From: Liolophura sinensis
Lineage: Eukaryota > Mollusca > Polyplacophora > Chitonida > Chitonidae
Assembly (NCBI RefSeq): GCF_032854445.1
Contig: NC_088299.1
Span: forward strand, 967,001 to 1,031,000
DNA length: 64,000 nt
Direction: 5' to 3'
The position numbers and the translations under genes were made by a program. Shown in pieces: positions 1 through 64,000 of this stretch; position 1 is the first letter of the stretch; each line of letters opens with the position of its first letter. The notes under the pieces were generated by a model, which worked only from the letters and a program-made list of their open reading frames with translations, was not told the DNA's origin and searched no databases.

Positions 1-3000
1 CTCTTGGCTGGCCTCTAACTGATTCTGAGCAAGTTTCTTGACCGGTGTACTGATGGGGGTGACTAGAGGGGTGGACGTTGACTTTGTGGCTTCTTGGCTG
101 AGGCTGAAAAATATATTTATCTGATTTTGTTATCTTATTGTTGTCAACGCCATACTAAAGAACTGTTCCTTTATGCAAGAGTGGTCAGTTTTATTGATGA
201 GGAAACTTCAGTGCAGGGATAACTTGTTCACATGCCATACTGGTTGAAGGCTAGGTCTTCAATGTATGTTAGAATTCACAAACGGGCATGCAAGCGTTGT
301 CTGCCGCTAACTTGCCCCGAGAACAGTGAGACGCACCTAGCGAACCTAGTGAATGAAAGACAAGCGCCTGAACTTTGTATGAATGAATGGTTATGGGTTA
401 GCATCATTTCAGCAATATTTCAGCCATATCACGGCGACCTTAATTTTGAAGAAATTAAAATATTTAGCTACATTACAAAAATTACGGTCAATGACCTAAA
501 AAAACCTGGAAAGTGTATCCCAGGATTCATTGCGTTGGTTGTGGTTGTTACTGACTGGGCATCAGGGATGGTTATAGGATTATACTGACAGTTCAAGAAT
601 GTAATTAACAAGCTCACGCTTCACTGAGCAGTTCATCTATGCTCCTACCCCCAACAGTTACTGTTTTCCTCAGTTTTAATCATAATCAATTAAAATCTTA
701 ATTTTAGTACATGCACTTCACAACAGGTCGATTGTTTTATTATGGTTATTTTGTGATAAATGGGAAAAAACACTGTGGCGACAAAGTGCGACTACCCAGT
801 ACCTTTACGCATGTGAAATGTCATGTCAAATATCTGTTAAACTGCAGGGCTCTCCATATGCAAAGCTGTACCAGAATTTAGCACACCACGAATCCTTACT
901 TGCAAACTAGGCCCACCAGCAGACTAGATAAAGATGTCAAATTGCGATCAAAGCGACACCTGTTTCCACCTCTACCGCTAAACATTTCTTTTTCATTCTG
1001 GCGTAATTTGAAATACTGTCAACTTCCGCCCAAATTTCGTAAACATGAACAGGGCAAAACAATAATCTTATCTGTTCCTGGCGACAGGTAAATCACGTTA
1101 GGGCAAAGCTGTATACAGGAAATCATAAAATATTTTCTTTATAAAGCCAGTGATGGTGTTCTGCGAACTCCTAATGTGATAACAACTCGACTTGCTGGAA
1201 ATGGGGAAAAGTAAATCAAGGCAGTTTTCGGAAACTTTGCGTGGAGTATGTTTTCTGTGTTTAACAGAGGTTCCTGACAGGGAAATGCGAGAAAGGGAAT
1301 TCTTCTGCAATAGGAGGACACACAAAATGTGTCTGTAGACTAACATACTAAATTGGAATTATATGGACATGGGAAGCTGATGACAGATATTTCTTAGTGA
1401 AATTCATTTTTAGCTGAAATACAGTTGTACACATATTCGTTGCATAATGAGGGCTCTCAGCAGACAAACATTCACCAGATAACTGTGTGAGGTGACTTCC
1501 ATGTAGGCCTAACCCAAATAATCGGTTTGTGTGTATATCTTGGTCATGCCTTGAGACAGTATTTGGGATTTAATTGTAAAAGGTTTGTAATAGACATCGC
1601 CTGTTATACGTTCTTCGATTTCATCCATGGGGATATTTAGACATATACATGTATGCCTTCTAGTCAGGAGACCTGCACACCTCACTGTCAGTGACACCCC
1701 CATGTGACGAGGATTAGCAACCAGAGCTGCTAAGTGTCATGCAGGGTAATGAAACGGGCTGGGGGCTAATCACTCTGTTCTGTCATCTTGCCACCAACTT
1801 TGATCGTGTGAAACGGAAACGACAGTAACACACACGTGCGAAACTTCAGGTCATTTACCGTAAATATGTTTTATACTGACAGATAAATTTATTTATTTTT
1901 CTATTTATTTATCTGATTGGTGTATTGCGCCATACTAAAGAATATTTCACTTATACAACGGCAGCCGGCATTATGGTGGGAGAAAACCCACGACCACGGG
2001 CAAGATCCTACAAGAGATAAATCAAGGTGGCTACAGGTGAGAAAACAGTCAGCTACATCCCAATGAACTTGTAGCTTATAGTAAAGTTATGAAGGATGTA
2101 ACTAACATGGACTAAACTCAGGAGTTTCGCTGATAGGCTTAACTTTATACACAAGTACTGTAACTCATAAAATTTTACTAACGGTTCAGTGTGTCAGGTG
2201 ATGTTTTTTGAGTACCCTTTTTTTTCTAATTTTTGGGACAGATATTAGTAGTGCTGACAGCAAAGAATTACATTTCTCTCCCAGTTTTTTTGGACAGGAA
2301 AGATATGAATATGTTGTTCATCAGATGGACTTACCAGGTGAAACAAAAAATTGCATGTATATTGGCTAAAAACAGCAGACCAGGTGTCCCAAAAGAAGAA
2401 ATATTAGGGTAACAGCCATATGAAGGTTCTTGTTAAGGGTGAACTCAAAGTTTGTGTTTTAGCTTGAATGTAGCGCTTCTCACAAATACTCAAAATCTTA
2501 CCCACCGTTTTAAATTTCATTTCAATAATGATGGGCATGTTTGTAGTGCTTCATGGATAAAAAAAGAAAAAAACAGATTTCTAGAATGCAAACAGTAATT
2601 AATACACGTAAGATAAAGTCTACAAAGAATCACTTAAAACCAAAGGAAACAGTGGGAAACTATAAAGCAGAAAACAGTGTTCACCTGTCTAGCTGTGTCT
2701 TGAGCAGGCTGTTATCATGCTTCATCAGATCCACCTGAGCCTGCAGTTCTGTCACCTGAGAGAGCTGGTCAAGATAAATGCATTAACTGTAATCATTATT
2801 TTCATGAATCGCATGATATTCTGGACATTATGAAGTGCAATGATAATATGCTCGAACAAAGCAGCATTGTGCTCACAAAACAATATCCTACATTGACGAG
2901 GCAACACTGTAATAATAATAATAATATCAAATGATCTCATGCCTTTATTCTACTGCAGTTACTTCCCTTTTTATGCTCCATTATCAACATGCAAGTTCAA

Positions 3001-6000
3001 TATTTAATGAGAAGTACCAACTGTGGAGGTACACTTTTTCTCAATATACAGTGTAATAGAATAAATGGTGTATGCTGTAAAATGAGATATCACTGATTGT
3101 CAGCTGGAGAGAATTCATGTTCAACCAGTGCAGAACTGATGAGATCAATTATGTGCTTTTACTTATTTGATTGGTGTTTTATTTTTCGTACTCCAAAACA
3201 TTTCACTTTAATGATGACGAGAAGAAACTGGGCAAAGCCTGGTGAACCAACTACGATCATACGCAGACCTCAGAGAAAGCCACAGAGAAATCCAGCATGA
3301 GCTGCAACTCACAGCATCCCCAATGGTGACACTGTACAACACTGGCATGCTTGGCTATGCTGGACTCAAATCATTTAAATGTGTGAATGTATTACAGAGT
3401 CTTCGTCAATGTGTAAATGGAAAGGTCTGACAGCAACCTGCGGATGGCCGTGGGTTTCCCCCGGGCTCTGCCTGGTTTCCTCCCACCATAATGCTGGCCG
3501 CCGCCGTATACGTGAAATATTCTTGCATACGGCGTAAAACACCAATCAAACAAATAAATAAATAAATCTTCGTCAATGCAATTTTACACGCATGTAAATA
3601 AAATGTTGAAACCATGTAGACCTTATCAATAATATTTGACAAGGGAGGAGGCAGCCTGAGCAGAAACCAGAGAAAGCTACTGCCCTTTAACCATGTACCT
3701 GATCCTGTTTTAAAGGCTTAAGCCTGCGGATGAACCACTGAGAAATGGCTTTACGCATGTGGCCTTACTGATCTGAGGCAAGAGCAATGCTTTAGCCATA
3801 AGCCAGCAATGGTAATCTGCAAGATAGTGGCCCCGCTTTTTTTATACTAATACTAGACTCAACAGCACAATCAAAACATACCCAAATATTTTCCTTTACT
3901 TTTTGAACATGTTTAGAAATAACTAGGAATCATTTCGTTAGTTTTATCACTTCATAACGACTCCTTCAGATTGTCATTTAATGTCACACTCAAAGGGATA
4001 TAATGCTAACGGCCCAAAAATTGTGCCATTATTTTAGACGTCATTTACATAAAAGTTCAGACTGCCAGATATCTGCCGGAACGCTGTACTGCCGTACTGA
4101 TCATTTGGAATCATGAATACTTCATACTATATTATCGATAGAAAGGAAGATTGTATTTGGTTCAGTGACTTACTTTTCACTTTCAATGTATCATATTGTT
4201 TACATGTGCGACCCACAAGAAAAAAGCTGCATAGAGGGAATCTTTATGCTGCCTCATTTGCATGTAATCTAATCACGCAGATGGTTTAGACCAGTGACAG
4301 ATTTTTCCTTATAATTCTCTTAATTTACATATTTCGGAAAATATATGCCCAGGAGGTATAGTTAGGAGTCAAATGTAACTAATTTTTGTAATGAGCTGAA
4401 CCAACTCAAAAATTCTGAATTTCTTTTGGCAGTATGTCACTCTAACATATTTTCCTGTCAGCTTATGGTGAAGGTAACTAAAGTGCAGGGAGTAAACCAC
4501 CAGCCTCTTACAAGTTCCTAACTTACTTGCCCATGTTTGACACATTGGCAATAATGGTGGGAGACAAGTTGTCTCAAGCAAACTTCATATATGGCTCCAC
4601 AAAAGACCGTTTTTGGCCAACAACAGCCCAAGAACATAGAAAGCCAGGGTACCTTGAAAAGAATGTTGTAAACGTATATCTTGTGTGATCACACCTGTCA
4701 TATGCAAACTCCCTTGATGTAAAGCAGCAAGAGGTGAACTGGAGATTTTGTGTGTAAAAGTACTGTGTCTCTCACCAGGTCATCCCTGACATGTTCCCAC
4801 TCTGCTTGAAGCTCTGTGAAATGAACATCTTCAATATCTGCCTCACACTCTGCATCACACATGTCCGTGATTGGAATCACATGATTTGCATAGTCTCGAT
4901 ACAGCCGCAGAATATCGGGGGGTTTGGGAATGTTTAAACCCACATCATCCCAGTCCTCAAAGTCCTGTCATAATAAATATAAATTTCTTTTTTTTTTGTC
5001 TCATTTTCTGTCCCTTTTTATTGTTAATACACATGTACATGTATTGGTTTCTTGTATCTACAGCATTGGTACATTTGCAATAATCACTTAGTTCTACTGA
5101 AAAGTTAACCATTCATTTGATTTGTCTATTCAAGAGTGGAATTAAAAATAAAAATACATTTAAGTACCAAACATTTACTGATGTCCACAAACCTGGTCCT
5201 CATTTTCTTCAGCGTATGTGACAGAAGTTAACTTGTAGTTGTTGCGCAGTAAATACTCATTCACCAGGAAGTTGAGCGCCCTCCTTTCCAGAGGTCTGAT
5301 AGGCTCCTCCACTCCCCCTGTCTTACTCTCCTCATCTCCTCTCTCTGGTGAGGGTAACTCCGTTTCTGAAATAGTAGCGGGTAATGACAGATGTATCTTC
5401 TAATTAACCTGATTGTTGTTAAATGTCATACTCAAGAATTTTCCCTTATATCTATGATGGCTGTCAGTTGTACAGATGGCAGAAACCAGAGTTCCCTCAT
5501 GTGAGTTACAGGTATGCACACCTTATTATTGGAGGTGGTCTTCAGCGAATGCTCTGACAGTGCAAACTTCCACATGAGCGCCTGTCTAAGGCTCCCAGTA
5601 AACATCTACACGAATGACTGTCTTTAGGAAACACATGGGTAGTGATGAGCCATGTGATGGAAACTGCTTACGCAATCATGGTAAAATGTAATGTCAAGTC
5701 CAGCTAATTCTGGCTTCCTCTCCTGTCGTACGTGGGAAGGTCTATCAGCAACCTGCTGATGGTCGCGGATTTCACTTGGAATCTGTGCAGTTCCTCCCAC
5801 CATAACGATGGCTCTTGTTGTATAAGAGAAATATTCTCGAATACGGCATAAAATCCCAATCAAATAGATAAATAAATAAAATGTAATGAGGTAAAAAAGC
5901 CAAGAAAAAACTATGAAATCATTAGTGCTTTGATGCTTTATGTTTGGTTTATTGCTCACTCAAAAATGAACGATTGCTGAGACATCTCTAACATGTTTGT

Positions 6001-8722
6001 GATTTCTGTTTTTGTTAATGTGTGCTTGATGCTTCCTACAGTGCTTAATGAGGTCAGAACTGCAGAAGTTGATTCAGGAAGGGGACACTTGCAATAAAAA
6101 GAAAAGCTGTACTCAGTAACTGGATGGAAAACCAGTCGTTGCTACTAAAGAGGAGCATTACTTGAAAACTACATAAACTTGGTAAAAAAAAAAAAAAAAA
6201 CTCTGTGGTGTTTAGACATACTCCTCACAGTGAATGAGCTGCTCTTTACATCATTGCTGTTGATACAGCAGGCCTACTATATCATTTACAACGAAATCCA
6301 GCGGCCCTATTTCAATAGCCTAGCTGCAGATAACCAGCGGGGGTATTCCTTCAGGTGATAGCCTCCAGAGGGATTGTGCTGGTGATTTTGACCCCAATTT
6401 CAATGTTTACAAAATTACACTAGGATTGTTGTACAACTAGATTCATGCTCAATTCTGAAATTCTGAAGCAAATAGAAATAAATCTAAGTACTATTGATGC
6501 TGATCTATGCATTATATTGTCACAGAATTTTATGCTTCAATTTTGTAGCGGTGGCTTTTAAGACAGCAGTGCTGACCTAGATATTGTGGAGGTCAGAGAT
6601 AGCATCTTGGCTTGAACACGGCACTCCAGTGATTTTACTGCATTTTATACAAGAAAACAGAAAAAAAAAGACCATCCCTTGTAAGCGAGAAAGACGACGG
6701 AGCAAAATTAAAATTCCTCAGTTGTAATAAATTCAGAGAAAGAAAATTATATCATAAGAGTTTTAATTCATTTTAAGTATTATTCGGTGAGATGCCGTCT
6801 TCTCTTCCCATAAACATTCGGCAGCCCTAATGAATTTTACACTAACTGATATTTGTTACTTTGAAACTGCTGACTAAATGCTAAACTGAAAGACCAAAAT
6901 GTATTTCAGGAGATGAATACAGTTTGGGCAGAGATACTATGCTACTATCTGACATAATTTTGTGATATCGTCGTTGAATATTACACTGCTTGAAAATCAA
7001 CTGACTTTACGTCTATGGTGGTCCGTAAATGATACAGACCTGTCCTACAACACTTTGTGAAATGGCCCTTCACCTACACGTAACAAAAGCGTTGTAAACA
7101 ATCTCAAAATGATGTCTTATGCAGCAGTTCTGTGTTATCATATGTCACTTGATGGAGTGAATGGGTAAAGACTACGTCACAACATAGGCTGCCCAATCTG
7201 ATGGCAACATATCTGATTGGATATAATTCTCAACATGGCTACCTCGAATCACACCAGCCATTTGTGCAGTATTGTCATTTTGTTTTACATGTTATGCGCT
7301 AAAATCTCTTTAAAACAATAAAGTATGATACTTGTTAGAAAGCTTGAGCTCCTGCTTTCGATTGAAATATGTTGTAGCCAGGTGCTGTCTTGTCCTTTAA
7401 AAGACTGAACCCACCTGCTTCTTTAGTTAGTGATGCTCTCAATGACTTGATTGTTTCCTGGGCTTTACGCAACTCAAATTCCAAAACTGAAAAATATTAA
7501 AACATTTCCATATAAAAATTGATACTACATAAGTTAACACTACACCTAGTTTACAAATGTACTGAACAACAATATCTGCATAACAAAAATATAAAATTCA
7601 ATGACATAAAATTACAAAAACAGTGTACAAGTCGAAACTTTAAAGTAAAAAATGTAAACTTCTGTCATCCAAACGCATGAGCAAAGTCAATATATCATAC
7701 ATTAGTTTACTTTAAAACACCACAATCAATTTTCTTTCTGTCAGTGTTACACAATCAGTAAAAGAATTATTTTTGCAATCACATGATGTATTGTGCATAT
7801 ACCTGCAAATCTTTCGTCAACTTGTCTCTCCCCATCATCCGAATATCTTGCAAAATCAAGGGAATCAAATGTCTGCACACTTGAAGTTCTGGCTTTAAAC
7901 AGAAAGAAAATTTTAGTTGTTGTTGACTCCTTGCACAAATACTGACTCACATATTTGTACGCCTACATTATTGCCTGACTCACTGCCAGGATGACTGTTT
8001 ATGGTGATAACTGATATTGCTCCATAAGAAAATATTTTCTTCAAATCATAAACTAGTTCTTTGAGTCAGGCTGTTGAGGTGTATAGTCATTACTCCATTA
8101 CGGATAGGTTTTTGTTTTAACACCAGCCGGCAAGCCACAAAGGAATAAAGGTGACGTTGCCAAAAACTGAGGTGGCAGAATTTTAATACAGCAACCCAAG
8201 TCCTTTAAGTTTAATTTTCAAATGATAAAGAATGTCACCACAGTGACATGACTGTCGCTGTCAAGATAGTGTGAGTGTCAAACTGTCAACCATGAGGCTT
8301 AGTGTCAATCTGTGAATTCCGTCAAACAAGATAGATTTCTGAGACAGCAGTTTTACCGTGTACAAAGGCATTTTAAAAATCAATGACAAGCTGTCAAGTG
8401 AAATTTTAAACATACGCAAGGTTGGAGATGTATTCTCTGACTTAGTTCGCTCGAAGTTGCCTGGGTTTGAAAAATAATCTCTCAATCTTGGTAGATCCCG
8501 GCCTGATTCGATCAACTCGGTGTGCAACTCCAGAGCTGTAAGTATGAAATTATCCCTCAGTAATTTGGCTGCAACTGAATCAACTGTTATTTCGGGTGGG
8601 GCTTGGGCTGTTTGAGCTGCTGGTACTATGGACGGATCAACAGGTTCAATTTCATCTTCTATTAAATCATCTTCAATTAAATTGTCGTCGAGGAATGGAT
8701 TCGTGTTTGGGTTGTCCGCCAT
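1..8722 (-). CDS. RELCH: RELCH (KIAA1468), 5' part, seven exons, cut by the left edge
   Basis: RAB11-binding protein with LisH, coiled-coil and HEAT repeats. In vertebrates it helps OSBP move cholesterol from recycling endosomes to the trans-Golgi network. Coding exons on the minus strand, in order: 8416-8722, 7803-7892, 7415-7486, 5193-5365, 4776-4964, 2685-2755 and 1-103 (continues off the window). All junctions are GT-AG and the phases match, giving 335 residues. The ATG at 8722 (MADNPNTNPFLDD) was chosen because the upstream extension starts at GTG. Residues about 45-90 contain the conserved block LTALELHTELIESGRDLPRL. Exon 2 carries DSLDFARYSDDG and exon 3 a coiled-coil start LEFELRKAQETIKSLRA. 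Exon 4 has the LisH motif RALNFLVNEYLLRNNYKL and exon 5 has GLNIPKPPDILRLYRDYAN. Exons 6-7 are coiled coil followed by an S/T/P-rich linker. The C-terminal HEAT repeats lie outside the window. Introns hold SINE copies and otherwise nothing recognised. Confidence 0.93.
120..350 (-). mobile_element. Decayed SINE-like repeat, reverse
   Basis: CAACGCCATACTAAAGAACT resembles the reversed 3' end. The segment GGTCTTCAATGTATGTTAGA, followed by TCACAAACGGGCATGCAAGC, matches by eye a repeat body near 60530. The open frame at 232-588 overlaps it and is therefore not called a gene. Confidence 0.4.
1895..2050 (-). mobile_element. SINE (type A) 3' part, reverse, RELCH intron
   Basis: The plus strand reads TTTATTTATCTGATTGGTGT, GCGCCATACTAAAGAATATT, TCACTTATACAACGGCAGCC and ATTATGGTGGGAGAAAACCC, the reverse complement of the family 3' end with its AAAT tail. 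Confidence 0.75.
3150..3300 (-). mobile_element. SINE (type A) fragment, reverse
   Basis: The plus strand reads TATTTGATTGGTGTTTTATT, then CAAAACATTTCACTTTAATG. It is a decayed copy within 130 bp of the better copy in opposite orientation at 3425. Confidence 0.5.
3425..3572 (+). mobile_element. SINE (type A), well-preserved 3' half
   Basis: It contains GGTCTGACAGCAACCTGCGG, CCCGGGCTCTGCCTGGTTTC, CTCCCACCATAATGCTGGCC, GTGAAATATTCTTGCATACG and GCGTAAAACACCAATCAAAC, then an (AAAT)n tail. It is a good reference copy for the family in this window. Confidence 0.82.
5690..5882 (+). mobile_element. SINE (type A) with part of the B box
   Basis: TCAAGTCCAGCTAATTCTGG leads to GTACGTGGGAAGGTCTATCA, AGCAACCTGCTGATGGTC, CAGTTCCTCCCACCATAAC, GAGAAATATTCTCGAATACG and ATAAATAAATAAA. 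A second, reversed and older copy lies just before it at about 5405-5530. Confidence 0.75.
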
Positions 8723-8955
8723 TTTCGCGGTCACGTGGCTACCTCATCTGCTTCGGGATTTCATGCTGTCACGTTTTCTCTTTATTTTTAAAAAATTATT
8801 CATTACTTTCATTTCATTAATGTTAATTCCAGTGTTAAAGATGGTGGAATCCAATACTAAAACACAAAATTAACAAAAATCACTCATTCTTTCTTTACAA
8901 CAGCCCCTGGTAGTCACATGACTTGAAGCGCGCGAAAGGTGGACCTTTAACAACA
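8723..8955. promoter_or_regulatory. Divergent RELCH/CDT1 promoter with E2F-like sites and an E-box
   Basis: Only 233 bp separate the two start codons, which point away from each other, so this segment must hold both core promoters or 5' UTRs. Seen: TTTTCGCGG at 8722-8730 and GCGCGCGAAA at 8929-8938 (reverse TTTCGCGC). Both fit the E2F consensus TTTSSCGC, and the second lies about 20 bp before the CDT1 ATG. A CACGTG E-box is at 8732-8737. CDT1 is an established E2F target in animals, so S-phase control is a reasonable inference. No TATA box was recognised and no transcription start can be placed. Confidence 0.6.
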
Positions 8956-11900
8956 ATGGCGCAGGCAAGAGTGACAGAGTTCTTCGCTACGAGAAAAAAG
9001 AGACGGGCTGAACAGCCGTCAAAACGGAGAAAAGTTGATTTTACTGAAACAGCACCTGCCCTTTCATTTGAAAATACAGGACCGGTAAAATTATCCAACA
9101 CTGACGTAAATGATGGATACAGAAACGTTGAAGATACAGTTGAAATTCCGGCAAAAGGTAAACAACAACAACATGTGCTCAAACCAGTCCAGACAGTTCG
9201 GGCAACCAGATCTAGCACAAAGTCGACCAGATCATCGTCTACGAACGCCAAGCAGAAGTCGAACACAAACACCAGACAGTCTACCAGATCACAGAAAAGT
9301 GACATCCCAAACATTTTCCAAAACTTCGCACGTAAACTTTCCCCAGCTGATGGTTTGGTGTCAGATGTCAAAGTGACGCCAACCGAAAGTAAAGCAGCAA
9401 ATAAAGTATTTTCAGAGGTGACAGATTGCTGGGATGATCATGACGGGTGTTCATCCAATACAGAAGAAAGTGCCTGCGCCACTCCAAAGACATCTCATGC
9501 GAAAGAAAAAAACGGACGTAAACGAAAGAAAGATCAGAAACTTACTGACGTACAGCAGTTGTTGTCCACACCATCTCAAGAAATCTGTCTACAGGAAAAA
9601 TCTTTGGAAAAGAAAGGCCATGCTAGTGTGAAGAAGAAACTGGTAATGCCTATGAAAGAAAAGGTAATTTGTTAAGAACTTGTGTGTCATAATTTTAATA
9701 CTCATCTGGTAAATGTATTTTGCTTGCAGGAATCCACCAGAATCTAGGTCAAATATGCAGGCATGGGAACAGGTGATAATAAAAAAGACTGATAAATTGA
9801 GGGCGCGAAAGCGCCGGAGCCGAGAGCGGTTGCGCTGGAGCGGGGGGAAAGCACGAGAGGGGGGCAGCGCCCACCTCTCGCCGTCGGGCGAATTTTAGAT
9901 GAAATAACAATGTTTCGTGACCATAGGTGAAAAAAAAAGTGTTTTTCTTGGATCTTCTTCAGTTACCCTAACATACAATAAAAGCCTTCAGATGTTAGTT
10001 ACTTTTCACAAATGTTACCTTCCAAATTGGCTGCTTTTTTTCTGGTCAATGACACACCTTCACTTCTGGAAAGTTCAGTCAGGACTTCACATATTTATAA
10101 ATTCACGGATAGGGCCATTTCCATAGCCTCACACTGTCACAACATTTTTACTGATTATTTACAACAATTGTATATACATATTAACACCGTCAGCTTCCCA
10201 TCCCATCAAACACGTTTGGCCTTCTTCCTCGGACTGGTATCTGTACCTGGTACCCCTGCCCTCTTCTTAGCTGTTAGCTTCTCCAGAACACCCCGAAGGT
10301 GAGCATTCCTAGCCCGTTTGGAAGCTTACCCTGCCAACAATACGGATTGCTTTTTGCTGATCGCCTTTTCTTGGGTTACGGAGTGTACAGCTTTTTTCTC
10401 CTCTAACGCCAAACGAGCCACCTCTTTCTCTTGTTTGTAATCCTTTGCAGCTCCCCGTATGGTCTGGACAACTTTCATATTGATAGGATCATGAAGGTAA
10501 TCATTTCTGCAGAAGTAATCAACAGAACATTTGTCAGCTGCTTTGAGAGTGTACTTGATAGTTTGTATGGCATTGAATGTGGGAATCTTCATTTTGGCTG
10601 AGTGACTGTCCAGTACGTAGTTCATCACACTGAATGAGCTCTCAACCTGTGGCCCATGAAAACACCCAATCAAAGCTGCTGTCATCTTTGACAATAACGG
10701 ATATTTGCCACTCTTGAACACTAATGTCCACCATGTGTCCAGTCGTGTATTGGGTTCATAAGATGGCAGACTGTCATCAACATGAAACCGCCTCACTTCC
10801 GAGGAAAACAAACCTTTCTCTTCTTTTTTCAGCACGTTTGTAACAATTGTAGGCAGGTTTTCCATGTACTTCATGGCAAGTTTATGGCCTCTGCATAATG
10901 GGTCAAGTGAAGACAGGTTTCTTAGGAGACGATTGCCAAATGGCATCTTCTTTAGTAAATAAGCACCACAAGCAATATAGGCAGCTTTGGCTTTCTTCTT
11001 GAAATCCTCTACAGCCCAGTCCTGTTTCTTTGCTTCTTTTAGGATTTTCTGTACCTTCTCGCCGCCAAAGAAAACCAGGTCATCTGATAGTTGATTATCC
11101 TTGTCAGAGAGGTTGAGCGACTTCAGCTGTTTAGAGGTTTTGTTGACCTTCTCTGGTGGGACGAAACAGGACAGGAAGTCTTTTGTCAGTTGCAACTGTT
11201 CATCGTGGAGTTTGTGGATGAGAGGATGATTTTGTGTGAAATTTTCTAAGCTCAGAAAGTGGGAAAACTGGTAATTACCTTGAAAAAAAATCGCAAATTT
11301 TTCTTAAACTTCAATTGGTTATGCAACATATGACAGTTATTCATAATTGACCTGTATACCAAGTTTCAGTAAAATATCAAAAAGTAAAACAAATATAAAA
11401 TTAGAAAGGATAGATAGCCTACAGAGATGAGTCAGACAGAGAGAGTGCAACCCTGAAGTAAAGTCCCCCGTTCTATTCCGCCGATAGGAGACTACTAACA
11501 CTGTTAGTTTATAATGTAATCTGTCTCACTATTCATAAACCAAATACTCAGATTTGTTGAATAAAAATATTTCGTTGTCTTGATCAATCAGTTCAAAAGC
11601 CTGCTGTTTTCGTAACCCGATATTCAGGGAGACAACTTTGGAGAAGTTCACTCAGTATCAAGCAGAGGAGACAGATTTAGAAATGTTATCTTCACTGTGT
11701 TTAAAACACGCAGAATATCACAAAAAAGTTACATTTACACATTTATAAAGAAGATATATTTCTGACTATTTGAAATTCAGGGAGTACTCGCATCTATCTT
11801 TGATCGATCGATACAATTTCTTTCCGGACGACGATGACCTTCACGGACCGACCTTCACGCACACGCGGTTGGCGATTTCCGGTTTAACGACTACCGAAAA

Positions 11901-14900
11901 CTGTACTCATTCTGGTCACATAGTCTCGAAGGCAGGTCAATCTCCACTTCTATTTGTATCATTTAGTTTCTGTACGTGTCTTATGGGATGATGGGTTGTC
12001 CGGATTGCGACAACCAAATATCACTTCAGTTTACGGCAGTACACAAATGCCCGATACGCGCAACTCGGGAAGTCGGAAGACCAGATGAAGTGAAAGATTA
12101 CAGATATTAAATAAAGTCAATGCAGGTTTGAAACTCTTGCTCAGGTCAGATTCAAGCTCTTCCCCCCCCCCCCCCCCCCCCACACTTTTCTCACCGGATT
12201 TATACGAATCTCAGAAACGACATTTTCATACAAAAAAAAGACGGAAAATTCCCATGCCTGAATATGGTAACACAAAGTATACAGTTACTCCAAGTTTTAA
12301 TATGTGGTATGTACAATGCCACAGTGATGGGGATTCTGGATGACGTGAATAAGCCCCATAAATCAAAAAGGCCAGTAGGACCAGTTGATTTGGAAATCAA
12401 TTGGTCCTTGCCCCATTTTTTAAGGCCCTGGCTTCTTGATAGAAAAAAGCACCACGCAGAGGCCAAATTTAAAAAATTATGTTTGATGTTATGCAACCGA
12501 CCCTTATAAAAGATCTCAGCCGAAATTCTTTTTTTGTGTTTTTCTGGATTATTTTATTTTATTACATTTTATACTTTTTTTCTTAATCTAACTGTTTGGA
12601 ATGTCACTGTTTATACAGGTAATGGTCGCTTATTTGAGATCTAAAATTTTCAAAAATCGGGTCTAAGGATGGCTTATATTTAGGCTACTGATACACGGAG
12701 GCTGCTGCCATCCTTAGCCAGGACGATGTGTGCACCTGATTATGACTTTGTATCTGTATTGGGCAAATATCTTGCTGCATATGCAACACTTAATATTCAA
12801 ATCCATTTAATACAAGTTCTGTTCGCAAGCTAAGACCTTTATGAACCTTTTGCAACCATTAATGTTGACCTTTATTCGATATTTCCACAGAAAATCTTAG
12901 TCGAATTCGAAAATAAGGTCTGCTTAGAGCTACTCACCGCGTGATGCCGTTGACCTGATTGACCTAAATTGGTATGTCAATCACGCTGATGTCTATTGAG
13001 AATTTGACATCATGTAAAGATATATCACAACGTCATTTAAGTGTTCCAATCTATAGAAAACTCAGCACGCGAAATGTGGACAACGATGTTGTTGTGAAAG
13101 CTAATTGTTGAGTGAAGTTTGAAGTGCCAGATGCCTTTGAGATGACAAGAAATTGACACTCTGACTCTGACTGAGTTGTTTTTTTTTTTTTGATATGCCC
13201 ACCACCTAAACATCAACCACCTGCACATGTGCCCCGCACCAAGACAATATATGCAGGTTTGTGAGTAGAGCTCAGAAAGCGAGATATTATGGAATTACCA
13301 ATTGTATACGCCAGGGAAGGAGATAAAAATTGTCCAGAAGACCATGAAACAGTGGACGAATATAATTTAATAAACTTTTGCCGGTGACACGCAGGTGTTT
13401 CCTATATCCCTTCTCTCTGTTCTCAAATACATATTTTACTGTGGATAGCTTCTTGGCTGTGAGCTAGACCTTAGCCAATTTCCTCCCCTGCTGTTGAACA
13501 AAGCCGGCCATATAGCACTTCGATGGGTATACGTATCCAATACCCGTAGAGCAAAATACCTATGAAGTGTTTTCACCCGTATCCAATTGGATACCTGTAA
13601 AATAGTTTTGCCATATTTTGGGGAGGGGTATACTTTACTGAACTGATGACCAGTGTCCTTGTGTTTCCATAGGGAGTGGAGATTTCAGATCAATTACTCA
13701 TTTTGTGACCGGTCCCGCTAGCACAGTTGGTAGAGCGACCGCTTTGGGAGTGGTAGATCCAGGGTCAATCCTGGATCGAGTTACATCCAAGACTTTAAAA
13801 GAGGAAGTTGCGGCTTCCTCGCTTGGCATTCAGCATGAAGGGGATAGTGCAACTACTGGTTGACCCGTATAAGTATAATAGCTCAAGCGAGGCAGCTTAC
13901 TTGCCTTCAGTAAGGCGTTTCAGTGAAGCAGCACTAGATAAAAGAGTGGTGGAAATCTGTCCTGCAACAAGGAGGCACATTACATGCACTCTAAGGATTT
14001 CTTCGTCGTCATATGACTGAAAAATTTTTAAGTATTCGCTCATTTTGTGAGGTAATCACGTAGGTTCTAGATGTAGCCCACTTACATAATTAAATTATTT
14101 CAGTCATGGGCTGTAGCTGATTGAGCTGCTGACATTTGTAATGGATTTGCTACATTCCCGTGACATTTGGACAGTAGCATGCCACAATAAAGTCTTTCCT
14201 CTAGTTTGAAAATTCCAGTGTAGATGCAATCAAATTTACAAGCAATTTACAACCGTTTAAAGCTGTTCCGATTCACGCCACTTCCGGTGTTTCATCGCTG
14301 CTAAATAGCCAACAAACTATTTTTACAAAAATGTCTTCACACAAACCTTTTCATAGCTCCATGATCATTTCATTGCAATCCTGTCATTAGTTTTGGATAT
14401 GTTTTGGTTTTAATCCTCTGTAGATGGTCAGAACCTCTACCCCTGTAGCTGTCAAAATGGCCATTGCTTTGTTGATCACAGGTGACATTTCTGACAATTT
14501 AATAGTTGCTCACTCATTGGCTCACAGAAAAGACTCAGCCAATGGGATAGTCTGTATCATTGTAACATACACAAATCTACTTTTCTTTCACTTTTAACGA
14601 CAGGCTGAAGATCGATCAAACTAAAGACTAATGAACTTCCACTTTGTTTACCCACCTTGCCCTAATTCATCAGAGCCTGTGTACACATTTATAGCCGTTA
14701 TTTTCTCTCCCTGTTGCTAAATTTAACTTGGCCCGCTAGACTTCCTTATCCCAACTCTCGCCATCACGTCAAAGATTTCACTATTAGCAGGCCAGCGGTT
14801 ATTTTGACCCTTGCTGTATTCATTATTTGTCATTTTATGCTAAAAGAATTTGCTTGTAGTGTAGGATAAAACCAAAGTTAGGTGATTCATTTCAAGATTA

Positions 14901-17900
14901 CAAAATTAGTTTACAGTTTATTTTGGTCTCTGTTCAACAGTATAGAGGCTCTAGTATGTTTTTAAAGTTACCATAGCGAATAACACCCATTCGAAATAAC
15001 GTGTGAAAAGTCGAACAAAACATGCATTATGGCGATGTTTATGGTCATACGTCCACTTATTGAGAATTGGAAATTTGAGAACAATTGGTCATTTTGAAAA
15101 TTATTTTTGTGACTTTCTTAAGGGATAATTTAGTTTATGGGAGTCATGGCGGGAATTAGATTCCCGTCGGAAGTAAACCCTGTATTACTTAGCCTGACAT
15201 TGCTCCGAAGATAGGTGTGGCAAATTTTGTTTCGCCAAGGATGGCCCCAAATCGGTGTCAGAGGATGACCCATTTAGAATTAAAAACCTGATGAAGTTGA
15301 TGTGGCAGTTTGTCTCGACGTTTTAGACAAAACCTTTACCCACCAAATATGTCTTAACGGCAGTGATTTTTATAGATATGTGTCTTGTATCTCTGAAGTT
15401 CAAATAAATCAAAAAAGTCCCTGTAATTTCACTGTCTATTTCGCCCCTGGTAAAACCACATGGTGAACAACACACCAGTATTGAGGTCATAAAAAGAAAC
15501 AAACTGAATGAAATATTGATGACCCTGCATTGTGACTGCTGGGGAACAGTAATGTGTAGCTGGCCATTTAACTGTCAGAGTTTTGAAGTCATAGGTATCT
15601 CTCTGCTCTCAGATTGTGAGTATATCACTCTTTATTTAAAACAGCTTGTTTTGTTGTTGTTGTTGTTGTTGTTCTTGTGTTCAAATGTGCAAACTTGTTG
15701 TCCCTGGTTTATCAAACATGTGGTTGTGTCAGTCATGCAGCATTGTTTACAGATATGGTAATATAAATTTAGGCATCTTTGTTTCATTGGTTCAAGTCTT
15801 GGTTTGACTGATTAGTTTCTGCCTACTTCTGCTCTGACTGACAGTGAGAGATTTTGACATGGAATCTTACCGCTTTCATAAATTCGCTTGAATCATTGTC
15901 TCCTTAAACCATTTTTTCTGTGTGTTAAGTTGTCCAGTACATGTGGAAGTACTGTATATTTCACATTTCGAAATCTGACCTAGTTATTCTCAATCTTTCT
16001 GTAGTCGTACAGACCTAATTTCAAATTTGTTTAAGGGATAATCCATTTTATTGCATAGCAAACTGTATGACTAAAGTAAATCGGTTTTTAGCACAGTGTT
16101 TTACGAGCTGTTTAGGGCTTTATATTCCCTTAATTTGGCCATAGTCAGTGTTGAGCACAAATAGCCAAAATCCCCCAAATTCGCAGGGGTTGAGGGAAAT
16201 TTGACGATAACCGACAGGGAAGTAAGCATTTTTTTCAACATCTAAGCACTTCATGTATTTAAAACAAAAGATGGAAATAAACCCTTTCGTTCCTTAAAAA
16301 GGTGCAAAATTGTGGACCATTTCTGCAGAATCTTTGATAAAAGACAGATTAAAAGAAAAAGAATATGACAACTCATGACAATAAACCATGACAGTATTCG
16401 GACTTTTATCCTCTGACAGCAATCTTTTATTGACAAAGTTGTGAACTATCACTCCATTAGTGAAGCTTAATGAACCTGTCTTTGTTGAAACCCTTGTCAA
16501 AGATATCAGTAACTTCATTTATCATCTCCTGGTTTAACCTGAGAGGAAACTGTAAGCAGATTGTGTTTATGCATTGTTGTTGCACTGAGCTTGCACAGTG
16601 TCGCTCAATTCTGTCAGTCTCGGCAACTGGTACCTTTTCCAACTATCATTCTTTACATACGAATCACATGTGCTTTGTCATTCCCAGCCTGTCAAACAAT
16701 GTATGAGTTACGCTGTCAAAATACGAAAGACACAGTGAAATGCTTTCAAATTACAATCAGTATGGCGCATTTCTTAAGGATTTAAATGCTGATTTCTCAG
16801 ATAGATGTATGTATTTTTAAGTTAATCTTAATTTGGGTATATTTATTTTGAGCACAGAATTATCGCCGAGATTTTGGTGGGGGTGGGGGGGATATAAAGG
16901 CCTGCCAGTTAATTGCATATTATAATAATAGATCAGCGACTGCATGGCCATGTGCCACTTATTTTGACCCCATCAGCTAATTTGAATAAACAATAAAAGA
17001 ATCACTTGAGGCAAAGGATCACACCAGACCGGAGGCAACTATAGGATTGTGTTAAACTGTACTTCACTCGTTGGCTTGTTTTAAGAACTCTGAAGGATTG
17101 TGCAATTTCATCGTCATATTTTTCCAAAGGTTAACGTACAGGAGTCAAAAACGGATGCCAGTCCTGCACCGGAGCAGCCATTAGATGAGAATGTTGATGA
17201 AGGCTCATCAGATGCAGTGCTACGCTTGGCTTCAACCATGTCTCCACCAAAAGCCATTTCTCCTCTCCCATTGACACCTCAGCAGGGCAGGTCAACTCGC
17301 AGTAAGAATGCTCCAGCTAAACCAACATCCGAAAAAATATTGGCAGCTATTGAGCAGTGCAAAGCCCTAACAAAAGACTCCAGTAGCAAGGAAGCTGTAA
17401 GTTGTGTCTTTGTTGCATGACTCAGTTGTAATAGCATAAAATATTTACTTGTGGGTGTTGATAAGCAAAGTTTAATTCTAGTGCCATTTGATTATTTGTT
17501 AAATTGAACCGCTTGTTTCTTAAAATATGTTTGTGAAGTCACTCAGATATGCCATTTACTAAAATAACTTCCAATGTACCACGTCACCTTAATGTCTACT
17601 TCATGGTTGCAGCCTCTGATAGATCCTACTGTTGTGAAGGCCAGATTAGCGAAATGTGGGAAGTTAGAAGAACTTAAAGCGCAACTGGCAAAGATGAACT
17701 CTGCTAAAGCCAAACTAAAGCCTAAGAAAGTAAAGGAACCTGAAGTTGCGAAAGCGGACTCTCCAAAGCTGAAACCATTTGACAGTCTAGACATTGAAGT
17801 TGAGAAAACCAAAGAGGCTGAAGGGTGAGTCAGACATCAATTATAATTCTTGTACATGCTATTGTCTCCTTAAACCAATCTTTCTGTGTGTTAATTTGTC

Positions 17901-20900
17901 CATCATAAATAAGTTTTTATTCTTATTCTTTATTCTTATTCTTTATTTTGACAGATATTTCTTCTTAAAGTTAAGTTTGTTAAATATCTTTTTTTATTTG
18001 TTTTTTTTTTAATTTTTTTATTAGATGCGTTTTTTAATTCTAGAATAAGAAATAAAAATTCAAGCAACCCTATTTTTTCTTACAGGGTCATGCTACACCT
18101 AACAAAGAAGTTTTTTAAGAATTGCCTTGTTAACAAAGTTCTTTCAGATGCATTATTTCGTAGAATGTTAAACAAGTAGGTACATGTGATATATCATTTA
18201 AATTTCAGTGCAGATTTGATGCATAATTTCACCATGCCAAATACACCATCTGAAAAGTAAAACGCTGTACAGTCTACATTTTCTATGCATTGCTTTGCGG
18301 ATATAAATGTACTCTTGTATTCTCAAGACTTAGCCAGCTTATTAGAATTGTGGCAGCCATTATGAGGTACGTAGCCCGACTGATGTACGTAATATAAACA
18401 AATGTGCTTGTTACGGTCAACAGAAAAAAGGTTCCCGCATATGAACGCTTCCATCACCTGGCTACCTCGGAGGCCCCTGCGCTTTCCCTGCCCTACAAGT
18501 ACAGAGTGTTAGCCGAAATGTTCCGCGGAATGGACACAGTGGTCAGCATGTTACACAACAGATCGGAGATTATCACCTTCTCCAAACTCAAGGTGGCTGT
18601 GCAGGCCATGAACAAGAGGTGTGTACATCAGATGAACAGGACATAAACTGCGGTCTCGGGCATCTTGTGCAGTGCCATGCAACATATTTAAAGTTCATCA
18701 GATTTTAAAATATATATTATAAATGAGAATTTTAAAACACAGAAGATTCATGCTGACCAAAGAGGCGACTTGGTGGACACTGCTCATTTATCCCAGCTTT
18801 CCACTAATCTTCCCTCAAGATAATGTACATGCATGTAGCTGTACATGTGAGAGAAGTTTATAACTGTGCAAATGTTGGTGGGTTACCCTGGTCCGCCATC
18901 ATGTATGTGAAAAACTCGTCAGTATGGCATTCAAGAGCAATTAAATAAACCCAATACGTTTTGAATTTGTCTGTTCCATTCTCATTCACTGTTCTAATGA
19001 ATGTACATGTAACTCACTATATAAAATATGACTACAAAATAAACCTTAGCACATAGAGATTTTTTTAAATCAAATTTAGTTGGTTTTAAATGACTGCTGT
19101 ATTTATTTTATTCTGTGTGCAAAGTGATGTGCCAAGGTGAAAAAATATTTTTTAATTTTAGAAACTTTGAATTGAAGCATGCGGGACAGATTAAAACAGT
19201 TTTTCCTCATGGGTACATCTATCGGCAAGAGAAGGGTTTGCCTTGTTATGGTGGGAAGACCTCTGGCTATCAGCTCACAGTGGAACCAAATTTTCATTTC
19301 AACACAAATTCTGGTACATATTTTATATACAATTTACTGTCATAGAGCATTAGGCCTACATAGCTTTTCTTTGGTCCCCTGCCACAAAAGCGATGAGGGC
19401 AATGTGTCTGTGTCTGTATGTCTCACATTTCAGTCTGAAGTCTGTCTTTCAGCCAAGATATGGTAACAGACTATTTAATGTGTCCAAACAGGCAGGTTAA
19501 AAGGGACTGACATTTGAGGAACCTACATAGCATGTATGTTTAAACAATGAATGTTTTGAATTGTTTGCTTTTGATGCTTTTTAATTCCCACAGGTCAAAC
19601 CTGTGGTATGTGGCCAGTGAAGGGAGTGGAAAGTAGTGGCCGCTTAGGGCAGGTGGCCACATAACACAGGCTGGGTAAAAGTCAAGACATAACTTATGTT
19701 TCTTAGTATAACCAGTTGGTATTAATTTGTATCAATGTTTATGCCTACATACATTTAATAGATATATAAATCTCAAAACAATTTAAGCAGTGTTGGTTAT
19801 CAGGCTAAAGACCTATACTGGTGTTTACACGCAGTGTAAATAAACAAGCGCTTACAACCCGAGTTCCACATCATCGCACGTGTGACTTGACCACTTTTCC
19901 CCCCCAACATTTCGTTGGCCATTTCCTTGATTAGATTTTCTTGATGCTTTGTTGGCATGACAGAGACCATGTGGGGATTTGCATGTGCTGTTTGGATTAC
20001 ACTGTATCAGTTATTTTCCTGTAAAGATTAGTGGTCAGCTGTTGCCAGGTAAATTTTCCACCTGGCAAGTAGAAAAAAAAAAAATTAAAAAATAGCACAT
20101 CAGGATGCTGGGAGTGTGGGCAGTATGATACGACTCTTTTCCACCATCTTGTAAACAAATCAGGAAGTTACCCCTGTGAACAACTCATCTCTGTGAAGCA
20201 GGATAATTGCATCTGATGAGGGTTTCTCCTGGGTTTCCTTCACCTGCTTTTACACAGAGACCTTACTGCCAATAGTCTTGAGCATGGTGTAAAAAAAAGG
20301 TGCCAGAAAAAGATAGAAATAACACATTTTGTGTGAATAGTGTCAAGGTTTTTTTTTAACATTATAGACATTATAAACGGACAGCAGTGCAATTTCAACT
20401 CCAACAGACATGACAGATAAAGGTTTATTGTCTTCATGCACAAACAGCTTTTATAATAATGTAAATGAACCTATGACTTGACAGGTGATGATGAGATGGT
20501 GAAGGCGGCCAAGGTGACCTTCACCCCGAGCCATCTGCTGCAGAGAAGAGGATTCTTCCACAACAGACTCATCGCCATAGTGAAGCGCTATCATAGGGTG
20601 AGTAGTGCTCGTTGTTAACAATGGCTGCGAGAAGCTTTGTGCCCGTTGTTAGGTACACGTGACAAATGTAAAAGTCTATACATCAGACGTTCACATTATA
20701 TGATCTTTGTAATAGTTTATGTGCAAGAATTTCAACAGAACTCAGCAGTAAATGTAAAGCTAGCATGTAGAAATTGGCTCTTGAAAGTGGATGATGGCAT
20801 TTGGATATTAAACACGATAACAGAGGAAATACCTGTGGTTGTTAAATTGTTGAGGGTAGCTGGTTGTGGCCAAGTGGTCAAGATGCTTGCCTTTTTATCC

Positions 20901-23900
20901 CAAATATAGTTGACTTTCATGTTTCTGGTTACATAGTTGTATCATTTGCTTAAGACTACTCATCTTTGACCAAAAGCCGTTCATATCTGTATGTCATAAG
21001 TGGAAAAGTATGTCAGTAACTTGCCAAAGGTTTACACCAGGCACTCGGGGGTTTTTCTCCGCCCACAAAGCTCACCGCCATCACGTAAGAGAAAAATTCT
21101 ACGGTATGGTGTCAAACCACCATCAGATAAATAAATAAATGAATTGTTGATCTGGTCTTCTAATGGTCTGTATTCTAAATGTTGTGCTTTCATCTGACAG
21201 GAATTTCTGTCTAAGCTATCCAAGCCGTTAGCCATCCCAGATGAGAAAATCACCCGATGGCACCCTCAGTTTAAACTGGATGAGGTCCCAGACATGGATA
21301 TTTCACCCCTCCCTGAAGCTCCATTTGAGAAAAAGTACCACACCGCCAAGGATGTCTTGGAAGCTACTAGAGGCAAAATACTACCTCAGGTGGGTGCTCA
21401 TGGTCAGTCAGTGTTGTGGTGGACATTGACATGGCCCGTAGCCAGGTTGAGAATGGTTCACGTTCCGCGCGGAGCTGAAGATAAATTTTGGTTGTCTTGC
21501 TTTGATTCAAAGTTTTAGTGGAAAGAAAATTGCTATCTAGGGTCAGTTAAGCATAGCTTATCTACCTCTTGAATCACATATATGGAGGATATTGCGCAGT
21601 GAAGATTAAATATCATAGACATTTTTTGAGTGAGAGTTGGAAATGATAACCCACTTGTAGTTATAATTCCACCTTTCATGTCATCCTGCTGAGCTCAGAT
21701 TGGGACATTATAAAAGAAAATGTTTCTTTTTTGACATCATGGGTGTGAAATATTAAAATGTATCAACAAAAGCAATGTTTTTCTGAATGAAATATCACTT
21801 TTATCAGTGAAGGAAATACTGACATTTCACCATTATATAAATAATAAATATTGGTATGTCTAGGTAATGGTACGTATATTTCTGTATATCTGTCCGACTG
21901 TTTTTACCTTTAATTTGTACGGAAGTTGTCCGCCTTTGCGTTGGCAGTGTTCTTTTGAGAAGATGGAAAGTATTGATGATTATTGTGTAAGAAGATTGAT
22001 TTTTGTGTCTCAGGTGGAGAGGGCTTTGGAGAATGTAGCAGCAAGAAGTGAGAGCAATATACTTCAATCTTCAGAGAGCAGTAGTAAGCTCCCTGCATCA
22101 AAACCAGCTGTGAAAGGAGTACCTCAGAGCCTGCTAGAAAAGGTAAAGTGGTAAAATCTATGTTGACATTTAGTGTGACATTCAGGTAAAATGGGCTCCT
22201 CAATTTTGGATTTTTTTGTCGAATGTTCAATTCTTTTGAAGATTGCATGACTTCCACCTGTGCATGTACTTACGTCACTTGTGGGAAAGTTTGCAATTGT
22301 CTTACCAAAGATTGGTGGTTTATTCTGGGCACTTCAGTTTCCCCCTCCTATAAAACTGAACACCATTTTATAAGTGAAAAGTTATAAAATATGTATAAAA
22401 AAGTCAAACCATTTCCTGCTGGCTGGGTCATTGTATGGTAATGCGGAAAAATCAATTATTGTAATTACAGATCCGAGCTAAGGAGGCTGCTAAACTGCAG
22501 GCGGCTCTGACAAGGAACCCAGCTGAGGAGAAACGAACACTGATGATGAGTCGTTTGCCTGATATGATGCGAATCGTCAGAAAGTATCCTTACTGAAATA
22601 ACCAGTGACTGTGTTTTGTCAAGGCGAAATGTTAGACCACTATTGTTATATTGAAAAGGGAAATTTTTTTTTTTGTTTTGTTTTCTTACATTTGTATTTC
22701 TCTTGTTAAACTCTTTGAGAGGTAAATATCATAGTAAAATGTGTCCATGTCGATATAATATAGTAACATACAGGATAAAATATAATCAGGTATATTTAAA
22801 TGGTTGAATCAAGTTTTGATACAAATATTTTGTGGGTATCTTGTATTTGTGATTTTGAAGTGAATCTTGTTAAGAGGCTTTTAAGCACCTGTTGACATTT
22901 GAACTTGAGATTTGTGAAATGTCGTTTGCCTTGACTTGGCTGTAGTTATTATGTAACAGAAAAGAAGAACACCTTACCAATGGAGATAGTGATTCAGAAG
23001 TTGCAGGACAGTTACAGATCAACAATCGCCTTGTGTAGGTGCATTTACTTACATGTAATGAATTTGTAAACTGAGTTTACTGTGTTTTTGTTTGTGTTGA
23101 ACGCCCTCCATCAGCTACCTGTATTATAACATGGACAATAAAAGAAGATCTGCATCAGGTCATAGTTCAGGGTGTGTATGTCTATAAACCATACAACAAA
23201 ATTTCATTTTGAGAAAATTCCACAGCACGCCTTAAGATAGATTCCTGTGGTACGCTATTCCTGCAGAAGAATAAGGTTCTGAATGTTGCCTGTTGTCCAT
23301 TTACATTTATGCCTCAAACAATGAATCCTTCACCGATGGAATCCAAGAGTCAAAAAGGAATGAAGTCTGTCGTAAAGAAACACATTGTAATTATCCTTCC
23401 CTTGGCTGTAATTAAAATGTACAAGAATGTACAAAAATGCTGACACGTTTACAACAAAGGAATCAAGCTGTAAAACCTGTCAGTGCTTCGTTACTGACAC
23501 AGAGTGTTCTGATTGTGTGCTGTATCACTTATAAAATGCTGTATCTGATAAGTCTCATTCTTTATCAGGAATTACCACTTTTTGAAAACAATGACCCTTG
23601 TCATGACTGCACATATTTGCATCAAGTAATGTTAATGGGAAACTCATAAAACTCCTTCCTGCCTCTATCAAGACGGTCAGAAGCTGTGTTCTTTTGTTTA
23701 TTACATCACAATTGTCGTGTACTTGTGCTCTTTTAATATATATATAATTATATAATATAAGTACACACACTCTGCAACGTAACAAAAGAAAACAGTACAT
23801 TCTTCTGTCATTTCTACCTTCTGTATAGCTCGTCCTCGTGACTGTGTTATGTGTTTGTTCTTTCAGCGGATGTAGAGGCTCATGTGAAGTTGATGGTGGA

Positions 23901-24024
23901 GTTGACCCCGGACTGGCTAAGTCTGCAGCAGGTGCGTAAAGGCAGGTACCTAAAGCTGAACACTGGCCTAGAACTTTTGAATCAGCAGGACAAGATCAGG
24001 GCACTGGTCAAAGCCAGAAAGTGA
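8956..24024 (+). CDS. CDT1: DNA replication licensing factor CDT1, 11 exons, complete
   Basis: CDT1 loads the MCM2-7 helicase onto origins with ORC and CDC6; it is inhibited by geminin and destroyed in S phase. Exons: 8956-9663, 17130-17396 (start could be 17142), 17613-17824, 18424-18618, 19162-19313, 20485-20597, 21201-21389, 22014-22142, 22471-22583, 22946-23034, 23867-24024. All phases match; 2325 nt including stop, 774 residues (human 546). The ATG at 8956 sits in a good Kozak context (acaacaATGG); the upstream in-frame extension has no ATG. Residues 1-17 form a PCNA-binding PIP degron (MAQARVTEFFATRKKRR). Residues 18 to about 395 are basic and low complexity, with no obvious fold. Exons 4-5 encode the geminin-binding/winged-helix domain (KKVPAYERFHHLA, LPYKYRVLAEMFRGMDT, GQIKTVFPHGY). 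Exon 7 has KITRWHPQFKLDEVPDMD. Exons 9-11 encode the C-terminal MCM-binding winged helix (PDWLSLQQVRKGRYLKLN). The long N-terminus explains the extra length. Introns 2-10 contain short repeats only. No canonical AATAAA was found in about 2 kb after the stop. Confidence 0.95.
9785..9900. repeat. GC-rich cassette of small inverted repeats in CDT1 intron 1
   Basis: An island of very high GC in an AT-rich intron. It contains nested palindromes: GGCGCGAAAGCGCC near 9801-9815, and CGAGAGG paired with CCTCTCG near 9853-9880. The sharp compositional edges suggest an inserted element or an element terminus. It lies about 300 bp from the stop of the hAT-like remnant that follows, but I see no matching copy on the far side of that remnant, so linkage is unproven. 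Confidence 0.45.
10206..11280 (-). pseudogene. hAT-like transposase C-terminal fragment with an in-frame stop
   Basis: An open frame on the minus strand inside CDT1 intron 1, antisense to the host. It reads from about 11280 (open beyond the first Met-like codon, after a possible splice acceptor) to a TAA at 10326-10328. It then continues in the same frame to TGA at 10206-10208, with a basic lysine-rich tail (SPRKKAKRV). The frame's persistence past TAA suggests a nonsense mutation in a longer original ORF. The block ALIGCFHGPQVESSFSVMNY resembles the hAT C-terminal dimerisation region, where a hydrophobic E-S-x-FS-x-MN motif is typical. No BED finger or DDE core lies next to it. Alternatively the TAA could be spliced out, since AGG|GTAAGC there looks like a donor; then it may be the last exon of a domesticated gene. 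Family assignment is by motif only. Confidence 0.6.
12162..12181 (+). repeat. Poly(C) tract, about 20 C
   Basis: An uninterrupted run of about 20 cytosines in CDT1 intron 1, within an otherwise AT-rich segment. Its length is likely to be unreliable in any assembly. Confidence 0.9.
12378..12407. repeat. Short perfect-type hairpin
   Basis: GGACCAGTTGATTT and AAATCAATTGGTCC face each other across two bases, with one G-T type mismatch. The hairpin is too short in the loop for a microRNA precursor. It is probably the tip of a fold-back element. Confidence 0.4.
13709..14038 (+). mobile_element. tRNA-derived SINE (type B) flanked by 12-bp target-site duplications
   Basis: The 5' head is tRNA-like: an A-box region GCTAGCACAGTTGGTAGAGC and a B-box region GGGTCAATCCTGG. 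A conserved body follows (GACTTTAAAAGAGGAAGTTG, TTCCTCGCTTGGCATTCAGC), ending in CGTCGTCATATGACTGAAAA and a short tail. CTCATTTTGTGA occurs at 13697-13708 and again at 14039-14050, a perfect 12-bp duplication expected from LINE-driven insertion. A second copy of the same family lies at 59862-60230. The small open frame inside is shared by both copies and is part of the SINE, not a gene. Confidence 0.85.
15650..15675 (+). repeat. (TTG)n microsatellite
   Basis: A short TTG/GTT trinucleotide run in CDT1 intron 1. Confidence 0.75.
16010..16110 (+). repeat. Dispersed repeat, copy 1 (also at 49095-49200)
   Basis: The segment TTTAAGGGATAATCCATTTT, followed by TTGCATAGCAAACTGTATGAC-like sequence, recurs in the same orientation near 49115-49165. 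The second copy is preceded by TACAGTCGTCCCCACATTAT, which looks like a pogo/Tigger-type terminus. This is probably a decayed DNA transposon; the family call is tentative. Confidence 0.45.
21030..21145 (+). mobile_element. SINE (type A) 3' part with AAAT tail, CDT1 intron 6
   Basis: The sequence follows the family pattern: GTCAGTAACTTGCCAAAGG, then CACTCGGGGGTTTTTCTCC, then a GTAAGAGAAAAATTCTACGG-like block and a TAAATAAATAAAT tail. It has no coding content. Confidence 0.65.
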
Positions 24025-24384
24025 CCTCTCAGCATCAATCACTAGATAACTCTGGCACTTTGGTAATTGGATGTGAATGTGTGATATACAAACAGAGGAA
24101 TCTGAGCCATTGTTACCAAAATCAGATTTCTCAGCGGTGTACCGTGTTACCATAAAGATGTCATGGGTAAAAAATGCTAGTGGAGTTATTTTAATCAGAA
24201 AATAGGAAAAGGAAAGGGGTTTTATTGATCAGACTTTATGGAGCAGAATCTCGTGCCTTCAGTGACTGACAGAATGTTTGTAGAAAATCTGTCCATTTTA
24301 CTTTCAGTTTGCTGAAAAGCTACTGAAGTCCTCATGCCTGCTATATCTCAAGAATGACCAGATATATCATAATATGAGAACTTC

Positions 24385-24472
24385 GTGGGTTTCCTCCCAC
24401 CATATGCTGGCTGTCGTAATATAAGTGGAATATTCTTGAGTCCAGCGTTAAGCACCAGACAAATGAATAAGT
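24385..24472 (+). mobile_element. SINE (type A) 3' fragment
   Basis: It contains GGGTTTCCTCCCACCATATG, then a GGAATATTCTTGAGTCCAGC-type block and an AAATGAATAA tail. This is the truncated 3' half of the common SINE in this window. Confidence 0.6.
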
Positions 24473-25898
24473 TATCAGAACTAATTTCTCTGTCACTGGA
24501 TCACCACGGTATGGCATCAGTATTGCTGTCAAGTGGCACCAGCAGATTTTGAGTTGTTAATACCATCTGTATGTCTGAGCTAGATTTTAGACATTTTGTG
24601 ATGTGCAAAGTTAAAAAAGGTTTAGTAAATGAATTCAAGTAACTGAGTGTAATACTGTTAAATAGCTTCTTTTACAAAGTCAGTGTTTACGCATTCTAGC
24701 ATGCAACTTTCACATGGAGAAAGCCACCTTTTTGTACTGAAGAGATTGACTTCATTGAAGACCATTCTTGCCAGTTTTACCTGAGGAACCTGTCTGAATT
24801 AGATTTTATTTTTTTAAAACCAAAATCCAGTCTCTCTTGGCTGTTTTGTAAACATAACCTCAGCTGGTATTAATTTTTCAATTTTGCATCAGTAATTTTT
24901 TTGCTGTCAAGACAGAACAGTTCAGCATTGGATAAATAATCAAATCCATCAAAATAGTGGCATGGAGTCATTTTCAAAATGACAATTAGATATCGTGTTC
25001 ATTTTTCGTGCTATGTAGATGTATAACTCCTATTTTATGCATAGATTTTTATTATATTTTGAGAAATTGCATGTAAAAGTTTTAAGTAACTAGGTTTTAA
25101 TTTGTACTTTTATGGTAAGCATGGTATCATTCTTTGATAGTAGTTCTGTTTTTACGACATACGATTCGTAATTGGCCGTTGCATTTGTGTTCGTACATCA
25201 ATACTTGATGTGAATAGTGATAGTAGAAAACCGATGTGCACAAGGTCATTATTGTGCACAAGTTGTCATAGGATTGAATGTAATGTGATGTTAATTTTCA
25301 CCGATGAAGAGGTGATTGAAAACCAAACCACACTGAACATTTTGTGTGTTATTTATCTTGGAATATGAGAACATAATAGAACATAATTTTTCCAGCTCTG
25401 TTTTGCTGTTCGGACTTCACAAGGATGATCAGATGATTTCTGATCTACGGTCTCAATGTGCATGCTTTTTAACGATGAATTATTGTAAATCTAATCGAGA
25501 GTAACGGAATCATGTTTCTGGTCCTGTAGAATAAGAGTAATAATATAACATCATCAGGCCATTGTATTTATCATCATAAAAATGTTTGAAGATTTATATC
25601 TGTGTGCTGTTCTATTTCATTTTGTTTCCAGTTTATACCTGTTGAGCTTTCTTCATTATGTCTGAGCTCTTGTACTGCCAGATTGCAGGAAAACAGGAAT
25701 TTGATATGATCATATACATCAAGGTCAGCTTGTATAGGTGTCATCATGAAGCCCAGCTTTGTTTGGAGTTAAGTCAGTTCTCTGACAAAGGGAGCATTGT
25801 TTCCATGGAGATGACATAGACATGCATTTGAAAGTGGTTTACAAGGCAGCAGCTCTACATCATATCTGAGCATTAGAGATAAGACTATAAATATTGCA

Positions 25899-26166
25899 TA
25901 GAGATCCTTTATCATGTGGTTTTCGTGTAGTACATGTATACATGATCTGTCAGTTACAGTAAATATAGAGATCCTCTGTCATGTGGTTTTCGGGTAGTAC
26001 ATGTATACATGATCCGTCAGATACAGTAAATGTAGAGATCCTCGGTCCTGTGGTTTTCGTGTAGTACATGTATACGTGATCAATCAGATACAGTAAACGT
26101 AGAGATCCTCCGTCGCATGGTTTTCAGGTAGTACATGTATACATAATCCGTCAGATGCAGTAAATG
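25899..26166 (+). repeat. Tandem repeat, exactly four units of 67 bp
   Basis: Units begin with TAGAGATCCT at 25899, 25966, 26033 and 26100, so the period is constant at 67 bp. Each unit carries GTGGTTTTCGTGTAG-like sequence, then a self-complementary core around CATGTATACATG and a CAGTAAAT end. Units differ by a few substitutions each. No open frame is conserved across units. Confidence 0.9.
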
Positions 26167-26261
26167 GCCTAAAATTCCATGCAAAAATGCATTTTTAAAA
26201 GCAGATAAATGTCACAAAATATTACTGTTGGCGTGAAGCCCACATTTCCTAGACAGGATGA

Positions 26262-26555
26262 CTCGGTTATAGGGAACCGCTTGCGTGGCATAATGGCTAC
26301 AGCGTCCACTTCAAAGTCGGGAGTCCCGAAATCAAACCAAGATCGGGTGATAACAAAGACCTTAAAAATGGTGCTTGGTGCCGCCTCGCTGGACGTTAGA
26401 GCAAGGAAACCTGGCTGGGTGGTGTGTCCTGTCTGGTGTCTTCGGCACTTTGGAGGCATCAACTCACCCTGCTACCAGTAGACACAGTATATGTACACTC
26501 ACGTATTGGCCCTTCATCATCGTATGATGTAAAGCTCAAATTATACATACATACC
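26262..26555 (+). mobile_element. Divergent type B SINE with tRNA-like head
   Basis: The head GCGTGGCATAATGGCTACAG and GGGAGTCCCGAAATCAAACC resemble A and B boxes. The body GACCTTAAAAATGGTG, then CCTCGCTGGACGTT, aligns by eye with the type B SINEs at 13709 and 59862 (GACTTTAAAAGAGG, CCTCGCTTGGCGTT). It is an older or different subfamily. No clear target-site duplication was found. Confidence 0.6.
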
Positions 26556-26904
26556 CAACCACGGGAGAATATCAGGTTGTATGCATACTCCTCACAGCCC
26601 ATACAAGGGAGAGATAACTACTGACATTACTAATTAGTATATTTTGTACATCTTGTTTGGTGTGTTCTTTAATAGTGAATTTTTTTTATTCATCAATGTT
26701 GATTATGGGTTCCCTCTGTCATTACTGGCGAGATCGATCCCGAACAATTAGCGAGCATGCTTGTCAAAAGGTTTCTAATAGTGGCAGTGATCATTGTATA
26801 TATGATTCGTTTCACTGTGAGGAGTATGCATTCAAACATGGCAGCTGGAGTTGCAATTTATCCACTTTCCTCTAGCTTCATGCTTGTGTGGATTTATTAG
26901 TGAC

Positions 26905-27030
26905 GATGCCCTCGCGCTTTGCCAGGTTTCCTCCCACCGTAATGCTGGCTGCCGTCGTATAAGTGAAATATTTTTGAGTATGGCTTAAAACACCAATACA
27001 GCTTAAAACACCAATCAGATAAATATTAGT
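26905..27030 (+). mobile_element. SINE (type A) 3' part with duplicated tail
   Basis: It contains CAGGTTTCCTCCCACCGTAA, GCTGGCTGCCGTCGTATAAG and TGAAATATTTTTGAGTATGG, then AAAACACCAAT repeated twice. It is a clear member of the common SINE family. Confidence 0.75.
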
Positions 27031-27389
27031 GATGACACACCTGCCTGGAATTAATAGCAGAGACTATGACTACACAGAGAAATTACTTGGTTCCCAGCAA
27101 CAGTATATTAAAGCCAGCAAGGGAAGTACACAGGTGTCCACAGTAAGCCTATGGAACAAGACTGGGTTGTGGCAGTATACTGATCACAGCCCTACAGAGC
27201 TAACAACACAGTCCTTCCAGTGCATGTAATATGCCTCCTTGTTGAAAGGCAGATTTCCACCACTCTTTTATCTAGGGGACTTACCAAAGGCAAGTAAGTC
27301 ACCCCACCTGACAACCACCTGACATTTTCTTTTGAATCTGTCCACTTCTAAATACATGTACTACTTTTTGATGTTTGACACCACTTGTA

Positions 27390-27675
27390 CAGAGGCGGTG
27401 ACTTTTACAAGGGAAAGGAATCCAAGTGCTCAGGGTAAACTACCGACCTTTGGACAGTTACTCACAAACTTCCCACCATACTGATCCAAGACAAAGTCAA
27501 TGAACATCTAAAAGTTGCACCGACGAGCGTCCTTGATCATTTATATGGTCAAAGAAACACAGGCAGAGGAATCTACAAAATCCCTGTACAAGGCTGGGTT
27601 TGAACTGGCACATTGTGTCCTAGCGAATAATAGGCATGTGCCTATACTACTAGGCCATGACCAGCTTCCACATTC
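27390..27675 (-). mobile_element. tRNA-headed SINE-like repeat, reverse orientation
   Basis: Read on the minus strand, a tRNA-like head (GCTGGTCATGGCCTAGTAGT, then a B-box-like GCCAGTTCAAACCCAGCC) leads into the body shared with copies near 60.4 and 60.8 kb (GTAACTGTCCAAAGGTCGG type). The anticodon-arm region does not fold as a clean tRNA, so it is not called as a tRNA gene. Confidence 0.55.
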
Positions 27676-27968
27676 AACACAGGTGTAATCTAGAGTACTA
27701 CATAACACATAATTCCACATTCAACACTGGTAATAATCTAGAGTACTACATAATACAAATATTACTGCGATACACCCGAATGTCGAACTAAAGGACGAAA
27801 CATTGTACACAAACTAAATTTGACAAATCTGCATAGCCAACCACATAATTGTGGCTATGGGTACAAAAACGTGCGTAGTACATCATCCTGTCAGGATTTG
27901 AAAACATACCTACAAAATCTCATACCAATGAAGTGAACAACATCGTCAGGGTAACAAGTTTAAAAGGC

Positions 27969-27974
27969 TTTATT
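27969..27974 (-). terminator. Candidate PPP4R1 polyadenylation signal AATAAA
   Basis: Minus-strand AATAAA (plus TTTATT), about 800 bp beyond the candidate terminal exon of PPP4R1, followed by GT-containing sequence. It is the first canonical hexamer I find downstream. No transcript evidence is available. Confidence 0.4.
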
Positions 27975-28781
27975 TCCTCCAAATTGTGGAGTACATAGTT
28001 AAAATATTGGAGTACAGCAATACACATTAGATAGTCTGCATAAACGATGTAACTTTACATACTGGTTCATGTATATTGTATTTTCTGTATATGGGAAGCA
28101 TTTCACGGTCATTGTCAAGCATATATTATTGATATTAAGGAAAACATTTCCCTGTTCAATTCCTATTTTGTTTCTATCACTTTCCCTTAAGATTTAAACA
28201 GCTGCGCCCTATAAAGCAGTCACATTCACTTGTGACAGAAACCAACGGTGTGCGAATAACATAATAAATGACAATCCATGTGCATGGTGGAAAACGTCGG
28301 TGGAAAAACATTTAACTCCAGTTCCTTCACAGCAAATCAATCCTTTCTGAACACCTGGTAAGTTTGAGCAGTTTGAATAGTGAGACAAAGATATACATTG
28401 AAAACCATAAAATTCAATGTGCAATTCGCTACAACGAACCATTTCCGCATTGATATATAGACTAGTTCTGGTTGATTATTAGATTATTCTTCAATTTTTA
28501 CAAACACAGGTGCACAGATTTCCTTGTTCAAAGTTTAGATACACAGGTAAAATATGCGGCAGACCAATCCCTTACCAGTCCTCACAACGCTGTCTTAATA
28601 TACAAACCAACAACTGATAGACTCTGAAATGTACAAATTCAAATCCGTGATAATAAATAGAGAAATGTTAGCAATAATACATATAAAAAACCGTCTGAAA
28701 CAAAATTGCATATATCTGTCACAGCCAAAAGCTTGATCGCATCCACTGAAAAATCACCTAAATTATGAATGTCAGAATCAG

Positions 28782-29235
28782 CTAGTTTCTTTGGTCTTTG
28801 TGGAGGCAAAACACCTGCATGTACACATAGAAACAATGCAATTTTCACAGGAAAATATATACATACACATACATACACACAGCTTAACTGGTGTACATGG
28901 TACAGTGTTCTATATTATGTCCACTATCTAACACCATTCACTCAGTCAGGAGACAGCTGGCATGTATCAAAACATCCATTTTATGGCCATCAAGAACAAA
29001 AATCCAGTAAAACATTCAGAACTACCACTTATTCCTATAGGTAATACTGAGAAACGAAGGAATCTATGTCTTTAGCCAGTGTCAAGTCAACCAGTACCTA
29101 CCAAGACCCCAGATCTAATACTTCAAAATAGCGGTTACCAAACTATAAATATCAAAGCGGTGTAGCAAGCCTGCCGTGTATCAGTACATTGTCCTTTTTC
29201 TACTTTTAACTGAAGCAGTTTGTAAACAGAGTGGA

Positions 29236-29278
<43 letters not shown>

Positions 29279-32200
29279 CTAAGTAAATGGACTTTATAAT
29301 GGGCTTCTGCTCTGGTGGAAGAGACAAGAAGTTAATTTAAAATTCCAAGTGGTCTGTAGATAGAAGTAAAGCCAAAACCTTTACAGACGGACAGACAACT
29401 GAACGCCCCACAATAGTACAGAGTATAAGAGTGACTTTTCCAGTCTAGGCGACGACAATCTGTACATATGAGCATATTTATCAGAACAAAATGAACTACA
29501 CTAGTCCTTAGTGCATCCTTAATTTCAGATGGTTTTATTATTTGAGTAACATTATTTCTTCTCCCTTTAGATGATTGGACATTATTGCTTCCAAAAGAAG
29601 TTATTGCAAAACATGCAGGATGAAAATGCTAAATTTGAGGTCTGTGGCACAACCCAATTTAACTTGGCAGGGCTATTATTTGTTTCGAACTACTTGCACA
29701 CATCAAGCTTGGCACATATTCAGTAAGATAAGGTACCTGAGAATGTGTGACACCATCAATGATCTGTGAAACTTCTTACTGTAACTTGTCTGACCTTCAA
29801 CAATGCTTGTCAGCCGAATTATCACAGGAGAATCACTCCAGCTCCAGAAGAATATTAGCAAAAAGTAACATGGGCACCATCTTTAATAGCCAGTACTATT
29901 AACCCAGATACTCCTACATGTGTATAAACGTTGTACAACAATCACAGCCAATTTATGTATCTGTGTGATGGTCCCTTAAGTCAACAATAACTCTACATAA
30001 AAATAGAGATGGCCATCTGAAAATATTTATCATTATAAAATGAGCCAATGTTGGAGCCTTGTTGGAAAACTGATGACACACAGACTAAGGCTTTCTGGTA
30101 ATAAAGTTCCACACAACATCTTAAAACGATGTCCACACAGCAACAGCCTGGCTAAACCCCATCACACTGGAATCTGAAAATAGAAGGGAAATCAAATGGT
30201 GAGTCAACAGCACTACCCACCTCCTCATGGTTACTATGGAATTACCATGGTTTCTAGCTCACAGCAATTTACTTCGCTGGAATTTTATGCCGTACTCAAG
30301 AATATTTCACTTATACGACGACGGCCAGCAGTATGGGAGGAGCCTGGGGAAACCTATTTACTGCTATGTCTAGTTCACATGCCAGGGAAGCAAAAAATTA
30401 CATTCTTTTAATTTAAGGGCCATGCTTTATTGATCCGACATGGGCTTCAAATTTTCAGTTTTTCATAATCAAAATTCACATTTTTCATGCTACTAGAAAT
30501 ATAGATATATATGTGCGTCATTCATACAGGACTGCAGAAATATAAAATCACCTTGATTACAAGTAGTTGAACTTTCAGTCATATGAACACATTAAGGCAT
30601 TAAGTAAATTTGAAGATGTTTGCATAAAAATTATCCAAACGCATGCCAGCATACTACAACCATTAGCTCAAGTTGGTCCATAGACATACACAATATCAAT
30701 GTCTTTCCAGGTCCAACTATAAAAACATCCTGGAACAAGGAACTACCAGGCTTGCTTACATGTAAACCAGTGAGCGTTTAATATGCCTTAGCCTTTAGAC
30801 TTGTGGAGGAAGATAGGTACATTCTTAAAGCAGACAGAACACCTCAAATTCGGGACAAGCCTGTTGTGACAGTAGTTGGATTTGAACACCCTAACCTAGT
30901 GAGTAATAGTCCACAGAGAGAACCCAGCAGATATCAACAGGTATACACCATTCTTCTGATTCTGCCAATAATAATACACAGGACACTCCCACAGACAAGC
31001 ACTTAGATGACCACTGTGGGTTCATTGCTTACAATTATGTTGAGGAAGACCTGGTTTGAATGATAACCATATACATGAATACAAGACACTGAATAATCCT
31101 CAAAGAGGGCCAGCTACTTAAGGTTAGATAGGAAGACCAGGTTTAAATGATAATAATATACAAGATACTGAATAATACTCCCAAAAGAGGACCAGTTATT
31201 TATGTTAAGATAAGCACTGGAGTTCTGTTGCTTACATTCATATTGAGGAAGGACGTTTGGTCAGGCTCTAAGGAGGAGAAGTACCTCACATCCTTGTCAC
31301 TGTCAGACTTCAGAGACTGGATAGACTGTAACAGCTCCTCATGGTGCGGGTTCTGGTATGACGTGAAGTAGTCTGGACACAAAACAGAAAGGTCAAATGT
31401 AGATGCTGACAAAACTCAGGAACACACAAGCAGGCTACTAATCTTCAGGTGTGCTGACATGCATGAGGTCAGCTATTTAAATTTGTTACAGAAAAACAGA
31501 CTGTCAAATATTAGTCGGAAGGAATATGCTTTTTCTGAACTGTTTGTAATGAGATTTCCTTCTCTACAGACACTATACACACTACCCATTTTGCCAGTAA
31601 CCACCATAAAGCTGGCCTCTGTTGTGTAAGCGAAATATTCCCGAGTACAGCTTAAAACACGTAATGAAATAAATTAACTGCCCATTGTGAAAGCTTTTAA
31701 ACATTCTCAGCAGTGAAGCATTATGTCCACTTAACACTTTACAGGACCTTGAGTAAATTTTCAAACCGATACTGTCTCTTTATATTTAATTCTATCAGAA
31801 CTTAGTACATTGTCAGAATTGTGATTATCTTGCAAAGAGAATTATTTTCTTTGACAGAACACACTAGCTTTCTGTAGTCCTTGAGCACATTCGCACTACC
31901 AAATTGTCAACTTGTTAATTTATCTAATTAGTGTTTAAGCTTGTCACCATTTAATATGCAAAGGTATGAGGAGGAAGTAAAATAATTAGGGCACAGGACA
32001 AGTTTTTAAAGCATAATTCATGATACTTATTTAGCTGATCCGAAGCGGTTCATTAGATTAGGGTTTTTCTAAATCGAAAGTGACACCCTCTAACTGCTGG
32101 GAATGAGGCAATCCTTATGTAAGAGTTCCTTTTTTTTCCTCTCATTTTATGAATTTTCTATTTCGTGATGTATAATACATACAATAGGCTATACATACAT

Positions 32201-35200
32201 TGTACTACAGCTGGCTTAAACTGTGAATGGTTGCTGAGGTCACTGCTATTTGTAAGTGGTCTAATCCTAAAAATGTGTTGAATGAATGGGTGTGCTCAGC
32301 TCATGGGTCAGTGTGTTGAAAAGCTTTCCCTTTGTGCATGTGTTGTGTGGAGCCAGGGATAACGTTTCCCTTGTAATTTAAGTGACTGTTGCTTATAGCC
32401 ATGCTGAAGAATGTTTTCGTAGATAGTGTGGATAGTTCTGTTTGTTGGGGGGTGGGGGGCACCAGTGTGCCCATTCACCTTGTTGCAGTGTAACCGGCTA
32501 CTTACCCGAGGGCATGACCATCTGAGAGAGGGTTTTGGCCAGACTGATCCTCACATTGGGTATACTATCAGAGGAGAGAAACAGTAGACTTGGCAGCAGC
32601 AAGTTGGCAAAGTCCTCTGGTGGTAAGGCATTCTCCTCCAGTAGATACAGGCACAGCTGGGCATACCTGACAATATCAAATTCATCAGTACTGAATGGCA
32701 TACCTTTTAACAAGTGCTGAGAAACAAAACTGTGATTGGACAAACCCATGAAGGTCACAAGAGTGACCTCCATAAATGCTGGTGCACTAATGACGACGAC
32801 AACAAAACAAGGCATTCAGAGAATCCCACCAGCTCGCCTGCTACAGCAGTCAACCAGACAATAGAATCAGAATAAAGATAAAAGTTGAAAAGTGCTGTGG
32901 TTGTAAAGGCGCCATTGTGGGGAGTTCGTGCACAAAATTGAGGTAGTGGTCTTTGATATGCAAATTGTCAATTGCATGCCGCAATCTGAGAACAATTCCA
33001 ACGCTGTGAATGGCTGAGCAAATGCGGAGCTTAACCAATTTGTTCAAGGGGCCATGTCCATCAATCGATGAAGATTTGCTGGGAAGTTGAAAGGTATTTT
33101 TTCAGGCTGAATTCGTGTTCTCACTTAAACTATGTTTCAAGACCTTGCTAAATTGGTTAAAGCAAACCTAAATGACAATACAAAGTAAATGTATCTGGTT
33201 AACCTATGTACTTTGTTGTGGCACCAGTGTACTGGATAACATTACAAGCTTCATATCAGACCACATCAATATTGTGAATAGACAGTTCATTTCGACAGCT
33301 TCAAAGAATCCCAACAGATACACTTGTCTATACAATGTTACTGTATTATCACATTGTTTCCTCAACCTTCTTCCAAGGTGAAACATATGGCTTTACAAGC
33401 CTATACATATGCATTACATATCTATTAATTAATTAATTTTAACATTTAGAAAATTTCATCCACATTCAATCCCAAAAATGGCGATTTCACGAAACAAGTC
33501 ACTAGTCAAACACTGAAACCATTGTGCAAGTCATTTCATGCCTTTGGTTTCGTTGTCCAAGCTAGATGATCACCCAAGCGACCTCTATGACAAAACACGA
33601 CCATGATTGAGTGATCATCTAGCTTGAATAACTTGGCCGTCAACTGTTACTTATTAAATCTTTCTGACCCATGGTATCAGTTGTTTTTGAAGACATTTTC
33701 ATAAAATTTTAAGTAGTTCAGATTAGTTTCTCTTGGGACTGAGGTACTTTTTCCATGTGATATGTATGGTATAATAGTTTAGTGTCAGATTTTTTTTTTT
33801 TTTTTTTTTTTGGGCTTGAAATAAGTATAAAAGTTGTTTCTGTGATAGTAAAGAATGCTTAGCTCGAGTTCACTCACAGTTGTCTTCCATACCACTTGTT
33901 ACTGCGGGCAAATCTTTCTGTGATATCATTGACTAGAAGATGAACCATTCTGTCATCCTGGTCTTCAGACAGGCGTCTCATCATCACTGCTAACTGTAAA
34001 GATAAGTTACATGCAAGTTTTTAAATAGAAAAATAAAAGTGCTTAAAATGTGGGAGCGTTTTTAGAGTAATTTGGAATGTGCATGCATTCATGCATCAAG
34101 ATTTCCTGATACCTAAGGATAAAAATATTTTACTCATTCTTCAAGATGAGAGGATATGAATGATGTATTTAATAAGGTATTCAAATTACTCCATTCATCA
34201 GTTTGGAGAAGTTCTTTTAAGCTAAATCTGATCTGCAAACTAACGAACATGACACTTAGGATTTTCGGAAATGTGCAAGAATGGAATTTGAAGATGAATT
34301 TCAGTCACGAGTACATACCAATCTACAGGATATCTGACGGACCTCTGCCACTTTGTCTCCCACCAGGGTCATGGCAACAGGGATAAGATGCTCACAAATA
34401 TCACGGCCAGTGAACAGCTCACACAGCAATATCAGCTGACTGCAAGAGAATACAGATCTCTCAAATTGGGAACAGCTAGACTCCTTTGTTTGATCTGAAC
34501 TTGCTCTACATGAATCTTAGCTTACAAGGCAGTGGTCAGGATTACATGTGGAGGAAATAAGACTGCCTTCAGTAAACCACTGGTGCCTGACAAACCTCAA
34601 GAAATGCCTTCCCTGAAGCAGTTTTTCAAGTTGTGTGCAATTTTACAGGGGCTTGAATCAAGCCAAAAATTTACAGCTGTATATCTAACCACTTCAAGCA
34701 GATTATTTTCAAGAACCTGCTTCATATTTTTAGTTTGTCAATATTAGCGTTCAGAAGATTCTTTTAAATATCACACTGGACATTGGTGTCACAACACACC
34801 TGTGATGGGTCTACTTCCCGGACTTACAGTCAATGTATACACATACTCAGCTAATTCCATCCTAAAGCGCCAGTTTCTCTGGTTGTCTGTGGTCAAGAAA
34901 TCCTGTACTCGGGGAAGGTAACTCTGACGCACTTCTGGTCGTAACAACTGAAACCATTAAAACATCACCAATGACAAAGATATAAGCTAAGTTCCAAACT
35001 AAACACATGACAAGATTTATGCCGAAATTTCACTAAAAACAGTAAAAAAACAGTTACAAATTGCATGTGAATGTTTTTATACTCAATGGCTTACAAAGCT
35101 AGACAAAGAAAAATAAACTGACTTACTCTTAGGAAGTCTGAGAAATGCTTGAGAACTCCCACACGGACCTCGTCCAGATCCTTGAGGAAACCGTCAAACA

Positions 35201-38200
35201 CCGGCACCAAATCTTCATGTGTGATATCCTCTCCCACAATCAGGGCTAACTCATGAATTGAGAAGGCTAGAGTACGCCGAACTTTCCACTGAAGGTTAAA
35301 AAAAAATACATGATAAAACGATGTACATAAATCCGAAGGCAATTAAATCAGAGATACAAATCTGATCCTACAATGAACAAATGTGTATGCAATTAGTACC
35401 ATATTTTGTGTTACTGAAGTCCTTGATCAACACTTCTTACACAGTAAAAAGAATTAAAATGATAGCTTGATACCATGATACCTGACTTGAGGAATCATTG
35501 GTTACAAAAAAAAAAAAAAATGCTATACTTGGCTTAAATCCCGAAAACTCTCAGCTGCTATACCTATTAGGTATATTTAACCTAAAGGACGATAATCCAA
35601 GCTACTTATAGTTACCTGCATGTCAGAGGCAAGTGTTTCGTATAATATCTTTAGACAGGGCCAGTTCTTGCGTCCAAGCGTGAAGGCCACGGCAGGCAGA
35701 CTGTAGGCACAATGTCGGGTGATCTCTGTATCCACGGTCTGCGCACGTGACGGGTCCACCATACTGAGGTAATGCTCTAGTAGATGAGGGGGTATCACAT
35801 CCTGAAGTAAAGCACAGATACATATTAGTCAAAATACAGTAAGTTCAAAAACCTACTTGCTTCAAAATCTGATTCATAATTTGGGCATGCAAACTCCAAG
35901 ACAAAAGCAATGCAATTTATTTAACAGCCTGGTATTTTACACCGTTCACTTCCACAAAAATAAGGTGCTATTGCCTATATGTAATGTGAATGTTAATGGT
36001 TAAATATATCGCTGCTTTCTTTCTGCATCTTCTAGGCTTTAATAATTATTAACAGAATGTCAACACAAACCTCTTCCAAACAAGGTATCACAAACCCTTG
36101 CCAAACCAGGTGTCCATTAAACTCGTGTACAGAGCCAAGAGTCAGAAATTATTGTGAATATTTCATTGCCAGTAGCCAATGTTACGCTCATGGGGTGATA
36201 AAAAAAAAAAATGTAGTACCTGTTGCTGGGACAAAGCTGAATCATCAAACATGGCTGAATCTCTCATACTACTGCCCGTGGAGGACACAGAGTCACTGTC
36301 GATGTAACCTATACTATTGCTCACAATGTCTGAAAAGATGAAATGTATTGTTTTCGATATAACTATTTAAAACTATAGAGGTCAACCAAAATCCCCAACC
36401 TTTGCTTAAAACAAAAGACATATAATAACCCAAGTTATTTAGGAAAACGGATAAAAACATAACGCGTCACATATAATTGAAATGCTAGGTAAATGTATGA
36501 ATCAGCTTCTAAGGAATTAGAGGCCATGTTGGAGCAACAAGTACTTTGTCACTGTTACAAGGCAAGAGAGTTTGGGTGACTCAAGCACAATAGAAATGTC
36601 CTCAAATTATTGAAATAGCTCATGTGTGATTAAATAAAACTGATTACATCCTAGGGGTGGGTATTGCCCCTAAAATCATACTGCAATATATTGCGAAAGG
36701 GAAAATCTTACTGCGGTACGTATCACAATATATTGCCTGTTACGTCGTTTTTTCATCAGCTGTCCTACCATGCCTCACATCTTCTACATTAAAGTAGTAC
36801 TTTAATCATAATACTTTATTATTTCTTCATCTTTGGATTACGAAACACAAACATTTATTTAATGCATAAAACCCTCGTCATGCAAATAAATAACTGCTGA
36901 CAGGCAGGACATGCCCCATTGGTAAGTGTAAACTGACCTACCAGTCCAAGTGACATCTTATTAGTAATTAGTCTAATAAATTAGTAATTTGGCAAGTTGA
37001 CAACAAACCAAGATTCTTTGGCACAATCATACTGTAACAAGTCAGATGGGGAAAAAGAACAGAAATTCTTATCTCTTAGATTTTGAAAGGCCTCAAATCC
37101 TTCACAATAAAGCAGGCTTTTTTGTCAGTAATGACTTTAGATTGTGTTGAACTATGTGTGTATGTCAAGCCGAAGTGACCAACAATGTTTCTAGCAGTAT
37201 TGGCTACAGGAGAGGAAAAGCTTCGATCATTGTCAGGTGTCGTACATTCACTCTAGTCACTTGTACTGTCAATCCGAGTTGCAAAATGGCACCATCGCAA
37301 ATATGTCCCTAAACTGGTTGCACCCCCCGAAAAATTAACATATGTTCCACATTTATCACACACGACAATGTTCTTAATTATTTCGCCCTCAGTGATGAAT
37401 TTTTTAAAACTGAAATGCTTGATTTCCCGTGTGCACGCTCTTCAAAACTGGCTTGTTGTATCCGCTGCCATTTTCTGCAACTGAAAATGAGATGGCTACG
37501 TGCACGTGGGACAGATACGCATGGTTTCGTGTGAACTCCTTGAAATGTTATTTCATTTTATATTTACACAAAAAGAAAATATAATCCATTACGTTTGGAA
37601 GCATTCCGAGCATTTCCAACGATATCCACGGAAATTACCGAACATCCACACAAAAACCGTTGTGGAGAGACCGTACCACGATACCTCTATCGGCTTGGCC
37701 GTACCCCCATTTACCAGTAAACCGCTAACATCACTTACTCCTATTATATGCAGCTCAGGCCAAAGTCGATAGTTTACCATTCGTATCGCACTTAAGATAC
37801 TGAATAACACCCCACTGGCGTGTGACAAACTCTCTACTGGGCTGTATCGGAGACCTGCTGAAGTGTGCACCATTACCTTTGGAAGGTGTGAATATTGTTC
37901 CATTTACAGACATAGGCCTGTCCTAGTTTGCAAGTGAAGGTGCCGTCCTCTTGTTTTAGCTATTTGAACATGCACTAGCCAAAAAAGCAGAAAATTATCT
38001 CGCACTATATAACCTACCTCTATACAACATAATCAGTTCATCATCTTGAATACGGGAGTAAATATGCACTGATCAGATTGGGGTCGGCGGTCAGCACACT
38101 AATTTTGATACACATTTATATCATGCCATATAGAACCATGCCACATCTTTGATAGTCAACTTGCCCAATCACTAGCGCTGAAAGCCTCACATGATACTGG

Positions 38201-41200
38201 GCTGTCACTTCAAAAAAATCTATCAGCCCTTGACTTTCAGTATGGTTTCTTACAAGGGATAGACAAATATCGATGCAATATGATTTTGCAGTTGTTTAAG
38301 TGTCGCATTTTGATGCATTTTGCACCACACATTTATGAGAAGGGAACTGAGGCAGCCTGTCGGTGTCACAATGCGTATGTGTTGGGCAGAAGACTGCAGT
38401 AACTTGTCAGAGTGAGCCGGCAAGAAAACCTCCTTGGGAGAGTCATTGCTTGAAGAAAAATACTTGCGTCGTTATATTATTTTCCTTAGCAAAGTCAGAT
38501 TTACTACAAAAGTATCTTACCAAAATCTGCACGAAAGAGTGACAATAATGAGAAAGTCCTGCTATTTTCAGTAAGTTCTTTCATGTCAGTACACCCAGCA
38601 AGGCCCAATGCTTACACCCATGGAGGTCAAAGATGAGGGCGACTAGGACTGCTAAAAGATGGCGGTTATGCCAACCAAGATCATCCTGACTGAGCATCAG
38701 GCTAAAAGAAACACCGTCCTTTTGAAAGCGGAACAGAACTGAGCTCTTTCGTTGCTTATCAGGTGTTTTTGTTTGTATCTTCTCACTGTCACATTGTTTA
38801 AGAGCGATGGTATGGGAGAGCTGCTAGGTTTTGGGACATCACTCCACTTAGCTGTTACATGGCAAAATGGCGTCACTGAACCAGTGGCTTGTTACAGACA
38901 ATCATTTGTTATTTTTTGTTGATAGGTGGTGCAGATTTTTAAAAATATTTTTAAACCATTTCTGGACTGCTCGTTCATTAATGAATTCAGATTTAGCGGC
39001 TGACTTTATGTTCACTTTAAATATGTTGAGACATTATGTCATATATAGCACAATTTTGCAATACACCTACCTTGGACAGCACTGTCATTCCCTCCCAGAT
39101 TGTGACCTAAAACATGTGTACTGCCAATGTTGGAGACTGTTTCACTGATTGCCTCACACACAGTGCTAACACTGGCAGTGTGGATTTTGATGCCAGCCTT
39201 CTCCAGATTGGACTCTGCTGATCCTGTGACCAAAGCCTTCTCTGAGGCAGAACCGATTTCCATTTTCGCCAGCGACTGTGATAAATCCTGTTCTGCTGAA
39301 TTATTCTTGTTACCAAGACTGATGTCCATTTTTGTTGCATAGATTTTGTGATTGTCTTCGTCTTTCACTTTAGCCGTTAGATGAATGTTTGTTGGGGTTC
39401 CATTCACTATATCTAAATCTAAATCCACGGCCGGTATGGGAGTTCTCCAAAACTGAAAGTTATTGTAAGTGGCTACATTGTCAACATGTATATGAACACG
39501 GCCATCTTCACATGTCTCTGTGGTTATCTGACTGTCAGAAGGCCTGTCCTCACTGAACACAGAATTGTCATCTTCTATACTGCTATCATCTGTCTTTGAT
39601 TCAAGGGTATCTGGACTAGAGGTTGATGTATCACTTGTTACATCTTTATCAACAGAACAAGGATGTTCCCCTATTTGTGTATGTTCATTTGTACTTTCAT
39701 TTGTATCTTCAGTCCTACAGATGGAAGGCTCACTCTTCTCAACTTCTGTTGCACACTCATACAGAACTTCTGGTTGCGAAATTTTCTTTTCCTTATTACT
39801 GTCCGAATCTTGGCTTTCATCTTTCTTAGAATCACTTTCTTGCATATATTTTTCAGAGCGTATTTCTTCAACAGATTTATCAGTGGAGTCAATGTGCTGA
39901 TCTTTGGTATCACAGTCTAGGTCCAGCTCCAGCTCCATTTCCTGAGGGCCAGCCTCTGGAGCCACATTATGTATCCTGTCCTCCAAACCCTCTTCTTCTC
40001 CTCTTCATTGAAGGAATTATTAGGTGTATCAGAGTCGCTGGCCTTATTATTGGATTCCTCTTCATTGCTTTTGGCCTGCTCAGTTACACCTGGCTTATCT
40101 TCTACATTAATATCACTGCAACAGAGGAAAAAATTGAAAAATTGAAGTACTGTCTCCTGCAAATGTACATAAGTTCTTAGCAAATCTCACCCACTGATAG
40201 GCTTCAAATTTAACAAGAAAAGGGGCAAGGCCAGTTTGGCCTTGGGTAAGTGTCAAATGTTTAGGGCATCAAGGCCAAATACACAGTGATAACCAGGGCA
40301 TTAAGGTCAAATGCACAATCATGAGGAGGGATTTCAGCAACCCATTATGACACTGCCTCTATGTCTTTTATGATTGGTTAAGAACCTTTAGCTGTATTAC
40401 GAGTGATTGATGTTTAAACACTAAACTTTCCAATGTCACATTTAACAAACATCCTAACAAAAATTATCCCCACATTAATCCTGAAGCTACAAGGTCATTC
40501 CATGAAATTGGGAAATAACAGCCATCTAAAAAATGGCTTCCAAAACACATAAGCATTTCAAGACACAGAAAATAAACAACACGTGGTGTTTCTAAGGGAT
40601 CACATCTAAATAATGCTGGTATAAAGGGTGCCATTTACCGTCCATCAGTTTGAATTTTGTCACGTCCTGCTCATTTGTCATTAAGCTTTAAAGGAAACAA
40701 TCACTTCTACCCTTCTGGGATTCTTTGTTCACAGAATGTTGACATACCAAGTTATCTCCCCTTCAACACTCGTTATGCCTTCTCGTATCAATAGCTCCAT
40801 AATTCTAGGGTCAGCATATGTTGAGATGAATGGTCCCAGTGCCTGGAATGCCGCTATTCTCACCTAGAAACACATGCATATCTCATGATCCAACCATATT
40901 AGGCATATCCATATATTAATGTACATTTACTTTGAGGAGTTGGCCAATGCATACAACAGCATAGACCCAGACTGAATGTTCATAACTTCAAAGAAGTTTG
41001 TGGAAAATCAATCTGCATCTCAATTTCATTTGAACTATAAAGATCACCTTAGATCAATGGCTTCCTTTTTTGAGCATAAAAAATTGTATTTGAAAACATT
41101 GCTTGGGCTTAGCCTTCTCCGATTTCTATGTTAATGTCAACATTCTAATCATCTTAGAATTTAACTTTGAATTGGTAGCAAGCTCACCTGTATGAGACAC

Positions 41201-44200
41201 ATAAATGCAAAACTTCAGCTCAATACATAAAGAACTGAAATTGATAATTCGGTAATTTTTATTTCACCATTGTGAATGGTCATTAATATGCTCACAGAGC
41301 ATCAGTGATGGAACACCCCATGATGCAACGCAATGTTTTAGCTTTATATGTATGTAAAACTTCAGGTCAATACATTTTAAGACACCAACCCTTACATTTT
41401 GTTTTAAAATTGATTCCTGTACACAATACACTAAGTCAGAAATTCATTAACTTATGGTACTTTATATGTACACATTCAATCAATGATGGATTACCCACTC
41501 CTGCTATTGTGCTCTACACATGTGCAAACCATGAGCTCAATGCTTGAAGTACTTTTTAAGATACATCACTTTAACATTACTTTCTGTATTATTCTCAGGG
41601 TATGACATAAGCTTCACCTGTACAGGTGAGCTAAAAATCATACTTTGTTCCCAGAATCCTACATCCTTCATGATTGCTAAGTGGTGCACTGATCTTTTAA
41701 CATTACGTTACACCAAATGGAAGTGTACAAAGGTAACTAATAGCAACTTACTGATTTATCATATTTGGAGAAAGATCGCAAAGCAGATGTTGAACATTTG
41801 CTAAACCAATAGAAAAGCACTGTAGAAACCAGCGTTAACCTTGTAAATGCATTTTAAACACACGTAACATGAGTATTAAAGAGTACAGTCTTCAACCTGT
41901 CAAAATTATACAAATGAATGACCAGTAAAATTTAATGATAACCTCTTTCATGCCCAATACAACAGTGTCATTTTCTGCCAAGGAAGTACTACACAGGGTG
42001 TGGTTGTATGCACATGTACAGATTCACGCAGGGAAGACAAGGCATCTCCTCAACACTTACCCATCTGGACAGATCACAGAGCAAGTTGACAAAGATGCCA
42101 GAGAGTTGACTACGCCGAGTTTCAGACGTACAGGCCCGGGAGACCACCATAAAGCACTCTGCACAAGCTTTCCTTACTCCCCACACTCCATCTTCACACA
42201 GGTAATAGAACTTTGGTAACTGAAAATCACAAAAGATACGCTTTCAACACTACCTACCTTTGGACAACGACGACCAAAAGAACAAAAACTTTTCTTATGT
42301 ATGCAAACATTTAAACCTTATATGTGCTACAGCAGGCTCCTTACTTGTAAAGTATGAAGCTGGTACTTCCATGGTATCTTTAGATTTCACATTTTTTGAA
42401 AAACATTTGAAATATTTTGGAAACATATTCCTTTGATTTTATGCTGATGTCCTTTGCCCAGATGCTGACAGGCCCTGGAGTTAACACAGGGACCAAAATC
42501 TCATTTGTATTTCTTGAAAAAAAAAATGGGACGTGGCCCTTGCCAAAAACCATAATTCTGCTCACCAGCTGTTCTTCCACACTTTCTGGTCCCACTACAG
42601 TACATATATCACCAAAGTTGGCAGCACAAACCTGAATAAATGAAGGAGGAGACAACTATTATCTCACACTTTAACATTATTTCCACCATAGATCCTAGTG
42701 CCGGTCTTTCAATCAGAAACACATATACGGGAACACTACCTCAAAGTTAAGTCAACGCACATTATTACAACAGAAAAAACACCGGCCTGACCCTGCGCAT
42801 CTAGACCTAAGGCCAGAAAACTCTACCGAAAGACAAAATCTTAGGCTTGAGTCTGGACAGAATCCAAAAATATCCTTTAAACACGGCTGAAACAATGCAG
42901 CCAACTCCTAATTCCTGATCAGTAGTGCTTATGTTACAGTTTATTTAAGATGAACTCCTAGGACTAAGAAAGCCGTCCTCACCTTTCTCACATGAAATAA
43001 GCTGTCCGTACACATTTCACAGAATCTTGGTAAAAATTGAGCTTCAGTCATTTCTCTACCCAACAGAGGGGCCATTTTACTCATAAGCTGTTGGGGACAA
43101 CAAACCAAAACCAGTTACATAACAAATGAGAACTTTGAGAATTTAATACTGGTGTAAGTTAACTGATCAGTACTATACACAATCCAGTCAAGTTTAAACA
43201 ATGACAACCTAGTAAAAAAGTTAACATTCAGGACAAAGTTGATGTAAAAATTATCAAACTAGTTCCTGAACCAGTCAGAATTTACACAACTGAAGTTTTT
43301 CACGCCATACTCAACAGATTGGTATCAGCTGCATACAACAATATACCCATGAATAATCTAGCTAAGTGTTTCTGTGTGCGACTGAACTCCTCCACGCAAA
43401 GCCTCTGTGCTTTAGAGATCTCTCCTCTCATCAAAGCAGGCTGTGATATGTTGATATCAAACCACATCACAACCACCTGGATGAGGGGGAATAACTCTTG
43501 TCAACTTAGTAATCCTCAGCCTGGGAGCAGCTGCTTCTTTCAGATTTTCACTTCAGTCTCAAACATTCTGTTGGATGATTTTTGCAGGCGAATTATACTT
43601 TAGAATACTGACATAGGAGAGGACAGAGCTCATCAAAGCTGGCTGTGATATGTGACCATGATAACACATCACCACCACTTTGATGAAACCATCCTTTCCT
43701 GCTCTGAACAACCATCAAGAAAACCAAGGCAGTTTTCAGCATCAGACAATAGGGCCTAGTTCTGTCATGAAGTCCGATTTTTTTTTTTTTTTTTTTGAGT
43801 TAAGAAATTCAGTTGTTAGTTCCAACCGGAGGCTCATCAAAGCTGGCTGTGATATGATTTTACTGTAACATGTCACAGTCAGCCTGATGGGCCCCCGTAT
43901 CAGGAAATGACCCGACAGCCAGTACATCCAGTTACATCTGAGCACACCAAACAAAAACCCACTCAAAAACATGTTTTCATTGGACACCTGAACCTGGTAC
44001 AACAAAATGCTGAAACCACTATCCCACATCACATTATTACAGGTTGGTGTTGTAATATGTTACCTGGGACTCTTAGTCATTGGCATTACAGCTACGGGTA
44101 TACAATTTGGTAACAAATAACGTCTCCCCAGCCCCCAACCTTCTGGTGACCTGTGGCCGAGTTACTGAATGAAGCTGTAGTGAGATGGACAGGTGGAGAG

Positions 44201-47200
44201 GAATGGCAGGCCAACAACTGGTAAGGGTGAGACTAGCAGGGTAGAGAGCGAGCTGGGTGGGGTGGGTATGTATGGAGCAGGTTAGGCCGCACCAGCTCAT
44301 CAAAGCAGGCTGTGATATGGGCTATGGTCAGCATGTCACAGCCACTTTGATGACTGGTACAGCCAGCAGATATAGCATCCAAGATGCAAGCACTAGCTCA
44401 CCAGCCCTTCACAATGCTCCCATATGTGTACAGAGGATGCACCACAAGTTCATACTCAAAACGCTGTCACGCAAGGGTACATACAAGCAGGCGAAGGAGA
44501 TGTCTGGGGTATAACATACACTGCAGAATGAATTAGCCATCAGCTGCAAGAAACTTTACCACAGCGAATCCACATGAAGCTAAGAAACAGCAGAACAAAC
44601 ACTTGGCAAGACGGATGTTACATTTTCACTAGGTCTAAGATTCCAAATCTGTCAGACTCTTAAATAAAGTAACACATTACCATATTTGTGTAGATCATCT
44701 GGGTGTGAACAAAGGGTTTATGCGGCTCCAATCTCAATTAACAAAAACTCAATCTGCAGGTCCTAAAGACAATCCAGTTTTTTCACTCAACCTAAAACAT
44801 TCGCAAGCTTTTCTGGAAATAAAGACAGATGGCTAAATTCTGAAAGTTGGGTATATCAGGTAAAGCATGATAACAGATTTGAATCACTTGACAAGCTGTT
44901 ATATTCCCTTGCCCTCTATTACAAAGACACAAAAATGTCCTGTGTTGCTTTATTTTCGTCAGCTTCCTTGTGGCTTGAGACAGCCCATTGGACATTAGAG
45001 ACCGTGAAACTGATCCAAGCAGGCTGTGATATGTTCGATACCAGCACATCACTGCCACTTGGTCAGACCCACAGACACAAAGTTGTACATCAATTTCATC
45101 TTGTTCTGGACATGCCACCAAAACGCCCAGTCCTATTTGCCCTATTAGGTTAGTAGCATGGTAGCAGCAGGTAAGACATTGCAGTTAGTTTCACTATGTA
45201 CAGTAAGTGGTAAGCTCCTTGCATGTCCGGCACAACCCCAGTGGAGAACAGGAAAGTCTAGGAAGAACGTATCAAGGCGTGACAGAGCTAAATAGCAGAA
45301 GTCTGGACTGGATAAGCTGTAGGTGGTTGTTGTTGTAATGAAAGCTGAAAACTGAAGGTCCTGGCTCATCAAAGCTGGCTGTGATAGAGCTAATGAGCCG
45401 GCTACTACATGCCAGCATTGACGTCCACGACATTCATAAGCTACCATCTCCGCGCCCTTCACCAAAAGCTGGGTTAGTGCCTGAAAGCAAGCTCTCCTGG
45501 TAAAATCCCCAAACCACCTAACTGGATCAGCAGTCTACAAACCTTTTAATAAGCATACATGCAGTTTTCTAAGCCACTTTTCTTGCAATTCTACATGTAT
45601 TCAGACAATCTCAAGTTCTAAATGCAGGTGTACGGTCGGCAAGCCATGCCCTATGCAAAAGACATGCTAGTAAGATGAATCTGCTCCCAACATCTCACTA
45701 CCCATGTCTTTCACATAGAGACCAGGCAGACACACTTGCGAGCCTTGAACCATTGGATAAAATCTCTGCAGCTTGGAGGGAGCCTACACTATGCAAACGT
45801 AACCAACTTGCCAAACATAAGTGATATGCCCCATCAACATTTTTTACGAAATGCCAGTTTGTTAAAGTAAGTACCTTTTTCATGGTCCACCGCTATTTGC
45901 AAGCATTTATACACTAGCACTGGTATGTTAGGATACTTACAGCAACTGCTTCTGTACGGAAGTCATCTGGGAACTGTCTGGCCTGGCCAAGTCTGCTATA
46001 ACACCTACCACCTGTTCTTCTATATCAGCTGAAACATTAAGGTGATTAATACAGATCATTTTGATACTACCTGTACCCCAAAGACAAGTACGGTAACTTT
46101 TAGAAAATCAATTTTTGTGGTGAAAGATATGTTTTCTTTATCGGACTTGAGTTAACCTTGTAACCATTTTATTAGAACGACCACTAAGTGAAATAATGGA
46201 ACATAATAATGAGTACTTACTTCTGTCAACTAGTTCTTGCTCCAAGAGAACTAATAAAGCGGCTTGACTTGTCTTACGAACCTGAAAAAAGGAACCAAAT
46301 TTTGGTTAAGCAGCACATTAAGAAACACATAAATGAAGATATCTTTCCTTTACTTCCTTGATGATAGGGTTACACCAAGAGTTTCTCTGGTACCTCAAAA
46401 GGAAAAACTCGCGGGTAATGCACTAAGTGCAAGATAATTTTCCATTGCAACACTCAGGTTTTAAACCAAAGGATACAATTTCACTAAAATAACGAAGCGC
46501 ATCTTCAATGCCAATTGTAAATGCATTTAACTACAACACCCACCAACACAGCGTTGTCTCGCATGTGTCCCAACAACAATTCCATGAGCTTTTATTTACT
46601 TATTTGACACTCATAGTACAAACTAGTCTGTTTGGCTAAACAGAGAACATCCTCTTACAACATACATCACTTCTGACACGTGGGCATATGTTACTCTGGG
46701 CTGTAACGTGGGAGGTGAATACAGTTGTCAACTTTTTCACTGTTCCTACTGTTTTGATAAATAAAAAAAAAAACTTGGAAGATGCCTTAGTACATTACCT
46801 GGTTATTCATATCATTCAAATATTTGACCACCATCGGTAGTAAATAGGTAGGTACTGAGTCTTGGAAGATATGCCTCTTCTCCAAACAATACATGGCCAC
46901 GTGTGGAACTTGTTCCATCAGTTCAGATCTGACGGTGGCTTCTGTCAAAACACAATCACATACAACAATTAAACCTACTGTACGTATGCCTCAATGTATT
47001 TCCTTGGAGTTTGTAACAGTTTACATGCACAATCTGTTGGATTTAACTGAAACAATGCTTTATCATCAAGCGAATGATTACACAGCTACTAATATTCCAT
47101 ACAAATTCCACCAACATGACCATAATACAAGTCCATGTTTTATATTTCTGATTATAACCGACTTGTTTATTATCTTATTTGATTGGAGCTTATGCCGTAC

Positions 47201-50200
47201 TCAGAAATATTTCCCTTCAATGACGGTGGGCAGTATAATGGTGGGAAGAAACAAGGCAGACCCTCAGGGAAACCAACGATCATTCCCAGGTTACTGTCAG
47301 ACCTTCACCTGAGTTCCATGAGCTGGACTTAACTAAGTGATCACATTTGTGACGGACCTCTGAGTCATTGCACTGCACGAAGATTCGAACAACTAGGCCA
47401 CCAAAGCCCCCACAGATCACGCCTACGTATTTTTAGAATTCCTGTTCACACAATCTTTGTCCATTTTAGAACAAATATTTACCATCCACAATTTTCAAAA
47501 CTGGGCAAAAAAATAAATTTGATGATAAACTACAAATGTTTTACCTCATTTCAACGTTCTTAAACAGAAGAAATAATTTGCGGGTGGATTTTAACAGAAT
47601 TTATGTTGGAAACTGCTAATGATTATCAGTTGTCTGATCTTCATCAACACAAATACACAATATCTTGTGACTATATGGTAGTACATTCACCTGCATCGTC
47701 GGATAGGCGTACCATGGCCTTGAGTACTGCATCACATTCCTCTCTTTCCCCTCCCACAGCCCGCAATGTGTCCAACATACTTTTGGCAACCATTTGTCTA
47801 AAAATAATTTAGGCCAAAAACCACAATCAGAAGGTCAGCCTGACAAGGATTTATAGAATGCAACTGACAGCTTTCAATACAAAAATTAAGTACAATTATT
47901 TCATTGTTTAAGCATTTTTTTGCAGTTTTTCCAATAGTAAGCCTATTTACAAATTTTATGGAAATTAAGTACCAGCAGTACAAGATCAGTTTCCCTACCA
48001 CTGTTCTCTAACAGTTTTTGAGTGTGTTCACAATCTATGTCTGGTTGAACTGATGAAACTCATCTGAGAACTATATTTACATTTCAAGATCAGGCTTCGA
48101 ACTTATCTGTAACTCCATGCGAGAACAGGTCATGACGCTCAAAATAAAGCTTACTTTTAATAAATCCTTTAGAATGCAAATCAAAGGGCGTGAATATCAA
48201 TGGGTGACTTCATCAGGAGTGTCATTTCTGTTACTTAAGTTTAAATCATAACTTCCTGCAATTTTTGACATGTGCATCTCCTTGAAAATTTTGATGCACT
48301 ACTCTTCTGTCTCTTGACTTAATTCTGAAATACTTACAACATATTTTCTACACAACTTTCTACAGGGGAATTCTTTACTGTCACGACAAGTGTGTAAAGG
48401 AACATACCTAGAGACATTTGTAACTTACCTGCTAAATATGTTGTCACTGTTCATGTACTTCTCTAGTTTTTGTAGGGGGGACAGGTGGTCATCTGGGCCA
48501 TAGCAATCATCCTCTAGGACCCCAGTGTCATCCAGGCCAAGAGCTGAAGACCCAAACACAGAAACCTTAACAGTGGCAAAATCTTGCCTGCACACTCTGC
48601 CAAGAGCTGGCATGGAAAACTGACAGACAAAAAGTCTGAAATTTATCTAGAAAATCTGAAAATACCTCACTCCACCTCCAAATTACATCATCAATCACCC
48701 TTTATGATGAAATCAGCTGCTTTCATTTTTGAATTTTGAACAAAGTCTGAAATCAGCCACGAGAAGAAAATTCCCATGAATGCAAGAGCTGCCATTATAA
48801 GGTATGGCCTGGTGGCTTAGCCAGTTCTAGTCAGTGCCTTGCACTTGATACGTTAAGAGGCGGGTCACATTTTCTCAACCTTTTAAGATTAGTTTGCAGA
48901 CAATATGCGACTTAAATCAATACAAGAACGCATACTTCATCAATAATCACTGTAACTTTCACCTGGTTAATTCATGAAGAGCTATATTTCTGTCAACCAT
49001 CTCTTCGTAAAAGTTGTATCGCTTCCTAACTACAATAGCTGATGATCACTTTCCAATTTGAAAGACCAGAGTTCAAGATGTAATATAAGATACAGTCGTC
49101 CCCACATTATTGCATATCGGTTTAAGGAATAACCCGTTTTATTGGATAGCAAACTGTATGACAAACCCATATATCTGAACACTGTTTTGCGACCGGCTAA
49201 TTGCACATTGTTATAATGGGTAATGCACTTAAATCCATAACTGAATGCCTGGTCGTGACAAAACAATGCAACTTAGCACCTAGGTGAGAACCACAGATTC
49301 AAAGCCAAGGCCCGATAGGACATCAAGCGGCCACTTACAGCACAGGCATTGTGGCTTGTCAAACCTGGAATGATTCCCATATGCAGAGAAATAAAGTCAC
49401 AAAAGCAGAAAATATAACAAACCCTGCATTAATCGGTAGGCTGTTGGTCGAGTATTAGACAGCAGCTATCACACTAGTTCATCATTTACATCAAGTGTTG
49501 GCTGCCCTTCAGATCTACGCAAGAAAATGTCCACATGAAAAGACCTCATGCTCGCCAAAAAGGTCACTGGCAAGATTGAAGAGGGAAATCTCAGAAGGCA
49601 GTTGCTAAGATATTTTGCATTACCGAGTAGTACCGAGTGTCCAGATTATATAAAAACTAAGATGACATTTTGTGTCAATCTGTGAAAAATGAAAACCCAG
49701 ATTGTAAAGGGAAGCATGACGGCAAGCAAGAAGGTAACAATTTGAGAAAAACAACTTGACGTTAATTTACCGACCAAGGGAGACAACTCCATGCATTTAT
49801 TGATAAATTCAGTTAAACGAATTGATTAGTTAATTGTATAACAGTTTCTTCAATTTATCCAATGTAACAAAGCAAGTAATACTGTGATTTCTTTTACATG
49901 ACAGTGAAGGTTACACAGAGGAAATAAGACAAGGCCATGGATAAATCACCAAAGATTATGAACATACCATGTAGCCTCTTTTGGTTAAGGGTTACTTTGT
50001 CTTCAGAATAACCCATTAGATGGCTAGGCCACACAGTTCAGGATAAAGAAACAAAGATTCCTTAAATACTCCATTATTCTGTGGTCACCCACATATTTTC
50101 AAGTAAAACACAAAGCATCAAAAACTAATAAAACTTCAGCCTTTTAAATATTCTAATGTCAGGCTGATTTCTATTGACAAAATTATCAAAGTAAATGTAT

Positions 50201-52994
50201 GAAATGCGTCAGCACATTAAACTGTGATTTAAAAAAGTCCTGACTGAAATGAACAAAATCTTTGCTTGGGGGTTGATTTTTTGTCCATAATAGCAACAAA
50301 TAACCAAGAGGGGCAAGCACTAAAGTATAATTGATACAGCATGGGAAGCCACCTGCCCTTACTGCAATTACAGCAGCAACAAAGCAGTGACCTACATATC
50401 TCTGGCTCTCCTCTTAGGATGTAAACAGCAGAATCAATAATTATGCACCTTTTGACACACTTAGCTCACTACTGACTCACTCCAACAAATCAGAGATACG
50501 TGCTGAAGCTATTACTATGCATAGACACGCCCTCTCCCCTGACAGCCCCTCAACAGCCAATCAATAACAACCAAAACACTGAGATTTTCTTCAGGTCTTG
50601 GCAATATTGCCATGGGGACTGCTCTAAACACCAGAGACCTGTGACCATCTGATCTGTGAGGTTAACAGAATAAATAGGTCAGCAAAGCACAAAGGATGCC
50701 AAATAACCTCAACTTACCATTTACCAGCAATTTTACTTCAAGCAAGGAAGAATACAGGACATAAGCAAACTTAAGCTATTTCAACATACTAGTATTTTGA
50801 AACTTTTTTTCAAGGTTTACATCTCAAAAATGTATTTTCTTAACATCTGCACACATAGGTATATGATCAGAGGCAAAATTATAAATGAATCTGTGATGGG
50901 CAATTTGTGGAAAGAAAGAGAGCCTGTGGGGGACCACGTCAGTTATTTATAGCTGGAGTGAAATATTTTTTCTCCCATAACTAAACTTTGACAGGCCAGC
51001 TGTTTCCACAATTTTCCACTCTAGTATCAATCCTGTTGTTTACTTTATAAAATCAGTGCTTGATACAAGGTCTTAGCACCTTCATATATTTTAAATTCAT
51101 TTACTCTTTCATAGATATATGAAATTTTAAAATTCTGCCTGTTGATATTTTCAGAAAACATAAAAGGCGACATGGGTTATGAGAAACCGTCTGGGATGAG
51201 TTTTCCTTCCTTGTCAGACATGCCTATCAATGATAGTAAACTTTTCATATCAAGAAAAAGGTATTTCTTTGATGCCACATTCAAGTGTTCATCACTGATA
51301 CCATCAGTATCAAACTTAGCGTTGAATGAAACCAACCTTACTAGAATAACCGCCTCCCCTCTAACCACGCATTTGACAAATGTGAAAGACACAGAAGATA
51401 CACATACATTTACAATACATTTGCATACAAGAAGACAATACATGTAACATATATATTGATAAAGTCCATGTAAAATTTCCTATGTAGATACTAAGATAAT
51501 TCACTTTATTCAAACAGTGGTTCAGTAATGTACATGTAGAACTACAACATTCACTTAAATTTGTTTCAATGATTTAAAGACTTTTTCAAGCCTTAGTCCT
51601 GTAACATTTTAGTGCTTCCTAAGCTAGTTAACACAGATAAGCAAACCCGTAGTAAATTTGAAACATCACTAAGAAACTAAGCTAATAATTTTCTTGGTCA
51701 CTGATCAGTCAGGAAAATTTTTACTTCAACAATTTACTATTTTAACAAAGTTTGGAAGTTTTCCACGAAGATAGTTAAATACATCACTATGGTTTAAAAT
51801 AGGCTACATAATGTCTGGTCTAACTACTTCTCATTGCAAAATGCTTCCAGTTTTTGGAATGAACATATATTATATATGTCCATTTCATCATGCTCCTTCC
51901 AAAAATTAGATGTTGTAACATTTTAAACTGAAACCTACAAGAAATAATACACTACCCAATAAATGAACTAGTCATTAAACGCACATGCAATGTATCTTGA
52001 ATTCGTAAAAGTAAACACGTGGGTAGCCATAAAACTACCACCACACCACATGGCGAGCTGAACTGAAAACATGGAAGCGGGAAAAAGATGGACGCTCTTA
52101 CTACAAAGCCTTTGTTCTCATTTCAAGAAAACAGTCCGTCAAACGAGTTTTAAACCTCATGCCTCCCCACACAAAACGTGTATCTGTCCACAAAGCTACC
52201 TAAACATATAAAATGGTTTACCTGACACAAGGTTAGAAGCGTGGTAAAGCTCGTACTGATCTCCTTCATGACGAACGAGTTCAGTAGTAAACTGGCGCGA
52301 TGACCTAATTTCGCCAAGCTTGAGCTGCCTCCGCTCCTCATTCACCGTTTACTCATTCATTGTGAGTCAACGTAACCTTGCAGTGTTCTGGTTTGCTATC
52401 GACACCAGCAGGGATTTGCTCACATGCTCCCAGTCGTGTAATCCCGGAAAATGCAACATAGCCCTAAAAACATACGTCTTTCGAATCGGCATGTGCGCGG
52501 GATTCGTTAGGGCCTCTCTTCAAGTTCAAAAGGTCGCCAGGAAACCCCTGTGGTCACATGACCTTCCAACACCATCATGGTGATAAATTTTGGCATTTAG
52601 CTCTCAGGAAGACGACAAAACAGCTTCATAGACGGATACAAGAACATAAATTGACATGGTCAGTGGGAAGACAGGCTTCTGATCTATGTGGTTACATTAG
52701 TGGGTGAGCATAAAATGAAAGCTGGACTGGCAATTGATTATAAGAACAACGGCGCGAATTCACATCAAAACAAAAATCCGAGTACATTTCTCCTTCGACG
52801 TAAAAACACAACAATGGGCACGACAAGGGTAGATAACTCCACAATAAATGTTACTTACAGCTATCGGAATTATCATCCGAATCTTCTTGATAGAAGTCAA
52901 TATCTGGAAAAGAATTTAATATCGTTAAAAATGGCGCAAAAGTTTCAAATTCGAGCGACAAACCACAAAGATGTGAGGTGGACTCACCCGCCAT
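28782..52994 (-). CDS. PPP4R1: PPP4R1, protein phosphatase 4 regulatory subunit 1, with two apparent frameshifts
   Basis: HEAT-repeat scaffold that binds and directs the PP4 catalytic subunit. Exons: 52988-52994, 52859-52903, 48429-48543, 47691-47797, 46799-46941, 46221-46281, 45941-46028, 42983-43087, 42566-42631, 42061-42219, 40748-40863, 39071-40115, 36220-36329, 35616-35801, 35127-35288, 34847-34947, 34319-34439, 33878-33993, 32506-32666, 31236-31372, and a tentative terminal 28782-28814. Phases match throughout if one base is restored in exon 7 and one in exon 12, giving about 1061 residues (human about 950). Landmarks: QKLEKYMNSDNIFSR, VRKTSQAALLVLLEQEL, LFHVRKVCAANFGDIC, VWGVRKACAECFM (N-terminal HEAT); an acidic Ser-rich linker of about 350 residues in exon 12 containing NFQFWRTPIPAVDLDLD; then YLSMVDPSRAQTVDTEI and WKVRRTLAFSIHEL (C-terminal HEAT). 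Intron 7 hosts the miR-71/miR-2 hairpins. Intron 2 (48544-52858) shows nothing but AT-rich sequence and one dispersed repeat. Confidence 0.93.
29239..29274 (+). repeat. Poly(A) tract, 36 A
   Basis: An uninterrupted run of 36 adenines in the last PPP4R1 intron. It could be a retroelement tail, but no SINE body is recognisable directly upstream. Length is likely assembly-sensitive. Confidence 0.85.
30270..30400 (-). mobile_element. SINE (type A) fragment, reverse
   Basis: On the plus strand it reads GCCGTACTCAAGAATATTTC, then ACTTATACGACGACGGCCAG and GGGAGGAGCC, which is the reverse complement of the common SINE 3' region. The AAAT tail is degraded. Confidence 0.6.
31585..31675 (+). mobile_element. 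SINE (type A) fragment
   Basis: It contains ACCACCATAAAGCTGGCCTC, then GCGAAATATTCCCGAGTACA and a short AAATAAATTA tail. It is a diverged 3' fragment in a PPP4R1 intron. Confidence 0.6.
33553..33631 (-). repeat. Strong unassigned hairpin in a PPP4R1 intron
   Basis: Perfect 16-bp arms CAAGCTAGATGATCAC (33558-33573) and GTGATCATCTAGCTTG (33611-33626) with a 37-base loop. By eye about five more pairs form outside and a few inside after single mismatches. Stem length and loop fit a microRNA precursor, but I do not recognise a mature sequence. A small fold-back transposon is an equally good explanation. Confidence 0.45.
33791..33812 (+). repeat. Poly(T) tract
   Basis: A run of more than 20 T in a PPP4R1 intron, equal to poly(A) on the host strand. 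It may be the end of a decayed retroelement. Confidence 0.7.
36650..37480 (-). mobile_element. Decayed BED-finger hAT transposon remnant in PPP4R1 intron 12
   Basis: The low-coordinate end begins TAGGGGTGGGTATTGCC, a typical hAT-like terminus, followed by CAATATATTGCG/CAATATATTGCC subterminal repeats near 36690-36740. On the minus strand around 37290-37393 an interrupted frame reads a BED zinc-finger pattern: VVCDKCG, then GGATSLGTYLRWCHF (C-x2-C with a degraded His end). Around 37081-37125 it reads FIVKDLRPF, which is conserved downstream of BED fingers in hAT transposases. A stop interrupts the N-terminus and the catalytic core is missing, so it is dead. The distal terminus was not located. 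Confidence 0.6.
43421..43490 (-). ncRNA. mir-2: miR-2 family hairpin, copy 6 (last in cluster)
   Basis: The predicted mature strand is the 3' arm, 43426-43448 on the minus strand, beginning TATCACAGCCTGCTTTGATG; the seed ATCACAG is that of the miR-2 family. The 5' arm (about 43463-43488) reads CTCATCCAGGTGGTTGTGAT and pairs across a loop of about 11-13 bases. This copy ends GAGA rather than GAGC. It lies 181 bp downstream of copy 5. The miR-2 family represses pro-apoptotic and other targets in insects; targets here are unknown. Confidence 0.88.
43622..43692 (-). ncRNA. mir-2: miR-2 family hairpin, copy 5
   Basis: The mature 3' arm is 43628-43650 on the minus strand, beginning TATCACAGCCAGCTTTGATG and ending AGC. 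To my knowledge this is the classic insect miR-2a sequence. The 5' arm (about 43664-43688) reads TTCATCAAAGTGGTGGTGAT and pairs nearly fully across a loop of about 13 bases. The mature sequence is identical to copies 1 and 4. Confidence 0.92.
43779..43797 (+). repeat. Poly(T) tract between miR-2 hairpins
   Basis: About 19 T on the plus strand, equal to poly(A) on the host strand, 35 bp from copy 4 on its 3' side. Confidence 0.7.
43826..43896 (-). ncRNA. mir-2: miR-2 family hairpin, copy 4
   Basis: The mature 3' arm is 43832-43854 on the minus strand, beginning TATCACAGCCAGCTTTGATG and ending AGC. The 5' arm (about 43869-43893) reads GGCCCATCAGGCTGACTGTG and pairs with a bulge opposite the mature middle. 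The loop is about 14-16 bases. Same orientation as the PPP4R1 transcript and the other copies. Confidence 0.9.
44291..44358 (-). ncRNA. mir-2: miR-2 family hairpin, copy 3, best-paired stem
   Basis: The mature 3' arm is 44295-44317 on the minus strand, beginning TATCACAGCCTGCTTTGATG and ending AGC. The 5' arm reads CCAGTCATCAAAGTGGCTGT and continues GACATG. The two arms pair almost completely around a 12-base loop (CTGACCATAGCC). It has T rather than A at mature position 11 compared with copies 1, 4 and 5. Confidence 0.92.
45003..45072 (-). ncRNA. mir-2: miR-2 family hairpin, copy 2, divergent 3' end
   Basis: The mature 3' arm is 45009-45031 on the minus strand, beginning TATCACAGCCTGCTTGGATC and ending AGT. 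The seed ATCACAG is retained, but the 3' half (TTGGATCAG) differs from the other copies, and the 5' arm (GGTCTGACCAAGTGGCAGTG) has changed with it so the stem still pairs. As I recall, lophotrochozoan miR-2 variants with this 3' end are known. Confidence 0.9.
45358..45430 (-). ncRNA. mir-2: miR-2 family hairpin, copy 1 (next to miR-71)
   Basis: The mature 3' arm is 45364-45386 on the minus strand, beginning TATCACAGCCAGCTTTGATG and ending AGC, identical to copies 4 and 5. The 5' arm (about 45402-45425) reads GGACGTCAATGCTGGCATGT. It pairs more loosely, with two or three mismatches, and the loop is about 16 bases. It is the first miR-2 copy after miR-71 in transcript order, 262 bp downstream of it. 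Confidence 0.87.
45648..45720 (-). ncRNA. mir-71: miR-71 hairpin, head of the cluster
   Basis: The mature 5' arm is 45691-45713 on the minus strand, beginning TGAAAGACATGGGTAGTGAG and ending ATG, the canonical miR-71 sequence. The 3' arm (45653-45675) reads CTTACTAGCATGTCTTTTGC. The stem CTATG..AAAGACATG..TAGT.AGATG pairs with few mismatches around a loop of about 15 bases. miR-71 is a conserved protostome microRNA absent from vertebrates. It lies 221 bp inside PPP4R1 intron 7, on the same strand as the gene. Confidence 0.95.
47165..47430 (-). mobile_element. SINE (type A), reverse, with remains of the tRNA-like head
   Basis: Plus strand: GATTGGAGCTTATGCCGTAC, TCAGAAATATTTCCCTTCAA and ATGGTGGGAAGAAAC (reverse 3' end), then GTCAGACCTTCACCTGAGTT and a head region to about 47430. 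It lies in a PPP4R1 intron. Confidence 0.65.
49095..49210 (+). repeat. Dispersed repeat, copy 2 (also at 16010-16110)
   Basis: CAGTCGTCCCCACATTATTG is followed by TTTAAGGAATAACCCGTTTT and GGATAGCAAACTGTATGAC, matching the CDT1 intron 1 copy. The terminus resembles those of pogo/Tigger elements. No transposase coding was seen. Confidence 0.45.
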
Positions 52995-53090
52995 GATGGA
53001 AAAGACCACGAGGTGTGCGATCAGCGCATTGATTGGATAATGACGCGTTCGCTGTACCATGTGATTGGCTGACACGAATTTGTTTTTCAG
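52995..53090 (-). promoter_or_regulatory. PPP4R1 proximal promoter with two CCAAT boxes
   Basis: Directly upstream of the PPP4R1 ATG (52994) there are two CCAAT motifs on the minus strand, at 53032-53036 and 53064-53068 (plus ATTGG), 32 bp apart. A TGACGCG sequence lies between them. Paired NF-Y-type CCAAT boxes suit a TATA-less housekeeping promoter. The start site is not defined. Confidence 0.5.
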
Positions 53091-53934
53091 AAATTACGAT
53101 GAGGCACGAATGGTGACTTACGGACTTTGCCGATGAGTCATTTGCCATGGCCAAAACTGCGCCGTGGTGATTTCCAGCTTCATTATGTAGAACAAATTAA
53201 GTCGACAGCCAGCTGCTCGTCTGGTTTACATGGAACCATTTCTTACTGATGAACAAAGATAGACGAATGCAGAGGACAAATATATGCGTGAATGTGTCGA
53301 GTTGAAGAAATTTGAGACAAAAGATTATGCCGAGTGGAGGTGCCATGCAGATTTAGCGAAGGCAAAGGTGGGAGGGGCATCCACATTATCTATGTAGTGC
53401 TGCGAAAACTGCACACTTTTGCATGACATCAGTGATATTTAGGGACATGTCATTAGGCAGTGCAAGAATAAGTGACACCACCATCGGCAGGCATAATTTA
53501 TGTTTGTAAAATTTTCCTTCCCCCAAAATATTCACCCAATCTAACTGAATAAAATTTTCTGGCAAAAGTGAACAGAAATAACTACTTAATCCATGAATAA
53601 GACTTCTGGAAGCGAGGTTAGTTAATATGAAGTTCAAACATTACACTGCCAACTGTTTGTGGGAACTGTATATATCATAGAATTAAATTTCTTTGTCAAA
53701 GTACATTTATACATTTGTACATTTCAGGCAATTCCTGTTGTAGAAAGCAGTGTTGAACAAACCAGCAGTTTAATTAACATTTACTGGTACCAGCACATTC
53801 AGAGTACAGGTTGCCACTATCAGCAGTTTGATCCTGTTTTGATTATATGGTTAAGAGATTCAGTCCCCATATGAATTTTACCTGTCATAATTTATTAAGT
53901 TGAAACCATATATACTACGGATACCAGGGGGGAA

Positions 53935-54345
53935 GTGTGGATTGCAGCAGTGGTCAGGTGGTTAGCATGCTACTACAGCACAAGGACTCTGGAGCCTCTC
54001 ACAAAACGGGTCGCATTGAGTTCAATCTTAGGCTGGCTTCCTCTTTAGTGACACAGGTTTAGCCAGGGCATGACACAGAGTCTATGCGACACCCTATTCT
54101 GACAAAATGAACATGGGAGAGATAGGGAAAATAGGAGAAACTTAGAAATGAGATGGCCTGATTTCAGATTCTGGTTAAATCTTCGAAAGGTATGTCAGCA
54201 ACCTGTGAATGGTTGTGGGTTTGCAACGCGCTCCGCCAGTTTACTCCCACCATATAATGCTGGCCGCCATTATATACATGCCAGTGAAATGTTCTTGAGT
54301 ATGGGGCAAAACACCAATAAAATAAGTAAACAAATGAATTTAATT
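53935..54345 (+). mobile_element. Near full-length type A SINE
   Basis: The tRNA-like head GTGGTCAGGTGGTTAGCATG, with a B-box-like GTCGCATTGAGTTCAATC, leads through a body to GGTATGTCAGCAACCTGTGA, TTTACTCCCACCATATAATG, CTGGCCGCCATTATATACAT and AAATGTTCTTGAGTATGGGG, then ACACCAATAAAATAAGT. It shows how the short 3' fragments elsewhere in the window relate to a complete unit. Confidence 0.7.
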
Positions 54346-55195
54346 CATGACTAATTATATTGTTGATGTACATTTACTGCTAGTGTACCAGAATCTTTTA
54401 TAGAAATTAACTGATGCACTAATAGCAATATTAACATTGTACAGGCATGTACAGTAGCTGAATCGATAATATGGTGGATACTTACTTGTATGTTTCTCTT
54501 TACCTTTATAAGCTGGGCATGTCCAGTGATCTTAAGCCATATTTGACGAGTTTGTTTGATATGGCTCATCAAGGTGCTTAAAAAGGGTTTTAATTTTGAA
54601 GGTAAAGATTTTTCTGGCCCAATAATTTTAATCTGAGGACATATTTGGACATAGAGTTCTAGCAAAAAATGTCATCCATGATAAACCAAAGGTGTCTGTA
54701 TGGTTTCATAGTGCTGGTTTCATAGTGCTGGTTTCATGTTCTAGTCTTTCATCCAAAACTTTCTCTAGAGCTGGAAGCATTGTGGCAATGAGAATTACTT
54801 CTTACAGGGCACAGTTATAACTAGTAATGTTAAATTTGTACAGCAACAGTTAAAAATAAGCAGGCTGTTGAATTTTGCTTGGGTCAGCCTACACTGGCCT
54901 AGGTATCTGACTTAACAACCTAGCTCTTACTATATCTGCATAATTAAAATGCCCATAATAATGACATTTCTGAAATCTGCTAGGTGCTAAGGAAAGAAAA
55001 AAAGAGAAATAACATAATACAAAGCGGCTGAATGTGAAGAGCTCAGGTTTGTTCATTTACAAATGACGATAGATGTAAAATGGTCGATCCCAACATACTG
55101 ATGACTCAGCCTTAGTCAGCAACCTTTGATGGAACACACCTACCACCTGTTCTTGTCCTATGTGATGTCCTGCTGAAGCAACCTTGGGGCCGGTG

Positions 55196-55319
55196 TCACA
55201 AAGCAATTTTGGGCTGTGATAGTAAAATTTCAACAAAGTACGAGGTTTCAGATATTTTACTTTGTCATGAAAAGGAAAGATTTGGAGTAAAGCCCAAAAT
55301 GACTTTGTGAAACAGGGCG
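55196..55319. mobile_element. MITE with about 27-bp terminal inverted repeats
   Basis: The left end GGCCGGTGTCACAAAGCAAT continues TTTGGGCT; the right end AGCCCAAAATGACTTTGTGA continues AACAGGGC. They pair as imperfect inverted repeats around a centre of about 65 bp with no coding content. The GGCC-GGTT/GTC-ACAAAGC terminus is a recurrent fold-back pattern in invertebrate genomes. A fragment resembling its end (GCTTCATGAAACCGCCC) occurs near 57609. Confidence 0.65.
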
Positions 55320-55699
55320 TTGGTCCATGACTTTGGGCAGTTCAGTTGTTCACTTCATGGTCCTGCTTCAAATTTGCTTGCATGAGGTTTTCTTTATCTA
55401 ATATCGTCATAACTCACACAGTGACAAATTATTAATCATAAGGTGTAGAAGGGTGTGGCTTTGACCATATTAATCTCATTTTTATTCTACACCTCAACCT
55501 TATGTTATTGTTCATTGCCACCATATTTACTGAGCTAATCAAATGATCAGAGTTGAACAACAGTCAAAGAATGAAAATGGGTGCGTTTTTCAAATGTACT
55601 TCCCCTATGAAATTTTTTGAATTGAGTTTTTAAGATTGAATGGCATACATGCAAGAAAATCACAGCCAAGAGCACGATATGCCAGTATCTCAGTGTGTC

Positions 55700-55980
55700 A
55701 GGTACACCACTCCTAACTATGAGTAGGTGTGGGTTCAAACCCAGCCTTCAACAGGGAATGTAGATTCCCCTGCACATTTTTTGTAGGGGACTTGGTTAAA
55801 ATAAGCTGTCGACAGATTGCAGCTTGTGGAGCCAGTCTGTTGTTCATCATTGACTTGCTAAAGGTATATGGTTTACCGCAGGTACCTCGAACCGTTTCGG
55901 CCTCCACCCATAAAACTGACTGTTACATCATACAAGTGAAATATCCTTGAGTATGGCATTAAAGACAAATCAATGAATCA
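55700..55980 (+). mobile_element. SINE (type A) with B-box-like head and tail
   Basis: GTGGGTTCAAACCCAGCC resembles a B box. Further on come ATTGACTTGCTAAAGGTATA, CCTCCACCCATAAAACTGAC and AGTGAAATATCCTTGAGTAT, then GACAAATCAATGAATCAAAT. A small open frame inside is fortuitous. Confidence 0.65.
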
Positions 55981-56835
55981 AATCTGCACACGTTTAATAC
56001 CACTTTACCATTATTTTGGTGATTCCACAATGGTACCTCAAAATGACAACTTCTGTAATACTCCCTCATTGGAACACCGTCAACTAATGCAGCAGAAATG
56101 ATGCCTAAGAGACAGGATACTGGCATGGGATGATCAGTACTTGGCTAATTCTTTTGTGCTGAGTGATTTTTAAGCCTTGGAAAGCCCTTAAGATTTCTGA
56201 TTTTGTAGTCTTAATTTCCATGCGCAAGTATGGCTTGACTCAGGATTTAACTGCTAATTCCTGCTTACAGTGTGGACTGGTGGGCACGTCCATTTGATAA
56301 GGGAGTTTTCTCTCTTATCAATTATTGATTATTATTGAATTCTTTTGTTACTAAAGTCATGTTGTACCATATGACTTGTCAAAAATGGTAGGAAACTTTT
56401 GATAAAGTTTAGTTATGAATTACCTGTCTTGTTGAGTTCTGGATGCACACTTAAGTGACACCAGTTTTCTTTAGGAACTTCCTATGTTCACAAATGCTCA
56501 GTTCTCCATGTTTCTCGTTTGTCTACTCTAACCTACTTTTTGTGAAAATATTTCAGATGCCTATGCCACAGTGAATGTAATCAAAAATAGTTGCATAATA
56601 TTTCTGACAAGTCATGTGGTATAATAGGACTTTTGTACCGATACCTTTTTTTACCTGTACCGATAAGGGTTCTCGCCTATTAGATGAGGTAATAATGATA
56701 TGATCAGACGTTTCATAAATTGAAAGCACTGATTTCATGTCTGGTATTACTACCTTCACCTTTTCACACCTTGTAGTTTGTTTTCAAAGCTTTGACTGTA
56801 ATAAATCTGCTTTCCTGTTTTCAGAAACTTCAGTC

Positions 56836-57135
56836 ATGTCAGAATCAAATATCTATGATGACCAGGTCCATAAACAAGAACAGAGGACTTTCCTGAGGGA
56901 GAGGTTTTTACGGCTCCTGACCTCCCAGAAAGGTGCCCCAGTACAGTTCCAGCTTTATGAACGCACAGCAGTACAAGGCATCCTTGCTCCTGTAGACATT
57001 GACTTTGCCCACATTCAGGTCACTGATCTGAAGACTCCCATGGGGGTGGTGCCCAATGCTGTGTTACGCACATCAGACATCCTCTCCATGAAGATACTAT
57101 GTGATACTAAAACTGAGCAAAACCTGCCATCATGA
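56836..57135 (+). CDS. GEMIN7: GEMIN7, Sm-like component of the SMN complex
   Basis: Gemin7 pairs with Gemin6 as a surrogate Sm dimer and helps the SMN complex assemble Sm rings on spliceosomal snRNAs. The whole coding sequence is one exon of 99 residues (human 131; the difference is the N-terminal extension). An acceptor (TTTTCAG, ending 56824) precedes the exon, and the first ATG after it (56836) starts MSESNIYDDQVHKQEQ. Residues about 22-32 form the conserved helix LRERFLRLLTS. The Sm-like strands follow: PVQFQLYERTAVQGILA, IDFAHIQVTDLKTPMGV, AVLRTSDILSMKI. This matches the family order RERYLR, FTLHEG, then LQTPIGV and LRCSDIIS. It is divergently placed from PPP4R1, about 3.8 kb away. The 5' UTR exon was not found. 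Frame and fold look intact. Confidence 0.93.
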   Translation: MSESNIYDDQVHKQEQRTFLRERFLRLLTSQKGAPVQFQLYERTAVQGILAPVDIDFAHIQVTDLKTPMGVVPNAVLRTSDILSMKILCDTKTEQNLPS

Positions 57136-57919
57136 AAAAAAAAAAAGTGATCAACTTAGACCAATATATTGCATTTTTCAGTGTTTCGTTTTAAATGGGG
57201 TAAGTGACAGGTTTGTATCAAAACTATGCATGTGTCCATTCTCCTATTGTAGAAGCAGCTGACTTATTCTATCGGGTTGTCTGCCATAGATATGGGCTGT
57301 ATGAACACCCTGTTCTCCTGTTTGTGGAAGGGAGTCATTGCTCTTGTCGACCTGACCAAGCCATTGTTTTCTTTGCTTTAACTGCTATCCTGAGGTGGCA
57401 TTTTCATGCACTGTCATTCTCCATTTTTTGAAGTGGCATTGATTGATGTGAAGTGAATGTAAACACATTGTAGTTTATAGGTGTCACTTAAACACAAGCA
57501 ACTTTTAACTGAAACATCATTGTGGATATGCATGTTCAAGTACCATGACAAAATATGTTATAGAGATATAAAGTGCACTTAGCTAAGGGCTACTTAGCTC
57601 TAAGTATGCTTCATGAAACCGCCCTCTGGTTATTAGCTTGCGATGTCAACTGTTTCAAGGGAAGTAACTCCATTCATCTAAAGGAGTATCCACATGTACA
57701 TTCAGTTCATAACTCTTGCAGAAATTTGGAAGTAGCACCTTTGCACTGTTAAACATGAATTGTGTTATATGTCACTCCAGAGATTAGAAATGGTCGTAAA
57801 TGTACAGAAATCAGACAAATTGATCTCATCATGGTTTCTGGGAAACAGTTTGTCACTGGCAGCTTTCGTCTGTCAACAGATAGTATCAGCTTCCTGGAAA
57901 TTAAATCATTCTAACAGTT

Positions 57920-57925
57920 AATAAA
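57920..57925 (+). terminator. GEMIN7 polyadenylation signal AATAAA
   Basis: A canonical AATAAA 785 bp after the GEMIN7 stop, followed within 25-45 bases by a GT-rich element (GTTTTTGTTGTGTGTTGTTG). The 3' UTR would span 57136 to about 57945. This is the best-formed poly(A) site in the window. Confidence 0.7.
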
Positions 57926-57991
57926 ATTTGTTGAAGACAGTGAAGTTTTTGTTGTGTGTTGTTGCTTTCAGCAACCGGTTTCTCACAAAAG

Positions 57992-58212
57992 GGTGTATTC
58001 GAATCGAAATCCTCATTTTGATCTCGCACTATAAAGCGGTTTTAAGTGCAAAACTTTAACACGAGATGGCTGTTTGAGACTTTGGAACGGCACTCTGGTG
58101 TGCCAAAAAAATGATATTAGAAATAGAGTGCCCTCTGTGCTCTTTTTTTGCACTTATACACTTGCATAGACTGACACAAGAATATTGCACACTAATCTGG
58201 ATTCGAATATAC
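57992..58212. mobile_element. Candidate MITE with 15-bp terminal inverted repeats
   Basis: The left end GGTGTATTCGAATC and the right end GATTCGAATATACC are inverted copies with one mismatch, 220 bp apart, enclosing non-coding sequence. It starts just after the GEMIN7 poly(A) site. No clear target-site duplication was read. Confidence 0.5.
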
Positions 58213-58404
58213 CGTCTTGAAAACTCGAAAGTTTGGACTGTTATGTAATTGGCCATTAATGTTTTTTAGTTCAGACTACTGGTATATATTTTTACTTGTA
58301 TGTTTGACAACCATATGCATATACTCTCATAAATCAATAAAGCAGTCAGTCTTGCAGCACATGCAACAGGTTCCGGGCGTAGCAACTCTTGGACATGTTT
58401 CATC

Positions 58405-58485
58405 CAACCGCGACTTGTGTACAGGTCACTGAAAATTCTACAGTATTTTCTTGAGTGTGGCATAATTCGCAATCAAATAATAAAA
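58405..58485 (+). mobile_element. Small SINE (type A) 3' remnant
   Basis: CAGTATTTTCTTGAGTGTGG, CATAATTCGCAATCAAATAA and TAAAATAC match the family end with several substitutions. Confidence 0.45.
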
Positions 58486-59016
58486 TACTTCCTCACTTTT
58501 AGTGCTGTTAGCATAAGTGAATACTAGTAGGGCAAATACTGGTCATGTCTGATGTCCTTTACATTTAGTTCCTGGCATGAAACATTTCGGAAAGAATCTG
58601 TAGGCAATGTGAAAGCCAAAACAGAGAAGTTTGATACCATACTGAGCCTGGACAATTACCCTAATTCCTCAACGTTTTTGCATATGAAAGAGCAACTTTC
58701 AGTGCAATTTATTCACACTTTTAATTCGACTTTTGAAGACAAACTACTTTGGTTGAATTGGCCAATTTTCCCGGCTTCCCCAAAACTATGATTTTTATCC
58801 CTTTACACAGAATAATGCCTTCAGAATATGCTTGAAACACCTTACAAACATGCGAAAAGGCTGAAGAATTACAGTATTACAGTTTCTGGTACATCTAAGT
58901 TCTTATGTTAAGTATCTTACAGTGATTCTGGATAATTATTTATGATAATATTATCTGACAAGTGAGGCTTGTTTAGAATCTTGCATTCAGCACTGCAACT
59001 TAACACCTGGACAAAT

Positions 59017-59820
59017 AGTGGGGTGTGGCAGGGATGCTGAATAGTGTTGGTGGGGTGTGGCATGGATGCTGATTAATGGGGTGTGGCATGGATGCTGATT
59101 AGTGGGGTGTGGCATGGATGCTGAATAGTGTTGGTGGGGTGTGGCACGGATGCCGATTAGTGGGGTGTGGCATGGATGCATGAATACTGTGCTGGTTGGG
59201 TGTTACATGGATGCATGAGTACTGTGTTGGTTGGGTGTTACATGGATGCATGAATACTGTGTCGGCTGGGTGTTACATGGATGCATGAATATTATGTCGG
59301 CTTACCTGGATGCATAAAAGCAGTGCTGGTTGGGTGTTATATGGATGCATGAATATTATGTTGGTTGGGTGTTACCTGGATGCATGAAAGCAGTGCTGGT
59401 TGGGTGTTATGTGGATGCATGAATACTGTGCTGATGGGGTGTTACATGGATGCATGAATACTGTTTTGGATGGGTGTTACCTGGATGTATGAAGACTGTG
59501 TCGGTTGGGTGTTGCCTGGATGCATGAATACTGTGTCAGTTGGGTGTTACCTCGATGCATGAATACTGTGCTGGTTGGGTGTTACATGGGTGCATGAATA
59601 CTGTGTCAGTTGGGCATTACACAGATGCATGAATACTGTGCTGGTTGGGTGTTAGCTGGATTTATGAATATTGTGTCGGTTGGGTGTTACCTGCATGCAT
59701 GAATACTGTGCTGGTTGGGTGTTATATGCATGCATGAATACCGTGTCGGTTGGGTGTTACCTGGATGCATGAATACTGTGTCGGTTGGGTGTTACCTGGA
59801 TGCCTGAATACTGTTTTGGT
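59017..59820 (+). repeat. Minisatellite, mainly about 35-bp units, roughly 20 copies
   Basis: From about 59017 to 59170 the units are shorter (about 26 or 33 bp, GGGGTGTGGCATGGATGCTG type). From 59170 the unit settles at about 35 bp: GGATGCATGAATACTGTG, then TCGGTTGGGTGTTACCT, with substitutions in most copies. The array ends just before a type B SINE. An antisense open frame across the short units is a by-product of the period. Confidence 0.88.
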
Positions 59821-59861
59821 GACCGCATTATCTGCATGACCTTGCACCCTACATGTACATG

Positions 59862-60230
59862 GAACCGGCCCGGATAGCACAGTTGGTAGAGCGTCCGCTT
59901 CGGGACCGGTAGATCCAGGATCAATCCTTGGTCGAGTCACACCTAAGACTTTAAAAGAGGAAGTTGTAACTTCCTCGCTTGGCGTTCAGCATGAAGGGGA
60001 TAGTGAAACGACTGGTTGACCCGTATCAGTATAATGGCTCGGGCGGGGCGGCTTACTTGCCTTCGGTAAGGCGTCTCAGTGATGCAGCACTAAATAAAAG
60101 AGTGGTGGAAATCCGTCCTGCAACAAGGAGGCACAATTACACGTGCATGCACCCTAATGATTCCTTCGTCGTCATATGACTGAAAAATTGTTGAGTACGA
60201 CGTTAAACCCCAAGCACTCACTCACTCACT
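59862..60230 (+). mobile_element. tRNA-derived SINE (type B) with 12-bp target-site duplications and CACT tail
   Basis: The tRNA-like head GATAGCACAGTTGGTAGAGC and the B-box region GGATCAATCCTTGG are followed by the body GACTTTAAAAGAGGAAGTTG, then ATATGACTGAAAAATTGTTG, AGTACGACGTTAAACCCC and an (ACTC)n tail. TACATGTACATG flanks it at 59850-59861 and 60231-60242. This is the longer and better preserved of two clear copies; the other is at 13709. Confidence 0.88.
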
Positions 60231-60334
60231 TACATGTACATGTATATCCTTTTTGCACCTATTCTTTGTGTAAGGTGTTAGCATGATCGAACAAGAGATG
60301 CTGGTCTATATTTAACAGCAGGGTTGTAATGAGT

Positions 60335-61095
60335 ACTTATTTGATTGTTGTTTAATACCAATTACTGAAGAAAATTCACTTATAAACTGGCAGAGATATC
60401 GTAGTATGGATGGAAGAAACTAGAATTCCTGGGGAAAAAAAAAAACACCCACCATTGGTAAGTTACTAACAAACTTTTCCACCTGTGATGTACAGATACT
60501 CAAACCATATTAGTGGGATACAAATCAGGTCTTCAATGAATGTTAAAAATCACAAACAGCCACAAGAGCAACCTAGACTGTTTCACTAAGGCCCCACCAG
60601 AAGTGAGTACAGGGGGATCTAAAAATGCCCTGTCCAAAGCCAGTTTGTAATGTATAAAGGTTTAGCCCTTGTTGAGAAGGCAGAGAGAACCATGACACAG
60701 TACTGAATTGTCCTTTCTTACGTCTTGGTGTGAAATTTTAAGAAGACCATACACCACCACACCATACAGAAGAATATTTCTCTTATATGATAGCGATCGT
60801 ATGCTGGGTGAGGAACAGGAGAGGCCACGGTCAATGATCAAGCTTTGGCAAGTTACTGATGAACTTTCCTACATCTGACGCACAGACATGCCTGTTTGTG
60901 CTAGACTGCACAAACGGCCACATGAGCATCGCCAACCCCTTGTTGTCAACAAGGCCCCACAAGCAGTTAGAAAAGGAATGAACATATTTCCTATCCAAGG
61001 CCAGGTTTGGACCTGCACCTCCCTTTGAGACAATTGAAAGGCGAGTGCCTCATAACTACTGAACAACTGCCTGCTCCTCCACATCCTCTATATAG
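60335..61095 (-). mobile_element. Two SINE-like repeats in reverse orientation, side by side
   Basis: At 60335-60600 and 60750-61095 the plus strand shows reversed SINE 3' ends (ACTGAAGAAAATTCACTTAT; AGAATATTTCTCTTATATGA). These are followed by the shared body (GGTAAGTTACTAACAAAC; GGCAAGTTACTGATGAAC). In the second, a tRNA-like head follows on the minus strand (GGCACTCGCC, then GGTCCAAACC) near 61010-61070. The two diverge enough to be separate insertions. Confidence 0.55.
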
Positions 61096-64000
61096 GTTAT
61101 GATTCAGACGAAACCTGCAAGCAGTGTGCAGGGAAAGCACAACAGCTAAGCAAGGGTTGGCAAATTTTATACCATGAACACAAAGCCCAGTCAATCTAGG
61201 AGCTTGTTTCAAAAGTACCATTTAATTGACTGAGGGCTTAGGACTCGATCATAGTCTTTAACTTGATAATGTCACAGTAACATGGTTATAAATACGTCTA
61301 TATATATATATATATATGTTAATTTGAATATGTAAAAGCATCGGCATTGTACTGGCAAAACTCAAACAACTGGGACAGCTTACGTCAAAAATTCAGCGGC
61401 ATTGCGCATTTTATTTTACAATTTTGTTTCGTTAAAGTCAGATTTCTTAATATAAAGTGATGTACAGGAAAAACAACAAAAAACAAAGCACACAATGTAG
61501 TAAACAGCAAAAAGCTCAACCTGTGAATGTAAAATGAGGACATTTAAACAGAATACAGTAACCTGTAGTAGGAGAAGATTATCTACAGGTAGGGATGAGG
61601 AAATAGAGTGGTATATATGATGTTATACACTCCTGCTTCACTCACAGCTGACAAAGACTTGTTTAACAACCTAATGAGATGCATGTACTTTGACCTTACA
61701 TAAATAATATGCTGGTGTAATATGATTCATTTTCATATCACATCATACATCGTATGTAAATCAAAGCTGAACAAGCCTATTTTATGACTTTTCACAATCA
61801 ACTAGGCTTGAATCAAAATCATATCATAGAATAAATCATAAATGTCCTTACAGGCCATATTAAATTAATTTCTTCACCGATTCAGCAGTTTTTACACCAT
61901 TTGCAAGTTGTAATATCAAATGATATACCACAGCATACACCCTCTCATACAGATGAGATACAACCAGTGGTTGACTTAAATGTGCTGGCCTTACATATAT
62001 GCATGAAGAAATGTCTATAGACCAAACTGGTGTACCATAAACCTTTAAAACAGTGAATGTTATTTAACTCTCACATTCATGTATTGTATTGTTGTATTTG
62101 TACATCAGAAATCCTAGCACTTTATCACAACACTTCCTATCTTGCCTACTGTCCATCTTTTAACATGGTAGTATTTGTGTTTGGATCAAATTATGGGCAA
62201 AATATCATCATTTTTGCAACATAGGGAACCCAAGCCCACACCAGAACATAATTAAGAAGATCAGTCTGATTTTGTTCAGTTGGTTTTCTATGTATCTATG
62301 TATAAAACTGACAGAATGAACCTACCTTGCCGTACAGTGACAACGCTGTAACATTATATCTTGAATCCTGCTTATTATGTACATCACATTAAAATACATT
62401 CAAAGGTAAAAGTGTGAAGCTTAAAATATTTCAATAAAATTTAAGCAGACCTAAATCACCAACATTTAAACTTAAAAGTAATTTCACTTTTGCCAATCTC
62501 CATGAAAAAAAAAAAAGGAAATTAAAAATGGAATGTACAGATAAAAGTCATCACATGATAGTACTAATGTGCATCAGTAACAAAAAACAGTACAAGAGAC
62601 ACATTGCAGTAATGTGACGATAGACAGCCTCTCATCAGGATGTATCAACTTTTCATTACATTCAAATGTGCAGCATAGTCACAACAGCTGGACTCTACAC
62701 AAGAAATACAGGAGAAAACTGGGCAAACATATGAATCTTGGATAGATGTACAATTATTTCCGAAGTTCTACAGTTACATAACCATTATGAAATGCAACTA
62801 GTTTAACAGTGAGATTAGTTTACATGGCACATTTACTGATCTGAGCTCAAATGAGGTGAATCCAATGTGTGTCATAAAGAGTATGTTCATGTTTTTATAT
62901 CACACTTTGCAACAAAAAAATGTGTGCAACTGGTATAAGCACACTACAAGTGGGAAGATCTATGCATAACATACATTCTCTGCTAAGTATTTCTGTAAAC
63001 TAAAAGAAAGAAAACCTCACTTTGTTATTAGTAAATCGGGTATCACTTTCAAGACCTAATCAAGCCTGTCAACATGCTCAGTTGACAATATGGCATGAAA
63101 ATAAGGGGAGAATTTCAACTATAAGCTTATAATCATGTGCCTGTGGTGCATACAGGAAAACAAATCTTGTAACTCATAAAACAGCAGTGCCCTCTTCCTA
63201 ATTGGATAACATTACCAGTGATTCCAATAGCAACACAAGTAATCATGAATAATCAGACCTTCTCACGTACGGCCGGAGAGGAAGCCAGCATGAGCTGGAC
63301 TTGAACTCACAGCGACTGAATTGGTGAGAGGCTCCTGGGTCATTACACTGTGCTAGTGCGCCAGCAGATACTGGTGTTTTCTGAGTTACAAAACCCCACT
63401 GTAACAGTGGTCATCTTGCAGTATAAGGCATACACTGGACAGTACAAAATTATCAGTAATCACACTTCTACACAATAAATTAGTCACACCAAATATCCAC
63501 ATTCATAAACCAGCACTTCTTCAATATCTGTATGTTCATCACTAACCCAACAGTTCATGTAATACAACAAGGTGCAGTAGGCATCTGTGAGAATACGCTT
63601 TGAAACTATTGCATAGAAAAACTGACATCATTTGTTATTATGAAGCTGTCCTATCCATAATACGTAAAATCAATGAGAACTTACCCCCAAACCAAAAACC
63701 CCACACATTGATAAATATTACAGCAAAGCTGTTGTTTTTGGGTTTTATGAATAGAACCTAAAGTGTAATGAATTTCATTCTTTCACATGAAGAACTATAA
63801 GCACTGGTTTTTTTACCATGTGTTCGACTGCTTCACTTTAGTATCACATGTACAAGAACAGTGTTTTTTCTCAATGTCTCTTGTTTTAGTTAAAAAATCT
63901 TTCGAGAAATTAAAACTAGTGAGTCAGTTAAGAAGCTTAGAACAATCATCTTCACAGAGCCACTCTATGGGCTAAAATACTAAATGAATCATTATGAGAT
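61096..64000. other. AT-rich right end with no recognised gene
   Basis: No exon with family similarity was found on either strand. There is a (TA)n run near 61297-61317, a tRNA-headed SINE at 63250-63370 and several TTTATT hexamers. The low-complexity, stop-rich character would fit the 3' UTR of a minus-strand gene beyond the right edge, but nothing proves it. Confidence 0.35.
63250..63370 (-). mobile_element. tRNA-like head of a type A SINE, reverse
   Basis: The minus strand reads TGGCGCACTAGCACAGTGTA (A-box-like), then GTGAGTTCAAGTCCAGCTC (B-box-like), then GCTGGCTTCCTCTCCGGCCG and TACGTGAGAAGGTCTG. That last block continues in complete SINEs elsewhere (for example 5690-5760), linking head and body. 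The 3' part is missing here. Confidence 0.6.

Follow-up and report, generated by a model that had tools for sequence, protein, structure and literature searches.

The minus-strand cluster and its host intron

The window analyzed here, a 64,000-nucleotide stretch of contig NC_088299.1 from the chiton Liolophura sinensis (described in publication as L. japonica and since renamed), carries seven hairpins on the minus strand between positions 43422 and 45719; miR-71 comes first and is followed by six miR-2 hairpins. All seven lie inside a single GT...AG intron of 2,853 nt (43088 to 45940, minus strand) and are sense to the host gene. The boundaries of this intron (GTAAGT at 45940 and CAACAG at 43088) were set from the splice sites and from the translations of the flanking exons, an upstream exon of 88 nt (45941 to 46028) and a downstream exon of 105 nt (42983 to 43087; LMSKMAPLLGREMTEAQFLPRFCEMCTDSLFHVRKV). 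The first-pass annotation had proposed the same set and order of hairpins within one intron, and both claims were borne out. One reading-frame change lies within the upstream exon and was counted against the proposal made below.

The host gene encodes a HEAT-repeat protein, which we take to be most likely PPP4R1. Selected exon pieces matched PP2A 65-kDa scaffold chains (6.9e-24) in a comparison with solved structures, which offered the relative PP2A-A and not PPP4R1 itself. The long acidic exon gave a WRNPLPNID match that was below the cut-off; together with the PP2A-scaffold-like HEAT repeats, this match suggests that the cluster lies in a gene that resembles PPP4R1.

The miR-71 precursor (45649 to 45719, minus strand) scored 55.4 bits against the Rfam mir-71 model (RF00832, cut-off 50 bits) and folded at -38.1 kcal/mol (z -6.38). 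It has TGAAAGACA... on its 5' arm, where the mature strand had been expected; the predicted miR-71-5p, TGAAAGACATGGGTAGTGAGATG, was located by the position of the 5p string at 45713 to 45691 (minus strand) and is identical at every letter to bgl-miR-71-5p of Biomphalaria, as given in the available part of PMC12261956.

Downstream of miR-71 and on the same strand, all six miR-2 hairpins carry the seed AUCACAG on the 3' arm. Hairpin 1 (45360 to 45428), which adjoins miR-71, was the weakest scorer against the Rfam mir-2 model (RF00047, cut-off 45.5 bits) at 22.6 bits (E 0.51; z -2.95); its predicted mature 3p strand, TATCACAGCCAGCTTTGATGAGC, starts at 45386. Hairpin 2 (45005 to 45069; 37.9 bits; z -3.40) has the predicted mature sequence TATCACAGCCTGCTTGGATCAGT from 45031, and hairpin 3 (44291 to 44357; 62.1 bits; -41.6 kcal/mol, z -6.91) has TATCACAGCCTGCTTTGATGAGC from 44317. 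The predicted mature strand of hairpin 1 recurs in hairpin 4 (43828 to 43894; 46.3 bits; z -6.37), from 43854, and in hairpin 5 (43624 to 43690; 63.4 bits; z -5.90), from 43650. Hairpin 6 (43422 to 43488; 45.4 bits; z -5.29), with the predicted mature sequence TATCACAGCCTGCTTTGATGAGA from 43448, fell 0.1 bits short of the cut-off. Rfam scores were therefore over the cut-off in four of the seven hairpins (miR-71 and three miR-2), in agreement with the family identity first proposed. Two of the six miR-2 hairpins were clearly below it, and these scores, like the diverged 5' arm of hairpin 1, were counted against the proposal. Rfam matches to mir-67, mir-2944, mir-155, mir-8536, mir-994, mir-5, mir-11 and mir-2_2 overlapped the cluster hairpins at scores below the respective cut-offs; we rejected them as cross-matches.

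The stems are stable, as had been predicted: fold energies ranged from -28.6 to -41.6 kcal/mol and z scores from -2.95 to -6.91, and for each hairpin 0 or 1 of 200 shuffles folded as well. In an 80-nt frame, 18 to 20 of the 22 mature bases paired with the 5' arm in every miR-2 hairpin, which upholds the claim of complementary arms, whereas the other 18 ATCACAG sites in the window had at most 15 of 22 bases paired. The window contains 24 such sites against 13.15 expected, a number reached in none of 100 shuffles, and the motif TATCACAGCC[AT]GCTT occurs six times in the intron but in none of 1,000 dinucleotide shuffles of it. The motif test covered 43088 to 45941, as did a sliding fold in windows of 84 nt that required one loop and 24 or more pairs. 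On the intron's minus strand, the seven hairpins took ranks 1 to 7 in the sliding fold, rank 8 (-31.7) overlapped hairpin 3 and the next window reached -24.3; no further miRNAs were found on the minus strand scanned. Fold energy alone is not decisive, because comparable windows in 20 kb of other minus-strand sequence reach -38.7. Covariation offers weak support: in 1 of 21 pairs both partners had changed, a count that was likewise reached in 442 of 500 column shuffles.

Proposed expression of the cluster and alternative explanations

From the sequences and hairpins, their order, the shared sense intron and the Rfam scores, we conclude that this locus almost certainly represents, in a chiton, the miR-71/miR-2 cluster conserved among protostomes, lying in sense orientation within an intron of a PPP4R1-like gene. 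We infer its transcription, processing and targeting as follows. Drosha/Pasha would most likely excise seven pre-miRNAs from the pre-mRNA of the host, or from a primary transcript that shares the intron; Dicer would then free miR-71 from its 5' arm and the six miR-2 from their 3' arms, and the latter, through their common seed, would repress mRNAs that carry a matching site.

Three other explanations bear on this scheme. Intronic miRNAs are known in general to be expressed independently (PMC2835999, available in part), and the cluster may have a promoter of its own inside the host gene and not arise from the host pre-mRNA; we consider this somewhat unlikely, since the cluster is sense to the host within one intron and oyster mir-2 expression follows that of its host PPP4R1, with a largest r of 0.93 (PMC4138081, in the text available). 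It is also conceivable, but unlikely, that the cluster is only partly active and that hairpin 1, perhaps with hairpin 2, is a decaying copy that has lost processing. The low Rfam scores of these two hairpins fit that explanation, as does the tree, in which hairpin 1 was the sole long branch flagged; however, both retain an intact mature string, with 18 of 22 (hairpin 1) and 19 of 22 (hairpin 2) mature bases paired.

Because the hairpins are nearly palindromic, some precursors might also function from the antisense strand. On the plus strand, mir-2 scores were 44.9 bits for hairpin 3, 34.5 for hairpin 5, 30.8 for hairpin 6 and 29.4 for hairpin 4, and the miR-71 hairpin had a mir-71 score of 31.4 bits; yet none of these is above its cut-off, and the reverse complement of a good hairpin tends to score too, so that antisense function appears highly improbable.

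miR-2-type units elsewhere in the genome

At least 27 miR-2-type units lie outside the window cluster, 26 of them in one array and one between MELK exons, sense to its host. SMC4, which would have matched the oyster, was rejected as the host of this single copy, since the exons on either side are those of MELK. The window copy was the sole exact genome match to the miR-71-5p string (two others had 3 mismatches), and one mir-71 locus was found in an Rfam search that scored 60 of 78,985 candidates; the search for mir-2 scored 60 of 146,767, and these genome counts are therefore lower bounds. The miR-2-like strings folded, among further matches with 1 to 3 mismatches, were those at C3:3461902 (an exact 16-mer), C1:19929952, C6:58909555 and a repeat at C6:73782449-73783426; judged by eye, none of these folds was a mir-2 hairpin.

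The array occupies a 4,516-nt intron on a separate chromosome-size scaffold (C1:1448829-1453344), and its 26 units are all sense to the host gene, which is probably ATAD5. Under a rule set after the values had been seen (intact seed, 16 or more of the 22 mature bases paired, z no higher than -2.3), 18 of the 26 are well-folded hairpins with AUCACAG on the 3' arm, and eight fail at least one criterion. No unit passed the RF00047 cut-off (best 44.5 bits; 16 of 26 listed at E up to 1), and the units are therefore named miR-2-type and not filed as family members. Nine units have a 199-bp spacing, and a 132-base spacer of this repeat matches nine times, all within the array, which led us to reject a dispersed repeat. 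Among 11 units compared, the mature arm was 96% identical and the flanks 57 to 60%, near random. In 16 of the 19 units in the 3' part of the array, the mature sequence is one C shorter after the seed, and the 22-mer TATCACAGCTGCTTGGATCAGC has exactly 13 genome copies, all within the array. No miR-71 was found among the Rfam rows for the surrounding 20 kb. In the tree, the array clusters with hairpin 2 of the window (support 98/94), and it appears to represent a separate amplification of the window cluster's miR-2. The available passages of PMC8915122, PMC12506671 and PMC12005716 contain nothing on this array.

Comparison with other animals and biological meaning

The window cluster is a known arrangement and ordinary in itself; the array is less ordinary. 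In the oyster, as in the chiton, six mir-2 lie in one intron, there of PPP4R1, and C. elegans has a single mir-2 in ppfr-1, the PPP4R1 orthologue (both as given in the available text of PMC4138081); in all three animals, a single sense intron of a protein-coding gene holds all members of the cluster. Unlike the chiton cluster, which includes miR-71, the oyster's is described in a main text that mentions miR-71 0 times, and the extra mir-2 is in SMC4 in the oyster but in the probable ATAD5 and between MELK exons in the chiton. The presence of this arrangement in a chiton, with PPP4R1 as the probable host, supports an ancestral state in molluscs.

Spiders, a scorpion and a horseshoe crab (PMC4987109) and flatworms (PMC4405270) are reported, in the parts available, to have duplicated miR-71/miR-2 clusters. 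As in the chiton, their genomes carry mir-2 at two or more loci, and mir-2 has grown by tandem duplication. In these animals, however, copying of mir-2 usually took mir-71 along, and the clusters described there hold no more than six mir-2, whereas the array in the chiton comprises 26 units, with which no mir-71 was found. The genus Drosophila has lost mir-71, and its mir-2/mir-13 clusters have three members each (PMC3763532, in part), the mir-2 cluster in spitz and mir-13 in CG7033 (PMC4138081, in part). Like the chiton array, these are mir-2 without mir-71, at three members against 26 units.

We give an even chance to a joint reading for the chiton lineage: an intron of ATAD5, an S-phase gene, received a copy of one miR-2 type from the PPP4R1 cluster, and amplification then produced the 26 units, of which 18 are still well folded, with an altered mature sequence in most units of the 3' part. 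The array would then be a replication-tied amplifier of miR-2 dosage, and miR-2 copies would have settled repeatedly in sense introns of proliferation genes: ATAD5 and MELK in the chiton, SMC4 in the oyster, and PPP4R1 in both of these and in C. elegans. If this is true, one ATAD5 transcript could give up to 18 miR-2 precursors. Reported effects of miR-2c in the pearl oyster concern EcR, RXR, Runt and shell formation (PMC12691275, available in part), and we speculate that the dosage of miR-2 could therefore matter for how chitons form their shell plates. The array would represent the extensive local multiplication of a single conserved miRNA, in which identical, diverged and broken units stand together, and would thus provide a natural series for the birth, homogenization, decay and dosage effect of miRNA copies.

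The window cluster and its host gene

The first-pass annotation had proposed seven minus-strand hairpins, miR-71 followed by six members of the miR-2 family, and Rfam places all seven at 43422-45719. On that strand lie the mir-71 precursor (45649-45719) and, numbered from the miR-71 side, mir-2 hairpins 1 (45360-45428; 22.6 bits), 2 (45005-45069; 37.9 bits), 3 (44291-44357), 4 (43828-43894), 5 (43624-43690) and 6 (43422-43488). The Rfam curated cut-off, which for mir-2 (RF00047) is 45.5 bits, was passed by four of the seven (mir-71 and three mir-2); hairpins 1 and 2 scored below it, and one hairpin fell short by 0.1 bit. RNA folding gave a hairpin for all seven members. The complementary 5' arm that had been described for the miR-2 copies was borne out in six of six, with 18 to 20 of the 22 mature bases paired in an 80-nt frame; the 18 other ATCACAG sites in the window paired at most 15 of 22 in the same frame. 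The miR-2 mature string occurred six times in the host intron and not once in 1,000 shuffles, and when the intron's minus strand was folded in sliding windows, no eighth independent hairpin of comparable strength emerged. The predicted miR-71-5p is identical to bgl-miR-71-5p. As had also been claimed, one intron (GT-AG; 43088-45940; 2,853 nt) contains all seven hairpins, which lie in sense with the host. The original identification was correct; by itself, this locus is an unexceptional example of a known cluster.

From general miRNA biology, a single primary transcript would carry all seven hairpins and would be processed by Drosha and then by Dicer, with miR-71 released from its 5' arm and the six miR-2 from their 3' arms; all six predicted miR-2 would have a single seed in common. 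The miR-2 family is reported to repress reaper, grim and sickle in insects (PMC9170749) and EcR, RXR and Runt in the pearl oyster (PMC12691275).

A concatenation of selected exon pieces of the host is similar to the 65-kDa scaffold subunit of PP2A (E = 6.9e-24), and the gene also has a long acidic exon with a WRNPLPNID match below the cut-off. This acidic exon would point to PPP4R1, not PP2A-A, as the probable host. One reading-frame change falls inside the exon (45941-46028, minus strand) that precedes the miRNA intron: the 5' part of this exon uses one frame and the 3' part, spliced to the next exon, uses another, reflecting either an assembly error or a real variant. As reported for oyster (PMC4138081), an intron of PPP4R1 carries six mir-2 whose expression tracks that of the host (largest r, 0.93), another mir-2 sits in SMC4, and the sole mir-2 of C. 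elegans is located in ppfr-1; mir-2 is described there as intergenic in most animals studied, and the PPP4R1 location is proposed as ancestral for the oyster and worm mir-2. The chiton, with six mir-2 in an intron of a PPP4R1-like gene, resembles the oyster in this respect.

Elsewhere in the window, the plus-strand interval 8914-18646 is probably the replication licensing gene CDT1; a PF08839 match (2.6e-16) lies at 18398-18646, and the exon at 8914-9675 presumably belongs to the same gene. A Gemin7 gene (PF11095, 2e-27) is located on the plus strand at 56719-57135. Two borderline plus-strand tRNA matches (13719-13774, 29.7 bits; 59868-59939, 29.2 bits; cut-off, 29) are possibly tRNA-derived repeats. 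An open frame of 325 codons on the minus strand (10326-11303) had no Pfam match at an E value of 0.01.

Further miR-2-type loci in the genome

Searching the genome by pattern and with Rfam revealed at least two more miR-2-type loci beyond the window; as scoring covers the best candidates only, further loci may exist. Among the matches listed, mir-71 has one copy in the genome. A single mir-2 hairpin (contig C1, C1:34515634-34515700, minus strand; Rfam, 55.1 bits) is placed between two MELK exon pieces on the same strand, which when joined match solved MELK at 1e-124. On another contig, a repeat at C6:73781900-73784000 contains ATATCACAGCCTGC strings at spacings near multiples of 32 bp; it was rejected as mir-2, its fold not being that of mir-2.

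The other locus is an array of 26 miR-2-type units, which share a single strand and lie within a GT-AG intron of 4,516 nt (C1:1448829-1453344) that is in sense with its host gene. The two flanking exons splice in frame, and exon pieces approximately 2.2 and 5.2 kb downstream match solved ATAD5 (6.8e-11 and 1.8e-13, respectively). ATAD5 is only the probable host, because these matches come from downstream pieces rather than from the flanking exons and because a large reading frame upstream of the intron has no Pfam match. A fuzzy scan of both strands supplied 22 units and another search supplied four; no mir-71 was found alongside them. By a rule chosen after the values were known (an intact seed, pairing of 16 or more of the 22 mature bases, z ≤ -2.3), 18 of the 26 units are good hairpins, and eight fail because the seed is altered, pairing is lost or the fold is unremarkable. 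Rfam detected 16 of the 26 at E values up to 1, and none passed the mir-2 cut-off (best, 44.5 bits). Nine units have a 199-bp period (TRF: 9.1 copies, 95%), six of them being identical across 80 nt. The string TATCACAGCTGC... is found in 16 of the 19 units from C1:1450169 onward, and TATCACAGCCTGC..., from which it differs by one C fewer, in five of the seven preceding units. The chiton array has 26 miR-2-type units; six mir-2 are reported for the oyster PPP4R1 intron (PMC4138081), and the clusters described for chelicerates have at most six mir-2 each (PMC4987109).

Conservation, pairing and origin of the array

Identity was compared in 11 of the 26 array units, that is, the 18 good hairpins minus seven near-copies from the tandem part. 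It was 96% for the mature arm (22 nt), 67% for the 5' arm, 62% for the loop, and 57% and 60% for the two flanks; a control of random letters with comparable makeup, aligned likewise, gave 55 to 56%. The six window hairpins had a similar pattern (mature arm, 94%; 5' arm, 66%; loop, 56%; flanks, 56 and 54%). Because the units were located via the mature string, this comparison is biased toward a conserved mature arm, but the fuzzy scan tolerated five edits, and 17 of its 22 units had none. Pairing was counted over 20 of the 33 miR-2-type units, leaving out eight weak and five identical ones, with the structure taken from window hairpin 2. Paired cells amounted to 85.2%, versus 27 to 39% with the partner slid by one to three columns and 82.8% in column shuffles, none of which (0/500) reached 85.2%. 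Cells changed on both sides numbered six, compared with 1.7 in the shuffles (0/500 reached six). Covariation is weak support, because these changes are confined to one of the 21 pairs, and a pair of this kind also appears in 442 of the 500 shuffles.

A tree was built from 27 of the 33 units, leaving out six degenerate ones; in it, the 20 array units cluster with window hairpin 2 (support, 98/94), the array by itself has support of 85/71, and the MELK copy stands beside window hairpin 4 (89/83). Derivation of the array from the hairpin 2 type is a lead, not proof, because the bootstrap is unsettled, the rows are short and the nearly fixed mature arm is common to all. The simplest story would be that hairpin 2 was copied into another gene and that tandem growth followed; homogenization of the 199-bp part appears to have been recent, since its copies are near-identical.

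The genome was described under the name Liolophura japonica (PMC11068029), since corrected to Liolophura sinensis (PMC12441733), and the word "microRNA" is absent from the main text of the genome paper. Among the papers listed from the open literature on chiton microRNA, mollusc mir-2 expansion, ATAD5 with mir-2 and PPP4R1 with mir-71, none concerns the array. It is this array, reached via the cluster in the window, that merits the attention of specialists.
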